Below are positions 1 through 64,000 of a stretch of DNA of 64,000 nucleotides, piece by piece. The stretch covers positions 186,001 through 250,000 of the forward strand of contig CACNNQ010000001.1 of assembly GCA_902621855.1 (NCBI GenBank), read 5' to 3'. The notes beneath the pieces were generated by a model that saw only the letters and a program-made list of their open reading frames with translations, was not told where the DNA came from and ran no database searches. Each line of letters starts with the position of its first letter. Position 1 is the first letter of the stretch. A program made the position numbers and the translations under genes. Source of the stretch: an uncultured Alphaproteobacteria bacterium (GTDB lineage Bacteria; Pseudomonadota; Alphaproteobacteria; HIMB59; GCA-002718135).

Positions 1-380
1 TGTTTATGAACATGTCAAACTCTTTAATTAAACATGAGCAAATAACAACTACTCTTCCTAAAGCTAAAGAATTAAAAAGGTTTGTTGAAAAAATCATTAC
101 ATTAGGAAAAAAAGGTAGTCTTGAGTCTAGAAGAAAAGCAATTTCTATACTACAAGATAAAAAAATGACCGAAAAAGTTTTCAGTATTTTTTCTGATAGA
201 TACAAAAATAGAAATGGTGGTTATACAAGAATTATAAAGATAGGTAACAGATTTGGAGATAATGCTCCTACAGCAATAATAGAATTAGTTGATAGGGACG
301 AAAATGCTAAAGGCTTAGATAGTGGCCCCGTTGTAGAGAAAAAAACTACTGAGGAAGTAGAAGAACAACCACAAGCATAA
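1..380 (+). CDS. rplQ: 50S ribosomal protein L17, 5' partial
   Basis: This is ribosomal protein L17, a component of the large ribosomal subunit. The first bases of the window read in frame as the end of the conserved [12 protein letters not shown] segment, so the true start and about 20 residues lie upstream of the window; the ATG at base 6 is an internal methionine. The segments [15 protein letters not shown] and [21 protein letters not shown] are typical of the family. The C-terminus carries a short acidic tail (EEVEEQPQA), as often seen in alphaproteobacteria. L17 usually ends the rpoA-rplQ operon, so a ribosomal operon probably lies to the left. Confidence 0.97.
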
Positions 381-386
381 ATTAAT

Positions 387-755
387 TTGCTTCAATTGTT
401 ATTAGTATCATCCGGGGGAGCTTTAGGTGCTTTATTACGATTTTATCTAGGAAATTTTTTAAAGATTTATTTTCTAAACAATTTTTATGCAACTCTTTCA
501 ATAAATATTGTTGGATCTTTCCTTATCGGATACTTGGTTTCTCTAGGTTATATAAAAAATTTGTCTGAAACTTTTATAAAATACTTTCTTATAATTGGTT
601 TACTAGGTTCTTTTACAACTTTTTCTGCCTTTTCTTATGAAGTTGTAGATTTATTTTTATCTAAAAAATTATTTTATGGTATCGTTTATGTAATTTCATC
701 AGTATTTTTTTGTATAATCGCAGCATATATAGGAATATATATAAATAAGGTTTGA
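387..755 (+). CDS. crcB: Fluoride ion channel FluC/CrcB
   Basis: A 122-residue membrane protein of the FluC (CrcB) family, which exports fluoride across the inner membrane as a dual-topology dimer. Family motifs are visible: GGALGALLRF near the N-terminus, NIVGSFLIGYL in the second helix and GLLGSFTTFSAFSYE in the third. Four hydrophobic segments span nearly the whole length, the normal family size. It starts at TTG six bases after rplQ and its stop overlaps the next gene by four bases, so it is probably translated in the same message. Confidence 0.93.
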   Translation: MLQLLLVSSGGALGALLRFYLGNFLKIYFLNNFYATLSINIVGSFLIGYLVSLGYIKNLSETFIKYFLIIGLLGSFTTFSAFSYEVVDLFLSKKLFYGIVYVISSVFFCIIAAYIGIYINKV

Positions 756-1660
756 TTAGAAAATACAAAATAGATCAAAATTTATGTATAAGATTAGATA
801 AATATCTTAAAATAAAATTTAGTGCTTTAACTCAAAGTTTTATTGAAAAAAATATTAGAAAAAAAAATATTCTTGTTAATAACTCTAAAAAATCTTCAAA
901 ATATATAATTCAATTGAATGATGAAATAAAGATTCTAAATTTTCATAAAGATAAATATAAAAATAAAATAATTTTTAAAAAAAACAAACAAATACCTAAA
1001 AAAATCATTGAAAATTTTAAATCATGTATAATTTTTCAGAATGATAATTTTATTATTTTTAACAAATGGTCATCAATTGCAACTCAGGGTGGAAGTAAAA
1101 TAAATATTTCAGTAGATGACATAATAAAATTTATTTCCTCTGATTATAGGTTAGTTCATAGACTTGATAAGGAAACATCTGGTCTATTAATAATAGCAAA
1201 GAATTTAAAAACTGCAAAAATTTTTGGTAATTTATTCAAATTAGGTGTTATTGAAAAAACATACATAGCTTTTTGTGAAGGAAAACCTAAATTAAAGGAG
1301 TCAAACGTTAACTTAGATATTAAAAACAAATACAATAAAATTGAAAATACTAAAACCCTTTATAAAGTTTTAGAGACAAATAATGGCATTTCTTTAATAT
1401 TATATAAACCTCTTACTGGGAAAACTCATCAATTAAGAATTGTATCAAAAAAATTAGGTTGTCCTATAATTGGCGATAAAAAATATAATCCCTTTTCGAA
1501 ATTCCAAAGTGAGGAACTTAAACTGAATGCTTTTAATTTAAAATTTCTCTATAAGGATAAAAAATTTGAATTTTCATCAAATTTAACAAAAAATATATCT
1601 ATTTTTATGAAGAAAAATAAATTTAAAAACTTGAATAAATATAATATCTTTAAACTTTAG
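752..1660 (+). CDS. rluC: RluA-family pseudouridine synthase (RluC-like)
   Basis: A 302-residue pseudouridine synthase of the RluA family. The N-terminal 80 or so residues resemble an S4 RNA-binding domain (IRLDKYLKIKFSALTQSFIEKNIRKKNI), followed by the catalytic domain with the signature LVHRLDKETSGLLIIAKN, whose Asp is the catalytic residue. The later segment LTGKTHQLRIVSKKLGCPIIGDKKY is also typical. Of the family, 23S rRNA modification by RluC is the likeliest role, but the precise target uridines cannot be read from sequence. It starts at TTG in a TTGA overlap with crcB, and its end overlaps the convergent lipB by 11 bases. Confidence 0.88.
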   Translation: MIRKYKIDQNLCIRLDKYLKIKFSALTQSFIEKNIRKKNILVNNSKKSSKYIIQLNDEIKILNFHKDKYKNKIIFKKNKQIPKKIIENFKSCIIFQNDNFIIFNKWSSIATQGGSKINISVDDIIKFISSDYRLVHRLDKETSGLLIIAKNLKTAKIFGNLFKLGVIEKTYIAFCEGKPKLKESNVNLDIKNKYNKIENTKTLYKVLETNNGISLILYKPLTGKTHQLRIVSKKLGCPIIGDKKYNPFSKFQSEELKLNAFNLKFLYKDKKFEFSSNLTKNISIFMKKNKFKNLNKYNIFKL

Positions 1661-2312
1661 ATAGTTTTTCTAAAAAAATATTTAGAAATTTTTTATCAAA
1701 TTCTTCTTTTGAAATTTTTACACCTAATTCTAGCAAAGATGTATTCTTATAATTTTTTAGTCCACAAGCGTGAATGTAATCATAGTATTTTAAATCTGGA
1801 TTAATATTTACACTTAATCCATGATAAGTTATCCACTTTGATATTCTTAAGCCAATAGCTCCAATTTTCATTTCTTTTTTAAATTTCACATTTTTGGTCT
1901 CTGTAACCCATATTCCAACTCTATCTTTAAATGATCTTGCTTTTACACCATACAAATTAAGTAAACTAATCAAAGAATTTTCAATAATACTTATAAAGAT
2001 TCGAATATCTTTTTTCTTTTTGTTCAAATCAATTAGGAAATAAATAATTCTTTGGCCTGGACCATGATAAGTAGTTTTACCCCCTCTATTTGACTTAAAA
2101 ACTAAAACATTATTTTTTTTTAGTATTTCATCACTTTTTGCACTAGTACCTTGAGTATAAATGTGATCATGTTCAAGAAACCATATTAATTCAGTAGATT
2201 TTTTATCTTTGATTTTTTTAATTCTAGTTTGCATTAAATTTAAGCTTTCCTCATAATTGATTAAATATTTTGACGTTTTTATTTCGATACCGTTCATATT
2301 ATATTTAATCAT
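1650..2312 (-). CDS. lipB: Octanoyltransferase LipB
   Basis: LipB moves octanoyl groups from acyl carrier protein to lipoyl domains, the first step of protein lipoylation. The protein has 220 residues, a normal length. Family motifs are clear: RGGKTTYHGPGQRIIYFLIDL at about residues 76-96, then KIGAIGLRISKWITYHGLSVNINPDL with the invariant lysine, and HACGL with the catalytic cysteine near residue 182. It is convergent with the pseudouridine synthase and divergent from the tRNA-Leu gene, with about 50 bases between them. Confidence 0.95.
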   Translation of the reverse strand: MIKYNMNGIEIKTSKYLINYEESLNLMQTRIKKIKDKKSTELIWFLEHDHIYTQGTSAKSDEILKKNNVLVFKSNRGGKTTYHGPGQRIIYFLIDLNKKKKDIRIFISIIENSLISLLNLYGVKARSFKDRVGIWVTETKNVKFKKEMKIGAIGLRISKWITYHGLSVNINPDLKYYDYIHACGLKNYKNTSLLELGVKISKEEFDKKFLNIFLEKLSKV

Positions 2313-2361
2313 GATCTGTTGATACTTAATATCCTATCTGATATTTAATTCTAGTAAATAT

Positions 2362-2448
2362 GCGGCTGTGGCGGAATTGGTATACGCGCAGCGTTGAGGT
2401 CGCTGTGGGATTTATCCTGTGGAAGTTCAAGTCTTCTCAGCCGCACCA
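2362..2448 (+). tRNA. tRNA-Leu (anticodon GAG)
   Basis: A complete class II tRNA. The acceptor stem GCGGCTG (2362-2368) pairs with CAGCCGC (2438-2444), followed by discriminator A and an encoded CCA. The anticodon stem CAGCG/CGCTG encloses loop TTGAGGT, giving anticodon GAG for leucine CTC/CTT codons. A long variable arm (around TGGGATTTATCC) fits tRNA-Leu. The T arm is GGAAG-TTCAAGT-CTTCT with one G-U pair. The 3' CCA end lies only eight bases before the mgtE start codon. Confidence 0.97.
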
Positions 2449-2456
2449 CTTTAACT

Positions 2457-3827
2457 ATGAATGATAAACTAAATATAATTAAAAATAAATTCTCTGCTGA
2501 TCAATCAGTTGAATTAGTCACTAGTTATCTAGAAAATTATCAAAATAGTAAAATTTTTAATTATTTAGAGAATATTCATAATGCAGATATAGCAGAATTA
2601 CTGCAAAATCTTGATCCTGTTCTAAGACTTAGTCTACTAAATATTATTAGAGATAAATTCGATCCAGAAATATTAACATATCTAAATGACAGTTTAAGAG
2701 AAGAAATAGTTGAAACACTCGATATTAAGCAGTTGGCTAGTAATGCTAAACAATTAGATATTGATGATGCAGTTGATTTAGTGGAAGATTTAGAAGAAGA
2801 AGATCAAAACACTTTTTTAGAGAATTTAGAAGAAGAAGAAAGAAATTTAATTGAAGAAGGATTAAATTATCCTGAAGACTCTGCAGGTAGATTGATGCAA
2901 AGAAAATTCGTATCAATAGATCAAATGTGGAATGTTGGTCAGGCTATAGATTACCTCAGAGCAAACAAAAGAAATTTACCTGATGATTTTTATGACATTT
3001 ATTTAATAGATCTTAATAGAAAAGTTGAAGGCGTAGTGCCTTTAGGAAGACTAATGGGTTCAAAAAGAGATATAAAACTAAGATCTATTTCAAATAAAGA
3101 TATTCGTGTAATTGAAGTTAATACTGATCAAGAGGAAGTTGCTTACCAGTTTAGTAAATATGGATTAGTTAGCGCACCAGTTATTGATGAGCAAAAAAAA
3201 ATTATAGGATCAATTACTGTTGATGACGTTGTCGATGTCATAGAAGAAGAAAGAGAAGAAGATATATTAAAACTAGGTGGTGTTGGTCATACTGACATTT
3301 ATAATTCAGTAATAGATACAACAAAATCAAGAATATCATGGTTAATTGTAAATTTAATGACAGCGGTTGTTGCTTCTTTAGTTATAGGTTTATTTGAAGC
3401 AGCTATTGAAAAAGTAGTTGCTTTAGCAATATTAATGCCCATAGTTGCATCTATGGGTGCAAATGCGGGGACGCAGACTTTGACTGTTGCAGTAAGAGCA
3501 CTTGCAGTAAAAGAATTAACGACAAGTAATGCATTAAAGATAATTACTAAAGAAACATTAATAGGCGGTATTAATGGTATAATATTTGCAATAGTAATAT
3601 CGCTGGTTTCTATATATTGGTTTCAAGATTTTATGTTAGGCGTAATTATTGGATTAGCAATGGTATTAAACTTGATACTAGCTGGTTTTGCTGGAACAAT
3701 AATACCTATTGCACTAGAAAAAATGAAAATTGACCCGGCATTAGCTTCAGCTGTAATATTAACCACAATAACGGATGTTTTCGGCTTTCTATCTTTTTTA
3801 GGATTAGCAACCTTATTTTTGATATAA
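2457..3827 (+). CDS. mgtE: Magnesium transporter MgtE
   Basis: MgtE is a magnesium-gated Mg2+ channel of the inner membrane. From the ATG at 2457 it has 456 residues. It has an acidic helical N-terminal domain, then a CBS pair at about residues 135-265 (including KYGLVSAPVIDEQKKIIGSI), then five membrane segments with the signature MPIVASMGANAGTQTL that lines the pore. The frame is open further upstream into the tRNA gene, but that reading is rejected because it would translate the tRNA-Leu; ATG 2457 gives the expected N-terminus. No Shine-Dalgarno site fits in the eight bases after the tRNA. Confidence 0.95.
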   Translation: MNDKLNIIKNKFSADQSVELVTSYLENYQNSKIFNYLENIHNADIAELLQNLDPVLRLSLLNIIRDKFDPEILTYLNDSLREEIVETLDIKQLASNAKQLDIDDAVDLVEDLEEEDQNTFLENLEEEERNLIEEGLNYPEDSAGRLMQRKFVSIDQMWNVGQAIDYLRANKRNLPDDFYDIYLIDLNRKVEGVVPLGRLMGSKRDIKLRSISNKDIRVIEVNTDQEEVAYQFSKYGLVSAPVIDEQKKIIGSITVDDVVDVIEEEREEDILKLGGVGHTDIYNSVIDTTKSRISWLIVNLMTAVVASLVIGLFEAAIEKVVALAILMPIVASMGANAGTQTLTVAVRALAVKELTTSNALKIITKETLIGGINGIIFAIVISLVSIYWFQDFMLGVIIGLAMVLNLILAGFAGTIIPIALEKMKIDPALASAVILTTITDVFGFLSFLGLATLFLI

Positions 3828-3848
3828 TATTCACTATATTATGTTTTC

Positions 3849-5189
3849 ATGTTAAAAAAACAAAATCTTATAGAATACTTTTATCAAGGTATAAAAAGTA
3901 AAAATAATTTAAAAATTGGTGTAGAGCACGAAAAATTTGTATTAAATAAAAAAAATCTTTCACATCTTTCATATAATGAGCCTAATGGAATTAAAGATAT
4001 ATTACTTAGGTTTGTAAATGATGGATGGAAACCCAAATATGATGATAATAACACTACAATTATAGCCTTGGAGAGATTTGGTGAAAATATAACGTTAGAA
4101 CCAGGTGGACAAATTGAACTATCTGGTGCTCAATTAAGCAATATACATCAAACTTGTAGTGAAACTAGTAGACATTTAGTTGAACTTAAAAATATTGGAG
4201 AAGAATTTGATTTTATTTTATTAGGATTAGGTGTTGAGCCCTCTCTAGCTTTGGAAGAATTCTCCTGGGTACCTAAACAGAGGTATAATATTATGAAGAA
4301 GTATATGACTAAAGTTGGAAGCCTAGGTCATCACATGATGAAAAGAACATGCACTAATCAAGTTAATTTAGATTTTTACTCTGAAGATGATATGAAACGA
4401 AAATACCGGTTAATGCTAAATTTAGAGGCAATAGCAACAGCAATGTTTGCTAATTCACCTTTTGAAAAAAAAAATATCTCTAAATTTAAAAGTTTAAGAT
4501 CACATTTTTGGCATCATACTGATAAAGATAGAACAGGAATAATACCATTTGTATTTGAAAAAGGGTTTAGTTTTGAAAAATATGTTGAGTATGCACTAGA
4601 CGTTCCAATGTATTTTATCATTAGAAATCATAAATATATTGATATGACACAATATACTTTTAGAGAGTTTTTTTTAAATAAAACTAAAATAAATTTGAAT
4701 ACAGAACCCACTCTCAATGACTGGAAAGATCACTTATCTACTTTATTTCCACAAGTGAGATTGAAGCAATTTTTAGAAATAAGGTCAATGGATGCATGTT
4801 CATGGGATCTTATATGTTCACAACCTGCATTTTGGACCGGTTTATTATATGATGAAAATTCATTAAATAAAACTCAAGAAATAGTTGAAGGATGGTCTCA
4901 TCAGGATAGAGACTATCTAAATAAAAATACTCCAAAAGAGGGGCTTTCTTGTCGTTTTAAAGAGAAAACAGTACTAAATATTGCTCAAAATTTATTTGAA
5001 ATATCTAAAGAAGGTTTGGACAGAAGAAATATTTTGGATAACAAAAAACAATATAATGAAACTTATTATTTGAAAGATCTTGAAAAAAATTTATCAAATA
5101 ATCAATCACCTGCTGATGTACTTATTAATAAATTTTATAATAATTGGAACAAAGATATAAATAATATCTATTCTGAAAATATTTTTTAA
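3849..5189 (+). CDS. gshA: Glutamate-cysteine ligase (GCS2/plant type)
   Basis: This enzyme makes gamma-glutamylcysteine from glutamate and cysteine with ATP, the first step of glutathione synthesis. The 446-residue length matches the alphaproteobacterial and plant type. Recognisable blocks are KIGVEHEKFVL near residue 22, ERFGENITLEPGGQIELSGA near 75, WVPKQRYNIMKKYM near 140 and GSLGHHMMKRTCTNQVNLDF near 158. Its stop overlaps the start of gshB by one base, so the two genes form a translationally coupled glutathione operon. Confidence 0.95.
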   Translation: MLKKQNLIEYFYQGIKSKNNLKIGVEHEKFVLNKKNLSHLSYNEPNGIKDILLRFVNDGWKPKYDDNNTTIIALERFGENITLEPGGQIELSGAQLSNIHQTCSETSRHLVELKNIGEEFDFILLGLGVEPSLALEEFSWVPKQRYNIMKKYMTKVGSLGHHMMKRTCTNQVNLDFYSEDDMKRKYRLMLNLEAIATAMFANSPFEKKNISKFKSLRSHFWHHTDKDRTGIIPFVFEKGFSFEKYVEYALDVPMYFIIRNHKYIDMTQYTFREFFLNKTKINLNTEPTLNDWKDHLSTLFPQVRLKQFLEIRSMDACSWDLICSQPAFWTGLLYDENSLNKTQEIVEGWSHQDRDYLNKNTPKEGLSCRFKEKTVLNIAQNLFEISKEGLDRRNILDNKKQYNETYYLKDLEKNLSNNQSPADVLINKFYNNWNKDINNIYSENIF

Positions 5190-6127
5190 TGAATAAAAAA
5201 ATTGCTATTCAAATGGATCCTATTGAAAAAATTGATTATGAGTTTGATACATCTTTTTTAATTGCCCATGAAGCTCAAGTAAGAGGTTATGAAATATTTT
5301 ATTACAATCCAAAAAATTTATTTATTCAAGACAGTATTGTAAAGGCTAAAGGTAAATATATTAAATTGTATTTAAATGAAAAAAAATATTTTGAATATTT
5401 ATCAAACGAAATAACACTAAATTTATCTGATTTTAAATTTGTTTTTCTTAGACAAGATCCTCCATTTGATATGAATTATATTACATCAACGTATATACTG
5501 GATTTTTTACCTGATAGTACTCATGTTATTAATAATCCTACTGCTGTTAGAAACTCCACTGAAAAATTATATACATTTAATTTTAAAGAATTTATGGCAC
5601 CAACAATAGTATCTAAAGATTTAGATCATATTGAGGAATTCCTTAATTTACATAAAGTTATTATTACAAAGCCTTTGTACGGCAATGGAGGTATTGGTAT
5701 ACATAAATTTACTAAAGAAAGTTTTGATAGAGAAAAACTTAAGTCATATCTAGATCTACCTTTGATGGTCCAAAAATTTATTAAAGAGATTAATCTTGGT
5801 GATAGAAGAATAATATTTATTGATGGGGATTATGTAGGATCCGTTTCAAGAGTTCCTCAAGCAGGAGAAGTGAAGGCAAATTTTCATGCAGGAGGTATTC
5901 CTAGCAAAACCGAATTAGTATTTAGAGATAAACAAATAATTGATAAATTGGGTCCAGAATTAAGAAAAAAAAATCTTTTCTTTGTTGGAATCGATGTAAT
6001 CGGAGATTATCTCACTGAAATAAATGTAACATCTCCAACAGGAATTAAACAAATAAATATATTAAATAATGTTAAATTAGAAAATCTTTTCTGGGATAAG
6101 CTTGAAGCAAAATATAAATTAGTTTAA
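5189..6127 (+). CDS. gshB: Glutathione synthetase
   Basis: An ATP-grasp ligase that adds glycine to gamma-glutamylcysteine. The 312-residue length is normal for bacterial GshB. Motifs include FLRQDPPFDMNYITSTYILD at about residues 86-105, the nucleotide loop ITKPLYGNGGIGIHKF near 160, GDRRIIFIDGDYVGSVSRVP near 203, and EINVTSPTGIKQI near the C-terminus, whose Asn is a metal ligand. It directly follows gshA with a one-base overlap. Confidence 0.95.
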   Translation: MNKKIAIQMDPIEKIDYEFDTSFLIAHEAQVRGYEIFYYNPKNLFIQDSIVKAKGKYIKLYLNEKKYFEYLSNEITLNLSDFKFVFLRQDPPFDMNYITSTYILDFLPDSTHVINNPTAVRNSTEKLYTFNFKEFMAPTIVSKDLDHIEEFLNLHKVIITKPLYGNGGIGIHKFTKESFDREKLKSYLDLPLMVQKFIKEINLGDRRIIFIDGDYVGSVSRVPQAGEVKANFHAGGIPSKTELVFRDKQIIDKLGPELRKKNLFFVGIDVIGDYLTEINVTSPTGIKQINILNNVKLENLFWDKLEAKYKLV

Positions 6128-6153
6128 TGACAATATATATAAAGGACATTTAA

Positions 6154-6720
6154 ATGAATAAAGAAAGAATTTTGATTAATGAATTAGACACTTTTAAAAA
6201 AATAAATTCTAATGTTCTGGGTTTTTTTTTAGCCCTATTTGGAACACTGTTACTTGCGATCTCTGCAAAAGTTCAGGTACCTTTTTGGCCAGTGCCAATG
6301 ACAATGCAAACTTTTGTTATCTTTTTAATTGGAATGACTTACAGTATAAGACTTTCCTTTATCACTGTAGCTCTGTATTTATTTGAAGGAGCAGTGGGAT
6401 TGCCTGTATTTGCATCAGGTGGTGGAATTGCTTATCTTACTGGACCAACAGCTGGTTACCTATATGGAATGCTTTTAGCTTCAATTACAATCAGTTATTT
6501 TGCTAATTTAGGATTTAGTAAAACATATCTTAAAGCAACCTTTTCACTTTTAATAGGATCAATTATTATATTTACAATAGGTATTTTATACCTTGGATCT
6601 ATTATTGGTTTTGAAAAAGCTATTGTAGCTGGTTTAATGCCATTCATTCCAAGTGAAATATTCAAGATAGCTTTAGCTGTTACTTTAATTCCAACATTTC
6701 AAAAAATTACTAAAAATTAA
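6154..6720 (+). CDS. bioY: Biotin transporter BioY (S component)
   Basis: BioY is the membrane substrate-binding protein for biotin uptake. The 188-residue sequence has six hydrophobic segments and the family pattern VPFWPVPMTMQTFVIFLIG near residues 45-63, then GLPVFASGGGIAYLTGPTAGYLYG near 87-110. No BioM/BioN energising subunits are encoded nearby, so it either works alone or shares an ECF module encoded elsewhere. A short purine-rich site (AAAGGA) precedes its ATG. It is followed six bases later by the ROK kinase. Confidence 0.93.
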   Translation: MNKERILINELDTFKKINSNVLGFFLALFGTLLLAISAKVQVPFWPVPMTMQTFVIFLIGMTYSIRLSFITVALYLFEGAVGLPVFASGGGIAYLTGPTAGYLYGMLLASITISYFANLGFSKTYLKATFSLLIGSIIIFTIGILYLGSIIGFEKAIVAGLMPFIPSEIFKIALAVTLIPTFQKITKN

Positions 6721-6726
6721 TTTTTA

Positions 6727-7617
6727 ATGAAAATTGGTATTGATTTGGGTGGTACCAAAACCGAAGGTATCATCATCGATGCTCATGGTAAAGAATTAAA
6801 ACGTCAAAGAATAACAACTGAAAAAAATTATGATGGAACAATTAAGGGGATATTATCAATTGTTAACAACTTTGAAAAATTATTTGGTAATGTAGCAAAT
6901 ATAGGTATCGGAATGCCTGGAGCAATATCAGCCGACTCAGCGTTGATTAAAAATGCTAATTCCATTTGGCTAAACGGAAAACCACTAAAAAAAGATTTAG
7001 AAAAAATTTTAAAAAAAAATGTAAATTTAGAAAATGATGCAAACTGTTTTACTTTATCGGAAGCAGTTGATGGTGCTGGAAAGGGTCATAAAGTTGTATT
7101 TGGAGTAATTATTGGCACAGGAACAGGAGGAGGAATTGTTATAGACCATAAAGTTCTTCAAGGAAGGAATCATATAGGTGGTGAATGGGGTCACGTTACT
7201 TTACCAAATCGGTCAGATGAAGAAAAAAAGTTTGTAAAAAAATGCTACTGTGGGAAAGATGGTTGTATTGAAACATATGTATCAGGACCAGGTTTTGCTT
7301 CATCATTTAATTTAAGATTCAATAAACAATTTGATTCTCATCAAATTCTGGATGGTTTTAAAAACTTTGATGAAGATTGTACATTTGCGCTAAAGCAATA
7401 TACAAATCATTTGGCAAGAGGCCTTTCATTGGTATGTAATATTCTTGACCCTGATATTATTGTCTTAGGCGGTGGAATGTCAAATATTGAATATATATAT
7501 AAAAATATTGATATAGAATTAAAAAAATATGTATTTACTGATACTCTTCATACTAAAGTCGTTAAAAATATGCATGGAGATTCAAGTGGAGTTAGAGGAG
7601 CTGCTTGGCTATCTTAA
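6727..7617 (+). CDS. ROK-family sugar kinase
   Basis: A 296-residue kinase of the ROK family, which phosphorylates free hexoses or N-acetylhexosamines with ATP. It begins with the phosphate-binding loop GIDLGGTKTEG, has GTGTGGGIV near residue 132, the catalytic-region block GGEWGHVTL near 151, and the ROK zinc site CYCGKDGCIE near 177. There is no N-terminal helix-turn-helix, so it is a kinase and not a ROK repressor. Fructokinase, glucokinase and N-acetylglucosamine kinase are all possible; the amino-sugar genes at 50-60 kb make NagK-type activity worth considering. It overlaps the convergent gabD-like gene by four bases. Confidence 0.85.
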   Translation: MKIGIDLGGTKTEGIIIDAHGKELKRQRITTEKNYDGTIKGILSIVNNFEKLFGNVANIGIGMPGAISADSALIKNANSIWLNGKPLKKDLEKILKKNVNLENDANCFTLSEAVDGAGKGHKVVFGVIIGTGTGGGIVIDHKVLQGRNHIGGEWGHVTLPNRSDEEKKFVKKCYCGKDGCIETYVSGPGFASSFNLRFNKQFDSHQILDGFKNFDEDCTFALKQYTNHLARGLSLVCNILDPDIIVLGGGMSNIEYIYKNIDIELKKYVFTDTLHTKVVKNMHGDSSGVRGAAWLS

Positions 7618-9065
7618 ATACCGCCCATTGAAATGTATTTAATAACTAGATAATCGTCTAAACCGTACTTTGATCCTTCTCTTCCCATCCCTGATTCTTT
7701 TACTCCCCCAAACGGTATTTCAGCAATTGTTGGAAGTCCATTATTAATTGACACAATACCATATTCCAAAGCTTCAGCAACTTTCCATACTCTACTAATA
7801 TCTCTTGAATAAAAATAAGATGCTAAACCATAAGGAGTATCGTTTGCTAAATTTATTACTTCTTCATCATTTGAAAATTTATATAATGGAGCAACTGGAC
7901 CAAATGTTTCCTCAAATGTAATTTTAGCTTTAGTTGTCACATGTGATAAGACTGTAGGTTGATAAAAATTACCACCAAGTGAATGAACGTCACCACCTAC
8001 GGCTATTTTTGCACCCGTATTTACTGCATCTTGCACATGATCAATTACTTTATCTAAAGATGATTTATCTATAAGTGGACCTGACACAACGCCTTCATCT
8101 AGTCCATTTCCAACTTTAATTTTTTTCACCTCAGCTGAAAATTTTTCTAAAAATTCATCATAAACTTTCTCATGAACAAAAATTCGATTTGAACAAATAC
8201 AAGTTTGACCACTATTTCTAAACTTACTTTGCATTGCTCCAGTTACAGCTTCATTCAGATCAGCATCATCAAATACTATGAAAGGTGCATGACCACCCAA
8301 TTCCATTGAAACCTTTTTTACAGTTGAAGCGCTTTGTTCCATTAATATTTTGCCAACTTCGGTCGAACCTGTAAATGAAATTTTTCGAACCATTGGATTT
8401 TTAGTTAATTCTAAACCTATGTCTTTTGCAGATCCTGTAATAATATTAAACACACCTTTAGGAAAACCAGCCTTATGCGCTAATTCAGCAACTGCCAAAG
8501 CCGAATAAGGAGTTTGACTTGCTGGTTTAACAACTGCTGTACAACCTACTGCTAAAGCAGCTGCACATTTTCTAGTTATCATTGAGTTGGGGAAGTTCCA
8601 AGGAGTGATGGCTCCAACAACTCCTACAGGTTGTTTAATTACGACTATTCTTTTTCCAGGTCTTGGGTCTGGTATTATATCGCCATATACTCTTTTTGCC
8701 TCTTCTGCATAAAATTCAATGTATGATGCTCCCATTAATATTTCACCCTTAGCTTCTGCTATAGGTTTACCTTGTTCTATCGTCATTATTTTTGCAAGAT
8801 CTTCTACGTTTTCAACAATTAAATCTCCCCATTTTTTAAGAATAACAGATCTTTCTTTTGCAGTTGTGTTTTTCCATGTCTGAAAAGCATTGTTCGCATT
8901 TTCTATTACTTTTTTTGTTTCGTCTTTTGTAAATTTAGGAACTTTGCCGATGATCTCTTGTGTTGCGGGATTATTTACCTCTAAAAAATCACCAGATTGG
9001 CTTTCAACCCAACTACCATTGACATAACATTTTTCTTTAAACAGAGATTTATTATTTAATTCCAT
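7614..9065 (-). CDS. gabD: Succinate-semialdehyde dehydrogenase-type ALDH (GabD)
   Basis: A 483-residue NAD(P)-dependent aldehyde dehydrogenase, closest in pattern to GabD, which oxidises succinate semialdehyde to succinate. It has GAITPWNFPNSMITRKCAAA for cofactor binding, the glutamate motif MELGGHAPFIVFDDADL near residue 254 and the catalytic cysteine in FRNSGQTCICSNRIFV near residue 287. The C-terminus GGVKESGMGREGSKYGLDDY is typical. It lies back to back with the amidinotransferase gene, 41 bases apart. An Ssd-type dehydrogenase next to EutABC genes is also known from ectoine clusters, so aspartate or glutarate semialdehyde are other possible substrates. Confidence 0.88.
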   Translation of the reverse strand: MELNNKSLFKEKCYVNGSWVESQSGDFLEVNNPATQEIIGKVPKFTKDETKKVIENANNAFQTWKNTTAKERSVILKKWGDLIVENVEDLAKIMTIEQGKPIAEAKGEILMGASYIEFYAEEAKRVYGDIIPDPRPGKRIVVIKQPVGVVGAITPWNFPNSMITRKCAAALAVGCTAVVKPASQTPYSALAVAELAHKAGFPKGVFNIITGSAKDIGLELTKNPMVRKISFTGSTEVGKILMEQSASTVKKVSMELGGHAPFIVFDDADLNEAVTGAMQSKFRNSGQTCICSNRIFVHEKVYDEFLEKFSAEVKKIKVGNGLDEGVVSGPLIDKSSLDKVIDHVQDAVNTGAKIAVGGDVHSLGGNFYQPTVLSHVTTKAKITFEETFGPVAPLYKFSNDEEVINLANDTPYGLASYFYSRDISRVWKVAEALEYGIVSINNGLPTIAEIPFGGVKESGMGREGSKYGLDDYLVIKYISMGGI

Positions 9066-9106
9066 AACCTATAAATATATACTTAACTTAAATTAAGGAA
9101 CTTATA

Positions 9107-10210
9107 ATGACAATAGTAAATTCGTGGAATGAATGGGATACTCTTAAACACGTAATAGTTGGTAGAGTAGAAAATTCAAATATTCCACCAATTGAACCCG
9201 CTCTTGCTCCAAAAATTAGTAAAGATAGCGGTATGATTGGATCTCATGGTCCAAGACCGAAGGATGCAATTGATAAAGCTAATATCCAATTAGACAATTT
9301 TGTAAAAATATTGAACAATCTTGATATAAAAGTTGATAGACCAACTCCAATAGATTTCAGTCAAACAATTAATACTCCAGATTGGTTAAATGAAGGTATG
9401 TTTGGTTGTATGCCTCCAAGGGATGTTATATTAACATTAGGTAATGAAATGCTAGAAGCACCAATGTCTTATAGATGTAGATGGTTTGAATATCTTGCGT
9501 ATAGACCATTACTGGAAAAATATTATTCAGAAGATAAAAATATGAGATGGGAGTCGGCCCCAAAACCAAGATTAACTAATCAATCTTATAAGTCTAATTA
9601 TCTTCCTGAAGGCATAACGGAAGAAGAACGACACAAAAAAATCGAAAATAGAGACATGATATTAACAGAAAAAGAACCACTTTTTGATGCTGCAGAAATT
9701 TTACGTTTTGGAAAAGATCTTTTTTATCACAATAATTTTACATCAAATTTAAGTGGTTTAGATTGGTTAAGAAGACATTATCCAAATCATCGTGTTCATC
9801 AAATTAATTTGCCAGGTGATTTAATACCAACTCACATTGATGCTTGTTTTACTCCTATTAAACCAGGAGTTATAATTATTAATCCGAATAGAAAGATATC
9901 ATCAGAGCAAAGAAAAATTTTTGATGATAATAAATGGGAAATTCATGAAGCAGCTCCTTCTATTCACAATAGTCCACCACCTATGTGTTATTCATCTATT
10001 TGGTTATCAATGAACGTTTTGATAATTGATCCTAAAACTATATGTGTCGAATCATCGGAAGTAAAAATGATTAAACAAATGGAAAGTTTTGGGTTAGATG
10101 TTATTCCAGTTCCTTTTAGAGACGTTTATGCATTTGGTGGAAGCTTGCATTGTGCCACAACTGATGTTTACAGAGAAGGTGAATGTGAGGATTATTTTCC
10201 AAATCAATAA
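9107..10210 (+). CDS. Amidinotransferase (glycine amidinotransferase family)
   Basis: A 367-residue member of the arginine:glycine amidinotransferase family, which moves an amidino group between arginine and an amine through a cysteine-bound intermediate. The catalytic triad is visible: Asp in LFDAAEILRFGKDLF near residue 193, His in IPTHIDACFTPIKPG near 242, and Cys in FGGSLHCATTDVYREG near 348. WNEWDTLKHVIVGR at the N-terminus is also typical. The acceptor amine cannot be read from sequence. It opens a nine-gene same-strand run and overlaps eutA by one base, so its substrate is probably linked to the compound handled by EutABC. Confidence 0.85.
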   Translation: MTIVNSWNEWDTLKHVIVGRVENSNIPPIEPALAPKISKDSGMIGSHGPRPKDAIDKANIQLDNFVKILNNLDIKVDRPTPIDFSQTINTPDWLNEGMFGCMPPRDVILTLGNEMLEAPMSYRCRWFEYLAYRPLLEKYYSEDKNMRWESAPKPRLTNQSYKSNYLPEGITEEERHKKIENRDMILTEKEPLFDAAEILRFGKDLFYHNNFTSNLSGLDWLRRHYPNHRVHQINLPGDLIPTHIDACFTPIKPGVIIINPNRKISSEQRKIFDDNKWEIHEAAPSIHNSPPPMCYSSIWLSMNVLIIDPKTICVESSEVKMIKQMESFGLDVIPVPFRDVYAFGGSLHCATTDVYREGECEDYFPNQ

Positions 10211-10965
10211 TGGCTAGTTTTAATCAAAATAATGTTAAAGCTAATTTACAGGATACAAACTTTTCTAGAATTGGTGTAATTACACTATCAACTGATTTTA
10301 CCATTGAGCAAGATTTTAGAAAAATTTGCCATAATTTACCAGTTGATCTTTTTTTTAATAGGATACCTTTTTTAAATCCTCTAACTCATGAAAATTATTT
10401 AAAGATGGCTGATCATATTACAGAAACAACAAATCAAATATTGCCCAATGAAAAAATACAAGTTGTAGCCTATGGATGTACTTCGGGCACTATTGAAATT
10501 GGTGAAAAAAGAATAAGATCTGAAATCTTCAAAGCTAAACCTGATGCTTTAATTACTACACCTATCACAGCTGCTATCAAAGCACTTAAATCGTTAAATC
10601 ATAAAAAAATTGCTGTTCTTACCCCTTATCCAAAAGATGTGAATATTAAAGTTTACAACTATTTAATTGATAGTGGATTTAAAATTAAATCATTTAGTTC
10701 ATTTAATTTAAATTATGACTCAGAAATTGCCAAAGTTACTCATGATAGCTTAATACAAACAATTTCCTCAATTGATTTAAAAGATGTTGATAGCATTTTT
10801 GTTTCTTGTACTGCATTAAAAGTAATTGATATTATCGAAGAATTAGAGTCAAAATTAAGCACACATATCATTTCAAGTAATCAAGCTATTATTTGGGACT
10901 CATTAAGATTGTCTAATATTAATCAAAAAATTGATGGTTATGGTAACCTATTTAAATTACATTAA
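10210..10965 (+). CDS. eutA: EutA-like Asp/Glu racemase-family protein
   Basis: A 251-residue protein of the Asp/Glu racemase and maleate isomerase superfamily. Two cysteines sit at the expected active-site positions, in VAYGCTSGTIEIG near residue 90 and IFVSCTALKVIDII near 199. The opening IGVITLSTDFTIEQD and the neighbours EutB and EutC match my recollection of EutA from hydroxyectoine utilisation loci, where EutABC are thought to convert hydroxyectoine to ectoine. A maleate isomerase-like role on another substrate is possible. It is translationally coupled to the amidinotransferase gene. Confidence 0.75.
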   Translation: MASFNQNNVKANLQDTNFSRIGVITLSTDFTIEQDFRKICHNLPVDLFFNRIPFLNPLTHENYLKMADHITETTNQILPNEKIQVVAYGCTSGTIEIGEKRIRSEIFKAKPDALITTPITAAIKALKSLNHKKIAVLTPYPKDVNIKVYNYLIDSGFKIKSFSSFNLNYDSEIAKVTHDSLIQTISSIDLKDVDSIFVSCTALKVIDIIEELESKLSTHIISSNQAIIWDSLRLSNINQKIDGYGNLFKLH

Positions 10966-10977
10966 TTAGGAATTAAA

Positions 10978-11940
10978 TTGATTACACTTCAACAAATACA
11001 AGATGCACATAAGAAAATTTTACCTTATGTTAATTATACACCATTAATTAATTCTAATTTCTTATCAAAAAGTAATACAGTAAAACTAAAGTTAGAAAAT
11101 TTTCAAATCACTGGTTCATTTAAGTTAAGAGGTGCCGTTAATAAGCTACTTTCTTTAAGTGAAGATGACAAGAATAAAGGAGTCATCGCAGTTTCTACAG
11201 GCAATCATGGCAAAGGCGTTGCTTATGCTTCAAAGGTATTGGGCATTCAATCAACAATATTTATGTCTTCGATGGTTCCAGAATATAGAAAAGAGGCTAT
11301 TGAAAAATTAGGAGCAAAAGTAGAAATTATTGGAAAGAATAGTGATGAAGCTGATTTACATGCTAAACAAATTGCGAAAGAAAAAAATATCCCATTAATT
11401 CACCCCTTTGATGATGAAGACATTATTATTGGCCAAGGTACAGTTGGGCTTGAAATGCTTACTGAATTTCCTGAAGTTGATACTGTAATTATACCAACAT
11501 CTGGTGGCGGTCTTATATCTGGAATAGCACAAGCTATTAAACTTCAAAAACCTGACACAAAAATTATTGCCGTATCTATGGAAAGAGGTCCTTCAATGTA
11601 TGAAAGTCTAAAAAAAGGAAGACCTGTTGATGTAGAGGAAACTGAAACTTTAGCAGATTGTCTAGGGGGTAGTATTGGCTTAGATAATAAATTTACATTT
11701 AATATTGTACAACAATACGTTGATGACTTTGTTTTAGTAAGTGAAGAAAAAATAGCTGAGGGAATTAGAATAAATTTTTTAGAACATAAAATTGTATCTG
11801 AAGGTGCTGCAGCAACAAGTGTAATGGTTGTTAAAGAAAAACTAACATCGCACTTAGGAAAAAATATAATCTGTTTAATTTGTGGTGGAAATATTGACTC
11901 GGAATTGTTTAACAAAGTTTTAAGTCATGCTCATCCTTAA
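10978..11940 (+). CDS. eutB: EutB-like PLP-dependent dehydratase
   Basis: A 320-residue fold-type II PLP enzyme related to threonine dehydratase and serine racemase. The PLP lysine is in ITGSFKLRGAVNKL near residue 46, the phosphate/substrate loop is STGNHGKGVAYASK near 73, and the glycine-rich loop TSGGGLISGI is near 176. The stretch LADCLGGSIGLDNKFTF near residue 223 resembles the EutB subgroup more than biosynthetic IlvA, and the enzyme lacks a regulatory domain. It begins with TTG behind a weak AGGA site and overlaps eutC by 14 bases. Its position between eutA and eutC supports the assignment; plain threonine or serine dehydratase activity remains possible. Confidence 0.78.
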   Translation: MITLQQIQDAHKKILPYVNYTPLINSNFLSKSNTVKLKLENFQITGSFKLRGAVNKLLSLSEDDKNKGVIAVSTGNHGKGVAYASKVLGIQSTIFMSSMVPEYRKEAIEKLGAKVEIIGKNSDEADLHAKQIAKEKNIPLIHPFDDEDIIIGQGTVGLEMLTEFPEVDTVIIPTSGGGLISGIAQAIKLQKPDTKIIAVSMERGPSMYESLKKGRPVDVEETETLADCLGGSIGLDNKFTFNIVQQYVDDFVLVSEEKIAEGIRINFLEHKIVSEGAAATSVMVVKEKLTSHLGKNIICLICGGNIDSELFNKVLSHAHP

Positions 11941-12901
11941 TAAAAATGATATTATTCAACATGTAGATTTGAATAAAAATCTCATACCAATAATAGAGGA
12001 GGCATTTATAAGTTTATCAAAAGGATTGGTAATTATGCCACCTATAATGAGAATTGATATTGAAAAATATCATGGTGAATCTGATGTTAAAGCTGCATAC
12101 GTTGAGGGTCTTGATAGTTTTGCAATAAAAATCGCTTCAGGTTTTTTTGATAATCCAAAACTTGGTCTGCCATCTAGTAATGGACTGATGGTTTTATTAG
12201 ATTCAAAGACTGGAGTTGTAAAATCTATTCTATTGGATGAAGGTTATCTTACAGATACTAGAACAGCTATAGCAGGAGCAATAGCTACAAAATATTTATC
12301 AAATCAAAATGCTAATTCTGTTGGTATTATTGGAGCTGGAATTCAAGCCAAATTACAACTTCAAGCAGTAATGTTAGTAAGAAAAATAAAAAAAATAATA
12401 GTATGGACAAGAGATGAGACAAAAGCATACCAATTTATCGAAGGTTTTAAAGATTTAGATTTAGATTTGCATGTAGCTTCTTCTTGCAAGGAGTTGGCAA
12501 GCTTATCAGAAATAATAGTTACAACGACTCCTAGTAAAAAACCTCTTTTGGAATTTGATTGGATAATTAAAGGAACTCACATAACAGCAATGGGATCAGA
12601 TGCAGAACAAAAAAACGAATTAGATCCTCAGATGTTAAAACATTGCGATCAATATGTACCTGACAATCAATTACAAACAAGTATTTTGGGTGAATTACAT
12701 CATGCTTTAAAACAAAATATAATTTCTTCTAAAGAAAAATTTAATGAACTTGGCGATATTATTAACGATCCAAGCTTAGGAAGAAAAAATAAAGAAGATA
12801 TAACAATATGTGATTTGACAGGAACTGGCGTACAAGATACTGCAATAGCAAGATTTGCTTATAATCTTTGTAAAACAAATAATTTAGGCATCAATATTTA
12901 A
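11927..12901 (+). CDS. eutC: EutC-like ornithine cyclodeaminase-family protein
   Basis: A 324-residue protein of the ornithine cyclodeaminase/mu-crystallin family, NAD-dependent reductases and deaminases. The Rossmann motif SVGIIGAGIQAKLQLQAV is near residue 130. The run SFAIKIASGFFDNPKLGLPS, then the LLDEGYLTDTRTAIAGA block, matches the EutC subgroup as I remember it. Family relatives include pyrroline-2-carboxylate reductase, which matters because a proline-racemase-family gene lies in the same run. The start overlaps the end of eutB by 14 bases, indicating coupled translation. Confidence 0.78.
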   Translation: MLILNKNDIIQHVDLNKNLIPIIEEAFISLSKGLVIMPPIMRIDIEKYHGESDVKAAYVEGLDSFAIKIASGFFDNPKLGLPSSNGLMVLLDSKTGVVKSILLDEGYLTDTRTAIAGAIATKYLSNQNANSVGIIGAGIQAKLQLQAVMLVRKIKKIIVWTRDETKAYQFIEGFKDLDLDLHVASSCKELASLSEIIVTTTPSKKPLLEFDWIIKGTHITAMGSDAEQKNELDPQMLKHCDQYVPDNQLQTSILGELHHALKQNIISSKEKFNELGDIINDPSLGRKNKEDITICDLTGTGVQDTAIARFAYNLCKTNNLGINI

Positions 12902-12904
12902 TTT

Positions 12905-14347
12905 ATGAGTCAAGCAATAATAAAAAAAACGTCTGATTACTTCAAATCAAAAGGAGTTGTCTTGCCAAGCATAAGTGAACTTCAAGACCCTCAAATTATT
13001 AATGATGATATTAAAAATTCTCTAAAAAAAATAAATAATAATGATATCAATCCTCTTAACCTATTTAGAGTTCATTGGTTTAATAAAAGAGATCAATCAG
13101 GTTTTGGAAATGAGCCTGAATATATTGTGCTTCCAACAGAATTCACAGGTGTTAAGGCAAAGATAATTGTAAATATGGGACGATATTTTCCATTAATAAC
13201 AGCTCATAAAGTTTTGGCAGCTTATGGTTGTTTGCTTCCAAGAATATTAAATGGCACTTTTGATTATGAAAAACATAAAGCAGTTTGGCCTTCTACAGGA
13301 AATTATTGTAGGGGCGGAGTAGCAATATCTCGGATAATGGGTCTTAATAGTATTGCAATACTTCCTGAAGGAATGAGTAATGAGAGATTTGAATGGTTGA
13401 ATAATTGGGTTGAAGATAAAAAAAATATCATAAAGACAAAAGGGACAGAAAGTAATGTTAAAGAAATTTACGATGCTTGTAATGAATTAAAAAAAGATAA
13501 TCAAAATGATATCATAAATCAATTTGATGAGTATTATAATTACAGTATTCATCGTTCTATAACGGGTCCATCTTTTGAAAAATCATTTCTTAAAGTTAAA
13601 GGTAACAGTAATTTAACTCCTAGGTTTTACGTAAGTGCTTCAGGATCAAGTGGTACTCTAGCAGCAGGAGATTATCTTAAAGATAAATTACAGACGAAGA
13701 TTGCAGTTGTTGAAGCTTTGGAGTGCCCAACTTTGCTTCATGGAGGTTATGGTGAACATAATATACAAGGAATTGGTGACAAACATGTTCCCCTTATTCA
13801 TAATGTAATGAATACAGATTTTGTCGTAGATGTTTCTGATCAAGCTACCAATAATCTAAATATGATTTTTAATACTGAAATAGGAAAAAAGTTTCTAATA
13901 GAGAGAAAGAATTTAGATCCTAATTTTGTTTCTCGGCTTCCAGAATTTGGTTTTTCAGCAATAGCAAATATATTAGCTTCAATAAAACTAGCTAAATATA
14001 TGGATTTAAATAGTGATGATGCAATTATCACCGTTGCTACGGATGGTGCAGATTTATACATGTCAGAGTTGAATAAGACCATTGCTGATTTTAAAAATAA
14101 TTATGATGAAATAGTTTGTGCTGAACTATTTGGAAAACACTTATCAGGAATATCTACTGATAATATGCTAGAACTTTCTTACATGGATAAAAAAAGAATA
14201 TTTAATTTAGGGTACTTTACTTGGGTAGAGCAACAAGGTGTAAGTTTTGAAGAATTTGAAAAAAGAAAAGATCAAAAATTTTGGAATTCACATTATGAAT
14301 ATATGCTTTCTCTAGACAATAAGATTAAAGAATTTAATAATATGTAG
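12905..14347 (+). CDS. Uncharacterised fold-type II PLP enzyme, 480 aa
   Basis: A 480-residue protein that looks like a divergent fold-type II (cysteine synthase-like) PLP enzyme. The block VNMGRYFPLITAHKVLAAYG near residue 91 could carry the PLP lysine, WPSTGNYCRGGVAISRIMG near 122 takes the place of the usual SxGNHxxG loop, and VSASGSSGTLAAGDYLK near 242 resembles the glycine-rich loop. It is longer than cysteine synthase and lacks the normal SGNHAQG wording. I do not know its reaction. It starts three bases after eutC and sits ahead of two hydrolases, so a role in the same pathway is likely; an ammonia- or thiol-eliminating lyase is one guess. Confidence 0.6.
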   Translation: MSQAIIKKTSDYFKSKGVVLPSISELQDPQIINDDIKNSLKKINNNDINPLNLFRVHWFNKRDQSGFGNEPEYIVLPTEFTGVKAKIIVNMGRYFPLITAHKVLAAYGCLLPRILNGTFDYEKHKAVWPSTGNYCRGGVAISRIMGLNSIAILPEGMSNERFEWLNNWVEDKKNIIKTKGTESNVKEIYDACNELKKDNQNDIINQFDEYYNYSIHRSITGPSFEKSFLKVKGNSNLTPRFYVSASGSSGTLAAGDYLKDKLQTKIAVVEALECPTLLHGGYGEHNIQGIGDKHVPLIHNVMNTDFVVDVSDQATNNLNMIFNTEIGKKFLIERKNLDPNFVSRLPEFGFSAIANILASIKLAKYMDLNSDDAIITVATDGADLYMSELNKTIADFKNNYDEIVCAELFGKHLSGISTDNMLELSYMDKKRIFNLGYFTWVEQQGVSFEEFEKRKDQKFWNSHYEYMLSLDNKIKEFNNM

Positions 14348-14350
14348 GTT

Positions 14351-15505
14351 ATGAAAACTCAGTCATTACATAACCAATTAGTAGAATGGCGTCATGATCT
14401 TCATATGCACCCACAATTAAGTTTTGAAGAAGAGTATGCTGCAGCAAAAGTGTCAACACTTCTAAAAGAGTTTGGAATAGAAGTTCATTCTGGTATTGCC
14501 AGAACTGGAGTAGTTGGAATTTTAAAAAAAGGAAATAGTTCAAAATCAATAGGTATAAGAGCTGACATGGATGCTCTTCCTATACATGAAACTAATAAGT
14601 TTAGTTATAAGTCCAAGTTTGATAACAGAATGCATGCATGTGGACATGACGGTCACACAACAATGTTATTAGGTGCAGCAAAATATTTATCAGAAAAAGG
14701 TAATTTTAACGGTACGGTATATTTTATTTTTCAACCTGATGAAGAGAATACATTCGGTGCAAGAACAATGATAGATGAAGGATTGTTTGATAAATTTAAC
14801 ATTGATGAAGTTTACGCTATGCACAATATTCCTAACATGGAAATTGGAACATTTGGTACAAGAAATGGAGCTATTACAGCCAGTGAAAATTTGTTTGAAA
14901 TTGAAATAAAAACTAAAGGTGGGCACGCTGCATTACCTCATATGGGGGTAGATGCAATAACTGTTGGTTCTCAAATAGCTGTAGCACTTCAATCGATAGT
15001 GTCTAGGAAATTAAATCCAGCAGACAATGGTATAGTGTCTATTACCGAATTTATAACCGATGGTAAAAAAAATGTTCTACCAGGTATGGTAAAAATGACT
15101 GGTGACGCGAGAGCTTTATCAAAAGAAACAAATGAAAAGATTGCTTCAAAAATGTTACAAATTGTCGAAGGGATTTGCAATGCACATGGTGTTAATGGTA
15201 GTGTAAAATATGAAACAGCCTGTCCTGTAACTTTTAATTCAAAAAATCAAACTGAGTCTGCAACAAAAGCTGCAGTTTCTTTACTTGGTAGTGATAAATG
15301 TAATGGTAATATAGAACCACGCTTATTCTCAGAAGATTTTTCTATTATGGCAAATGAAAAACCTGGCTGCTTTGTTTTAATGGGTAACGGAACATCTGAG
15401 CAGCATTCTAGACCTTTACATGCTAATAATTATGATTTTAATGACGAATTATTAGTCATAGGTTCTTCATATTGGACTGAATTGGTAGAACAACAATTAA
15501 AATAA
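14351..15505 (+). CDS. M20-family amidohydrolase
   Basis: A 384-residue zinc amidohydrolase of the M20D (hippurate hydrolase/N-acyl-amino-acid deacylase) group. Metal-site motifs are intact: HMHPQLSFEE near residue 18, IRADMDALPIHE near 74, HACGHDGHTTM near 97, FQPDEEN near 128 and HSRPLHANNYDFND near the C-terminus. KGGHAALPHMGVDA near 192 belongs to the dimerisation domain. Substrates are usually N-acyl amino acids or amide conjugates. Paired with the M24 protein it could act like the hydrolase-deacetylase pair of ectoine breakdown, where an M20-type deacetylase (DoeB2) has been described. It ends on the base before the M24 start. Confidence 0.85.
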   Translation: MKTQSLHNQLVEWRHDLHMHPQLSFEEEYAAAKVSTLLKEFGIEVHSGIARTGVVGILKKGNSSKSIGIRADMDALPIHETNKFSYKSKFDNRMHACGHDGHTTMLLGAAKYLSEKGNFNGTVYFIFQPDEENTFGARTMIDEGLFDKFNIDEVYAMHNIPNMEIGTFGTRNGAITASENLFEIEIKTKGGHAALPHMGVDAITVGSQIAVALQSIVSRKLNPADNGIVSITEFITDGKKNVLPGMVKMTGDARALSKETNEKIASKMLQIVEGICNAHGVNGSVKYETACPVTFNSKNQTESATKAAVSLLGSDKCNGNIEPRLFSEDFSIMANEKPGCFVLMGNGTSEQHSRPLHANNYDFNDELLVIGSSYWTELVEQQLK

Positions 15506-16663
15506 ATGTTTTCTGAAAACTTAAATAAACTAAGGAAAAAAATGTCTGAGAACAATATTGATCTCTCAATTATAACTGATGATGACTCGATATATTATTT
15601 TACAGGATACCATGACTTCCTTCATATGGATTTTTATCGACCAACATTATTAGTCGTTTCAAATGATCATAAAACTTATTTAATTACACCTCTTCTTGAT
15701 GTTTTATTAGTACCAGAATCTTGTCCTGTAGATATGGTTGAAACATGGAATGATGGTATTGGAAATGAATGGAGAGAATTATTACCTCAAATCATCAATC
15801 AACATAAAAATATTTTTATTGAAAAATTTAAAATTAACCCAATGGTTAAGAGTTATTTAGACGAATTACTTCAAGACCATCCTGGGGATTTAACCAAATT
15901 AATAGATAATATAAGAATGATTAAATCTAATCATGAATTGAATATAGCTCGTCATGCTGGCGAAGTTGGTATGGCTATGATGGAGGCAGCAAAAAAAACA
16001 ATTGGCCATAATGTTCCTGAGTATGAGGTTGCACTTGCACAATCACAAGCTGGAACAAGAAAAGCTGCAGATCTTTTAAAAGAATTTTATCCTGATAATA
16101 TCAATATGTCTCCAAATATTCACTTTTTACCCGTTATGACATCGGGTCATGATTTACCTAAAACTCACCATCGTGCTTCAACCAAAATTATAAAAAAAGG
16201 TGATCCCGTATTCGTATGTTATTGTGGTTCTACAAATTTCCATAGGTTTAAGTTAGGTTTTGACAGAATATTTTGGGTTGAAGAAATTCAATCCGATGAA
16301 CAAATAAAAGCTTTTGAGACTGCGGTTAAATCTCAAAAAGCTGCTCTTGAAATTCTTGGCCCTGGAGTAACAGCTGAAGAAGTTCATGCTGCTTATGCAG
16401 ATACTATACAGTCTGAGGGATATCCTTATCCTACATTTCGATGTGGAAGAGGTACAGGCTTTAGCTTTTTAGAGGAACCGCAATTAGTAGTTGGTAATAA
16501 AACAGTACTGGAGCCTGGAATGGTATTTGCCGTTGATGGTGGGGCAAGTGCAAATAATTTTAGATCACAAGTTGGTGATAGTTTTATTATAACAAAAGAT
16601 GGATACGAACAAATTACACATCATTCTAAAAATATTGATGACCTAATAATTCCACATGGATGA
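15506..16663 (+). CDS. M24 (creatinase/aminopeptidase P fold) protein lacking metal ligands
   Basis: A 385-residue pita-bread-fold protein with a creatinase-type N-terminal domain (about 1-130) and an M24 C-terminal domain. By eye alignment the five metal ligands of aminopeptidase P or prolidase are missing: the first Asp region reads VCYCGSTN, the second LGFDRIF, the usual GHGIG reads GRGTG near residue 315, the Glu in the EPG block reads AVDGG, and the last Glu region reads SQVGDSF. Non-metal members include creatinase and ectoine hydrolase (EutD/DoeA). The strong EutD signature GYDGWSF near the N-terminus is absent (here GYHDFLH), so I do not call it eutD. THHRAST near residue 226 may supply a catalytic histidine. 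Confidence 0.72.
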   Translation: MFSENLNKLRKKMSENNIDLSIITDDDSIYYFTGYHDFLHMDFYRPTLLVVSNDHKTYLITPLLDVLLVPESCPVDMVETWNDGIGNEWRELLPQIINQHKNIFIEKFKINPMVKSYLDELLQDHPGDLTKLIDNIRMIKSNHELNIARHAGEVGMAMMEAAKKTIGHNVPEYEVALAQSQAGTRKAADLLKEFYPDNINMSPNIHFLPVMTSGHDLPKTHHRASTKIIKKGDPVFVCYCGSTNFHRFKLGFDRIFWVEEIQSDEQIKAFETAVKSQKAALEILGPGVTAEEVHAAYADTIQSEGYPYPTFRCGRGTGFSFLEEPQLVVGNKTVLEPGMVFAVDGGASANNFRSQVGDSFIITKDGYEQITHHSKNIDDLIIPHG

Positions 16664-17681
16664 AATCACAGTATTTAACACACATTGCTGTGGTGAAATT
16701 GGGGATGTCGTAACTGGAATTAAAGGCTTGAAGTTTAATTCACCTGAGGAAGCTTCTAAAAAACTTTTTTTAGATAAAAAATGGAGAAATTTTTTTTTAA
16801 ATGAACCTCGAGGAGGGGTCTTTAAACATTGTAATATTATTTTAGAACCTTCAAATAAAAAAGCAGATGCTGGATTTGTAATCATGGAACCAGAAGATAA
16901 TCCTCCAATGAGCGGATCAAATGCAATTTGTGTAACGACAGTCTTATTAGAAAAAAATATTGTTCAAATGAAATATCCTAAAACCATGCTTACACTTGAA
17001 GCTCCCGGTGGTTTAATAAAAGTTGTTGCTGATTGTGAAAATAAGAAAGTTAAAAGTGTCACTTTAACTAATCTTGCCTGCTTTGTAGATAAAATAGATG
17101 TAGATTTAAAGACTAAAAATTATGGTACAATTAAAGTAAGTACTGCTTTTGGAGGTGACAGTTTTTTAATTTGTAATGCTAGTGATTTTAATCTTAAAAT
17201 TGAACCAAAGAATGCAAATAAATTTGTAAATGTTGCAAAAGAATTATTAAAAGAAGCAAACGCATCTATAGGATTTGAGCATCCTACTATTAAAGGATTA
17301 GACTATCTTTCCTTTTGCCAATTTATTGAACCCTTAAAAAAAAATAATCAATCATTACTTACAGGATTAAATACAGTTGTTATACGACCTGGGAAACTTG
17401 ATCGTTCACCTTGCGGTACAGGCACTTCAGCAAGATTAGCAGTAATGAAAGAAAAAAATGAAATACAAATAAATGAAGAATTTATATCAAAATCTATTAT
17501 AGGATCTTCATTTAAAGCAAGTATTGAAAAGGAAATTAAAATTAATAACAAAAATTGTATTATTCCAAAAATAACAGGTAGTGCATTTATTACTGGAAAA
17601 CAAAGTTTATATATCGATAAGGATGATCCTTTTCCAGAAGGTTATAGATTAAATGACACATGGCCAGATTCATTAAGTTAA
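16656..17681 (+). CDS. Proline racemase-family protein (Ser/Cys type)
   Basis: A 341-residue member of the proline racemase/hydroxyproline 2-epimerase/trans-3-hydroxyproline dehydratase family. It starts TxxxHxxGE-like as FNTHCCGEIGDVV. The first catalytic position is serine (PPMSGSNAICVTT near residue 88) where classical racemases have cysteine; the second is cysteine (DRSPCGTGTSARLA near residue 253). Ser/Cys pairs occur within the family, mostly in epimerase-like groups as I recall, while 3-hydroxyproline dehydratases have Cys/Thr. The substrate is therefore open: a 4-hydroxyproline or other cyclic imino acid. The start overlaps the M24 stop by eight bases, so it belongs to the same transcript. 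Confidence 0.78.
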   Translation: MDEITVFNTHCCGEIGDVVTGIKGLKFNSPEEASKKLFLDKKWRNFFLNEPRGGVFKHCNIILEPSNKKADAGFVIMEPEDNPPMSGSNAICVTTVLLEKNIVQMKYPKTMLTLEAPGGLIKVVADCENKKVKSVTLTNLACFVDKIDVDLKTKNYGTIKVSTAFGGDSFLICNASDFNLKIEPKNANKFVNVAKELLKEANASIGFEHPTIKGLDYLSFCQFIEPLKKNNQSLLTGLNTVVIRPGKLDRSPCGTGTSARLAVMKEKNEIQINEEFISKSIIGSSFKASIEKEIKINNKNCIIPKITGSAFITGKQSLYIDKDDPFPEGYRLNDTWPDSLS

Positions 17682-17757
17682 CTGTGATTAAATAACACTA
17701 GCATGGCGAGTTAATTCATTTTACTTTCATCAACTATTCTAATAATTAATAAAACAA

Positions 17758-19023
17758 ATGACAAAATTTAATGCCTGGAATGTAATTAAAAACGGTTTAA
17801 ATGGTCAGTCTTATTGGACTAGACAATGGCGTGATCCAGAACCAAAAAGTAGTTATGACGTTGTAATAATTGGGGGAGGTTTGCACGGTCTTGCCACAGC
17901 ATATTATTTAGCAAAGAATCATAATATAAAAAATGTAGCTGTCTTAGAAAAAGGCTGGATTGGTGGAGGAAACGCTGGACGTAATACAACTATTGTAAGA
18001 TCAAATTATATGATGCCAGGCAACCACGAATTTTATGAACATTCTTTAAAGTTATGGGAAAATTTAAGTCACGAATTAAATTACAATGTAATGTTTAGCC
18101 AACGAGCTCATGTCTCATTATTTCATAGCCCTGGTGCTAAAGATTCAGTTTCACGGATTTATAATATTATGCGACTCCACGGAACTGATGCAGAACTTTG
18201 GGATTTAAAAACTTTAAAGAAAAAAATTCCCCATTTAAATTATCATAATTCTAGATTTCCAATACTTGGAGCTGCAGTTCAAAAAAGAGCAGGCAATGCA
18301 AGACACGATTCAGTTGCATGGGGTTATGCAAGGGCTGCAGATACATTAGGTGTAGACATTCTGCAAAATTGTGAAGTTACAGGTTTTACAAGAAAGAATG
18401 GAAATATTGAAAGTATTCAAACTTCAAGAGGAATTATAAAAGGAAAGAAAATAGGATTTGCTGTTGCAGGCAATACTTCAGTATTATGGCAAATGGCAGA
18501 ATTAGGCAACCTGCCAATTGAGTCTCATAAACTACAAGCATTTGTATCTGAGGCTGTTAAGCCACTTCTAGATCAGGTTGTTGTTTACGGTGTAGGTGGT
18601 GCACATTTCTATATATCGCAGTCAGATAAAGGAAGTATGGTGTTTGGTGGTGATCTTGACTGGTATAAATCATATGCTCAAAGAGGAAATCTTCCTATGG
18701 TTCAAGATGTTGCCGAAGCGGCCATGGCAATATTTCCTTCACTTGGAAGAATAAGATTACTTCGTCATTGGGCAGGTGTTATGGACATGACAATGGATGG
18801 ATCATTTTTTATTTGTAAAACACCAATATCTAATCTCTATTTAAATGCTGGTTGGAACTATGGGGGTTTTAAAGCAAGTCCAGCATCAGGTTGGTATTTT
18901 GCCGACTTAATTGCAAATGAAAGCCCGCATAACTACGTGCAAAATCATAATTTAGAAAGATTTGAAAAAGGTATCAATATAGATGAACGTGGTGCAGGAC
19001 CTGATCCGAAATTGCATGGTTAA
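17758..19023 (+). CDS. soxB: Sarcosine oxidase beta subunit
   Basis: Beta subunit of heterotetrameric sarcosine oxidase, which demethylates N-methylglycine to glycine, passing the one-carbon unit to tetrahydrofolate. The 421-residue protein has the FAD-binding start VVIIGGGLHGLATAYYLAKN at about residues 36-55 and the block ARHDSVAWGYARAAD near 181, whose His matches the covalent FMN attachment site of known SoxB. A 76-base gap precedes it, the longest break between the Eut-like run and the sox genes, so a promoter could lie there; I see no clear one. SoxD follows with no gap. Confidence 0.95.
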   Translation: MTKFNAWNVIKNGLNGQSYWTRQWRDPEPKSSYDVVIIGGGLHGLATAYYLAKNHNIKNVAVLEKGWIGGGNAGRNTTIVRSNYMMPGNHEFYEHSLKLWENLSHELNYNVMFSQRAHVSLFHSPGAKDSVSRIYNIMRLHGTDAELWDLKTLKKKIPHLNYHNSRFPILGAAVQKRAGNARHDSVAWGYARAADTLGVDILQNCEVTGFTRKNGNIESIQTSRGIIKGKKIGFAVAGNTSVLWQMAELGNLPIESHKLQAFVSEAVKPLLDQVVVYGVGGAHFYISQSDKGSMVFGGDLDWYKSYAQRGNLPMVQDVAEAAMAIFPSLGRIRLLRHWAGVMDMTMDGSFFICKTPISNLYLNAGWNYGGFKASPASGWYFADLIANESPHNYVQNHNLERFEKGINIDERGAGPDPKLHG

Positions 19024-19308
19024 ATGATTAGAATTAATTGTCCTTATTGTGGTGAAAGAGATCATAGTGAATTTAATTATGGTGGAGATGCAACAATTAA
19101 ATATCCATCTTTAAATTCATCTGAGAGAGAATGGACAGAGGCAATATTTTTTAGAAAAAACATCAAAGGCTTTCAACTTGAAACATGGCATCACTCTCAT
19201 GGATGTAGAATGTGGTTAGTGGTTGAACGTTCTACAGTCACACATGAAATAAAAAGCGTTAAACCATGTCATCCAGATTTCCAGAAAGTTGTAGAAAATA
19301 ATAAATGA
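19024..19308 (+). CDS. soxD: Sarcosine oxidase delta subunit
   Basis: The 94-residue delta subunit, which binds a structural zinc ion in the sarcosine oxidase complex. It starts with the zinc-site cysteines CPYCGERDHSEF and has the conserved HHSHGCRMWLVVERSTVTHEI block near residues 58-78. Length and gene order (B-D-A-G) match known operons. Its start follows the soxB stop directly and its stop overlaps soxA in an ATGA arrangement. Confidence 0.95.
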   Translation: MIRINCPYCGERDHSEFNYGGDATIKYPSLNSSEREWTEAIFFRKNIKGFQLETWHHSHGCRMWLVVERSTVTHEIKSVKPCHPDFQKVVENNK

Positions 19309-22262
19309 AAACGAGCAGATTAGATAAATACGGAAAAATTAACAGAGATAAAATTTTATCTTTTAGTTGGGATAAAAAAAAATACAAAGGTTTTGAAGGT
19401 GATACACTAGCATCAGCATTACTAGCAAATAATATAGGTATAGTTGGAAGAAGTTTTAAATATCATAGACCAAGAGGAATATTTTCTAGTGGAGTTGAGG
19501 AATCTGGTGCCTTAGTTACCATTGGCTCAAAGGATAAAAGAGATCCAAATGTAAGAGCAACAACACAAGAATTATATGATGGCTTGGAAGCACGTGGTCA
19601 AAATGCATTTCCAAATGTAAATTTTGATCTAGCTGGAATAAATAATTACTTAGGTGGGTTTTTTGCAGCTGGTTTTTATTATAAAACTTTTATGGGAATA
19701 CCTCCACTTGAATGGGGTAGAGGAACAGCCATATGGATGTTTTTTGAAAAGTTTATTAGAAAAGCTGCGGGAATGGGAAGTGCTTCTGGGTTACCTGATC
19801 CAGATACTTATGAGCATGCTCATGATTTTTGTGATTTAATTGTTGTAGGATCTGGACCTGCTGGTGTTGCAGCTGCAATAGAGGCAGCAGAAAAAAAATT
19901 AGATGTTATTTTAGTTGAGCAAGATAGTCTTATTGGAGGAAATCAACTTGCAGAAAATGATTTTGATAACTCACAAATTAAAAATCAACTTGAAAATCTA
20001 GGCATAAAAATAATGACTAGAACTACTGCATTCGGATTATATGATAATTGTGTTGTTGGTTTATTAGAGAGAGTAACAGACCATATATCAGCACCAAATG
20101 TAAACATTCCACGCCAAAGATTTTGGACCATTAGAGCAAAGCATATAATTGTTGGTGCTGGAGCAATTGAAAGACACATTGCATTTAATAATAATGATAT
20201 TCCTGGTGTAATGACCGTAAATGCATCAAAGCATTATTTGAATAGATATGGTGTACTCACCGGAAAAAGAATTGTGATAGCTACAAATAATGATTCTGTT
20301 TATGAAACAGCACATCAATTATCAGAAGCTGGGGCCAATGTAACTGTTCTTGATTCACGAACTAATTTTGAAATTGAGACAAATAAAAGTTTTGAAATTA
20401 GAAAAGGGTATGTACCTTATAATATTAATGGTTCAAAAAAAATTGATAGTTTAGATATATCAAAAAGTGAAACTATTAATAAATCTGAAACTATAAATTG
20501 TGATCAGGTTCTATTATCAGGTGGCTGGTCACCTGCTGTACATTTGTTATCTCACAGAGGCGTAAAGCCTAAATGGGATTATAACAATGCTTGTTTTTTA
20601 CCAAGTGACACAAAAGAAAATATTACAATGGTAGGTTCTTCTAGAGGTTTATGGAATAAAAATGATTGTATTGCTTCTGGGATAGCAGGAACTACTGATG
20701 CGTTGAACCGTTTAGGTATTTCTAAAACAAATTATTTTTTCCCAAAACCTGGTGGATGGAAAAATCCCATACAACCACTTTATGAAGTAAAATATAAAAA
20801 ATCTAGATCAAAAAGTTTTGTAGATTATCAACATGATGTAACAACAGATGACGTAAGACTCGCACATCGTGAAGGTTTCATTTCGGTAGAGCATCTTAAA
20901 AGATACACAACTTTAGGTATGGCAAACGATCAAGGAAAAATGGGAAATATCATTGGATTGTCTTTAATGGCTGAACTTTTAAATAAAGAAATTCCAGAAG
21001 TTGGAACTACTGTTTTTAGACCTCCTTATACTCCTGTATCTATAGGCGCCTTAAGCGGAAGAAATGTTGGAAAACATTTTAGGCCATTAAGAGTAACGCC
21101 AATGCATCAATGGAATATTGATCATGGTGCAAAAATGATTGAAGTTGGACTGTATCAAAGACCTTGGTATTATCCCAAAGAAAATGAAACTTTAATCGAC
21201 TCTTATATAAGAGAAGCATCAACAGTAAGAAAAACAGTTGGAATTTGTGACGTTACATCATTAGGCAAAATAGCTATTCAAGGACCAGACTCTACCGAAT
21301 TTTTAAATAGAATTTATTCGAATGGTTTTTCAAAACTACAAGTTGGAAAAGCTAGATACGGTATCATGTTGCGTGATGATGGTATTGTAATGGATGATGG
21401 CACATCTTGGAGATTAGCAGAAAATGAATATTTTATGACGACTTCTACAGGTGAAGCTGCAAAAGTGATGTCATGGTTAGAAGAATTACTTCAAACTAGA
21501 TGGACAGATCTTAATGTTAATGTGACTAGTGTTTCTGAACAATGGGCAGGCATATCAGTTGCAGGACCTAAATCTAGAGAAGTTCTTAATAATTGTGTCG
21601 ATGATTCTTTGGTTGTAACTAATAATAACTTACCTTTTATGGGTGTTACTTCAACATTTCTTAAAGGTAATATTCCTTGTAGAATTGCAAGAATCAGTTT
21701 TTCAGGTGAATTAGCTTTTGAAGTTTATGTCAAATCAGATTTTGCTAATACAATGATGGACCTACTTTGGGCAAATGCAAAAAAATATGATGGATGTTTA
21801 TATGGATTAGAAGCTTTAGGCGCACTTAGAGTAGAAAAAGGTCATGTAACAGCCGCTGAGCTTGATGGAAGGGTAACAATTGATGATGCAGGTTTAAGCA
21901 AAATGGCTTCTACAAAAAAATCATATATTGGAAGCGCAATGAGAAAACGAGGAGTATTAAAAAATAATGATCGAGAAATTCTAGTAGGTTTCTTTCCTAC
22001 AAACTTAAAGGAAACTTTTAATGCTGGAACTATTGTTTGTGAAAAAAATAATATTAAAGGACAGGGTATCGGAAGAATTACTTCAGTTACTTATTCTCCT
22101 GAACTAGGACATTGGATTGGATTAGGTTTTGTCAAGGGTGGTTTAGATAAATGGAAAGATACCAATTTAGTTGGGGCAGATCCTGTAAGAAATAAACAAA
22201 TGAATTTAAAAGTTGTTTCACCACATATGATTGATCCTAAAGGAGAGCGAATGTATGCATAG
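19305..22262 (+). CDS. soxA: Sarcosine oxidase alpha subunit
   Basis: A 985-residue alpha subunit. The N-terminal 100 residues form a ferredoxin-like small domain (GFEGDTLASALLANN, SFKYHRPRGIFSSGVEE). An NAD/FAD domain follows with VVGSGPAGVAAAIEAAEKK near residue 180 and the second nucleotide segment TGKRIVIATNNDSVYE near 321. The C-terminal 380 residues form an aminomethyltransferase (GcvT-like) folate domain with RLAENEYFMTTSTG, WAGISVAGPKSREVL and YGLEALGALRVEKGH. This domain collects the methyl-derived carbon onto tetrahydrofolate. No folate genes (glyA, purU, folD) adjoin the operon here, unlike many soxBDAG loci. Confidence 0.95.
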   Translation: MKTSRLDKYGKINRDKILSFSWDKKKYKGFEGDTLASALLANNIGIVGRSFKYHRPRGIFSSGVEESGALVTIGSKDKRDPNVRATTQELYDGLEARGQNAFPNVNFDLAGINNYLGGFFAAGFYYKTFMGIPPLEWGRGTAIWMFFEKFIRKAAGMGSASGLPDPDTYEHAHDFCDLIVVGSGPAGVAAAIEAAEKKLDVILVEQDSLIGGNQLAENDFDNSQIKNQLENLGIKIMTRTTAFGLYDNCVVGLLERVTDHISAPNVNIPRQRFWTIRAKHIIVGAGAIERHIAFNNNDIPGVMTVNASKHYLNRYGVLTGKRIVIATNNDSVYETAHQLSEAGANVTVLDSRTNFEIETNKSFEIRKGYVPYNINGSKKIDSLDISKSETINKSETINCDQVLLSGGWSPAVHLLSHRGVKPKWDYNNACFLPSDTKENITMVGSSRGLWNKNDCIASGIAGTTDALNRLGISKTNYFFPKPGGWKNPIQPLYEVKYKKSRSKSFVDYQHDVTTDDVRLAHREGFISVEHLKRYTTLGMANDQGKMGNIIGLSLMAELLNKEIPEVGTTVFRPPYTPVSIGALSGRNVGKHFRPLRVTPMHQWNIDHGAKMIEVGLYQRPWYYPKENETLIDSYIREASTVRKTVGICDVTSLGKIAIQGPDSTEFLNRIYSNGFSKLQVGKARYGIMLRDDGIVMDDGTSWRLAENEYFMTTSTGEAAKVMSWLEELLQTRWTDLNVNVTSVSEQWAGISVAGPKSREVLNNCVDDSLVVTNNNLPFMGVTSTFLKGNIPCRIARISFSGELAFEVYVKSDFANTMMDLLWANAKKYDGCLYGLEALGALRVEKGHVTAAELDGRVTIDDAGLSKMASTKKSYIGSAMRKRGVLKNNDREILVGFFPTNLKETFNAGTIVCEKNNIKGQGIGRITSVTYSPELGHWIGLGFVKGGLDKWKDTNLVGADPVRNKQMNLKVVSPHMIDPKGERMYA

Positions 22263-22818
22263 ACATTCTGCACTAGAAACAATTTATAAGGTTGGAAAAT
22301 ATTCATCAAGTGAGAAACAATCCCTAACATTTAAAGAATTAAAAAGTTTAGAAATTTTGCAAATTGCTTGTTGGCCTGACAAAATTGATGAAATGAATAA
22401 TTTTTTATCAAAAGAACTAAAAATTAAAAATATTCCTAGTTTTAATAAAGGGATAATTTTTGAAAATAAATCATTATGGAGAATGGAACCTTTGAAATGG
22501 TGGCTATTTAATAAAGAAATTGAAATAAGTGAGCAAATCGCAACAATTTTAGACATGTCTCATGCTTTCACTGGTATTGAAATTACAGGAGATAATTCAT
22601 CATTATTTTTAAATAGACATCTTCCAATTGATTTAAGAGCAAGGAATTTTCCAGATTTATCTTCTGCTAGCACAGCTATTCATCATGTAAGTGTTAAGCT
22701 ATTTAAAATAACTTCCAATAGCTACTGTCTATATATACCAAGAGGTTTTGCTTTATCAATTTGGGAGATCCTTCTTGAAACAGCGGATCAGTTTGGATAC
22801 GAAGTATTAGAGAGATAG
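22255..22818 (+). CDS. soxG: Sarcosine oxidase gamma subunit
   Basis: The gamma subunit of sarcosine oxidase, about 187 residues. I place the start at ATG 22255 (protein MHRHSALE...), which overlaps the soxA stop by eight bases and lies behind the purine-rich AAAGGAGAGCGA; the frame is also open for eight residues upstream, but those lie inside soxA and are unlike the family. The weakly conserved sequence fits SoxG by length, by ATILDMSHAFTGIEITG near residue 97 and LNRHLPIDLRARNFP near 119, and by its place at the end of soxBDAG. Confidence 0.9.
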   Translation: MHRHSALETIYKVGKYSSSEKQSLTFKELKSLEILQIACWPDKIDEMNNFLSKELKIKNIPSFNKGIIFENKSLWRMEPLKWWLFNKEIEISEQIATILDMSHAFTGIEITGDNSSLFLNRHLPIDLRARNFPDLSSASTAIHHVSVKLFKITSNSYCLYIPRGFALSIWEILLETADQFGYEVLER

Positions 22819-22854
22819 ATAGATTATCTTAGAGTAATGGAAACTGGTCATAAA

Positions 22855-22874
22855 CTAATTACTAATGTAATTAG
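22855..22874. terminator. Inverted repeat between convergent genes, possible weak terminator
   Basis: A perfect eight-base inverted repeat, CTAATTAC and GTAATTAG around loop TAAT, lies in the 74-base gap between the soxG stop and the convergent DUF3726 gene. The stem is AT-rich and no T-tract follows on either strand, so terminator function is weak inference; it could be chance in AT-rich DNA. Confidence 0.35.
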
Positions 22875-22892
22875 CGATTTGCATATAGTAAA

Positions 22893-23573
22893 TTAATCAT
22901 TTGCATCACCACCTCCGGCACCTTTTGCCCTAGATTCCTCTGACTCAGGAACAAAAGTTCTAAAAGCTATTTTAGATATTTGATCCCAAGATTTTTTATC
23001 AGGATTAATACCCTTAGAGAGCATATTATTTATGTTTGATGATGAAATATTAATATCTAATTTTTGTTCATTAAAAATTTTCTTTGTGAGTAAAAGATCA
23101 AAATTTCTTTGATAATTTGTAGAGATAATTTCTCTATTAACCCTAATATTTTCATTTGTTATTTGTACATCAATTTTTTGATCTAACAAAAACTGTGAAT
23201 AGATATTTTTTTTGGCATACTTATAAAGCAAAGGTATTAGGAATATGGGGTCACTACAATTTTTAAAAGTTAATTTAAAATCATCCCTTTTATCTATTTT
23301 TGATACTAAATAATCAATCAATCCCGGGCCTATCACCAAAAAAGATTTATTTTCACAATCAAACTCATCATTTATCTTTGACGGATCTATACTGGCATTG
23401 AAAGTGTTATCTAATTCTTCAATTTTTAATTTTAATAATTTGATCCCATCCAAACCAAATATTTCAAGCCATGTTGTAATAAATGCAGCATCCTCATCTG
23501 ATCCATAAGTGAATCCTAATCCTGAAAAAGCTCGTTGTGTATTAGTGTAGACTTCATAGTAAGAATAACTCAC
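22893..23573 (-). CDS. DUF3726-like protein of unknown function
   Basis: A protein of about 226 residues that I recognise as DUF3726-like: an N-terminal segment with the pattern TNTQRAFSGLGFTYGSDEDAAF (near residues 9-30) and the C-terminal tail FVPESEESRAKGAGGGDAND. No signal peptide or membrane segment is visible. I place the start at GTG 23573 (reading SYSYYEV), five bases after the upstream gene; the longer reading from ATG 23609 would lie inside the end of that gene and adds residues unlike the family. It forms a two-gene unit with the 554-residue gene, close to sarcosine oxidase. The function is unknown. Confidence 0.7.
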   Translation of the reverse strand: MSYSYYEVYTNTQRAFSGLGFTYGSDEDAAFITTWLEIFGLDGIKLLKLKIEELDNTFNASIDPSKINDEFDCENKSFLVIGPGLIDYLVSKIDKRDDFKLTFKNCSDPIFLIPLLYKYAKKNIYSQFLLDQKIDVQITNENIRVNREIISTNYQRNFDLLLTKKIFNEQKLDINISSSNINNMLSKGINPDKKSWDQISKIAFRTFVPESEESRAKGAGGGDAND

Positions 23574-23578
23574 AGATA

Positions 23579-25243
23579 TTAATATGTACTCATTGTTGCA
23601 AAACCCCATTCATCAACATTTTTATTATTCAGATCTGATAAATAAGGGGCTCCAGAAAAAAAACTTACTCTTAACCATCTATCTGACTTAGGATCATAAC
23701 GATTAGCTCCAAAAAAAGATAACTTAAATCTTAACATATCAATTGGCATTGTTTTTTTATCAAGAACATTATCTTGAACTTCTGAAAAAGGATAATTTTT
23801 TAAAGATTGAATTCTCTTAACAATTCCTCTGTATTCTGGATGCATTAACAAAAATTCACAAATTAATTGATTTGCATCTACATTTTTAATTTGCTTAAAT
23901 AAATCATTAACCATTTTTGCAATTCCTAGATTTTGCTCCAATTCACTTCCTTGTTCATTATATCTTTCACCTAATCTAGGTTCTAACTTAGCTGCTGAAA
24001 CATACCAAAATAAATAATTGCTATCTTTATTATTAAAATCAATATTTTTTATCCAAGAATATTTATCATTGATTATTTTTTTCAAATCTCCAATAGATTG
24101 ATTTCCATCAATATCCATTATCTCCTCATCTGCCATATCTTCTGCTAACTCTTCTGATATTTGAGGATATAATTCAATTAGTTGTACTCTTGCAATTTCC
24201 TTAGTATCATTATTAAAATTTGAATCACAATAATCTAATATATCTAACCATTTAAATTTTTGAGAAAGATCTAGGTCATTAATGTAGGAAATATATTTTT
24301 TTAAATCTTCAGTAGTTAATTTATTTTTATTAATTTGGAATTCATCACTTGTGTTAACTTCTTCAAGATAATTTAGAGCTTTATTCAAAAGGTTTTTATA
24401 TTTTTCGAAAACTATATTATCTAACTCAATTTGAGAAATTTCTTCTAATGTCTTTGTGTACTGTTTCATCCACTTATTAATCAACTTTGGATGTTTAATG
24501 ATAAAAGGTGCCATACCTAAACCTGTTGAATTACCAATACCTAAATGTTGTTTAATTTTTCTATCTAACTTTACTGCTTTTTTTGGGTTTATTTGCCTTG
24601 CAACATGTTCAACTAATTCAATACTGAATTCTCTAATTAAATAAACTGATAACATCTCTGCTCTAAAGGGCTGATTGAAAACAGTTGTATTTTTTGTATT
24701 AGTAAAATCTGATAATCCAAATTTACCACTACCATAAACAGCAGTAGTTCTTAACAAATAGCCAACTTTATTTATTTCGTAAATATCTGGCTGATTACCA
24801 TTTGAAAGACAATCGACAACATACTGAAACAATCTTACACTTTTATTTGCCCTGCTAAGAATTAACTCATTTGGAGAATTACGACCTGATTCTTGAAGAG
24901 GAATTGTTTTTTTTAATCTATTTAGATCTTGATCAGATAATTTACCTACATGTAACGTATAGGCTGTATCCCATTTACTTGCGATAACTCTATCACTTCT
25001 ATCTTTATCATCTAGAAAAGCAGAGAAACATACAAGTGAATAAATTTGTTTATTAATAACAATTTCATAAACAACCGTACCATAACCATCTTTATCCAAA
25101 TCAAATTTTGACTTATTTATTACCCAGTTATCGTTTAGTAATCTTCTTAACATACTTCTAGAAAAACTAAGACGAGAGGGATAGCGTGAACCCATTCTTG
25201 ATAGTTTCATGTAGTTATCGTTTTCTCTTACTTTTTGTAACAT
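23579..25243 (-). CDS. Conserved protein of unknown function, 554 aa
   Basis: A soluble, mostly helical 554-residue protein without signal peptide, membrane segment or known catalytic motif that I can name. Striking blocks that look conserved are FDLDKDGYGTVVYEI near residue 47, LSRANKSVRLFQYVVDCL near 128, VGYLLRTTAVYGSGKFGLSD near 160, HLGIGNSTGLGMAPFIIKHP near 234 and ANRYDPKSDRWLRVSFFSGAP near 514. I have an impression of alphaproteobacterial relatives with the same blocks but no functional name. The start could also be Met-12 (MKLSRMGS). It is followed five bases later by the DUF3726-like gene, so the two probably act together. Confidence 0.65.
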   Translation of the reverse strand: MLQKVRENDNYMKLSRMGSRYPSRLSFSRSMLRRLLNDNWVINKSKFDLDKDGYGTVVYEIVINKQIYSLVCFSAFLDDKDRSDRVIASKWDTAYTLHVGKLSDQDLNRLKKTIPLQESGRNSPNELILSRANKSVRLFQYVVDCLSNGNQPDIYEINKVGYLLRTTAVYGSGKFGLSDFTNTKNTTVFNQPFRAEMLSVYLIREFSIELVEHVARQINPKKAVKLDRKIKQHLGIGNSTGLGMAPFIIKHPKLINKWMKQYTKTLEEISQIELDNIVFEKYKNLLNKALNYLEEVNTSDEFQINKNKLTTEDLKKYISYINDLDLSQKFKWLDILDYCDSNFNNDTKEIARVQLIELYPQISEELAEDMADEEIMDIDGNQSIGDLKKIINDKYSWIKNIDFNNKDSNYLFWYVSAAKLEPRLGERYNEQGSELEQNLGIAKMVNDLFKQIKNVDANQLICEFLLMHPEYRGIVKRIQSLKNYPFSEVQDNVLDKKTMPIDMLRFKLSFFGANRYDPKSDRWLRVSFFSGAPYLSDLNNKNVDEWGFATMSTY

Positions 25244-25297
25244 TTATTAAATATTTATAGTTAATTTTGGTTTTTTCATTAATAGAAGTATTAATCT

Positions 25298-26284
25298 ATG
25301 TCAAAAATAAGTGAAGATATACTTCTAATTGATGGATTGGAATATTGTAACTGGAATAGGGAATTATTTGAAAATGCCCACCAAGCTGGATTAAATGCAA
25401 TTCATGCGACATTAGTGTATTGGGAAAATACTGAAGAGTCTTTTGAAAAAATAAATTATTGGCACCGTCTTTTTAAAGAGCATCATGATATTATTGCTCA
25501 CGCAAAAACTACCGAAGATATTTTGCATGCTAAAAAAAATAATAAAGTTGCAATTATTTTTGGTTTTCAAAATTCTGCTCCTATTGCGAATGATATATTT
25601 TTAATTGAAAAATTTTTTGAAGCAGGTGTGAGATTTATGCAACTCACCTATAATAATCAAACCCCACTTGCTGGAGGATGTTTTGAACCTAAAGACTCAG
25701 GTGTTTCACGATTTGGAAAAGCTGTTATTGAAGAAATGAATAGACTTGGCATGATTGTAGATTTAAGTCATGCAGGAAAAAAAACTTGTTTAGATACTAT
25801 TGAGATTTCGAATAAACCAGTTGCAATATCTCACGCTAATCCATCTTTTTTTCATAAATCAATTAGAAATATAGATACCGATGTACTAAAAAAGCTTGCA
25901 AGTAAAAATGGTTTTATTGGATTAAGCCTTTATCCTTATCACTTAAAAGATCATAGTAAATGTGAGCCTGAAGATTTTTGTGAAATGATAAAAAAATTAA
26001 TCAACATTATTGGAGAAGACAATATTGGCATTGGTTCAGACTTGTGTCTTAACTGGCCTGACGAAATAGTAATGTGGATGAGAAATGGCAAATGGACAAA
26101 AAAAATTGATTATGGGGAATCAAAAGATAAAAATCCAAAATGGCCAGAGCTTCCAAGTTGGTTTAAACAACCGAGTGATTTAAAAAATTTATTTTATATT
26201 TTGCAAAAAAATTCAATTAATGAAAAAACTGTTTATAAAATTCTAGGACATAACTGGTTGGAATTTATGAAGTTACATTTTTAA
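25298..26284 (+). CDS. M19 dipeptidase-family protein with altered metal site
   Basis: A 328-residue protein of the M19 (renal/membrane dipeptidase) family. Family blocks include FFEAGVRFMQLTYNN near residue 108, GMIVDLSHAGKKT near 151 and AISHANPSFF near 173, keeping the two histidines of one zinc site. The other zinc ligands are changed: the usual DGHND reads DGLEY near residue 13, and the bridging glutamate position reads GFQNS near 91. It may therefore hold one metal or none and act on something other than ordinary dipeptides. No signal peptide is seen, so it is cytoplasmic. It is divergent from the DUF3726 pair, 54 bases away. Confidence 0.78.
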   Translation: MSKISEDILLIDGLEYCNWNRELFENAHQAGLNAIHATLVYWENTEESFEKINYWHRLFKEHHDIIAHAKTTEDILHAKKNNKVAIIFGFQNSAPIANDIFLIEKFFEAGVRFMQLTYNNQTPLAGGCFEPKDSGVSRFGKAVIEEMNRLGMIVDLSHAGKKTCLDTIEISNKPVAISHANPSFFHKSIRNIDTDVLKKLASKNGFIGLSLYPYHLKDHSKCEPEDFCEMIKKLINIIGEDNIGIGSDLCLNWPDEIVMWMRNGKWTKKIDYGESKDKNPKWPELPSWFKQPSDLKNLFYILQKNSINEKTVYKILGHNWLEFMKLHF

Positions 26285-27143
26285 TTTTATTGTTAATAAT
26301 AGAAGCTAACAAAAGACTTATAATAACGACTAAAGCACCAATAATTTGATACAATTCAAGTTCTTCACTTAATAGATAATATGCTCCTAGCACTCCCACA
26401 ACAGGCTCTAAGTATAAAAATAATGCTGTATTAGATTGACCAATTTTTGGAATAGCAAAAAATTGACTTAAAAGTGCAATACTATAACTTATAGAAGGTA
26501 ACAGTATCAGAATGAATATATTTAGTTTTACGAAAACTGTTAAAGAAAAAAATAAGCTTAAAATCATATAAAAAAAAATACAATTAATAAAATTTACAAA
26601 AATGTTTATTTGTATTGGAGAAATTTGTTTTTTAGATATTTTTTGATTTGTAATTATCATTGTTGCAGAACCTAATGATGCAATAAATGCACATATAATA
26701 CCTAATATATTAGGAATATTTAGTGATGGACCTAAAACAAAAATTAAACCTATAAATGTTGTTAAAAAAAGTAGTTTAATTACTAATTTAATTTTTTCTT
26801 TATCAAAAAATATTGAGAATAATAAAACATAAATTGGATATAAGCAGAAAATTAATACTGCTAAGCTTACATCTATTAAGGTAAAAGAAATAAGCAAACC
26901 GGATGTAAGTAATATTGAGCCAATTGAAATAATGATAAAATTTTTAAAATTATTGTAATAATTTTTAATTAGGTTTTTTTGAAAAGGTAAAAGGGGTAAA
27001 ACTATTAAAGATGCTATTATAAATCGAAAAAAAATTGCTTGTTCTACAGTTGCTCCAGCATTATAGGCAAATTTTGTCATTGGACCTATTATTCCAAAAA
27101 AAATACCTGCTGCTAAAGCTAATAAAACGCCAAAAAAGTACAT
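26265..27143 (-). CDS. EamA/DMT-family transporter
   Basis: A 292-residue inner-membrane protein with about ten hydrophobic segments in two homologous halves, as in the EamA family of drug/metabolite transporters. The start GVLLALAAGIFFGIIGPMTKFAYN and the second-half block IGQSNTALFLYLEPVVGVLGAYYLLSEELELYQIIGALVVIISL are typical. Members usually export amino acids, purines or other metabolites; the substrate is not visible. Its 3' end overlaps the convergent M19 gene by 20 bases, and it is divergent from the ABC ATPase gene with 70 bases between. Confidence 0.85.
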   Translation of the reverse strand: MYFFGVLLALAAGIFFGIIGPMTKFAYNAGATVEQAIFFRFIIASLIVLPLLPFQKNLIKNYYNNFKNFIIISIGSILLTSGLLISFTLIDVSLAVLIFCLYPIYVLLFSIFFDKEKIKLVIKLLFLTTFIGLIFVLGPSLNIPNILGIICAFIASLGSATMIITNQKISKKQISPIQINIFVNFINCIFFYMILSLFFSLTVFVKLNIFILILLPSISYSIALLSQFFAIPKIGQSNTALFLYLEPVVGVLGAYYLLSEELELYQIIGALVVIISLLLASIINNKIKNVTS

Positions 27144-27213
27144 ATTATATTAAATTAGCTTTTGACTATTTGTTTTTGGACCTTTATTCAAGTCTCTTTA
27201 CAAATACTAAGTT

Positions 27214-28299
27214 ATGAACCAAGAAAATAGTTTCGTTCAATTTAAAAAAATAGACAAAAGTTATGATGGCGAAATATTAGTTGTAAAAAATTTAAACTTA
27301 GACATTTCGAAGGGTGAATTTGTAACAATGCTTGGTCCATCAGGTTCAGGCAAAACTACAACATTAATGATGTTAGCTGGTTTTGAAACACCAACTAATG
27401 GTGAAATTTATTTAGATTCAATGCCAATAAGTAAAATCCCTCCCTATGAAAGAGAAATAGGCATGGTATTTCAAAATTATGCATTATTCCCACACATGAC
27501 AGTTCAAGAAAATCTAGCCTTTCCTCTTGAAGTTAGAAAAATATCTAAATCTGAAACAAAGGAAAAAGTTCAAAAAGCACTTGATATGGTTGAGTTAGGT
27601 AATTTTGGAACTCGTTTTCCTGCACAATTATCTGGTGGGCAACAGCAACGAGTAGCCTTAGCTAGAGCACTGGTCTTTGAGCCCAGACTGGTTTTAATGG
27701 ATGAACCTCTTGGAGCATTGGATAAAAATTTAAGAGAGCAAATGCAATATGAAATAAAACACATTCATGATAGGATTGGTATAACTGTTGTTTATGTGAC
27801 ACACGATCAAAGTGAAGCATTAACAATGTCTAATAGAATTGCAGTTTTTAATGATGGAGTTGTTCAACAATTATCTACTCCAGATATTTTATATGAAAAA
27901 CCTCAAAACTCTTTTGTTGCAAAATTTATAGGTGAAAACAATACTTTAAACGGCGTTGTTAAAGAGATTAATGGTAGTACTTGTGTTGTTGATCTTGATA
28001 ACAATCAAGGAACAGTAACAGCGCTTAAAGTAAATGTAAATGAAATCGGAGAAAAGACTCAATTATCAATTAGACCTGAGAGAGTATCAATTGATAAAAA
28101 TATATCTGGAGCTAATACTTTTAGCGGAAAAGTTGAAGAACTTATTTATCTTGGAGATCATATAAGAGCTAGATTAGATGTTTGTGGTAATAATGAATTC
28201 ATTGTCAAAGTACCAAATGAAGGAAGCTTCAATCATAAAGAAGGAGATACTCTAAATTTAAGTTGGAACTCTGAAGATGTTAGAGCTTTGGATATCTAA
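27214..28299 (+). CDS. potA: ABC transporter ATPase, PotA-like
   Basis: ATP-binding subunit of a polyamine/opine-type importer. It has 361 residues with Walker A LGPSGSGKTTT near residue 41, Q-loop FQNYALFPHM near 89, signature LSGGQQQRVALARAL near 138, Walker B LVLMDEPLGALD near 157 and switch histidine VTHDQSEA near 195. The C-terminal third is a TOBE domain (LSIRPERVSIDKNI). It leads the potA-D-B-C-like set; the binding-protein gene follows after 127 bases with T-rich DNA. Confidence 0.93.
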   Translation: MNQENSFVQFKKIDKSYDGEILVVKNLNLDISKGEFVTMLGPSGSGKTTTLMMLAGFETPTNGEIYLDSMPISKIPPYEREIGMVFQNYALFPHMTVQENLAFPLEVRKISKSETKEKVQKALDMVELGNFGTRFPAQLSGGQQQRVALARALVFEPRLVLMDEPLGALDKNLREQMQYEIKHIHDRIGITVVYVTHDQSEALTMSNRIAVFNDGVVQQLSTPDILYEKPQNSFVAKFIGENNTLNGVVKEINGSTCVVDLDNNQGTVTALKVNVNEIGEKTQLSIRPERVSIDKNISGANTFSGKVEELIYLGDHIRARLDVCGNNEFIVKVPNEGSFNHKEGDTLNLSWNSEDVRALDI

Positions 28300-28392
28300 A
28301 TTAATTTCCCGGAATACTGCGACTTTTTTTTATTTTTAAACCTTTTTTTTCAACAATCTACATGTTATTACTGAGTTATTACAGACATAATC

Positions 28393-28420
28393 TTAACGTT
28401 AAACTAATAAAAATAGGAGG
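28393..28420 (+). promoter_or_regulatory. Palindrome and strong ribosome binding site ahead of the binding-protein gene
   Basis: The 127-base gap between the ATPase and binding-protein genes holds T-rich runs (about 28322-28351), a ten-base perfect palindrome TTAACGTTAA (28393-28402) and a full AGGAGG Shine-Dalgarno site (28415-28420) six bases before the ATG. The palindrome could be an operator, but short AT-rich palindromes also arise by chance. The ribosome site is firm. Confidence 0.55.
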
Positions 28421-28426
28421 ATATAT

Positions 28427-29530
28427 ATGTCTAAATTAATAAAAGCCTTCTTATTCGCATCAATCATTTGCGCTCCATTTGCAGCTAGCGCTGTAACTGT
28501 TGCTTCATGGGGTGGTGCTTATACAGAAAGTCAACAAAAAGCATATGCTGACACATATTCTGATCCTGGATCAATTGTATTCGAAAACTACAACGGAGGT
28601 TTAGGAGAAGTTAGAGCTCAAGTAGAGAGTGGAAGCGTAACATGGGATCTAGTAGATGTATTACCTGGTGACGCAATAACAGGTTGCGATGAAGGATTAT
28701 TTGAAGATATTTCAAGTGAAATTGCATCTATGGGTGTTCCAGGACCAGATGGTGAGTCAATTGCAGAAGATATGGAAAATAATGGACTTGAGTATCACTC
28801 AGGTTGGGATTGTTGTGTTCCACAAATTTTCTGGACTTACGTAGTATTCTATGATCCAGATGCTTTCCCTGGTGAAAAACCAGATAGCATGGCTGATTTC
28901 TTTGATGTGGAAAAATTTCCAGGTAAAAGAGGTATTCACACTTGGGCAACAGGTATAATTGAGAAAGCTATGGTAGCAGATGGTGTTGAACCAAATGCTG
29001 TACCAACAGTTTTAGAAAAACAGACTGGTGCACTTGATAGAGCTTTTGCAAAACTAGATACAATTAAAGATCACGTTGTATTTTGGTCTTCAGGTTCAAA
29101 GCCTCTTGAACTAGTAAAAAGTGGTGAGGTTGTAATGGCTATTGCTTATAATGGACGCGTAGGTGCGGCTAACCTTGCTGAAGGTGAAAACTTTGAATAT
29201 ATTTGGGAAGGACAAGTTCTTGACCAAGAATATTTATGCTTAACAGCTGGTGCTCCAAATAGAGATGCTGCTCTTGATTTCATGATGCATGCTTCTTCTC
29301 CAGAGTCACAAGCTGAGCAAGCTAAGTATATCACATATGGACCAATGAGAGCTTCTGGTATTCCAATCATCGTTAATGGTGAACCATGGGGACCAGGCGG
29401 TGTAGATATCATGCCTCATATGCCTAACACTCCAGAACGTTTAGCAGTTTCAATCGTAAGTGATCCACAGTGGTGGTCAGATAACGGTGCAGAAATTGAT
29501 GAACGTTATGCTGCTTGGATGGGTAACTAA
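28427..29530 (+). CDS. potD: Polyamine-type ABC substrate-binding protein, PotD-like
   Basis: A 367-residue periplasmic binding protein with a clear signal peptide (MSKLIKAFLFASIICAPFAA, cut near residue 22). The mature part starts VTVASWGGAYTESQQ, the usual opening of the PotD/SBP_bac_8 group. Later blocks are WDLVDVLPGDA near residue 72 and MAIAYNGRVGAAN near 237. The protein is acidic and strongly expressed by appearance: full Shine-Dalgarno site and a stem-loop right after the stop. Spermidine, putrescine or an opine/betaine-like amine are possible ligands; the neighbours (amine oxidase, ALDH, gamma-glutamyl ligase) favour an amine. Confidence 0.88.
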   Translation: MSKLIKAFLFASIICAPFAASAVTVASWGGAYTESQQKAYADTYSDPGSIVFENYNGGLGEVRAQVESGSVTWDLVDVLPGDAITGCDEGLFEDISSEIASMGVPGPDGESIAEDMENNGLEYHSGWDCCVPQIFWTYVVFYDPDAFPGEKPDSMADFFDVEKFPGKRGIHTWATGIIEKAMVADGVEPNAVPTVLEKQTGALDRAFAKLDTIKDHVVFWSSGSKPLELVKSGEVVMAIAYNGRVGAANLAEGENFEYIWEGQVLDQEYLCLTAGAPNRDAALDFMMHASSPESQAEQAKYITYGPMRASGIPIIVNGEPWGPGGVDIMPHMPNTPERLAVSIVSDPQWWSDNGAEIDERYAAWMGN

Positions 29531-29561
29531 GCTTGATATACTAACAACAATCATTTAATTT

Positions 29562-29587
29562 AAAGGCGAGATTTATCTCGCCTTTTT
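29562..29587 (+). terminator. Stem-loop with T-run after the binding-protein gene
   Basis: GGCGAGA (29565-29571) and TCTCGCC (29576-29582) form a perfect seven-base stem, extended by AAA/TTT, around loop TTTA and followed by TTTTT. It lies 31 bases after the binding-protein stop and ahead of the permease ribosome site. It probably acts as a partial terminator and 3' protector, so that the binding protein is made in excess of the membrane subunits. Confidence 0.88.
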
Positions 29588-29603
29588 AATTTAGGAGGTT
29601 TTC

Positions 29604-30869
29604 ATTTCTACTGCAGAATTACTGACAACAGATGGAGTTCCATTAAAACAAAGTCTAAAAAAGGCTGAGAGAAGAAATAAAATCAGAGCTTTTTTATTAG
29701 TTTTTCCTCTATTACTTTTTATTATCGTTACATTTGTAATGCCCATAGGGGATATGCTTCTTAGAAGTGTCGATGATAGTCAAATAAATACTGTTTTTCC
29801 AAATACATTCGAAGAATATAAAAAATGGGACAAAGAAAAAGATGAACTACCTCCAGAGGAAGTTTACAAAGCATTATTCCAAGAACTGGCATATGGTGAA
29901 AAAGTTCAAGTTGGTAGAGCCTTAACTAGAATGAACTATTCTAAATCTGGCTGGAAAAGCCTTATAAAGAAAACATCAAGGGCTATCAAAAAAGTGGTTA
30001 AAAAAGATGAATTCCCAGACTCTTATAAAGAATTTTTTATTGAAACTAATGAAAAATGGGCTGATCCAACTTACTGGTATGCAATGGGTCAAATGGTAAA
30101 TAATCAAACATCAATCTATTATTGGAATGCAATAGATAGAACATTTGATCAAGAATTAAATGTTGTACAACAAGAAGAGGATAGAAGAGTTTATGTTCAA
30201 ACATGGTTAAAAACATTAAAAGTTAGTATTTACGTTACACTCTTTTGTTTAATTCTTGGATTTCCTGTTGCGCATTTATTAGCGAATTTACCACTAAGAT
30301 ATAGTAATCTTCTAATGATTTTTGTTTTACTTCCATTTTGGACCTCTTTACTTGTTAGAACAACTGCTTGGATAGTAATGCTTCAACAAAAAGGTGTTAT
30401 AAATGGTGTTTTAGTTTGGTTAGGAATACTTAGTGATGATGGCAGAATAGCTATGGTTTATAATGAAACTGGAACACTCATAGCAATGACTCAAATTTTA
30501 TTACCTTTTATGATACTTCCCCTCTATAGTGTAATGAGAGTTATTCCTAAAAGTCACATGAGGGCAGCACAAAATTTAGGAGCAAAACCCGTTATGGCTT
30601 TTTGGAGAGTTTATCTTCCTCAAACTATACCTGGTATGAGTGCAGGTGGATTGTTGGTTTTTGTTTTGGCAATTGGATATTTTATTACTCCTGAATTAGT
30701 TGGAGGAAAAGATGGTAAGTTAATTGGCAGTTGGATAGCATATCATCTTAAAACAACCCTTAACTGGGGATTAACAGCAGCACTGGGAGCAATTCTCCTT
30801 GGCTTTATGTTAATATTTTATTGGCTTTATAATAAAATTGTTGGCATAGATAATATTAAACTAGGATAA
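29604..30869 (+). CDS. potB: ABC permease, PotB-like, apparently with ATT start
   Basis: First membrane subunit of the amine importer. The first in-frame ATG is at 29739, but the frame is open back to 29595 and reads STAELLTTDGVPLKQSLKKA then a full first membrane helix (AFLLVFPLLLFIIVTFVMPIG), which that ATG would cut off. A perfect AGGAGG (29593-29598) lies five bases before ATT 29604, and there is no ATG, GTG or TTG in frame. I infer initiation at ATT, giving about 421 residues; CTG 29622 is the alternative. A periplasmic insert of about 140 residues separates helix 1 from helix 2. The coupling loop AAQNLGAKPVMAFWRVYLPQ marks a permease. Confidence 0.85.
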   Translation: MSTAELLTTDGVPLKQSLKKAERRNKIRAFLLVFPLLLFIIVTFVMPIGDMLLRSVDDSQINTVFPNTFEEYKKWDKEKDELPPEEVYKALFQELAYGEKVQVGRALTRMNYSKSGWKSLIKKTSRAIKKVVKKDEFPDSYKEFFIETNEKWADPTYWYAMGQMVNNQTSIYYWNAIDRTFDQELNVVQQEEDRRVYVQTWLKTLKVSIYVTLFCLILGFPVAHLLANLPLRYSNLLMIFVLLPFWTSLLVRTTAWIVMLQQKGVINGVLVWLGILSDDGRIAMVYNETGTLIAMTQILLPFMILPLYSVMRVIPKSHMRAAQNLGAKPVMAFWRVYLPQTIPGMSAGGLLVFVLAIGYFITPELVGGKDGKLIGSWIAYHLKTTLNWGLTAALGAILLGFMLIFYWLYNKIVGIDNIKLG

Positions 30870-30871
30870 TT

Positions 30872-31768
30872 ATGGCATTACCAACTTACGCAACTCCAAT
30901 TCAAAGAACTTATTATTATGCTTATTTATTTTTTTGTGCAGTTGTATTCTTTTTTTTGGTTGCACCACTAATAGCAATTGTCCCGATATCATTTAGTGAA
31001 TCACCCTTTATGGTTTTTACAGAGGGCATGTTAGCATGGCCACCTGATCCTGAAGCTTGGTCACTAAGATGGTACAGAAATATGATTGGAGATTGTAGTG
31101 CTGAAGTTGTTTCTTCAACTGTACCTTGTTCAACAAAATGGATGAGGGGAACAGTTAATAGTTTTTATATTGGAATTATCGCTACTTTCATAGCAACTGT
31201 TCTTGGTACAATGGCAGCATTGGGCTTAAGCAGACCACATATGCCTTACAAAGCACTTATAATGTCAATACTAATTTCACCAATGATTGTTCCATTAATA
31301 ATAACTGCTGCTGGAATGTTTTTTTTCTATGCAAGAATTAATCTTGTATATACTTTTACTGGAGTAATATTAGCTCATGTAGCATTAGCAACACCTTTTG
31401 TTGTAATTACTGTTACTGCCACATTGGTTGGTTTTGATATGAACATGGTTAAAGCGGCTCAAAGTTTAGGTGCAAAACCAATGAGAACTTTCTTTAAAGT
31501 GATTATGCCCTTAATTTTACCAGGAATTATTTCGGGAGCTTTATTTGCATTCATCACTTCATTTGATGAAGTTGTAATTGTAATGTTTATGGCAAGCATT
31601 GATCAGCTTACAATACCAAAACAAATGTGGGCTGGTATACGTCAAGAAATCAGTCCAGTAATTTTATGTATGGCAACATGTTTAGTTATACTTTCAATTG
31701 TTCTATTAACTACAGTAGAATTACTAAGAAGGAGAGCTGAAAGACTGCGCGGTATTAAAGCTAGATAA
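30872..31768 (+). CDS. potC: ABC permease, PotC-like
   Basis: Second membrane subunit, 298 residues and six helices. The ATPase-contact loop AAQSLGAKPMRTFFKVIMPLILPGI is near residue 196. The first periplasmic loop carries a small insert with two cysteines (DCSAEVVSSTVPCSTKW) that could form a disulfide. It follows potB after two bases and precedes the oxidase gene by five, making one operon of uptake and first oxidation. Confidence 0.9.
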   Translation: MALPTYATPIQRTYYYAYLFFCAVVFFFLVAPLIAIVPISFSESPFMVFTEGMLAWPPDPEAWSLRWYRNMIGDCSAEVVSSTVPCSTKWMRGTVNSFYIGIIATFIATVLGTMAALGLSRPHMPYKALIMSILISPMIVPLIITAAGMFFFYARINLVYTFTGVILAHVALATPFVVITVTATLVGFDMNMVKAAQSLGAKPMRTFFKVIMPLILPGIISGALFAFITSFDEVVIVMFMASIDQLTIPKQMWAGIRQEISPVILCMATCLVILSIVLLTTVELLRRRAERLRGIKAR

Positions 31769-31773
31769 AAAAA

Positions 31774-33003
31774 GTGAAAAATATTGCTGTTGTTGGAGCT
31801 GGAATAGTAGGCATCTGTTGTGCTTATTTTTTAAAAAAATCTGGATTAAGTGTAACTCTCATTGATAGAGAAAATCCTGGCACAATGACAAGTTTTGGTC
31901 ACGCATGTAGTTTTGCTGATTACGCTAATGTACCTGTGAATTATCCTGGATTAATTTGGGATATACCTAAAATGCTTCTAAAAAAAGATGGTCCTTTGGC
32001 AGTTGATTTTTTTTATATTGTTAAACATTTACCCTGGGCATTAAGTTTCTTAAAAAATTGTAAAAAAGAAAAAGTTGATGAAATAGCTAGCTCATTGACA
32101 AACTTATTAAAACATTCTCAGATATCTTATGACGAAATATTTAAAGAAGTAAATGTTCAAGAGTATATTAGTCATGAAGAAAATCTATATTTATTTGATA
32201 CCAAAAAATCTTTACTTGATTATGAATATGCTAACATCATTAGAAAAAATAATAGAGTTAAGGTTAGAAATTTAAACAAAGAGCAAGTTAAAGAATTGGA
32301 ACCAAATATTGCCGATGTTTATTTTGCAGGTCAATTATTTACTGGGTCAAGACATACAACAAATCCTTTAGCAATAAGCATAAAAATTTTTGATAAGTTT
32401 TTAGAATCAGGGGGTATCTACATAAAGCAAAATGTAACCAATCTAATTCAGAAAGAAAATAGTATAGATTTATCTTTAGGAGATAAAAAAAATAATTTTG
32501 ATAAAATTATTGTCTGTGCAGGAGCTTGGTCTAATCAAATTGCTAATATGATCGGAGAAAACTTCCCTCTTGATACTGAAAGAGGATATCATATCCTTTT
32601 TAATACTAATGAAAAACTAATTAAAAGACCTGTTGCTTGGTCTGAGTCTGGTTTTTATCTAATTCAAATTCATGATGGAGTGAGAGCTGCAGGCACAGTA
32701 GAAATAGCTGGTATGAATAAGAAACCTAATTTAAAAAGAATTAAAATGATTGAAAGGCAATCTAGAAAAGTCTTACCCCAACTAGGAGAAATAAAATCAA
32801 CATGGATGGGTAGAAGGCCAACATTACCGGATTCTCTACCTATTATTGGTACATCATCTAAAAATAAAAATATTATCTATGCTTTTGGTCATCAACACAT
32901 AGGATGGACTCTAGGTGCAATTACAGGAAAAATTGTAAGCACAATATCAAATGATAAAACTCCTAATATTAACATTGAAGCTTACTCACCAAATAGATTT
33001 TAA
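31774..33003 (+). CDS. FAD-dependent amine/D-amino-acid oxidoreductase, DadA-like
   Basis: A 409-residue flavoprotein of the DAO family. The FAD motif VVGAGIVGICCAYFLKKSG starts at residue 5, TMTSFGHACSFADYANVP near 39 resembles DadA, and the C-terminal WMGRRPTLPDSLPIIG and FGHQHIGWTLGAITGKIV are typical of DadA-type dehydrogenases. It oxidises a primary or secondary amine, feeding electrons probably to the quinone pool. Position behind a Pot-like importer and ahead of a convergent ALDH suggests oxidation of an imported or gamma-glutamylated amine. It starts at GTG and overlaps the convergent ALDH gene by four bases. Confidence 0.85.
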   Translation: MKNIAVVGAGIVGICCAYFLKKSGLSVTLIDRENPGTMTSFGHACSFADYANVPVNYPGLIWDIPKMLLKKDGPLAVDFFYIVKHLPWALSFLKNCKKEKVDEIASSLTNLLKHSQISYDEIFKEVNVQEYISHEENLYLFDTKKSLLDYEYANIIRKNNRVKVRNLNKEQVKELEPNIADVYFAGQLFTGSRHTTNPLAISIKIFDKFLESGGIYIKQNVTNLIQKENSIDLSLGDKKNNFDKIIVCAGAWSNQIANMIGENFPLDTERGYHILFNTNEKLIKRPVAWSESGFYLIQIHDGVRAAGTVEIAGMNKKPNLKRIKMIERQSRKVLPQLGEIKSTWMGRRPTLPDSLPIIGTSSKNKNIIYAFGHQHIGWTLGAITGKIVSTISNDKTPNINIEAYSPNRF

Positions 33004-34433
33004 GATAGACTTATTCCAACGTTTTTTACTTGAAGATATGATTTTAATCCATCAATACCTTTTTCTCTACTATAGCCAGATTGCTTATACCCTCCAAAAG
33101 GAGTAGCATGGTTTCCGGTAAACCATTTATTAACATATACTTGGCCTGCTTCTAACTTGCTAGCTGTCCATGAAGCTTTTTTCAAATCTTTGGTAAAAAC
33201 ACCGGCTCCCAAACCATAATCTGTATCATTGGCAATCTTTATTGCTTCATCTTGGTCTTCATATTCAAGAATTGATAATACTGGTCCAAATATTTCCTCT
33301 CTCGCAACTGTCATATCTTGTTTTACGTTATTTAATATTGTTGGTTCCATAAAATAACCATCACGATCAATTCTTTTACCACCATGAGCAGCTTCAGCTC
33401 CTTCTTGAATTCCTGATCGTGCATAACCTTCAACCTTTTGAAGTTGGTTTTCAGATATTACGGGAGTAAGATCTGTATCTTTTTCAATACCTGGGCCAAT
33501 TTTTAGTGATTTACTTAAATCAACTAGTTTATCTACAACTTCATCTTTAATTGATTTATGAACTACAAGCCTAGACATAGCTGTGCATATTTGACCAGCA
33601 ACTCCAAAAATTCCATGTCTTGCACTATAAAGAATGTCATCTATGTTTGCATCTGGATATACTATCCCTGCTGACTTACCTCCAAGTTCAACCACAGCGG
33701 GAATTGCTTTATCGGCACATGAGTGTAGAATTTTTTTGCCTGTAGCAACAGAACCAGTAAACACGACATGATTAACATCCTCATGTGATACTAAATATGA
33801 TCCAGCTTCGTTTCCATAACCACATATTATATTAATTAATCCATTAGGAACTTCAGCATTTGTTAGTGCCTTTGCAAAGACTGTTGCAGATAAAGGCGTC
33901 AATTCTGCTGTTTTTATTATAGTTGAGTTACCAGTAGCGAATGAGCATGATAATGATCGTCCAATCATAGACAATGGATAATTCCATGGAACAATATGAG
34001 CTGAAACACCAAAAGGCTCTAATACTGTATAATCAAAAACATTAGTTGAAACTGGAATAGTTTTACCTTCAAGCTTATCAGTAAGACCGGCATAATAGTC
34101 AAACATATCCGCAACATCAGTAAATTCTTTCACTGCTGCTCCTAAAGTTTTACCATTTTCATAACATAGAAGCTCACCACCTTCTTTAGCAATCTTTCTA
34201 GTTTCATCAGCAATTCTCCTCATAAGTTTTGCTCTAGCTAACAAAGGCATGTCAACAAGTACTCGACTTTCAAAAGATCGTCGCGCTGCATCAACAGCAA
34301 GATCAACTTCATTTTTTTTTGCACAACTTATTTCGCCAATAATCTTGCCGTTAGCTGGATCATCAACCTTGATTGTTTCTTTTGATTCACTCTCTATCCA
34401 CTTACCATCTATAAAATTTTTATATTGTTCCAT
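33000..34433 (-). CDS. Aldehyde dehydrogenase (betaine-aldehyde/PuuC-like)
   Basis: A 477-residue NAD(P)-dependent aldehyde dehydrogenase. HIVPWNYPLSMIGRSLSC binds the cofactor, VVELGGKSAGIVYPDANIDD near residue 245 holds the general-base glutamate, and GVAGQICTAMSRLVVHK near 278 holds the catalytic cysteine. KWFTGNHATPFGGYKQSGYS near the end is family-typical. Betaine aldehyde, aminoaldehydes and gamma-glutamyl aminoaldehydes are likely substrates given the amine importer and oxidase that face it. It is divergent from the TRAP genes. Confidence 0.87.
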   Translation of the reverse strand: MEQYKNFIDGKWIESESKETIKVDDPANGKIIGEISCAKKNEVDLAVDAARRSFESRVLVDMPLLARAKLMRRIADETRKIAKEGGELLCYENGKTLGAAVKEFTDVADMFDYYAGLTDKLEGKTIPVSTNVFDYTVLEPFGVSAHIVPWNYPLSMIGRSLSCSFATGNSTIIKTAELTPLSATVFAKALTNAEVPNGLINIICGYGNEAGSYLVSHEDVNHVVFTGSVATGKKILHSCADKAIPAVVELGGKSAGIVYPDANIDDILYSARHGIFGVAGQICTAMSRLVVHKSIKDEVVDKLVDLSKSLKIGPGIEKDTDLTPVISENQLQKVEGYARSGIQEGAEAAHGGKRIDRDGYFMEPTILNNVKQDMTVAREEIFGPVLSILEYEDQDEAIKIANDTDYGLGAGVFTKDLKKASWTASKLEAGQVYVNKWFTGNHATPFGGYKQSGYSREKGIDGLKSYLQVKNVGISLS

Positions 34434-34493
34434 ATTTCTCTCTTTGAAATTCTTTCTTTATTATGTAATTATCTATAGTAACATATTTAACAA

Positions 34494-35003
34494 ATGCCAA
34501 GCATAATAAAATACTATGTAAATACAATTGACTATATTAGTCTTAAAACTGGAAGAGCAACAATGTATTTAGTTTTTGTTATGATGTTCATTCTAATTTT
34601 ATCTTTTGTTACAAGAAATATTATTAACATACCATTAATTTGGATTATTGAAATGGCACAATTTGTAATGACTGGATATTATCTTTTGGGTGGTGGATAT
34701 TCAATGCTTACTGATGATCATGTTCGTATGGATTTAATTTATAGTAAACTAAAAGATAAAACAAAAGCTCTACTAGACTCACTAACAAGTGTTTTCCTGA
34801 TATTTTATTTAGTGGTTTTACTTATTGGTTCAATTTCCAGTTTAACTTATACCTTAGAAACAAATCAAAGATTATTTACAGCTTGGGCACCATATGTCTG
34901 GCCAATCAAATCAATTATGACATTTGGTATTTTATTAATGTTACTTCAATCTATCGCAATTTTTTTTAAAGATATTGCAAAAGTACTAGATAGAGAAATT
35001 TGA
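34494..35003 (+). CDS. TRAP transporter small permease (DctQ)
   Basis: A 169-residue, four-helix membrane protein: the small subunit of a tripartite ATP-independent periplasmic transporter. The block LIWIIEMAQFVMTGYYLLGGGYSMLTDDHVRMDLIYSKL (near residues 45-83) is the classic DctQ signature with the HVRMD motif. It overlaps the large permease by four bases. Gene order Q-M-P is common in marine alphaproteobacteria. Confidence 0.92.
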   Translation: MPSIIKYYVNTIDYISLKTGRATMYLVFVMMFILILSFVTRNIINIPLIWIIEMAQFVMTGYYLLGGGYSMLTDDHVRMDLIYSKLKDKTKALLDSLTSVFLIFYLVVLLIGSISSLTYTLETNQRLFTAWAPYVWPIKSIMTFGILLMLLQSIAIFFKDIAKVLDREI

Positions 35004-36340
35004 TGATTGCTGATTTGGTGAGTTACGAAACAATAGCAATAACAATGTTTGCAACAATGTTACTTATGTTGCTAACTGGGCAAAGAGTATTTGGCGCTAT
35101 AGGATTTGTTGCAGCAATGGCTGCTTTACTTGTATGGGGAGACGGTTCTATAGAAATGCCGTATACTGCTGCTTGGAAACTTTTCAAATGGTATCCAATG
35201 CTTACCTTACCACTATTTATTTATATGGGTTATATGATTTCAGAATCTGGAATTGCTGATGATCTCTATAGAATGTTTCATGTTTATTTTGGAGGAATAA
35301 AAGGTGGTTTGGCAATTGGTACAATGGGTATGATGGTTGCAATTTCTGCGATGAATGGTTTAAGTGTAGCAGGAATGGCAATAGGTGCAACCATAGCACT
35401 TCCAGCAATGTTAAAACTTGGTTATGATAAAAGAATGATCACTGGTGTTGTTCAAGCCGGTAGTTCACTTGGTATCTTAGTTCCACCAAGTGTTGTTCTT
35501 GTTCTTTATGGAATGATTGCTAGGCAACCAGTAAGCAAATTATGGCTGGCAGGAATTATTCCAGGTATAATGATGGCAACATTATTTATTTTGTACATTT
35601 ACATAAGATGTAAGCTGCAACCTGAACTTGGTCCTGCGCTGCCAAAGCAAGAAAGGCAAATTTCTAAATCAGAAAAATTTAAACTTTTACAAGCAGGTTT
35701 AATTCCATTTGCAATTTTCTTTTCAATGACTGGACTTTTTTTAATGGGGATTGCTAGTTTAGTCGAATGTTCTGCAGTAGGTGCTTTAGGCGCAACTTTA
35801 GCAGCTTTATTAAAAGGTAAACTTAAGTGGAATGTTATTGAAAATACTTTGAAAAAAACACTTGGAGTGTCTTGTATGTTTATGTGGATTATTTTGGCGG
35901 CTCTTAGTTTTGGTGCGGTTTTTGATGGCATTGGCGCTGTTAGAGCTATTGAAACATTATTCATTGAAAGATGGAATCTTAGTCCTTGGGGTGTTTTAAT
36001 TATGATGCAGCTTTCTTATATTTTAATGGGAATGTTCTTAGATGATACCGCAATGCTTGTTATCGTAGCTCCATTATATGTACCTTTGATTATTGCACTT
36101 GGTTTTAATCCAATTTGGTATGGTGTCCTATACACGATAACATGTCAAATAGCTTATATGACTCCACCATTTGGATACAATTTGTTTTTAATGAGAGCAA
36201 TGGCCCCAAAAGAAATAGATTTAATTGATATTTACAGATCAATTATCCCCTTTGTATTGGTTATGTGTCTAGGACTAGCAATAGTTATGATATTCCCAGA
36301 AATTGCTACCTGGCTGCCAGATTATGTTTCTAGTAGATAG
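35000..36340 (+). CDS. TRAP transporter large permease (DctM)
   Basis: A 446-residue membrane protein with about 12 helices, the Na+-driven transport subunit of the TRAP system. Typical blocks are MLTLPLFIYMGYMISESGIADDLYR near residue 67, GTMGMMVAISAMNGLSVAGMAIGA near 108 and GSSLGILVPPSVVLVLYGMIARQPVSKLWLAG near 154. The C-terminal FGYNLFLMRAMAPK is also typical. The ligand is set by the binding protein that follows after about 100 bases. Confidence 0.93.
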   Translation: MMIADLVSYETIAITMFATMLLMLLTGQRVFGAIGFVAAMAALLVWGDGSIEMPYTAAWKLFKWYPMLTLPLFIYMGYMISESGIADDLYRMFHVYFGGIKGGLAIGTMGMMVAISAMNGLSVAGMAIGATIALPAMLKLGYDKRMITGVVQAGSSLGILVPPSVVLVLYGMIARQPVSKLWLAGIIPGIMMATLFILYIYIRCKLQPELGPALPKQERQISKSEKFKLLQAGLIPFAIFFSMTGLFLMGIASLVECSAVGALGATLAALLKGKLKWNVIENTLKKTLGVSCMFMWIILAALSFGAVFDGIGAVRAIETLFIERWNLSPWGVLIMMQLSYILMGMFLDDTAMLVIVAPLYVPLIIALGFNPIWYGVLYTITCQIAYMTPPFGYNLFLMRAMAPKEIDLIDIYRSIIPFVLVMCLGLAIVMIFPEIATWLPDYVSSR

Positions 36341-36430
36341 CTAGATAATTAAAAAATAGAGCAAAATTTCTTGATTTATAATTTTTAACATATTTAAATA
36401 ATCTATTATTTATTCTTATTTACTTTTGAA

Positions 36431-36436
36431 AGGAGG
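36431..36436 (+). promoter_or_regulatory. Strong ribosome binding site of the TRAP binding protein
   Basis: AAAGGAGGT with full AGGAGG four bases before the ATG. Most genes in the window lack such a site, so the TRAP binding protein is probably translated much more than the permeases before it. The 100-base spacer 36341-36440 is otherwise AT-rich and may hold a promoter, which I cannot define. Confidence 0.8.
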
Positions 36437-36440
36437 TTAA

Positions 36441-37511
36441 ATGAAAAATAAAAAAAATCTTACTAAAAGACGTGAGTTTTTAAAAAAAGCTGGTTTGGTT
36501 TCTGCTGGTGCAATAGGAGCTTCTACTTTAGCAGCACCATATGGTTATGCAGCTACAAACCCAATTAAATGGAGATTACAAACTTATTCTGGTGCTCCCT
36601 TAGGTGCACATGTAGTACTTCCTCAAATTGAAGCTTTTAATAAAGCTGCCCATGGAGAAATGGAAATTGAATTATATTATGCAGATCAACTAGTTCCTAC
36701 TGATGAATTATTTAGAGCAATGCAAGCTGGTACTATTGATGCAGTTCAAAGTGATGATGCAACTATGGGTTCTCCCGTAGATATATCAGTCTTTGGAGGT
36801 TATTTTCCTTTTGCAACAAGATATAGTTTAGATGTTCCAGCAATGTTTAAATACTATGGTTTAGACGAAATTTGGGCAGAAGCATATGGTGAAGTTAGAG
36901 ATGTAACTTGGCTAAGCACAAGTGCTTGGGATCCATGTCATTTATTTACAGTTAACAAAAAAATAGAATCATTAGCAGACATGAAAGGACTAAGAGTATT
37001 TGGAGTTCCTACTGCTGGTCGTTTCTTAGCACAGTATGGACTTATTCCTGTAATAGTCCCTTGGGATGATGTAGAAGTTGCTATGCAAACAGGTGAGCTA
37101 GATGGTGTTTGTTGGTGTGGATTTACTGAAGCTTATGAAGTTGGGTGGGCTGATATTTGTAATTATGCACTTACAAATTCTGTAACTGGCGCATGGTTTG
37201 GTTCTTATTTTGCTAACTCAAAGAGTTGGGAAAAATTATCACCAAAACTTCAAGAACTATTCAAAATGTCAATCGATCAATCTCACTACTATAGACAAGT
37301 ATGGTATTGGGGCGGAGAAGCTGACTTGAGAGTGAATGGTAAAAAGATGGAACTAACAAGTCTTCCTGCTAATGAATGGTCTGGCGTTGTAAAAGATGCT
37401 GAAAAATTCTGGGATGATGTAGCAAGCTCTAGTCCGCGTAGTGGTAAAGTTGTTGATGCATTTAAGTTATATGCTGCAACAATGGATAAAGCAGGTTATC
37501 CATACAGATAA
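36441..37511 (+). CDS. TRAP substrate-binding protein (DctP family)
   Basis: A 356-residue periplasmic binding protein. The N-terminus has a Tat-type signal (TKRREFLKKAGLVSAGAIG, with twin arginine) ending at PYGYAA near residue 34. Mature blocks are WRLQTYSGAPLGAHVVLPQIEAFNKA, LFRAMQAGTIDAVQSDD and MKGLRVFGVPTAGRFLAQYG near residue 180, the conserved ligand-carboxylate Arg region. This pattern resembles the binding proteins for keto, hydroxy or amino acids, but the ligand is not decidable. The Tat signal suggests folding before export. Confidence 0.9.
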   Translation: MKNKKNLTKRREFLKKAGLVSAGAIGASTLAAPYGYAATNPIKWRLQTYSGAPLGAHVVLPQIEAFNKAAHGEMEIELYYADQLVPTDELFRAMQAGTIDAVQSDDATMGSPVDISVFGGYFPFATRYSLDVPAMFKYYGLDEIWAEAYGEVRDVTWLSTSAWDPCHLFTVNKKIESLADMKGLRVFGVPTAGRFLAQYGLIPVIVPWDDVEVAMQTGELDGVCWCGFTEAYEVGWADICNYALTNSVTGAWFGSYFANSKSWEKLSPKLQELFKMSIDQSHYYRQVWYWGGEADLRVNGKKMELTSLPANEWSGVVKDAEKFWDDVASSSPRSGKVVDAFKLYAATMDKAGYPYR

Positions 37512-37525
37512 AAAAAATAATTAAA

Positions 37526-37553
37526 TAATCCAGCACTTATAGGTGCTGGATTA
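37526..37553 (+). terminator. Stem-loop after the TRAP binding-protein gene
   Basis: TAATCCAGCAC (37526-37536) and GTGCTGGATTA (37543-37553) form a perfect 11-base stem around TTATAG, 15 bases after the stop. No T-run follows (AAATTTAAAAAAA), so it is more likely an mRNA 3' protecting hairpin or weak terminator than a strong intrinsic terminator. The ligase gene starts 14 bases later. Confidence 0.75.
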
Positions 37554-37566
37554 AAATTTAAAAAAA

Positions 37567-38925
37567 ATGAGTATAACTTTTAGTCAACTTAAAAAAGCAA
37601 TTAGCAATGATGAGATAGACACAGTACTTGTGTGTGTATCTGATATGCAAGGTCGATTAAATGGAAAAAGAGTAACTGGAAAAGCATTTATTGATTACGT
37701 TTACAAAGAAACTCATATGTGTGATTATTTATATACTGTGGATATGGATATGTTTACAGTTCCTGGTTATAAATCATCATCATGGGAAACTGGTTATGGT
37801 GATATGACAGTAATTCCTGACCTAAGTACGATTAAAATTGCTCACTGGTTAGAAAAAACCGCAATAGTATTGTGTGATTGTTTGGATCATGATGGAAAAA
37901 AACCATTAATGCATTCCACAAGACAAATACTAAGAAATGTTATTTCTAAAGCAAATAAAATGGGCTTTGAACCAATGATTGGTTCCGAGCTAGAATTTTT
38001 TTTATTTAATCAAACATATGATGATATTCACAAAAATAACTATTCTAATTTACAAGAGTCATCTTGGTATATTCAAGATTATATGATTTTTCAAACCACC
38101 AAAGAAGAAGATGTTTTGCGAGAACTAAGAAATTCTTTGCTTAAATCAGGAATTTATGTGGAGTGCTCAAAAGGAGAGGCAGCACCAGGGCAAGAGGAAA
38201 TAAATGTCGTTTTTACAAATGCTCTGAGTATGGCTGACAATCATATTCTTATTAAAAATGCTGCTAAAGAAATTGCTTTTAAACATAATAAAGCGATAAC
38301 ATTTATGGCTAAATATAAGGAAGAAGTCGGTGGCAGTTCTTGTCATATACATAATTCTTTATTTGATAAAAAAACTAAAAAAAATGTTTTTTATAATTCG
38401 AAAGATAAATATGGAATGTCTAATATTTTTAAAAGTTATGTAGCAGGTCAAATAAAATTTTTATCTGATATCTCTATTTTTCTAGCTCCAAACATTAATT
38501 CTTATAAGCGATTTCAAGATGGTTCTTTCGCACCTACTAAATCAGTTTGGGGTATAGACAATAGAACAGCAGGTTTTAGATTAGCCGGTCATGGATCTTC
38601 GATAAGAATAGAATGCAGGGTGCCTGGTGCTGATGTAAATCCATATTTATCTTTTGCTGTGCTTGTTGCTGCAGGTTTATATGGAATAGAGAATAAATTA
38701 AAATTAGAAGAACCCTATAGTGGAAACATTTATCAAAAGAAAGTAAGAGAAATTCCTAAAACATTGAGTGAAGCTATTAACATTGCAAAAACATCTAAAC
38801 TCTTAAAAAATATTTTTGAGGCAGATGTTCTTGAACATTATATTCATGCTGCTGAGTGGGAACAAAAAGAATATGACTCTTCCGTAAATGACTGGCAGCT
38901 TCGCAGATATTTTGAAAGAGGATAA
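37567..38925 (+). CDS. Glutamine synthetase-like gamma-glutamyl amine ligase
   Basis: A 452-residue protein of the glutamine synthetase family that most resembles gamma-glutamylpolyamine/PuuA-type ligases, which join glutamate to an amine with ATP. Metal and ATP motifs: PMIGSELEFFLF near residue 137, GEAAPGQEEINVVFTNAL near 203, GGSSCHIHNSLFD near 256 and RLAGHGSSIRIECRVPGADVNPYL near 336. The tyrosine adenylylation loop of GlnA is not seen. Its place after an amine importer and near amine oxidase and ALDH genes supports amine gamma-glutamylation; putrescine, ethanolamine and isopropylamine-type substrates are known in the family. Confidence 0.83.
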   Translation: MSITFSQLKKAISNDEIDTVLVCVSDMQGRLNGKRVTGKAFIDYVYKETHMCDYLYTVDMDMFTVPGYKSSSWETGYGDMTVIPDLSTIKIAHWLEKTAIVLCDCLDHDGKKPLMHSTRQILRNVISKANKMGFEPMIGSELEFFLFNQTYDDIHKNNYSNLQESSWYIQDYMIFQTTKEEDVLRELRNSLLKSGIYVECSKGEAAPGQEEINVVFTNALSMADNHILIKNAAKEIAFKHNKAITFMAKYKEEVGGSSCHIHNSLFDKKTKKNVFYNSKDKYGMSNIFKSYVAGQIKFLSDISIFLAPNINSYKRFQDGSFAPTKSVWGIDNRTAGFRLAGHGSSIRIECRVPGADVNPYLSFAVLVAAGLYGIENKLKLEEPYSGNIYQKKVREIPKTLSEAINIAKTSKLLKNIFEADVLEHYIHAAEWEQKEYDSSVNDWQLRRYFERG

Positions 38926-38927
38926 AT

Positions 38928-39680
38928 TTAGGGTTTTGCTGTAAGACCGCCGTCTACAATAAGTTCTACTCCTGTTATAAATTCACTTTGATCAGAAAGT
39001 AAGAAAATAGATGCATTAGCTATATCTTTAGGTAAACCAATTCTTTGAAGTGGAATATTCTTTGATAAATTTTTCTTCGCAAGAGGATTTATTTTCCATC
39101 TTTTTTGCATAGGAGTATCTATTGGTCCTGGCAGTATAGAGTTTGATCTAATTTTGTATTTTGCATACTGAATAGAAATAGATTTTGAAAGTCTGAGAAG
39201 AGCTGCTTTTGAAGTACCATATGCATCTTGAGGCTTATCATCTCCTGATAATGCGTCAATTGATGAAATGTTTACTATAGATCCAAATTTATTTTTTTTC
39301 ATAAGAGGTAATATTGTCTGAGATATAATTACAATTGACCGTAGGTTTATATCCATTACTTTATCCCAAATTTTCAAAGAAATCTTTTCTAAGCTGACAT
39401 CATTATTAAACCACAAAACCCCAGCAGCATTTATCAAATAGTCAATTTTTTTATATTTTTTTTTAATATACACTAGATTATTTTTTATTTCTTCATCTTT
39501 AGATAAATCCAATTTAATGAATTCTATATATTTATTTTTTGAAAATCTTTTGTTAATATTATTTTTATCAAAAATAATAACTTTTATGTGGTTCTCAATT
39601 AATTTCTGGACAATAGATAAACCAATACCTCCTGATCCACCGGAGACAAGAGCAGTCTTTCCTTTAAAAGTTAATTTCAT
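38928..39680 (-). CDS. Short-chain dehydrogenase/reductase
   Basis: A 250-residue classical SDR. The cofactor motif is SGGSGGIGLSIVQKL near residue 14, NAAG is near 86, and the catalytic Ser-Tyr-Lys are in VNISSIDALSG (near 138) and AYGTSKAALL (near 156). The C-terminal ITGVELIVDGGLTA is typical. Asp-38 after the second strand (IIFDKNN) suggests NAD preference. The substrate is unknown. It is convergent with the ligase gene and divergent from the ALDH gene at 39751. Confidence 0.85.
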   Translation of the reverse strand: MKLTFKGKTALVSGGSGGIGLSIVQKLIENHIKVIIFDKNNINKRFSKNKYIEFIKLDLSKDEEIKNNLVYIKKKYKKIDYLINAAGVLWFNNDVSLEKISLKIWDKVMDINLRSIVIISQTILPLMKKNKFGSIVNISSIDALSGDDKPQDAYGTSKAALLRLSKSISIQYAKYKIRSNSILPGPIDTPMQKRWKINPLAKKNLSKNIPLQRIGLPKDIANASIFLLSDQSEFITGVELIVDGGLTAKP

Positions 39681-39750
39681 AGTTAATATATATATGTAAA
39701 TTTAAAAAAATTAATTGATTTAATTTATTAAAATATCTAAATCTAAACAA

Positions 39751-41127
39751 ATGCTTAAAACGATTACACCAATAGATAACTCAATATTAGTAGAAAGAAA
39801 TTATTCTTCTAATAATGAAATCGAGACTACTCTAGAAAACGCAAAAACAGCATTGCGATTGTGGAAAAATACTCCTTTAAAAATTAGAAAAGAAGCAGTT
39901 TCAAATTTTGTTGAATATTTTTTGTCAAATAACGAAATTGTTGAAATGTTATGTAAACAAATTGGAAGACCTATTACTCAATGTCCTGGAGAAATGAGAG
40001 GATTTGAAGAAAGAGCAAAATATATGATAGAAAATTGTGATAGGGCATTACTTCCTTTAGTTTCAAAAAAAAATAATGAATTTGATAATTATATTGAGAA
40101 GGAACCACTCGGAACAATTTTTGTAATTGCTCCATGGAATTATCCTCTAAATACCTCAGTGAACTCTATCGTCCCAAGTCTTTTAGCTGGTAACACAGTT
40201 ATTCTTAAGCATTCATCACAAACTCCTCTTTGTGCTGAACAATTATTTGAAGCAGCAGAAAAATCGGCTTTACCGGATAATGTATTTCAGTATCTTCATT
40301 TAGATCACGCATCAACTTCAAAAATAATTGCAGATAGTAGAATTGATCATGTTTTATTTACTGGATCAGTTAGTGGAGGTAAAGAAGTTAAAAAATCTAT
40401 TGGAACAAGATTTATAGGCGCAGGTCTGGAACTTGGAGGCAAGGATCCTGCTTATGTAAGATATGATTGTAATTTAGAACATGCAATTGAAAATTTAGTT
40501 GATGGTTCCTATTTTAATTCTGGTCAATCATGTTGTGGTATAGAAAGAATATATGTTGATGAAAAAATTTATGAAAAGTTTGTTGATGGATTTAAATCGT
40601 TTACTGAAAATTATCATTTAGGAAATCCTTTAGAACAATCAACAAATCTTGGACCTGTTGTAAGATTGAATGCAGCAAAAAATATTAGGTTACAAGTATT
40701 AAATGCTATCAATCAAGGAGCTAAAAATATAATTAGTAAAAACTTTGAGTCAGATAATGATAATAATTGTTATGTTAGCCCATCTGCACTTATAAATGTT
40801 GATCACTCAATGAAATTTATGAAAGAAGAAACATTTGGTCCAACAGTAGGTATAATGAAAGTACAAAATGAAAATGAAGCAGTTCAATTAATGAATGATA
40901 GTGATTATGGATTAACAGCTAGTATTTGGACTTCAGATAATGATGTTGCAAAAGATATTGGTTCTAAAGTAGAGACAGGAACTTTTTTCATGAATCGTTG
41001 TGATTATTTAGATCCAGGATTAGCCTGGACTGGAGTAAAAGATACTGGAACTGGAGTTACTCTTTCAGTTCTTGGATTTGATTATTTAACAAGAGCCAAG
41101 AGCTATCACTTGAGGACAGTAAATTGA
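39751..41127 (+). CDS. Aldehyde dehydrogenase, 458 aa
   Basis: An aldehyde dehydrogenase of the acyl-/succinate-semialdehyde dehydrogenase-like group. VIAPWNYPLNTSVNSIVPSL is the cofactor segment, AGLELGGKDPAYVRYDCN near residue 230 holds the glutamate, and FNSGQSCCGIERIYV near 260 holds the catalytic cysteine, with a second Cys beside it. It overlaps the Fe-alcohol dehydrogenase by four bases, so alcohol to aldehyde to acid oxidation of one compound is likely. Confidence 0.86.
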   Translation: MLKTITPIDNSILVERNYSSNNEIETTLENAKTALRLWKNTPLKIRKEAVSNFVEYFLSNNEIVEMLCKQIGRPITQCPGEMRGFEERAKYMIENCDRALLPLVSKKNNEFDNYIEKEPLGTIFVIAPWNYPLNTSVNSIVPSLLAGNTVILKHSSQTPLCAEQLFEAAEKSALPDNVFQYLHLDHASTSKIIADSRIDHVLFTGSVSGGKEVKKSIGTRFIGAGLELGGKDPAYVRYDCNLEHAIENLVDGSYFNSGQSCCGIERIYVDEKIYEKFVDGFKSFTENYHLGNPLEQSTNLGPVVRLNAAKNIRLQVLNAINQGAKNIISKNFESDNDNNCYVSPSALINVDHSMKFMKEETFGPTVGIMKVQNENEAVQLMNDSDYGLTASIWTSDNDVAKDIGSKVETGTFFMNRCDYLDPGLAWTGVKDTGTGVTLSVLGFDYLTRAKSYHLRTVN

Positions 41128-42278
41128 ATATTGAAAATTCTTATTGGAGCTATCCAACAAACATTTTGTTTGGAGAAAATAGAGTTAAAGAAATTCAAAA
41201 AGTATGCAATGAACTTAATATTTCTAATCCTTTAATAGTCACTGATCCAGGTATATTAAAAACAAATATTATAGAAAAAATACAGAGCTCATTAACAAAT
41301 AAAGCAATTATCTATAGTGATGTTCAATCCAACCCTACTGGAAAAAATGTAAGTGAAGGCGTCATACAATTTAATTTAAATAACAATGATGGAGTTATAG
41401 CAGTTGGGGGTGGTTCTGGAATGGATGTGGGTAAGGGTATAGCGTTTATGGCTAAACAAAAAAGACCATTGTGGGATTTTGAAGATATAGATGATTGGTG
41501 GACAAGAGCAAATTCAGATGTGATTTTTCCAATAATTGCAATTCCCACAACTGCTGGCACTGGATCTGAAACAGGTAGAGCATCTGTATTTACTAATGAA
41601 GCAACCAAAGAAAAAAAAATTATTTTTCATCCTAAAATGCTACCATCTACTGTAATTTTAGATCCAATTTTAACAATACTTCTTCCCAAAAACCTGACCG
41701 CATTTACAGGAATGGATGCTCTCGCTCACTGTATTGAAGCATATTGCTCTCCAAAATTTCATCCTTATTCACAAGGTATAGCATTAGAAGGTATTAAACT
41801 AATAAAAGATAACCTTTTAGATGCTTATCATGACGGGAATAACATAAAAGCACGTGCAAATATGCTAACAACTTCCTCCATGGGCTCAATAGCTTTTCAA
41901 AAAGGTCTTGGTGCAATACATTCATTAAGTCATCCTGTTGGTGCTATTTATGACACTCATCATGGTTTAACAAATGCTGTTTTTATGCCATATGTTTTGA
42001 ATAAAAATAAAGATACGATTGAAATTAAAATTAAAAATTTATCATCCTATTTGAATTTAAAAAATAATTCATTTGAAACTTTTTTAGATTGGATTTTAGA
42101 AATAAGAAAAAAACTTAATATACCCCATACCTTAAAAGAAATTATAGATAATGATGAAAAATTTGAAGTAATGAGTAAAATGGCATTAGAAGATCCATCC
42201 ACTTCTACAAATCCAAAAAAATTATCTCAAGAAGATTTTTTAAAATTGTATCATGATTCTTTTAATGGTAAGTTATAA
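41124..42278 (+). CDS. Iron-containing alcohol dehydrogenase
   Basis: A 384-residue group III alcohol dehydrogenase. NAD loop AVGGGSGMDVGKGIAFMAK is near residue 93, PTTAGTGSETGRASVF near 140, and metal-ligand histidines are in GMDALAHCIEAYCSP near 196 and AIHSLSHPVGAIYDTHHGLTNAVFMP near 264. It starts at TTG in a TTGA overlap with the ALDH gene. Likely substrates are small alcohols, diols, amino alcohols or lactaldehyde-type compounds. Confidence 0.9.
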   Translation: MNIENSYWSYPTNILFGENRVKEIQKVCNELNISNPLIVTDPGILKTNIIEKIQSSLTNKAIIYSDVQSNPTGKNVSEGVIQFNLNNNDGVIAVGGGSGMDVGKGIAFMAKQKRPLWDFEDIDDWWTRANSDVIFPIIAIPTTAGTGSETGRASVFTNEATKEKKIIFHPKMLPSTVILDPILTILLPKNLTAFTGMDALAHCIEAYCSPKFHPYSQGIALEGIKLIKDNLLDAYHDGNNIKARANMLTTSSMGSIAFQKGLGAIHSLSHPVGAIYDTHHGLTNAVFMPYVLNKNKDTIEIKIKNLSSYLNLKNNSFETFLDWILEIRKKLNIPHTLKEIIDNDEKFEVMSKMALEDPSTSTNPKKLSQEDFLKLYHDSFNGKL

Positions 42279-42286
42279 GAATAAAG

Positions 42287-43345
42287 ATGACAAATATTAA
42301 AAAAAGAAAAATTGGTGATACTGATTTAGAAATTACGGAGCTTGGTATGGGATGTGCTCCATTAGGAGGCTGGCCAGTTGAAGTGAGTGATGAAATTGCT
42401 TTTGATACTCTTAACAAAGCTTGGGAGCAGGGAATTCGTTATTTTGATACAGCTCCATTGTATGGATCAGGAATGTCAGAAATAAGAGTAGGTGATTTTT
42501 TAAGTAAGCAAAATAGAGATGAATTTGTAATATCAACTAAAGTAGGAAGACTAATTTTTGATACAGAAAACTCAAAAGCTGTAGAAAAGTTTAAAGGTCA
42601 ACCCTTAAATAAAGACTCTAAATTTGATTTCTCATATGATGCAACTATGCGTTCTTTTGAAGATAGTTTAAATAGACTTAAACTTGATCGAGTTGATATT
42701 CTTCATTTACATGATCCAGATAATAGCCCCGATGCATTTTTTCATGCAAAAAGAGGTGCGGTAAAGGCAATGATTAAATTAAAAGAAGAAAAGGTCATCA
42801 AAGCAATTGGTTGCGGCATGAATCAAAATGAAATGTTGAGTGAATTAGCTCAATTAGATTGTTTTGATTGTTTTTTATTAGCTGGGAGATATACTTTAAT
42901 CGATCAGACAAGTATTGAAAGATTGATTCCAATTTGTGAAGAAAAAAATATAACATTAATTCTAGGAGGAATCTTCAATAGTGGAATATTAAATGAACCA
43001 AGTCCTAATTCCTATTTTGACTACTCAAAATTAGATCAAAATTGGGCAGAAAATTTAGCAACTAGTCTAGTAAGAATACCCAAAGATTTTGAAACTGCAG
43101 ATTATTGGTTAGAAAAAGCATATGCATTGCAAGATGCTTGTAAAAAATTTAATATATCACTAAGACATGCAGCAATTCAGTTTCCTTATGCTAATAAAAT
43201 AGTATCGACATGTATATTAGGTATGACTAATACAGATCAAGTAGAAGAAAATGTAAATTTATACAAAGATCCTATTTCAAGTGATTTCTGGGAATATTTG
43301 ACTTCAAAAAAACTTTTAGATAATAGATGTCCATTACCAACTTAA
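42287..43345 (+). CDS. Aldo/keto reductase (aldose dehydrogenase-like)
   Basis: A 352-residue aldo/keto reductase. The catalytic tetrad is visible: Asp in YFDTAPLYGSGMSE near residue 49, its Tyr, Lys in FVISTKVGRLIFD near 82, and His in DILHLHDPD near 139. The pattern and length fit the L-fucose/D-threo-aldose 1-dehydrogenase and pyridoxal 4-dehydrogenase branch. It follows the Fe-ADH by eight bases. With the UxaA dehydratase next door, oxidation of an aldose such as fucose or galactose to its lactone is a reasonable inference. Confidence 0.82.
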   Translation: MTNIKKRKIGDTDLEITELGMGCAPLGGWPVEVSDEIAFDTLNKAWEQGIRYFDTAPLYGSGMSEIRVGDFLSKQNRDEFVISTKVGRLIFDTENSKAVEKFKGQPLNKDSKFDFSYDATMRSFEDSLNRLKLDRVDILHLHDPDNSPDAFFHAKRGAVKAMIKLKEEKVIKAIGCGMNQNEMLSELAQLDCFDCFLLAGRYTLIDQTSIERLIPICEEKNITLILGGIFNSGILNEPSPNSYFDYSKLDQNWAENLATSLVRIPKDFETADYWLEKAYALQDACKKFNISLRHAAIQFPYANKIVSTCILGMTNTDQVEENVNLYKDPISSDFWEYLTSKKLLDNRCPLPT

Positions 43346-43354
43346 ACTTAAAAA

Positions 43355-44854
43355 TTAAAGTGTTGCTCCAACTATCCAAGGATTAAATTCATCGTCTCCG
43401 TATCCATTAATTTCACTTTTAGATTTTTTTCCTGACGCAACTTCAATAATTTTATTAAATATTTCAAGTCCTGTTTCTTCTAAATTTTTTTCTCCATCCA
43501 TTATTGAACCCGCATTAATATCCATGTCTTCTGTCATTTTATTATACATATTTGTATTAGTAGCAATTTTTATACTTGGTGATGGTTTAAAACCAAAACA
43601 TGAACCTCTTCCAGTTGTAAAACAAATTATATTTGCGCCAGATGCCACTTGTCCAGTTACTGAAACTGGATCGTATCCAGGTGAATTCATAAAGTTAAAT
43701 CCACTTTTTGTTAAAGTCTCTGCATAATCTAGAACATCGGACATTACGGCATTTCCACCTTTTGCAACGGCTCCTAAAGATTTTTCTAAAATTGTTGTGA
43801 GACCACCTTTTTTATTTCCTGGAGAAGGGTTTCCATCAAGTGTGGCTCCATTCATATTTGTATAATTTTGCCACCAAGATATTTGTTTTTGCAATTTTTC
43901 AACAATTTCCCTATCTATAGCTCTTTCAATTAATAAATGTTCAGCCCCATAAATTTCAGGAGTTTCAGCAAGTATAGTTGAGCCACCATTTTTAACAATT
44001 AAGTCTGACGCATATCCTAAGGCTGGATTTGCTGTTACTCCAGAGTAACCATCCGATCCACCACATTGAAGAGCAACTTTTAAATTAGATATTGGTACCT
44101 TTTCTCTTTTAAATCTATTTAGTTCATCAAGCTGATCAATTATTTTATTTGATATCATTTCTATAATTTCAGAAGTTCCTCCCTCATCTTGAATATTAAA
44201 ATACTGTGTATTTGCTTTATTAATTTCATTTTGAAACATTGAGAGTTGTGCACATTCACAACCCAAACCAACAACATAAACTTTACCAAAATTTGGATGT
44301 TTTTTAAAACCTTCTATTGTTCTATGAAACAAATTCATTCCATAACCTGACGTATTTGTACCACAACCAGATGAATGTTTTAGAGCTACAGCCCCATCAA
44401 TATTTTCATAATTTTTATTTTTTAGAAAATTATTTATTCTTTGAGCAATTTTTTTAACAACTGTTGCTGAACAATTTACTGTACTAATTAAACCGATGTA
44501 ATTTCTGGTGCCAACTTGTTTATTTGCTCTAACAAAGCCATCAAAAAAATATTGATCACTATCTTTTTTAATATCTTCATTTTTTTTTAATTCAAATTCA
44601 CGTTTAAATTCAGAAAAAACAAGATTGTGAGAATGAACATGTTCCCCTATTTTTATATTTCTTGAGGCAGTTCCAATTATTTGACCGTATTTAAATATGA
44701 AATTACCTTTTTCAATATCTTTCAAACTAACTTTATGACCAAATGGAATTCTTTCAATTGTTTTACAATTATCTGCTATTTCCTTATTTTCTGGAATATC
44801 CATTGGTGCAACACCTACATTATCTTTTTCATTTAATTTGATTATATTAAACAT
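43355..44854 (-). CDS. uxaA: Altronate dehydratase-family protein (UxaA, full-length)
   Basis: A 499-residue sugar-acid dehydratase with both family parts fused: an N-terminal SAF domain (IPFGHKVSLKDIEKGNFIFKYG, with GEHVHSHN near residue 88) and the C-terminal catalytic domain starting FDGFVRANKQVGTRNYIGLI near 109. VALKHSSGCGTNTSGYGM near 157, LGCECAQLSMF near 197 and LQCGGSDGYSGVTANPA near 261 carry the conserved cysteines for metal. It dehydrates a sugar acid such as D-altronate to a 2-keto-3-deoxy acid; galactarate or fuconate-type acids are alternatives. It is divergent from the SDR gene with 42 bases between. Confidence 0.88.
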   Translation of the reverse strand: MFNIIKLNEKDNVGVAPMDIPENKEIADNCKTIERIPFGHKVSLKDIEKGNFIFKYGQIIGTASRNIKIGEHVHSHNLVFSEFKREFELKKNEDIKKDSDQYFFDGFVRANKQVGTRNYIGLISTVNCSATVVKKIAQRINNFLKNKNYENIDGAVALKHSSGCGTNTSGYGMNLFHRTIEGFKKHPNFGKVYVVGLGCECAQLSMFQNEINKANTQYFNIQDEGGTSEIIEMISNKIIDQLDELNRFKREKVPISNLKVALQCGGSDGYSGVTANPALGYASDLIVKNGGSTILAETPEIYGAEHLLIERAIDREIVEKLQKQISWWQNYTNMNGATLDGNPSPGNKKGGLTTILEKSLGAVAKGGNAVMSDVLDYAETLTKSGFNFMNSPGYDPVSVTGQVASGANIICFTTGRGSCFGFKPSPSIKIATNTNMYNKMTEDMDINAGSIMDGEKNLEETGLEIFNKIIEVASGKKSKSEINGYGDDEFNPWIVGATL

Positions 44855-44896
44855 AGTGATTAAAGTAGCATAAAGAATTTAAATTATCATTAAAAA

Positions 44897-45670
44897 ATGA
44901 ATGCTGAAATTGTCAAATACCCATCTTTAGAAGATAAAGTTGTTTTAATAAGCGGAGGTTCTACAGGCATTGGGCATACAATAGTAAAAAAATTCTTAGA
45001 ACAAGGATCAAAGGTAGCTTTCTTAGATATTGATGAAGATGGAGCATCAAAATTAGTTAACGATTTTAGAGAATTTAAATATAAAGCAGTTTTTGAAAAA
45101 TGTGATTTAAAAAATATTGATCAATTAAAAAAATCTATTTCTACAATTAAAAGTAATCTAGGTAAAATTTCAATTTTAGTAAATAATGCAGCAAATGATC
45201 AAAGACATACAATTGATGAAGTTACTCCTGAATTTTGGGATGACAGAATGAATGTTAATTTAAGGCATTTCTTTTTTGCCAGCCAGGCAGTCTACAAAGA
45301 TATGTCTGAATTAGGTAAAGGTTCTATAATTAATATTGGAAGTTACTCTTGGATGAAAGGAATTGGTGGTATGCCAGCTTATACAACTGCAAAATCAGCA
45401 GTAATGGGTTTAACAAGATCTTTGGCAAAAGATTTAGGAGAGTATAATGTACGAGTTAATTGTATTGTTCCAGGTTGGATTGCAACAGAGAGACAGAAAA
45501 AATTATGGCTAACGCCTGAAATTATTGAAGATAATCTTAAACGACAATCTATTAAGAGAATGTTAACACCAGAAGATATTGCTAAGGTTGTTCTATTTTT
45601 TGCATCTGATCAGAGCTCAGGATGCTCAGCACAAAGTTATGTTGTCGATGGAGGCGATGTAAATCAATGA
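44897..45670 (+). CDS. SDR, probable aldose 1-dehydrogenase
   Basis: A 257-residue classical SDR. Cofactor motif SGGSTGIGHTIVKKF is near residue 18, NNAANDQRHTIDEV near 95, catalytic residues in IGSYSWMKGIGG and PAYTTAKSAVM near 158, and VNCIVPGWIATERQKKLWL near 183. The NNAAND-RH block and the PGW-TERQ-LWL run recall D-xylose/galactose 1-dehydrogenase-type SDRs. It would turn a sugar into its lactone or oxidise a sugar-acid intermediate. Its stop overlaps the next oxidoreductase in ATGA. Confidence 0.82.
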   Translation: MNAEIVKYPSLEDKVVLISGGSTGIGHTIVKKFLEQGSKVAFLDIDEDGASKLVNDFREFKYKAVFEKCDLKNIDQLKKSISTIKSNLGKISILVNNAANDQRHTIDEVTPEFWDDRMNVNLRHFFFASQAVYKDMSELGKGSIINIGSYSWMKGIGGMPAYTTAKSAVMGLTRSLAKDLGEYNVRVNCIVPGWIATERQKKLWLTPEIIEDNLKRQSIKRMLTPEDIAKVVLFFASDQSSGCSAQSYVVDGGDVNQ

Positions 45671-46875
45671 AAAAGAAAAAAGAAAAACTAGCATTTGGAC
45701 GATTAAATTTACTAAGGGGTGATACTCTAAATGGTAATAAAAGAATTAAAATTGGTTTCATAGGAGGTGGTCCAAATTCATTTATAGGCTATACTCATAG
45801 ACTAGCATCAAGATTTGACAACAAGTTTGAAACAGTAGCAGGAGTTTTTTCGACAGATAAATTAAAATCAAAAAAATTTGGTATTTCTTTAGGAATAAGT
45901 GAAGACCGTTGTTATTCTGACTTTTTAACAATGGCAAAAAAAGAGTCACAAAGAAGTGATGGAATACAAGCTATTGGAATTATGACCCCAGCAGGTTATC
46001 ACTATAAAATTGCGAAAGAATTTCTTAATAGAAAAATCCACGTGATTTGTGACAAGCCTATGACAGCTACTTTAAATGAGGCTTTAATGCTTGAAAGAGT
46101 GATAAAGAAAAACAAAATGGTCTTTGCTCTTACTCATAATTATTCAGCATATCCAATGTTAAGAGAAGCTAAAAATTTAATTGATAATGATAAAATAGGA
46201 AAGATTCATCTTATTAACGTTGAATATCCTCAAGGATACACAGTGGGATTAAAAAAAAATGAAGAAAGAAATGTTTTAAAGTGGAGATTGGATAAAAAAA
46301 TTAGTGGTGAGTCTATGATATTACAAGAAATAGGCACTCATGCTTATCACCTTATGAGATTTGTAACATCATTAGAAGCAAAAGAATTATTAGCACAAGT
46401 TGATACTTTATCCGATCAACTAACAGTAGATGATAATGCTTTTATAATCCTAAGAATGCAAAATAAAGCTAAAGCCTCTATTTGGGTTTCCTCTGCTGCT
46501 ACTGGTGGTGAAAATGGCTTAAAAATAAGAGTATATGGAAATAAAGGTGCAATAGAATGGTTTCAAGATGATCCTAATAATCTTAAATTTACTGAACTAA
46601 ATAATCCTACAAAAATTCTAACTAGGGCAAGTGGTGCAGTATCAAATTTATCCTTAAAATCATCTAGAGTTGCTGCAGGGCATCCAGAAGGTTTTTTTGA
46701 AGCTTTTGCGAATATTTATTCGGAATTTGCAGACTCAATTTGTAATAAAAGTATTCGTAAAAATAAAAACAATATTTTTCCAGGTATCAAAGATGGTATT
46801 GCAGGAATAAATTTTGTGAGCGCAGCAAAAAAATCTTCAAAAAAAAATGGAGCTTGGATAAAATTAAAGAGTTAA
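45667..46875 (+). CDS. Gfo/Idh/MocA-family oxidoreductase, 402 aa
   Basis: An NAD(P)-dependent oxidoreductase of the Gfo/Idh/MocA family that uses cyclic sugars or inositols. I place the start at ATG 45667 (MKKKKEKLAFG), overlapping the SDR stop by four bases; the 15 codons open upstream lie inside the SDR gene. IGFIGGGPNSFIGYTHRLAS binds the nucleotide near residue 28, VICDKPMTATLNEA near 126 holds the family lysine, and LQEIGTHAYHLMRF near 219 holds the catalytic His region. It has a longer N-terminus than most members. The substrate is unknown. Confidence 0.85.
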   Translation: MKKKKEKLAFGRLNLLRGDTLNGNKRIKIGFIGGGPNSFIGYTHRLASRFDNKFETVAGVFSTDKLKSKKFGISLGISEDRCYSDFLTMAKKESQRSDGIQAIGIMTPAGYHYKIAKEFLNRKIHVICDKPMTATLNEALMLERVIKKNKMVFALTHNYSAYPMLREAKNLIDNDKIGKIHLINVEYPQGYTVGLKKNEERNVLKWRLDKKISGESMILQEIGTHAYHLMRFVTSLEAKELLAQVDTLSDQLTVDDNAFIILRMQNKAKASIWVSSAATGGENGLKIRVYGNKGAIEWFQDDPNNLKFTELNNPTKILTRASGAVSNLSLKSSRVAAGHPEGFFEAFANIYSEFADSICNKSIRKNKNNIFPGIKDGIAGINFVSAAKKSSKKNGAWIKLKS

Positions 46876-46913
46876 CTATTGATTTTACATTTTAAATCTG
46901 TTCTAAAAATAAT

Positions 46914-47918
46914 ATGATTAAAATAGCCTTAATGGGTGCTGGCAGAATAGGCAAAATGCACGCAACTATGATAGATGCTAGCCCTAATTGTACCGTGCAA
47001 TATATTTATGATATCGACATTAACTTAGCAAAAGAAATAGCTAATCAAACGGGTGCAAAATTGGCAACTTCGCCTGAAGATGCAATAAATAGTGATGATG
47101 TTGATGCAATTTTTATAGCTTCAGCAACTCCAACTCACGTTGAATTTATAACATTGGCTGTGAAAGCCCAAAAACCAGTTTTTTGTGAAAAACCTATAGA
47201 TCTTAATATTGAAAAAGTTGATGAATGTAAAAATTTTATAAAAGATAAAAATGTTCCAATCCAAATTGGATTTAATAGAAGGTTTGATAACAGTCATGCA
47301 AAAGTAAAAGTAGCTTCAGAGAATAATGAAATTGGTAAATTAGAGATGTTGATAATAACAAGTAGAGATCCGGCTCCACCAGGAATAGATTATTTAAAAG
47401 CTGCTGGAGGTTTTTTTAGAGATACCACTATTCATGATTTTGATTTAAGTAGATTTATTCTTGGAAATGATCCAATTGTAAAAATTTCAGCGTTTGGTGA
47501 ACAACTTGTATCAGAAGATGCAAAAAAAGTTGGCGATCATGATACAGCTATGTTTGTAATGAGGTCAAAAGCTGGTGTTTTAATTCATATAAATAACTCA
47601 AGAAGAGCAGTATATGGTTACGATCAAAGAGTCGAAGCATTTGGAAGTAAGGGTATGATAATTTCAAACAATCAAACTCAATCATCTGTTGAGAGATTTT
47701 CTAAAGAATCAACTTTTTCTAAAGACCCAGTTCAATTCTTTTTTATTGAAAGATATGAACAAGCTTACAAAACACAGTTAGAGGAATTTGTTTCTATGAT
47801 TAATAAAAAAACGGAACCCAAAGTTTCTTTTGAAGATGGAAGAAGAGCATTAATATTAGCAAATGCTGCTTACGAAAGTTTAAAATCTGGTAAAGTGGTT
47901 GACATAAATTTTGAATGA
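46914..47918 (+). CDS. iolG: Inositol 2-dehydrogenase-like oxidoreductase
   Basis: A 334-residue Gfo/Idh/MocA protein whose pattern fits inositol 2-dehydrogenase (IolG), which oxidises myo-inositol to scyllo-inosose. LMGAGRIGKMHATMI near residue 7 binds NAD, FCEKPIDLNIEKV near 90 holds the catalytic lysine, GFNRRFDNSHAKV near 120 and FFRDTTIHDFDLSRFILG near 163 with the family Asp-His are IolG-like. No other iol genes adjoin it, so a related cyclic sugar is also possible. It overlaps the next SDR by four bases. Confidence 0.8.
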   Translation: MIKIALMGAGRIGKMHATMIDASPNCTVQYIYDIDINLAKEIANQTGAKLATSPEDAINSDDVDAIFIASATPTHVEFITLAVKAQKPVFCEKPIDLNIEKVDECKNFIKDKNVPIQIGFNRRFDNSHAKVKVASENNEIGKLEMLIITSRDPAPPGIDYLKAAGGFFRDTTIHDFDLSRFILGNDPIVKISAFGEQLVSEDAKKVGDHDTAMFVMRSKAGVLIHINNSRRAVYGYDQRVEAFGSKGMIISNNQTQSSVERFSKESTFSKDPVQFFFIERYEQAYKTQLEEFVSMINKKTEPKVSFEDGRRALILANAAYESLKSGKVVDINFE

Positions 47919-48751
47919 GTATGAAAAATCAATTTAAAGACAAAGTAATTATAGTTACTGGTAGTACACAGGGTAGTGGAGCAGAGACAGCAAAATTATT
48001 TGCTTCAAGAGGAGCTAAGGCTATAACAATTTGTGGAAGACAAGAGCAGAAAGGTTTTGAGGTTAAAAAAGAAATTGAATCTCATGGAACTAAATGTCTT
48101 TTTGTTAAAGCTGATTTAGCCAATGTTGATGATTGTAAAAAAATTGTTTCATTAACAGACAATGAATTTGGAACTGTTAACACTTTAGTCAATGTTGCTG
48201 GTTATACTGAAAGAGGAACAATATTAAGTGCAAGTATAGAAAATTTTGATAAAAACTTTAGTATTAATGCTAGGGCTCCATTTATTTTGATGCAAGAAAG
48301 TATTAAAATAATGATTAGAGATAAAAACAAAGGAACAATTGCAAGTGTATTATCTATGGCTATGTATAGTGGCATGCCATTTATTGTTGCATACAGCGGA
48401 TCAAAAGCTGCGCTGGCAATAATGACTAAAAATATTGCTAATTCAGTTTCTGGTCATCAGATTAGAGTTAATGCATTAAATATAGGTTGGACTGATACTC
48501 CTGCTGAGCATGATATTCAAACCAGAGTTCATAATAAAGAGGAAAATTGGCTAGCTGAAGATGAAAGCAAAGTTCCATTTAAAAGATTAACTAAACCAAT
48601 TGATGTTGCGAAAGGTTTAGCATTTATGTGTTCAGATGAATCAGGCCTAATGACTGGTAGTGTAATTGATTTCGATCAAACAGTTCATGGATGGCATTCA
48701 TATTCAGCTTATGATACTAAAATATTAGATGACTCTTTTTTAGGTGAGTAG
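47915..48751 (+). CDS. SDR-family oxidoreductase, 278 aa
   Basis: A classical SDR. VTGSTQGSGAETAKLFASRG at residue 12 is a slightly altered cofactor loop (TGSTQGSG in place of TGxxxGIG), NVAGYTERGTIL is near 94, and the catalytic Ser and Tyr-Lys are in VLSMAMYSGMP near 143 and AYSGSKAALAIM near 157. The C-terminus is extended by about 25 residues past the usual GxxxDxDG block. The substrate is unknown; the flanking Gfo/Idh and dioxygenase genes suggest a polyol or hydroxylated acid. Confidence 0.82.
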   Translation: MSMKNQFKDKVIIVTGSTQGSGAETAKLFASRGAKAITICGRQEQKGFEVKKEIESHGTKCLFVKADLANVDDCKKIVSLTDNEFGTVNTLVNVAGYTERGTILSASIENFDKNFSINARAPFILMQESIKIMIRDKNKGTIASVLSMAMYSGMPFIVAYSGSKAALAIMTKNIANSVSGHQIRVNALNIGWTDTPAEHDIQTRVHNKEENWLAEDESKVPFKRLTKPIDVAKGLAFMCSDESGLMTGSVIDFDQTVHGWHSYSAYDTKILDDSFLGE

Positions 48752-48754
48752 CAA

Positions 48755-49825
48755 GTGCCATCAAAATCTATTCTAATTCCAGAAGGAATACTAAAAGGTC
48801 AAAATCTTCATGCTCTATGGTTGCGCGAAAGATTATCGGGAGATGATTTTGTTGATAAAAATAATTTACAAAGATTATATGAACCTAGCTTATTAGATGA
48901 TAATCTTACAATAAATGAATACAAAATAAATAATAATTTTTTAGAAATTTCATTCTCAGATGGATCTAATGGAAAAATAAATATTAATGAATTATATGAA
49001 GAAATTAATTCAATAGATGTAATACCTAATAAGAAAATTTGGAGTGTATCTGATAAGTTACAAATTTTTGATAATAATCAAATTCAAGAAAATAAAAAAT
49101 ATTTAATTAAGATGTTAAAGTCATTTTATGAATACGGATATGTCATAATAGAAAATACAAAACCTGAGCAGAATGAGGTAATAAATTTTGCAGAAAAATT
49201 AGGCCCTGTTCGTACAACAAATTGGGGAAAATTATTTAATGTTGTCTCAAAACCAAATCCTAATGATTTAGCATATACAGCACTTGAACTTAAATCTCAC
49301 TCAGATAATCCCTACCGAAAACCTGTACCAGGAATTCAACTTCTACATTGTATTGCAAATGAATCTGTTGGGGGTGACTCGAGTCTGGTTGATGGATATA
49401 GTGTCACTGAATTTTTAAAAAAGAACCATAAAAAATTATATAAAATTTTGACTGAAACAAATGTTAATTTTAAATTTACAGATGTTGATGTAATTCTAGA
49501 AAACAAATCTAAATTAATTGAATTAGATGATAATGGTTTATTCAAACAAATTAATTTTAGTAGCAGATTAGATTACGTCCCCAACCTTAGATTTGAGGAT
49601 TTAGAAATATTTTATCAAGCAAGAAAGTGCATGTATGAATTATGCAATTCAGATCAATTCAAAATAAAATTCAGGTTATCAGCTGGAATGATTGCAATGT
49701 TTGATAATTTAAGGACATTACATGGTCGTACTAAATTTGATCCCAATACAGGATTTCGTCACTTACAAGGTTGTTATATTGATCACGATGCAACAGAAGG
49801 GAAACTAAGAAGATTATTAAAATAA
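48755..49825 (+). CDS. TauD/gamma-butyrobetaine hydroxylase-like dioxygenase
   Basis: A 356-residue Fe(II)/2-oxoglutarate dioxygenase. The N-terminal 95 residues resemble the DUF971-like domain found in gamma-butyrobetaine hydroxylase (LHALWLRERLSGDDFVD). The catalytic core has the iron motif ELKSHSDNPYRKPVPGIQLLHC near residue 175 and the distal His-Arg region FDNLRTLHGRTKFDPNTGFRHLQGCYID near 312-339. Gamma-butyrobetaine to carnitine or trimethyllysine hydroxylation are the known reactions in this group. Starting at GTG three bases after the SDR, it ends a five-gene run, yet its link to the sugar-oxidation genes is unclear. Confidence 0.83.
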   Translation: MPSKSILIPEGILKGQNLHALWLRERLSGDDFVDKNNLQRLYEPSLLDDNLTINEYKINNNFLEISFSDGSNGKININELYEEINSIDVIPNKKIWSVSDKLQIFDNNQIQENKKYLIKMLKSFYEYGYVIIENTKPEQNEVINFAEKLGPVRTTNWGKLFNVVSKPNPNDLAYTALELKSHSDNPYRKPVPGIQLLHCIANESVGGDSSLVDGYSVTEFLKKNHKKLYKILTETNVNFKFTDVDVILENKSKLIELDDNGLFKQINFSSRLDYVPNLRFEDLEIFYQARKCMYELCNSDQFKIKFRLSAGMIAMFDNLRTLHGRTKFDPNTGFRHLQGCYIDHDATEGKLRRLLK

Positions 49826-49826
49826 T

Positions 49827-50894
49827 TTATACTTCAAATATTTTATCAGGTGAATACAGTTGGATAATTTTTTTATACCAATCTAAAAATTGATCTTTTT
49901 TTATTAAGGAGACTGTAAAACCACCAAATCCACCTCCTGTTAATCTTGCTCCAACTGCACCACATTTAATAGAATTCTTAACTATTTCATCAACATCACT
50001 AGTAGAAGCTTCAAAGTCATTAGAATATGATTCATGACTCTCATTCATTAATTTGCCGAATTTTAAAATTTTGTTATTCAAAATACTTTCTTTAGCTTGT
50101 AGAACACGATCATTTTCAAAAATAACATGCTTAGCCCTACTAGCTACTACAGTATTACTGAATTTTGAAATTAAAAAGTCACTTACTTTAACACTTCCTA
50201 AGTGTTCTACATTAAGATCCTTTTCTGCAATTTTAAGTTCTGCAAATCTTTCATTGTAAGAACTACTTCTAAGATTTCTCTGAACTTTTGAGTCTATTAG
50301 GCAAAATTTCCAATTGGCTGGAAAGTTTATCAATTCAAATTTTAAATTTTTACAATCTAGAAAAAAAGCTTTTCCGTATATTCCTATTGAAGATATCATT
50401 TGATCCATTATGCCCCCTGAAACACCGATGTAATCGTATTCAACTTTTTTGGCTAAAACTGCTAAATGTTTTTCTGATATTTGTGCGTTAAAATAACTTT
50501 TTAGAGCCTTAAGTGTTGAGACACATAGTGCTGAAGAGGATGAAATACCTCTTTCTAATGGAATATTCGAAGAAATATAAATATTAAAATATTCCAATTT
50601 AATTTTTTTGTATTCTTCAAAAAAAACAAATAAACATCCTTTAATATAATCTGCCCATTCATTATCTTTTGACTTTATAAAATCATTAAATATTTTTTTT
50701 TCTTTAAAATGTTCAGAGTATACTACAAATTCTTTTTCATTATTTTTTGATAATTTAATGGTATTTTTAAAACCAAGTAATGTTGGCATAACGTAACCAC
50801 CTGTATAATCTGTGTGCTCTCCTATTAGGTTAACACGTGCATTAGCACTTTCTTTTATCTGATGTTTGTGATTAAATATGTTTTCAAAGCTCAT
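49827..50894 (-). CDS. galK: Galactokinase-family GHMP kinase
   Basis: A 355-residue GHMP kinase. The galactokinase signature ARVNLIGEHTDYTGGYVMPT is at residues 19-38, the ATP loop IPLERGISSSSALCVSTLKA near 112, VSGGIMDQMISSIG near 158 (with the catalytic Asp), and GAVGARLTGGGFGGFTVSLI near 313. It would phosphorylate galactose at C1, or N-acetylgalactosamine in a GalK variant, which fits the amino-sugar genes on the other side. No GalT or GalE is encoded here. Its start codon is only 15 bases from that of the divergent GH20 gene. Confidence 0.87.
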   Translation of the reverse strand: MSFENIFNHKHQIKESANARVNLIGEHTDYTGGYVMPTLLGFKNTIKLSKNNEKEFVVYSEHFKEKKIFNDFIKSKDNEWADYIKGCLFVFFEEYKKIKLEYFNIYISSNIPLERGISSSSALCVSTLKALKSYFNAQISEKHLAVLAKKVEYDYIGVSGGIMDQMISSIGIYGKAFFLDCKNLKFELINFPANWKFCLIDSKVQRNLRSSSYNERFAELKIAEKDLNVEHLGSVKVSDFLISKFSNTVVASRAKHVIFENDRVLQAKESILNNKILKFGKLMNESHESYSNDFEASTSDVDEIVKNSIKCGAVGARLTGGGFGGFTVSLIKKDQFLDWYKKIIQLYSPDKIFEV

Positions 50895-50909
50895 TAATTA
50901 AATTTCTAT

Positions 50910-52763
50910 ATGATAACACAAATTAAACCATGTTTTACAAAAAATAATATACTTAAAATAAGTTTTTCATCAGATATTCCTGAAAACAAATATAAAATTT
51001 GTTTTTCATTAGTTTACTCTATTAAAGAAATAGAAGGAGCTTCAGTTATTAAACAAATTGGAAGATATTATGAACTAGAAGCTTTAAATGATACAATTTT
51101 TTTAAAACTTCAAACACCAAAAACTGGAACATATAATTTATCTTGTGGACCAGAAGGATTATTTTTAATTGATAAAGAAAATCAATTAGTAGAATGTACT
51201 ATAGAAGATCTTTTTTTTGAAAATGAAATTGCGAGTGTTAATTATAGAGATGATGTAACTGATAATTTTATACCTATCATTCCTGAGCCATTTAAATGCT
51301 CTTTTTCTAAAGACCATGTAGCAATAAAAAATAAATTATTTAAAATTCAAGATGAAGAAATAATAAGAAATACTAATGAAATAATTAACAAACTTGGCGT
51401 AAAATTTTCTAAAACTGAAGGGATACCTATTATATTTAAAAAAAAAAATAGTACTGAGGATGAATACTCAATAATAATTTCTAAAGATAATATTCAAATA
51501 TATTTTAACAATTATGGAGGTAAGTTTTATGCTTTGATAACTCTTTTGCAATTAATTTATTTTTATGATTATAAATTACCTTTATGTAAAATAAATGATA
51601 AACCGAAATATTCTTGGCGAGGAATGCATTTAGATTGTGCAAGACAATTTTACTCAATTAAAGAAATAAAAAGATTATTAATTTATATGTCATTATTTAA
51701 AATGAATCGTTTTCATTGGCATCTAACTGACAATGAAGCGTGGAGAATTGAAATAAAAAAATATCCAAAATTGACATCAGAGGGTGCATTTAGAGGTTAT
51801 AAACAAAAAATACCTCCATTTTATGGAAGTGGATATAGTAAAAATGGGGGATATTATTCACAAGACGATATTAGAGAATTAATATTATATGCTAAAAAAT
51901 TAAATATAGAAATAATGCCAGAGGTTGATCTACCAGCTCATTCCTGGACTTTATTACAGGTTATGCCTGAGTTAAAAGATGAAGTCTCTAACATTATATC
52001 TGAAGATGTAGGTTCATATAAAAATAATACAATTAATCCAAGTTTAGAAAAAACAAAATATTTCTTAAATGATATTTTGAATGAAATTAGCAATGTCTTC
52101 CCATTTGAATATATTCATGTTGGACTTGATGAAAGGCCCAAGAATTCATGGGAAGGCTCACCTGTAATTATAGAATTTATGAAAAAAAATAAAATAACCT
52201 CACAGGAAGAATATCAGGATTATTATATGAATTATTTGATCAATATTTTAAAATTAAGAGATAAAACTTCTGCAGCTTGGAATGAAGCAGCTGTTTCCCC
52301 ACATATAAATCATGGAGTTGGAGGCAGTGCAGGTAATATCGATAATTCATGTTTAATTTTTTCTTGGGAGCATTCGACTGTTGCTAAAGAGGTAACTGAT
52401 AAAGGTTTTGAAACAGTATTATGCCCTGGACAAAAAACATATTTTGATATGGCATACAACAATTCGACTAATGAAAGAGGGATATGTTGGGCAGCAACAA
52501 TAGAAGTTAAAGACATATATAACTGGAACCCAGTTGAGAATATTAATAATGAAAGTTTAATAAAAGGAATACAAGGCCAATTATGGTCAGAAACAATAAC
52601 AGATAAGAAATATCTAGATCAAATGATTAATCCTCGATTAGCTACATTATCAGAAATAGCATGGAAGGGCAAAAGCTCAAGAGGATGGGTGAATTTTAGG
52701 TCTGCTTTACTCAACACTGTAAGATTTTTGAAAAACTTTAGCTGGAGTTACCATAATTTTTAA
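50910..52763 (+). CDS. GH20 beta-N-acetylhexosaminidase, cytoplasmic
   Basis: A 617-residue family 20 glycoside hydrolase, releasing terminal beta-GlcNAc or GalNAc. The catalytic domain opens with YSWRGMHLDCARQFYSIKEIK near residue 234, then FHWHLTDNEAWRIEIKKYP near 267 and IMPEVDLPAHSW near 334; the catalytic Asp-Glu pair is in IHVGLDERPKNSWEG near 405 (HxGxDE). The N-terminal 200 residues form the usual beta domain. There is no signal peptide, so it probably works in the cytoplasm on oligosaccharides brought in by the ABC importer downstream, not on polymers outside. Confidence 0.9.
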   Translation: MITQIKPCFTKNNILKISFSSDIPENKYKICFSLVYSIKEIEGASVIKQIGRYYELEALNDTIFLKLQTPKTGTYNLSCGPEGLFLIDKENQLVECTIEDLFFENEIASVNYRDDVTDNFIPIIPEPFKCSFSKDHVAIKNKLFKIQDEEIIRNTNEIINKLGVKFSKTEGIPIIFKKKNSTEDEYSIIISKDNIQIYFNNYGGKFYALITLLQLIYFYDYKLPLCKINDKPKYSWRGMHLDCARQFYSIKEIKRLLIYMSLFKMNRFHWHLTDNEAWRIEIKKYPKLTSEGAFRGYKQKIPPFYGSGYSKNGGYYSQDDIRELILYAKKLNIEIMPEVDLPAHSWTLLQVMPELKDEVSNIISEDVGSYKNNTINPSLEKTKYFLNDILNEISNVFPFEYIHVGLDERPKNSWEGSPVIIEFMKKNKITSQEEYQDYYMNYLINILKLRDKTSAAWNEAAVSPHINHGVGGSAGNIDNSCLIFSWEHSTVAKEVTDKGFETVLCPGQKTYFDMAYNNSTNERGICWAATIEVKDIYNWNPVENINNESLIKGIQGQLWSETITDKKYLDQMINPRLATLSEIAWKGKSSRGWVNFRSALLNTVRFLKNFSWSYHNF

Positions 52764-52782
52764 TGTTTAATATTTTCTTATT

Positions 52783-53928
52783 ATGAGAGTAGGTGCAGTT
52801 GGTTTAGGATCGCGAACAGCGACTGTTTTTAATGAATTATTGAAAATTAATTCAGACATTACTATGATTTCTTATGTAGATCCATATCCAATAGGTAAAA
52901 AAATAGCTGAAGAAAATAATTTTTTTCCAAATCAAAAATATGAAACATTAAATGAAATGTTGAAAAATGAAAATTTGGATTTATTAATGGTTGGATCTCC
53001 AAATCATTTACATCTTGAACATATAACTAAAGGGCTTGAAGCTGGTTTAAAAATATTTGCTGAAAAACCAATTGTCATCAATGAGAAAGAAAGTTTTGCT
53101 CTAGCAAAGTTAATCAAAAAATATGGAAAAGAAAAAATAATTGTTGGTTTGGTCCTACGTTATTCTCAACATGCTAAATCAATAAATAAAATATTAAATG
53201 AAAAAAAAATTGGTGAAATAATTTCTATTGAAGGTTCAGAACATATAGTCCCTTCACATGGCGCATTTTTTATGAGAAATTGGAGAAGAAAAAAACAATA
53301 TTCTGGCGGTTTTATGCTTGAGAAATGTTGTCACGATATTGATTTTTATTCAATGATTACAAAAAGCAGACCAATAAAAGTTGCTAGTTTTGGTTCACGT
53401 AGATCTTTTATTCCAAAAAATTTGCCAAAATCTTCATTAGAAGAGTATACCAAAGACAGACTTGAAGGATGGGAATCAAAAAATAATGTTTTTGATAGTG
53501 ATGCAGATATTGTCGATCATCAAGTTGCAATAATTGAGTATGAAAATAAAGCTGTTTTATCTTTTCACACAAATATGAAAGTTCCTGATGAATATAGAAG
53601 ATTCGCAATAATGGGCTCTAAAGGGATGATTGAAGGTGATTTTGTTAGAGGATTTTTAAAAGCTCATGATGAACATAATAAAATAATTTTAGATGAAAAC
53701 TATGGATCAGCGTTTGGAAAAAAAATCAAAGGACATTACGGTGCCGATAGCATGATGGCTAAAGATATTAATGCCCATCTTATTGGAGGAAAATTTAAAT
53801 TACCTGTTGGTGTTATTGAGTGTATTGAGGCAGGTATTGTTGCAATGAAATTAGATGAATCTATAAAAACTAATTCGATTATTGATTTGACTAGCACATG
53901 GAATAAATTAGACAATTTATTAAAATAA
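52783..53928 (+). CDS. Gfo/Idh/MocA-family oxidoreductase, 381 aa
   Basis: A third Gfo/Idh/MocA protein. GAVGLGSRTATVFNELLK near residue 4 binds NAD(P), LKIFAEKPIVINEKESF near 87 holds the family lysine, and GGFMLEKCCHDIDFYSMIT near 173 the catalytic His region. It has no signal sequence and lies between GH20 and the sugar importer with no gap to the latter. It may oxidise the imported sugar at C3, help glycoside cleavage by redox chemistry, or epimerise it; none of these can be picked from sequence. Confidence 0.82.
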   Translation: MRVGAVGLGSRTATVFNELLKINSDITMISYVDPYPIGKKIAEENNFFPNQKYETLNEMLKNENLDLLMVGSPNHLHLEHITKGLEAGLKIFAEKPIVINEKESFALAKLIKKYGKEKIIVGLVLRYSQHAKSINKILNEKKIGEIISIEGSEHIVPSHGAFFMRNWRRKKQYSGGFMLEKCCHDIDFYSMITKSRPIKVASFGSRRSFIPKNLPKSSLEEYTKDRLEGWESKNNVFDSDADIVDHQVAIIEYENKAVLSFHTNMKVPDEYRRFAIMGSKGMIEGDFVRGFLKAHDEHNKIILDENYGSAFGKKIKGHYGADSMMAKDINAHLIGGKFKLPVGVIECIEAGIVAMKLDESIKTNSIIDLTSTWNKLDNLLK

Positions 53929-54834
53929 ATGAAAAACTCATCTAGACTCGTATCTTTTAACTCACCAACATTCTTGGCTTATGCATTAATAGCTCCTGCA
54001 GTTGTATATCTTTTATGTATTGTAGGATGGCCTCTTTTTGAGACATTTAGGTTATCATTTACCAATGCTAGTATTGCTGGAGAAGAATATGTTGGTTTTG
54101 AAAATTATGAAAAACTACTCGCTAGCTCTAAATTCAGTAAAATCGCAATAAGAACTTTTGTATGGACATTCTTTTCTGTTCTACTCAAATTAATTCTTGG
54201 TATGATTGGTGCAGTATTATTAAATGCTAGTTTAAGAGGAAGAACATTTTTTAGAATTTTAGTTTTACCTCCATGGGTAGTTCCAATTGCTATAGGTGCT
54301 CTTGGATGGATGTGGGTTTATAATGGTCATTTTGGAATTTTATCAGGAATAGGAATAAGACTAGGTTTATTGGATGGTCCATTTAGTTTCTTGGCATACA
54401 AAAACAGTGCTTTTATTGCGACAATGGTTACTGATGTTTGGGTAGGAACACCTTTTGTTACATTATTTTTTTTAGCAGGTATGCAAGCAGTGTCAAAAGA
54501 TCTCTATGAAGCAGCATATTGTGATGGTGCAGGAAGGTTTAGACGTTTTTATCACATAACTCTTCCACAAATCACACCAGTAATAATCTCAATGTCACTT
54601 ATTTCTGCAGTAGCTACTTTTGTTTCGTTTGATATTATTTTTATAATGACTGAGGGTGGACCTAGAGGTGCCACAACAACACTCATCATTGATACATATA
54701 AAATGGCTTTAGGCAATTATAAGTTTGGTAGAGGATCAGCAAGAGCAGTTATGATTGTTTTAATGATAACAACTTTTGCAGTACTTTATTTTTATTTACT
54801 ATCTAGAATAAATAAGAAGGTATCTCATGGATAA
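53929..54834 (+). CDS. Sugar ABC transporter permease (MalF/UgpA type)
   Basis: A 301-residue permease with six helices of the CUT1 sugar family. The start AYALIAPAVVYLLCIVGWPLFETFRLSFTNASI and the ATPase-contact loop EAAYCDGAGRFRRFYHITLPQITPVI near residue 199 are typical. It starts directly after the stop of the Gfo/Idh gene and overlaps the second permease by eight bases, so all are co-transcribed. Confidence 0.92.
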   Translation: MKNSSRLVSFNSPTFLAYALIAPAVVYLLCIVGWPLFETFRLSFTNASIAGEEYVGFENYEKLLASSKFSKIAIRTFVWTFFSVLLKLILGMIGAVLLNASLRGRTFFRILVLPPWVVPIAIGALGWMWVYNGHFGILSGIGIRLGLLDGPFSFLAYKNSAFIATMVTDVWVGTPFVTLFFLAGMQAVSKDLYEAAYCDGAGRFRRFYHITLPQITPVIISMSLISAVATFVSFDIIFIMTEGGPRGATTTLIIDTYKMALGNYKFGRGSARAVMIVLMITTFAVLYFYLLSRINKKVSHG

Positions 54835-55666
54835 ATATAGTTTGCCACTTAAGATCTTTTTATATTTTTCTATATTTATTTTTTTTATATTTATATTACT
54901 ACCATTTGTTGAAATGTTTTATGCTTCCTTAAGACCCCTGAAACATTTGTTTAGATCTCCTTACCAATTCTATTCTGATGATTTATCTTTTTGGGCATAC
55001 AGAGAAATGTGGAATACTGTGCCACTTTTAGGAAGATATATTTTTAATAGTTTTTTTATGGCTATTACAGTAACTTTTTTTACACTTGTATTTGTAATTC
55101 CTGCTGCATATTCATATGCGAGATTTAATTTTCCTTTTAAACAAGGTAGCCTTTGGGTTTTGCTTGCTGTTAATATGTTTTCTGGTGCAGTATTATTAAT
55201 ACCATTATTTAAATTACTAAGAACTTTTGATTTATTAAATACTTACTTTGCCATGATTGTTCCTGGTATTGCTTTTTGTATTCCTACTTCAATTTGGCTA
55301 TTAAAAGCATATTTTGAAAAAATTCCTGTAGAACTTGAAGAAGCAGCATATGTGGATGGTGCCTCTAGAATTGATATTCTGACAAAAATTATAGCTCCTT
55401 TAAGCACGCCAGGAATTGTTGTCACTGCGATATATGCTTTTATTCAGGCCTATGCACAACAGTTTCTTTTTGCAATTACGTTCAATTCAATAAGAGAATA
55501 TATGCCAATTGTATCTGGATTAACTGAATTTATAGGTTACCAATCTGTTAAATGGAACGAAATGATGGCAGCATCAATAGTTGGTGTGTTTCCTGTTTTA
55601 ATTGTATTTGTTTTCCTTCAAAAATATATTGTTGAAGGACTGACTGCTGGAGCTGTAAAAAACTAA
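54827..55666 (+). CDS. Sugar ABC transporter permease (MalG/UgpE type)
   Basis: A 279-residue second permease of the CUT1 importer, with six helices. The contact loop EEAAYVDGASRIDILTKIIAPLSTPGI is near residue 169 and the start LPFVEMFYASLRP is family-like. It lacks an adjacent ATPase gene: none of the genes around it encodes a UgpC/MsmX-type ATPase, so one from elsewhere must energise the importer. Confidence 0.92.
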   Translation: MDKYSLPLKIFLYFSIFIFFIFILLPFVEMFYASLRPLKHLFRSPYQFYSDDLSFWAYREMWNTVPLLGRYIFNSFFMAITVTFFTLVFVIPAAYSYARFNFPFKQGSLWVLLAVNMFSGAVLLIPLFKLLRTFDLLNTYFAMIVPGIAFCIPTSIWLLKAYFEKIPVELEEAAYVDGASRIDILTKIIAPLSTPGIVVTAIYAFIQAYAQQFLFAITFNSIREYMPIVSGLTEFIGYQSVKWNEMMAASIVGVFPVLIVFVFLQKYIVEGLTAGAVKN

Positions 55667-55727
55667 CAAATCCAATAAATCTTTCTTGCTTGTAGTTACC
55701 TAATAATGTTACGATCAATTATATTTT

Positions 55728-55733
55728 AGGAGG
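55728..55733 (+). promoter_or_regulatory. Strong ribosome binding site of the sugar binding protein
   Basis: A full AGGAGG four bases before the ATG of the sugar binding protein, in a 71-base gap after the permeases. It matches the pattern at the two other binding-protein genes. The gap may also hold a promoter, but I cannot point to convincing -35 and -10 boxes. Confidence 0.8.
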
Positions 55734-55737
55734 AAAC

Positions 55738-56949
55738 ATGAAATTTTTAAAAATTACTTCTATTGCTTCTTTCATTTTCTTTCTGTCTTTTGGTTTCAGT
55801 GCAAACTCTCAAGAATTACACGGAATTCTTTGTGGCGGTGAAATCAGACAAGCAGATATGGATGTTGCAGCTGAATTTGAAAGCGCCAACCCAGGGGTTA
55901 CTATAAAATGGGAAGCAGTTCCATGGGGAACATGTCAGGATAAAGTAATCAATCTAGCAATTGCAGGAGATCCAGTTGACCTAGCATATGTAGGATCAAG
56001 AACATTAAAAGGTCTTGCTGAAAATGGTCATATTATTAATGTTGATATTCCTAAGTCACAAATAGATATGTATCAACCAGGTATTTTAAATACTGTATCC
56101 CATTTAGGAAAAGTATGGGGATACCCAAGAGCATTTTCTACAAAAGCATTATTCATGAATTGTGATTTATTAGAACAAGCTGGTGTTGCATGTGAAGGCC
56201 CTCAAACATGGGATGAGTTATATTCAATGGCAGAAGCTGTAACTAATAATGTACCTGGGGTTGCTGGAATAGGTTTAACTGGTAAAGATTTTGATAATAC
56301 TATGCATCAGTTTTTAAATTATTTATATAGTAATGGTGGTCAAGTAATTGATCCCGATACTAATACAATTACTTTGAATAGTTCCAACACTGTTGAAGCT
56401 TTGGCATTTTATGGAAAGTTAGCAAATGTTGCTCAAGAGGGACCATTAGCATATGAAAGATCACAACTAAGAGATCTTTTAAATGACAAAAAAATTGCGA
56501 TGTATATTGACGGGCCATGGGGACGAGGTACTCATAATGAAGATCTTAATATGAAAACTGTTAGGATCCCTGCTGGACCACAAGGAAAACAGGGAACTCT
56601 ATTAATTACTGATAGTATTGCTGTATTTAATAATACTGGTAATGAGGAAATGGCAAATAAGTTTGCAGCTATGGTTACATCTCCAGAATGGCAGTATAAA
56701 CTTGATACAGAGTGGGGCTTAACTCCAATTATGCAGTATGATGTTATTGGTAGTGAGGCACCATACAACGATGATTATTGGATGATGTTTATAGATGCAA
56801 TTGGAGATGGTGGACCAGAACCTTTACTAGTTGACTATAAAGCTTTCCAATCAGTAATGAATAACATGATCCAAGGTGCAATTCTTGGTGAAGGTGATCC
56901 CGCTGATTTAGTTGCTGAAGCAGCTGAAGAATTGGAAGAATATAAATAA
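55738..56949 (+). CDS. Sugar ABC transporter substrate-binding protein
   Basis: A 403-residue extracytoplasmic binding protein of the SBP_bac_1 (MalE/UgpB-like) family. The signal peptide MKFLKITSIASFIFFLSFGF ends near ANSQE (residue 25). Blocks include FESANPGVTIKWEAVPWGTC near 46, LLNDKKIAMYIDGPWGRG near 246 and ATMVTSPEWQYKLD-like text near 310. The Cys pair in LCGG and GTCQD, and another in NCDL/VACEG, may form disulfides. The ligand is probably an N-acetylhexosamine or an oligosaccharide containing it, as judged from GH20, NagA and SIS neighbours. Confidence 0.9.
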   Translation: MKFLKITSIASFIFFLSFGFSANSQELHGILCGGEIRQADMDVAAEFESANPGVTIKWEAVPWGTCQDKVINLAIAGDPVDLAYVGSRTLKGLAENGHIINVDIPKSQIDMYQPGILNTVSHLGKVWGYPRAFSTKALFMNCDLLEQAGVACEGPQTWDELYSMAEAVTNNVPGVAGIGLTGKDFDNTMHQFLNYLYSNGGQVIDPDTNTITLNSSNTVEALAFYGKLANVAQEGPLAYERSQLRDLLNDKKIAMYIDGPWGRGTHNEDLNMKTVRIPAGPQGKQGTLLITDSIAVFNNTGNEEMANKFAAMVTSPEWQYKLDTEWGLTPIMQYDVIGSEAPYNDDYWMMFIDAIGDGGPEPLLVDYKAFQSVMNNMIQGAILGEGDPADLVAEAAEELEEYK

Positions 56950-56961
56950 TATGTTTTTTAA

Positions 56962-56985
56962 AACTGGGGCATAAGTGCCCCAGTT
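56962..56985 (+). terminator. Stem-loop after the sugar binding-protein gene
   Basis: AACTGGGGCA (56962-56971) and TGCCCCAGTT (56976-56985) form a perfect ten-base GC-rich stem around loop TAAG, 12 bases after the stop. It is followed by AAAAAA, not T, on the plus strand, so it looks like a 3' mRNA protecting hairpin more than an intrinsic terminator. The next gene begins eight bases later. Confidence 0.78.
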
Positions 56986-56993
56986 AAAAAATT

Positions 56994-57725
56994 ATGAAAA
57001 AAAAACCAAGTTCAGATTACGCTCTAAAAATCAATTCAATACTAAAAAAAATTTCAAAAGAAGAGCATCATAAATTTATAAAATCTGCTAAGTTAATTAA
57101 GAACTCATATAAAAGAGGTGGTCAATTATTTATATTTGGCACAGGTCATTCTAAATTACTTGCTGAAGAATCTTTTCATAGAGCAGGGGGTTATGCTGCT
57201 GCATGTCCAATAAGAAGTGATGAAATAAATTTTTCTAAAGGTACAGATAAAGCAACTGAGTTGGAAAGAACTGCCAATGTAGCAAAAAGAGCATTAGAAA
57301 AGTATAAATTAACTTCAAAAGACATTCTGATGATTGTTTCCAATTCAGGTGTTAATCATGCACCAGTTGAAGCTGCTTTAATAGCTAAAAAAAAGAAAAT
57401 AAAAACAATAGCTTTAACTTCATATAAATTTTCCAAACAAGCACCTCTTTCAAAACTGAAGAAAAGATTGTATGAGATATGTGATATTTATATTGATAAC
57501 AAAATACCGCCTGGCGATGCAGTTGTTGAAATTAATAAAATGATGGTTGGTCCCGCATCTTCAATTACCGGAGCATTTATTTTAAATTCAATTCTTGTTG
57601 AAGTTGCAAATCTACTTAAAAATGAAAAAATATTTCCATTTTATATCAGCGTAAATATGCCTGGTGCTAAAGAAAACAATGATAAATTAGTTAAAAAATA
57701 TAAAAAATCTAACCCCCACTTATAA
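56994..57725 (+). CDS. SIS-domain protein (UPF0309-like)
   Basis: A 243-residue sugar-isomerase-domain protein resembling the UPF0309 group. The phosphosugar-binding loops are GGQLFIFGTGHSKLLAEESFHRAGGY near residue 38 and ILMIVSNSGVNHAPVEAALIAKKK near 112. Relatives bind phosphosugars and often accompany amino-sugar genes, but a reaction has not been settled to my knowledge. It is not a deaminase of the NagB fold. Candidate roles are etherase-like, isomerase or sugar-phosphate sensing. It follows the hairpin and precedes nagA. Confidence 0.78.
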   Translation: MKKKPSSDYALKINSILKKISKEEHHKFIKSAKLIKNSYKRGGQLFIFGTGHSKLLAEESFHRAGGYAAACPIRSDEINFSKGTDKATELERTANVAKRALEKYKLTSKDILMIVSNSGVNHAPVEAALIAKKKKIKTIALTSYKFSKQAPLSKLKKRLYEICDIYIDNKIPPGDAVVEINKMMVGPASSITGAFILNSILVEVANLLKNEKIFPFYISVNMPGAKENNDKLVKKYKKSNPHL

Positions 57726-57778
57726 TAGTTGTTTTATTTTAAAAAAATTAAATATCTATATAACTTTTATTGATTTTT

Positions 57779-58870
57779 ATGTCTGATATAAAAAAAATTG
57801 CAGGGAAAGTAGTTAACTATAATTCCTCATTTAATGGTACCATATTTTTTGATCATCAAATTCAAAAAATTGAGAGTAATACAGATATTCAATCTAAAAA
57901 TATCATTATACCTGGATTTATAGACTTGCATTGTCATGGTGGTAATGGCTTTGATGTTATGGAAGGTTCTCAGTCAATTGAAAGAATGTCAAAATATCAT
58001 TTGAGTCATGGAACTACCTCAATAATGCCAACAACCTGGACAAATACATTTGAAGAGACTCAAAATGCTTTAGAAGGTTTTAATGATATTTATAATAAAA
58101 ATTCTAATATATTGGGTATTCATCTCGAGGGACCTTTCATAAATCCAGATAAATTAGGTGCTCAACCAAATCTAACTCAAATACCTTCTCAAGAATTTAT
58201 TATTAAACTGTTAGAAGTTGCTAAAATAAAACTTATTACACTCGCTCCAGAAATAAAAGGAATGAATGAATTTATTAGCTTTCTCTCTGATTTAAATATC
58301 AAGATTCAATTTGGACATTCTCTAGCTAATTATAGCATATGCAAAACATATATGGATAAATATGATATTGGTTTTACGCATTTGTATAACGCAATGTCAG
58401 GAAATAATCATAGAAAACCAGGGGTATTATCTGCAGCTTTAGAATTAGGAAGCTTTGCTGAGATTATTTGTGATAATATTCATGTAAGTGAGCAATCTAT
58501 AAAAATTGCCAAAAAATGTATAAAAGGACTATATGCAATCACAGATTCAATTAACGCAAGTGGGTTAGTTGATGGTGAATATATTTTTGCAAAAAATAAT
58601 ATAATAAAAGAAAATAAATCTGTAAAAATAAAAAAAGATGGAACTTTAGCTGGAAGTATAATTACAATGGATCAGACTTTTAAAAATTTAGTAAATATGA
58701 ATTTTTCTATTGAAGAAGCTGTTGAACTTACAAGTTATAATGCTTCAAAATATTTAAATACTCAAAATATTGGAAAATTAGAAAAAGGATTTTTAAGTAA
58801 TTTTTTAGTTTTAGATAATAATCTAAATATCATTGATATTTATTTAGAGGGAAATAAAGTAAATGGATAG
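57779..58870 (+). CDS. nagA: N-acetylglucosamine-6-phosphate deacetylase
   Basis: NagA removes acetate from N-acetylglucosamine-6-phosphate (or the galactosamine form, AgaA). From ATG 57779 it has 363 residues; three further codons back to TTG 57770 are open but add nothing. Metal and active-site motifs: PGFIDLHCHGGNGFDVMEG near residue 48, GIHLEGPFINPDKLGAQ near 115, QFGHSLANY near 177, FTHLYNAMSGNNHRKPG near 199 and the catalytic Asp in YAITDSINASGLVDG near 257. It overlaps the second SIS gene by eight bases. Confidence 0.93.
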   Translation: MSDIKKIAGKVVNYNSSFNGTIFFDHQIQKIESNTDIQSKNIIIPGFIDLHCHGGNGFDVMEGSQSIERMSKYHLSHGTTSIMPTTWTNTFEETQNALEGFNDIYNKNSNILGIHLEGPFINPDKLGAQPNLTQIPSQEFIIKLLEVAKIKLITLAPEIKGMNEFISFLSDLNIKIQFGHSLANYSICKTYMDKYDIGFTHLYNAMSGNNHRKPGVLSAALELGSFAEIICDNIHVSEQSIKIAKKCIKGLYAITDSINASGLVDGEYIFAKNNIIKENKSVKIKKDGTLAGSIITMDQTFKNLVNMNFSIEEAVELTSYNASKYLNTQNIGKLEKGFLSNFLVLDNNLNIIDIYLEGNKVNG

Positions 58871-59882
58871 TTCTATATTATTAAATGAAGCATTATCTAT
58901 TCCAGAGAAAATAAATCATTTTATTATTAATGACAAAAATAATTATGCAGATGTTTCTAAACTAATTAATGAAAAAAAAATCCAATACATCGTCACTGTA
59001 GCGAGAGGTACTTCAGATTGTGCAGCTTTATATGCATCATACATGTTTGCTAAATATCTTGGGCTGCCAACTTATAGCATGCCTCCTTCCATTATTACAT
59101 TGGAAAATTCTCAATTTGACTTTTCTAAAGCCTTGGTAATTATTATATCTCAATCAGGTTTAAGTACTGATTTAGTTGAATGTGAAAACAAAAGTAAACA
59201 AATGGGAGCAACCACTATTTTAATTTCTAATAATCAAAAAAGTCCTATGGTTAGTACATCTAATTTTTTCTATTATATTAATGCAGGTGAAGAAAAGAGT
59301 GTTGCAGCAACTAAAACTTTTGTTCTATCTTTGCTAATAATACAAAAAATTATTTTTAATACCTTGAATAAAAATATTAATAATCATATTAAAAAAATAA
59401 GTGAAAAATTAATAAAAGATTCAAATAATCAATGGAATCCTAAAATTCTAAATAAATCAGTAGATGTGGGATTTATTATTGGAAGAGGTGTTGGGTATGC
59501 TATTGCAAACGAAATTTCTTTAAAATTTAAGGAATTATGCCAAGAAATGATTGAACCCTTTAGTAGCGCAGAAGTAATGCACGGACCAAAGAGCTTAATA
59601 CAGGATTCATTTAAAGTTTTTACAATGTCATTAAAAGATAATAGTGGTAAAATTGTAAATCAAGATTCAAAAGAAATTACAAAATTAACTAATTTACACT
59701 ATTCCATATCTTTTGATGACAAGGATAACAAAAATCTTTTTTACAATTCTTACGAATTCATTGAATTGGATCCAATTATAATTTTATCTAAATTTTATCC
59801 ATGGATAGTTAAATATTCTATTGAAAAAGGACTAGACCCAGATAAACCAAGATACTTAACAAAGGTAACAAAAACTTTCTGA
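58863..59882 (+). CDS. SIS-type glucosamine/galactosamine-6-phosphate deaminase (NagB-II/AgaS-like)
   Basis: A 339-residue protein with two SIS domains like the isomerase half of GlmS but without the glutaminase domain. ARGTSDCAALYASYMFAKY near residue 46, IIISQSGLSTDLVECENKSK near 93, GEEKSVAATKTFVLSL near 141 and KFKELCQEMIEPFSSAEVMHGP near 222 match the family. As no NagB-fold deaminase is present, it is the best candidate to convert the NagA product to a ketose-6-phosphate and ammonia. It is translationally coupled to nagA. Confidence 0.85.
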   Translation: MDSSILLNEALSIPEKINHFIINDKNNYADVSKLINEKKIQYIVTVARGTSDCAALYASYMFAKYLGLPTYSMPPSIITLENSQFDFSKALVIIISQSGLSTDLVECENKSKQMGATTILISNNQKSPMVSTSNFFYYINAGEEKSVAATKTFVLSLLIIQKIIFNTLNKNINNHIKKISEKLIKDSNNQWNPKILNKSVDVGFIIGRGVGYAIANEISLKFKELCQEMIEPFSSAEVMHGPKSLIQDSFKVFTMSLKDNSGKIVNQDSKEITKLTNLHYSISFDDKDNKNLFYNSYEFIELDPIIILSKFYPWIVKYSIEKGLDPDKPRYLTKVTKTF

Positions 59883-59886
59883 TAAA

Positions 59887-61497
59887 TTGAATAATATTGA
59901 TATAGTAATTGTAGGTGCTGGTTCAGCTGGCTGTGTATTAGCAAATAAATTAATAAATAATACTAACTATAATATTCTTTTGATTGAAGCTGGACCAAAA
60001 GATAATAGTCCTATTGTTCATGTACCATTGGGATATGGAATGACTTTTTATAATAAAAAGATAAATTGGAATTTTTATTCTGAAAAACAAAATACACTTA
60101 ACAATAGAGAAATTTATTATCCAAGAGGTAAAGTATTAGGAGGGTCCAGCTCTATCAATGGTATGGTCTATGCAAGAGGGGTAAAATCAGATTATCAAAA
60201 TTGGCATATGAGCTCTGAATTATCATTAGAAAATATAATACATAGTTTTAAAGAAATAGAGCAACCAGTTGATTCAAGTAGCTCATCATTAAGTTTGAAT
60301 AAAATGCCTGTTAATGATGTGAGTGAGCAGCATCATCCAATTCTTAAATATTTTTTTGATGGCTGTGATGAAATGAATATACCATTTAATCAGAATTTAA
60401 ATACTGACTTAAATGATCAAATAGGGCATTACAATATTACAACTTTTAAAGGAAGAAGATATTCATCTTCTAAGGCTTTCTTAAATCCAATTTTAAAAAA
60501 TCAAAGATTAAAATTAATTACGAAAACATATGTAAATAAACTAATAATTAAGGAAAATAAAATTGAAGCTATAGAGGTTATTAATAAAAATAAGAAAATT
60601 AAAATTAAACCTAATATAGGGGCTATATTGTGCGCTGGTGCAATAATGACTCCATTTATCTTAATGCACTCTGGAGTAGGTAAGGCAAAAGATCTTAAAA
60701 AAATGAGTAAGGAGGTTATTATAGATAATGTCAATGTTGGTAAAAATTTGCAAGATCATTTAGGTATAGACTACTTATTTAAAACTAATCATCCTACTTT
60801 AAATACTTCTTTGGGAACATGGTTTGGAAGCATCAAGGAGATATATAAATACATACTTTTTAAAAAGGGACCTTTTGGTTTAAGTCTAAATCAATCAGGG
60901 GGATACGTAAACTGGAATTCTCTTAATAAATATCCTAATTTACAAATATATTTTAATCCAATAACTTATTCTATTACCCATAAAAATAAAAGACCGCTTT
61001 TAAAAACGGATAAATTTGATGGCTTTATTATTGGATATAATTCATGTCGTCCTAAAAGTTTAGGTGAGGTATATCTTTCAAGCCCATATATAAAAGATAA
61101 ACCAATTATTAATCCAAACTTTTTGAGTAATGATGAGGACGTGCATGACATAAAATGTGCTATAAATTTTTCTAAAACATTAGCAAAAACTAGTTCAATT
61201 AAAAATATTATTGTTGATAATATTAATAATAATTTAATAAATGGTAGTGAACTGGAAATGCTCGAACATTTTAAAGAAAATGCTGTTTCTGTATATCATC
61301 CTTGCGGAACCTGTAGAATGGACAAAGAACAATCTAAGGGGGTTGTTTCTGAACGCTTTAAAGTTCATGGATTAAATAATTTATGGGTTTTAGATGCATC
61401 AGTTTTTCCAAATATAACCTCGGGAAATATTAATGCACCTGTGATGATGCTTGCTAATATAGGTAGTAAAATTATTATAGAAGATTTAAAAAAATAG
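59887..61497 (+). CDS. GMC-family flavin oxidoreductase
   Basis: A 536-residue choline-dehydrogenase-like flavoprotein. The FAD motif IVIVGAGSAGCVLANKLI starts at residue 5, RGKVLGGSSSINGMVYARG near 79, and the catalytic C-terminal region has AVSVYHPCGTCRMDKEQ near 471 and LDASVFPNITSGNINAPVMMLAN near 502 (active His and Asn). It starts at TTG four bases after the deaminase gene. Although the family includes choline dehydrogenase, the setting suggests oxidation of a sugar or sugar alcohol. Confidence 0.88.
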   Translation: MNNIDIVIVGAGSAGCVLANKLINNTNYNILLIEAGPKDNSPIVHVPLGYGMTFYNKKINWNFYSEKQNTLNNREIYYPRGKVLGGSSSINGMVYARGVKSDYQNWHMSSELSLENIIHSFKEIEQPVDSSSSSLSLNKMPVNDVSEQHHPILKYFFDGCDEMNIPFNQNLNTDLNDQIGHYNITTFKGRRYSSSKAFLNPILKNQRLKLITKTYVNKLIIKENKIEAIEVINKNKKIKIKPNIGAILCAGAIMTPFILMHSGVGKAKDLKKMSKEVIIDNVNVGKNLQDHLGIDYLFKTNHPTLNTSLGTWFGSIKEIYKYILFKKGPFGLSLNQSGGYVNWNSLNKYPNLQIYFNPITYSITHKNKRPLLKTDKFDGFIIGYNSCRPKSLGEVYLSSPYIKDKPIINPNFLSNDEDVHDIKCAINFSKTLAKTSSIKNIIVDNINNNLINGSELEMLEHFKENAVSVYHPCGTCRMDKEQSKGVVSERFKVHGLNNLWVLDASVFPNITSGNINAPVMMLANIGSKIIIEDLKK

Positions 61498-61505
61498 ATA
61501 CAATA

Positions 61506-62612
61506 ATGAAAATAACCAAACTTGAAACTTTTACAAAATCATACGTAAGTTTTGTAAAAGTGACTATTGAAGATGGATCAGTTGGATTTGGTCAAATGTC
61601 AACTTATCACGCTAATATAACAAATCAAATTTTTCATAAACAAGTCGCGCCATGGATTTTGGGAAAATCTTATTACGATTTTGATGATTTGGCAGATTTT
61701 GTTTTTGAAAGAGAACACAAATTTCCTGGTTCCTATCTTTTAAGAGCATTAGCAGGCCTTGATACTGCCCTTTGGGATTTGAAAGGTAAAATTGAAAGTA
61801 AACCTGTGGTTTCATTAATAGGAGGATTTCCTGGTAATTTAAGAATTTATGGTTCTTCAATGAAAAGAGATATTACCCCTGATGATGAAGCAAATAGATT
61901 TAACAAACTCTTTAATGAAAAAGGAGTCAATGCATTTAAATTTAGGGTTGGTTCTGAATGTGGAAGAGGAGTTGATCAATGGGAAGGAAGAACGGCTGAT
62001 ATTGTAAAAACTATAAATTCATCTTTAGATAAAAGTGTAATTAAAATGGTCGATGCAAACAGTTGTTATAATTCTGATCAAGCAATAGAAATTGGCAAAC
62101 TTTTAGAAGATAATAATGTTACTCATTTTGAAGAACCTTGCCCTTACTGGAAACCAGAAGAAACCAAAAAAGTTACTGACAGTTTGAAGATAGATGTTAC
62201 TGGTGGTGAACAAGATTGTGATTTAAGAATTTGGAGAGATATGGTTAAAAGAAAAATTGTTAATATTTTTCAGCCAGATGTTATGTATCTAGGAGGATTA
62301 ACCAAAGCTTTAAAAGTTGCTAAAATTATTGAAAAAGGTGGTTTTATTTGTACTCCACATACTGCTAATTTATCTTTAGTAACAATTTGCACAATGCATT
62401 TTTTAAAAGCAATAAATAATGCGGGCCCTTATCTTGAATTTTCAATAGAGGGTGAAGACTATTATCCTTGGCAACAGAATTTATTTTTAGGTGATCCTTT
62501 TAAAATATCTAATGGAATGGTTAAAATTGAAGATACTCCTGGTTGGGGTGTTGATATTAATCCTCATTGGTTGAATAAATCTGAATATAAAAAGTCAGAA
62601 ATAAAAAATTAA
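61506..62612 (+). CDS. Enolase-superfamily (mandelate racemase/MR-type) sugar-acid dehydratase
   Basis: A 368-residue protein of the mandelate racemase branch of the enolase superfamily, mostly acid-sugar dehydratases. The base motif NAFKFRVG (K-x-R) is near residue 144, the three metal ligands are Asp in MVDANSCYN near 182, Glu in HFEEPCPYW near 208 and Glu in TGGEQDCDLR near 233, and the distal base His is in CTPHTANLS near 284. It probably dehydrates an aldonate or uronate to a 2-keto-3-deoxy acid; the exact sugar acid is not decidable. It overlaps the HAD gene by one base. Confidence 0.87.
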   Translation: MKITKLETFTKSYVSFVKVTIEDGSVGFGQMSTYHANITNQIFHKQVAPWILGKSYYDFDDLADFVFEREHKFPGSYLLRALAGLDTALWDLKGKIESKPVVSLIGGFPGNLRIYGSSMKRDITPDDEANRFNKLFNEKGVNAFKFRVGSECGRGVDQWEGRTADIVKTINSSLDKSVIKMVDANSCYNSDQAIEIGKLLEDNNVTHFEEPCPYWKPEETKKVTDSLKIDVTGGEQDCDLRIWRDMVKRKIVNIFQPDVMYLGGLTKALKVAKIIEKGGFICTPHTANLSLVTICTMHFLKAINNAGPYLEFSIEGEDYYPWQQNLFLGDPFKISNGMVKIEDTPGWGVDINPHWLNKSEYKKSEIKN

Positions 62613-63271
62613 TGATTAAAAATATAATTTTTGATTTTGATGGAGTAATAGTCGATAGTGAAGTGTTAGTCTCTAAAGCATTTGCTAAATATTTTATTAA
62701 ATTTGATTATACAATTAAAGAGGAGCAGTTTTATAAATATGCTGGAAAAAAAACAGTTGAAGTTATAGATATATTATCTGATAAATATAATATTCAAAAT
62801 AAACAAAAGTTTACAAGCGAAATATTTGACCTTGTTTCAGAAGTCTATTCCAAGGATATAAAACTAGTTTATGGAGCAAAAGATTATATTAGTAAATCAA
62901 ATAGAAATCATTTCATTGGATCAAATAGTAATAAAGATAGGATTTTGGAGGGATTAAATCTTGTAGGTTTTGATAAAATTTTTTTAAATGATCAGGTATA
63001 CTCATTTGATATGGTTGAAAAACCAAAACCTGATCCTGAAATATATTTAAGGATTCTAAAAGATAATACACTTAATATAGAAGAAACAATTATTGTTGAA
63101 GATAGCGGAGTAGGTGTTAAAGCAGCTTCCTTAGCAGGGGCTAAGGTATTTGGTCTTACTGCAGGAAAACATTGGCATTCAAATAGACCTAAAAATGAAC
63201 TATTTGACAATGGCGCATTAAATGTGTTTAGTGATTATGAAAGTCTAGGTAAGGCAATAGAGGAGCTTTAA
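62612..63271 (+). CDS. HAD-family hydrolase (phosphoglycolate phosphatase/beta-phosphoglucomutase-like)
   Basis: A 219-residue haloacid-dehalogenase phosphatase of subfamily I. Motif I NIIFDFDGVIVDSE is at residue 4, motif II FIGSNSNKDR near 96, the lysine motif EKPKPDPEIYLRIL near 135 and motif IV IIVEDSGVGVKAASLAGA near 156. It has a helical cap between residues 15 and 80. A sugar phosphatase or mutase acting on the products of the neighbouring genes is likely. The next gene starts immediately after its stop. Confidence 0.87.
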   Translation: MIKNIIFDFDGVIVDSEVLVSKAFAKYFIKFDYTIKEEQFYKYAGKKTVEVIDILSDKYNIQNKQKFTSEIFDLVSEVYSKDIKLVYGAKDYISKSNRNHFIGSNSNKDRILEGLNLVGFDKIFLNDQVYSFDMVEKPKPDPEIYLRILKDNTLNIEETIIVEDSGVGVKAASLAGAKVFGLTAGKHWHSNRPKNELFDNGALNVFSDYESLGKAIEEL

Positions 63272-63730
63272 ATGGGGCCAGATGTAAAAGGAAATCCACT
63301 TTATATCTCAGTATATCTTTTGATAGGCTCTTACATATTAGGTGAATTTATTTTTCCTAAATATCCACTTTTATATGTTCTAAACCTTTTAGGAATATTA
63401 ATTATTATTTTAATGTCGATTATATTTTTTTCTTCAATAAATGCGTTTAATGCTCACGAAGAGAAATTACTTCCACAAACTGAAACAAATAAAATTATAA
63501 AAACAGGCATTTATGCTTATTCTAGAAATCCAATTTATCTATGTTTTGTTTTATTTCATTTTGGAATGTTTCTTACTTTTGAAAACACTATGTATTTTCT
63601 TTGTTCTATCGGATTATTTTTTTGGTTAAATAACTTTGTAATATATGAAGAGGAAAAATATCTGAAAAATAAATTTGGAGATGAATTTGAAAGATATTGT
63701 GGCGCAGTTAAAAGATGGATTTTCTTCTAG
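63272..63730 (+). CDS. Isoprenylcysteine methyltransferase-like membrane protein
   Basis: A 152-residue membrane protein with about four helices and the C-terminal signature of the ICMT/phospholipid methyltransferase group: TGIYAYSRNPIYLCFVLFHFGMF near residue 71, then EEEKYLKNKFGDEFERYCGAVKRWI near 126 (the E-x-x-Y and Y-R-x-W-type motifs). It probably methylates a membrane-bound or small lipophilic substrate with S-adenosylmethionine. No function in the sugar cluster is evident. Its end overlaps the convergent partial kinase gene by four bases. Confidence 0.82.
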   Translation: MGPDVKGNPLYISVYLLIGSYILGEFIFPKYPLLYVLNLLGILIIILMSIIFFSSINAFNAHEEKLLPQTETNKIIKTGIYAYSRNPIYLCFVLFHFGMFLTFENTMYFLCSIGLFFWLNNFVIYEEEKYLKNKFGDEFERYCGAVKRWIFF

Positions 63731-64000
63731 TTAAAATTTATTGTAGAAATTTTATGATTTTTTTCAAATTTTATAACTAGTTGGGCTTTTTTATTTAAAT
63801 CTTTTATCATCCACTTAGTTATCTTCTCATAATGTTGAATAAAAATTTTTATTTCATCTGCAGACATTCTTTTAATTTTTTTATTTTTTGATTGATTAGT
63901 CTTTTCCTGTTTTAACCTCCATTTATAAACATTATCGAAAGAGGATGCCCTCAAAAATATAAGTTCATCAAATAGTTTAAATAAATTTTTGTATTCAATT
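63727..64000 (-). CDS. Glycerate-kinase-like P-loop kinase, C-terminal part (cut by window edge)
   Basis: Ninety codons at the right edge form the end of a minus-strand gene whose start lies beyond the window; the frame is open to base 64000, so the TTG at 63954 is internal. The text FLRASSFDNVYKWRLKQE followed by KRMSADEIKIFIQHYEKITKWM resembles the C-terminus of bacterial D-glycerate 3-kinase/uridine-kinase-like P-loop proteins (WR-Q-E and MSDEQV-F-YE blocks). The ATP-binding N-terminus is not in view, so the exact substrate is open. Confidence 0.65.
   Translation of the reverse strand, partial: IEYKNLFKLFDELIFLRASSFDNVYKWRLKQEKTNQSKNKKIKRMSADEIKIFIQHYEKITKWMIKDLNKKAQLVIKFEKNHKISTINFN

Follow-up and report, generated by a model that had tools for sequence, protein, structure and literature searches.

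A PotB-like ABC permease gene probably translated from a conserved ATT codon in a family of uncultured Alphaproteobacteria

Introduction

To our knowledge, few ATT starts have been documented. Among them is infC, which starts at ATT, ATA, or ATC in other bacteria. The AUU start of Escherichia coli infC is IF3-controlled, as reported in PMC5472188 and in references of PMC13009471. AUU and AUA starts of Staphylococcus aureus that are preceded by extended conserved Shine-Dalgarno sequences (SDs) give about 10% of AUG expression (PMC13009471), and the GTC start of Streptomyces sigR, which IF3 represses, determines the ratio of two proteins made from one operon (PMC5472188). Strong SDs tend to go with weaker starts, and compensation between start codon and SD has been documented; in the same study AUG turned into AUU once among 61,358 ancestral AUG starts (PMC5622118).

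Here, we describe a permease gene, potB, that appears to begin at ATT throughout a bacterial family. The gene lies in a 64,000-nucleotide stretch of DNA (hereafter, the window) from an alphaproteobacterial genome of 1.48 Mb in 21 contigs. The host presumably belongs to the marine HIMB59/AEGEAN-169 group.

Results

Start site of the PotB-like permease gene

The following features define the start of the gene in the window.

29592..29594, forward strand: in-frame TAG stop that overlaps the SD and closes the upstream frame, as read from the sequence
29593..29598, forward strand: Shine-Dalgarno AGGAGG, 5 nt before ATT; GGAGG is present in 70 of 70 orthologues
29604..29606, forward strand: probable ATT start codon of the PotB-like permease; ATT in 69 of 69 distinct family orthologues
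29604..30869, forward strand: PotB-like ABC permease (PF00528), 421 amino acids counted from ATT

The potB reading frame around the start is ...TTA ATT TAG GAG GTT TTC ATT TCT ACT GCA..., with the spacer TTTTC at 29599-29603 between AGGAGG and ATT. The in-frame stop stands four codons upstream of ATT, and only the codons GAG, GTT, TTC, and ATT separate it from the conserved protein. An earlier sequence-only reading of this locus had reported a perfect AGGAGG five bases before ATT 29604 and the lack of any in-frame ATG, GTG, or TTG upstream of ATG 29739. The letters and coordinates of the former are correct; the latter is right as well, and the TAG at 29592-29594 also shuts the frame. The leader and the complete first transmembrane helix (TM1) that were described upstream of ATG 29739 are indeed encoded there.

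This ATG, downstream of ATT and inside TM1, is the first canonical in-frame codon of potB in the window, which has no usable canonical in-frame start at the conserved PotB N-terminus. In the 73-nt gap after the binding-protein gene, ATG and GTG are absent from all frames, and the single TTG (29533) is out of frame. The sole other candidate start noted between ATT 29604 and ATG 29739 is CTG 29622. The 3' end of the organism's own 16S rRNA bears GGATCACCTCCTTTCT, the usual anti-SD, with which the potB SD pairs over 7 nt (AGGAGGT).

Conservation of the ATT codon across the family

Genomes of the order and public contigs supplied the orthologues; removal of identical sequences left 70 with the start region and 69 at full length. 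The set spans at least five genera of one bacterial family (starts are displayed for g3, g5, g6, and g7). Most of the publicly recorded relatives are single-cell genomes of uncultured Alphaproteobacteria, and one is Pelagibacteraceae bacterium AG-337-I02. Alignment of the locus across relatives, which had been proposed as a check on the sequence-only reading, gave ATT and not ATG in all 69 distinct full-length orthologues. The spacing from GGAGG to ATT is 5 nt in 68 of the 70 orthologues and 4 nt in the other 2. When 162 genomes of the order were searched for the pattern GGAGG-N4/5-ATN-TCTAC, no ATG, ATA, or ATC form appeared at the potB locus, where the sites found were all ATT; the few ATA and ATC matches were all at unrelated places.

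The constancy of ATT stands out against the rest of the gene. None of the 22 conserved internal isoleucine codons holds one codon across the same 69 genes, and of the 243 invariant residues that are neither methionine nor tryptophan, just 3 do so. Over a tree whose total length is 5.8 substitutions per site, no change fell on the start codon, whereas each of the 22 conserved isoleucine codons changed 3 to 16 times (mean, 8.8). Because ATT is invariant while isoleucine codons vary, selection must act on the triplet itself, and both sequencing error and a recent ATG-to-ATT mutation, which had been entertained from the single sequence, are ruled out: ATT recurs in 69 distinct sequences, mostly from single-cell assemblies, and the change is old, having been fixed no later than the base of the family. 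The strong result is the absence of any start-codon change rather than the missing reversion to ATG. Among 51 fourfold sites with a T majority, 36 show G somewhere and 15 never do, so the non-reappearance of ATG is weak evidence against ATG.

Codon 2 (TCT) is also nearly invariant, so that some further constraint seems to act around the start. The near-invariance would fit selection on ATTTCTAC and its surroundings as an RNA structure or a regulator site, for which ATT would be kept besides serving as the translation start, and pairing of GGAGG with ATTTCT, largely by G-U pairs, is predicted in some sequences. We regard this explanation as improbable, since the predicted hairpin is not common to all sequences and ATT persists even where the next codons differ, as in ATT AAC ACT and ATT ACA GAA. 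A conserved start-codon hairpin was considered as a candidate and is not supported, the folds differing between relatives.

The bases between the SD and ATT vary among orthologues, and two sequences differ there by 1 nt in length; this interval is therefore not coding. These data bear on the alternative that translation proceeds from an upstream canonical codon, with the SD unused. A canonical in-frame codon does lie between the upstream stop and ATT in 51 of 70 orthologues, mostly a TTG formed where TT precedes GGAGG (TTGGAGG), and most genes of the host genome have no SD. However, such a codon is not conserved, being missing in 19 of 70 orthologues, one of them the gene in the window, in which TAG overlaps the SD, and a start there would leave the invariance of ATT unexplained while other isoleucine codons vary. 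The in-frame stop and the 1-nt indel that two sequences have between SD and ATT likewise argue against an upstream start, which we judge highly improbable; the TTG found in many relatives is considered incidental. In 11 of 70 orthologues, a canonical codon is missing on both sides of ATT.

Two downstream codons had been named as possible starts. Initiation at CTG 29622 fails because this codon is not conserved, relatives reading TTA, CTT, TTG, or CTA there. A start at ATG 29739, which no canonical codon precedes in the window's own frame, would turn the conservation upstream of it into that of a 5' UTR element. However, when the most distant members compared are set against each other over potB codons 2-45, dN is 0.14-0.16 and dS exceeds 2, that is, strong purifying selection on the protein with saturated synonymous sites. 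The leader and TM1 thus evolve as protein from codon 2 onward, and initiation at ATG 29739 would lose the leader and most of TM1. The orthologues outside the family also carry this N-terminal region, read in frame from starts of their own, and ATG 29739 is almost certainly not the start. The family-wide codon conservation, the fixed SD spacing, and the in-frame stop all strongly back initiation at ATT as first proposed, and we hold with high confidence that potB would be translated from ATT 29604.

In one orthologue (genome G032, L026 / L092), the potB frame is broken near the N-terminus, within roughly the first 40 codons; this may reflect an assembly error or a pseudogene.

Origin of the ATT codon and its Shine-Dalgarno sequence

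Alphaproteobacterial orthologues outside the family share about 48-58% identity among those examined, and their readable starts are mostly ATG, occasionally GTG, and slightly upstream of the aligned region. Because readable outgroup orthologues use ATG and rarely GTG, ATT and its SD are a derived pair: a canonical start (ATG) would have been replaced in the family ancestor and the new pair kept unchanged since. In G366 and G455, the outgroups nearest in architecture (each a single contig of 1.2-1.3 Mb), a terminator-like hairpin and a T tract are followed by ATG without an SD, in the layout hairpin-TTTTTTATTT-ATG or one much like it.

In five genomes placed in the genus of the host (G008, G036, G068, G092, and G120; copies L028, L029, L166, L167, and L168), the operon is present in a diverged version that has ATG and lacks an SD. 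Identity is 52% for PotB, 42% for PotD, and 65% for PotA, and this version possibly represents replacement by transfer.

Organization of the transporter operon

The gene order is potA-potD-[hairpin]-potB-potC-DAO oxidoreductase, with a convergent aldehyde dehydrogenase gene behind. Besides potB, the operon comprises the following features.

27214..28299, forward strand: ATP-binding protein PotA; TIGR01187 at 380.1 bits, above the cut-off of 355.6
28427..29530, forward strand: PotD-like periplasmic binding protein (PF13416), with an ATG start and AGGAGG
29562..29585, forward strand: terminator-like hairpin AAAGGCGAGA-UUUA-UCUCGCCUUU plus T tract between the binding protein and permease genes; -14.4 kcal/mol, z -5.3
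30872..31768, forward strand: PotC-like permease (PF00528, NF007047), with an ATG start 2 nt past the potB stop and without an SD
31774..33003, forward strand: DAO-family FAD oxidoreductase (PF01266) with a GTG start, in the same operon; synteny across the family

The PotB-like permease matches PF00528 (BPD_transp_1) at 50.1 bits, above the gathering cut-off of 26.4, and the E. coli PotB structures 8y5f/8y5i with an E value of 2e-38. Its best NCBIfam match is PotB (NF007044), at 168.6 bits and below the cut-off of 348, and the best NCBIfam match of PotC is PotC (NF007047), under the equivalog cut-off. PotB and PotC are both clear ABC permeases. Since they fall below the equivalog cut-offs, "polyamine-type importer" is the safest name, and the substrate assignment is not certain. 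Translation of potC is probably coupled to that of potB.

The hairpin at 29562-29585 is kept in position across the family, with compensated changes in its stem (AAGGCGAG/CTCGCCTT versus GGGCGAG/CTCGCCC). A similar hairpin with another stem sequence is present in the outgroup genomes G366 and G455.

Initiation signals in the host genome

SDs were surveyed in 274 genes in about 330 kb (G000 contig 1), scored before the best canonical start. An SD of at least 5 nt precedes 36 of the 274 genes (13%) and one of at least 7 nt precedes 8. SDs are scarce in this contig, 219 of the 274 genes having no match of at least 4 nt at normal spacing.

Conserved non-coding sequence and antisense frames dominated a simple comparison of N-terminal extensions with a near relative; an SD-aware scan and a comparison with another genus (G130) were used instead. 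In the scan of 274 genes, potB was the only one with a strong SD before a non-canonical codon, no adjacent canonical codon, and conservation in a relative. It was also alone among the 203 genes with a G130 orthologue in having a long protein stretch, with 42 identities over 48 aligned residues, that precedes every canonical codon, once cases plausibly due to an overlapping gene or tRNA had been set aside. ATT-start genes without an SD would be detectable solely through the G130 comparison.

A special initiator tRNA reading ATT is not supported: among the tRNAs recovered (2 of 32 matches being without a locus), the one with initiator features (C1/A72) has the anticodon CAT. Its anticodon stem consists of A29-U41, G30-C40, and G31-C39 in place of three G-C pairs (G000 tRNA loci L234-L263), a deviation that may be common in Alphaproteobacteria. 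The infC gene of this genus appears to start at a conserved TTG without an SD and not at ATT, ATA, or ATC (L126, L127, L130, and L132-L136), and classical IF3 autoregulation may therefore be absent in this genus.

Discussion

Proposed role of the ATT start

By analogy with the S. aureus and Streptomyces starts, we infer low output and IF3 dependence of potB. The initiator Met-tRNA would mispair with ATT at the third codon position, and IF3 would destabilize the resulting initiation complex; the strong SD (GGAGG, 5 nt upstream) would partly rescue initiation. The expected outcome is low, IF3-dependent synthesis of PotB and, via the 2-nt junction, likewise of PotC. Together, the terminator-like hairpin before the SD and the weak start would produce a large excess of binding protein over membrane channel, which would suit a nutrient-scavenging importer. 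The suggestion of the sequence-only reading that ATT keeps permease output below that of the binding protein is plausible and agrees with the AUU and AUA starts measured in other organisms, and we lean towards limitation of permease output as the role of the codon. The account as a whole, comprising a start at ATT 29604, an old derived pair of ATT and SD, and weak IF3-sensitive initiation that would limit PotB and PotC relative to the binding protein, we consider likely.

Alternatively, ATT could be the true start and yet a frozen, near-neutral accident, with the SD compensating fully, ATA, ATC, and other codons being harmful, and reversion to ATG merely rare. The documented compensation between start codon and SD (PMC5622118) is in line with this explanation, and frequent reversion is not to be expected, G being absent from 15 of the 51 fourfold sites with a T majority. 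However, the S. aureus non-AUG starts with strong SDs still reach only about 10% of AUG expression (PMC13009471), and a beneficial ATG would need one transversion, yet it is found in 0 of 69 sequences. We rate a frozen accident as unlikely, although it deserves more weight than any other alternative considered here.

Rather than a fixed throttle, the ATT start might also be a polyamine- or IF3-responsive switch by which the importer would tune the synthesis of its own channel to the internal polyamine level. Polyamines have been reported to raise fMet-tRNA binding at the weak start codons UUG and GUG in E. coli (PMC4405209, PMC7177335); these cases concern UUG and GUG, not AUU, and such a switch seems improbable.

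One ATT start is fixed through a whole marine bacterial family, in a transporter gene and in an SD-scarce genome, which suggests that a weak start may be maintained on purpose, probably to hold down the amount of membrane channel. The potB gene lends itself well to the question of whether weak starts are actively kept as a means of setting subunit ratios. In addition, gene callers restricted to ATG, GTG, and TTG misplace its start, with loss of the leader and most of TM1 in the window.

Comparison with known systems

E. coli PotABCD, the spermidine/putrescine importer, likewise combines PotA, PotB, and PotC homologues with a binding protein in one operon; the permease described here has 421 amino acids compared to 285 in E. 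coli and scores below the NCBI PotB equivalog cut-off. As to the start itself, E. coli pcnB and infC also initiate at AUU, which is regarded as holding expression low. They are other genes than the one here, however, and infC of this genus appears to use TTG. The AUU start of Borrelia burgdorferi pncA was missed by annotation, which resulted in an N-terminally truncated database entry; pncA is an enzyme gene, unlike the permease gene in our case (PMC13398362).

A group-conserved non-canonical start combined with a strong SD is shared with S. aureus cvfC1 (AUU) and ccpN (AUA), which encode a small protein and a repressor, respectively, rather than a transporter permease (PMC13009471). S. aureus, a Firmicute, uses SDs widely, whereas they are rare here. 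Streptomyces sigR likewise has a non-canonical start and an extensive conserved SD but differs in its codon (GTC, or GTT in some species) and in the products concerned, a sigma factor and an antisigma factor (PMC5472188). The potB gene joins infC, pcnB, sigR, and S. aureus cvfC1 among the known genes with a non-canonical start, and it is the gene itself that is unexpected.
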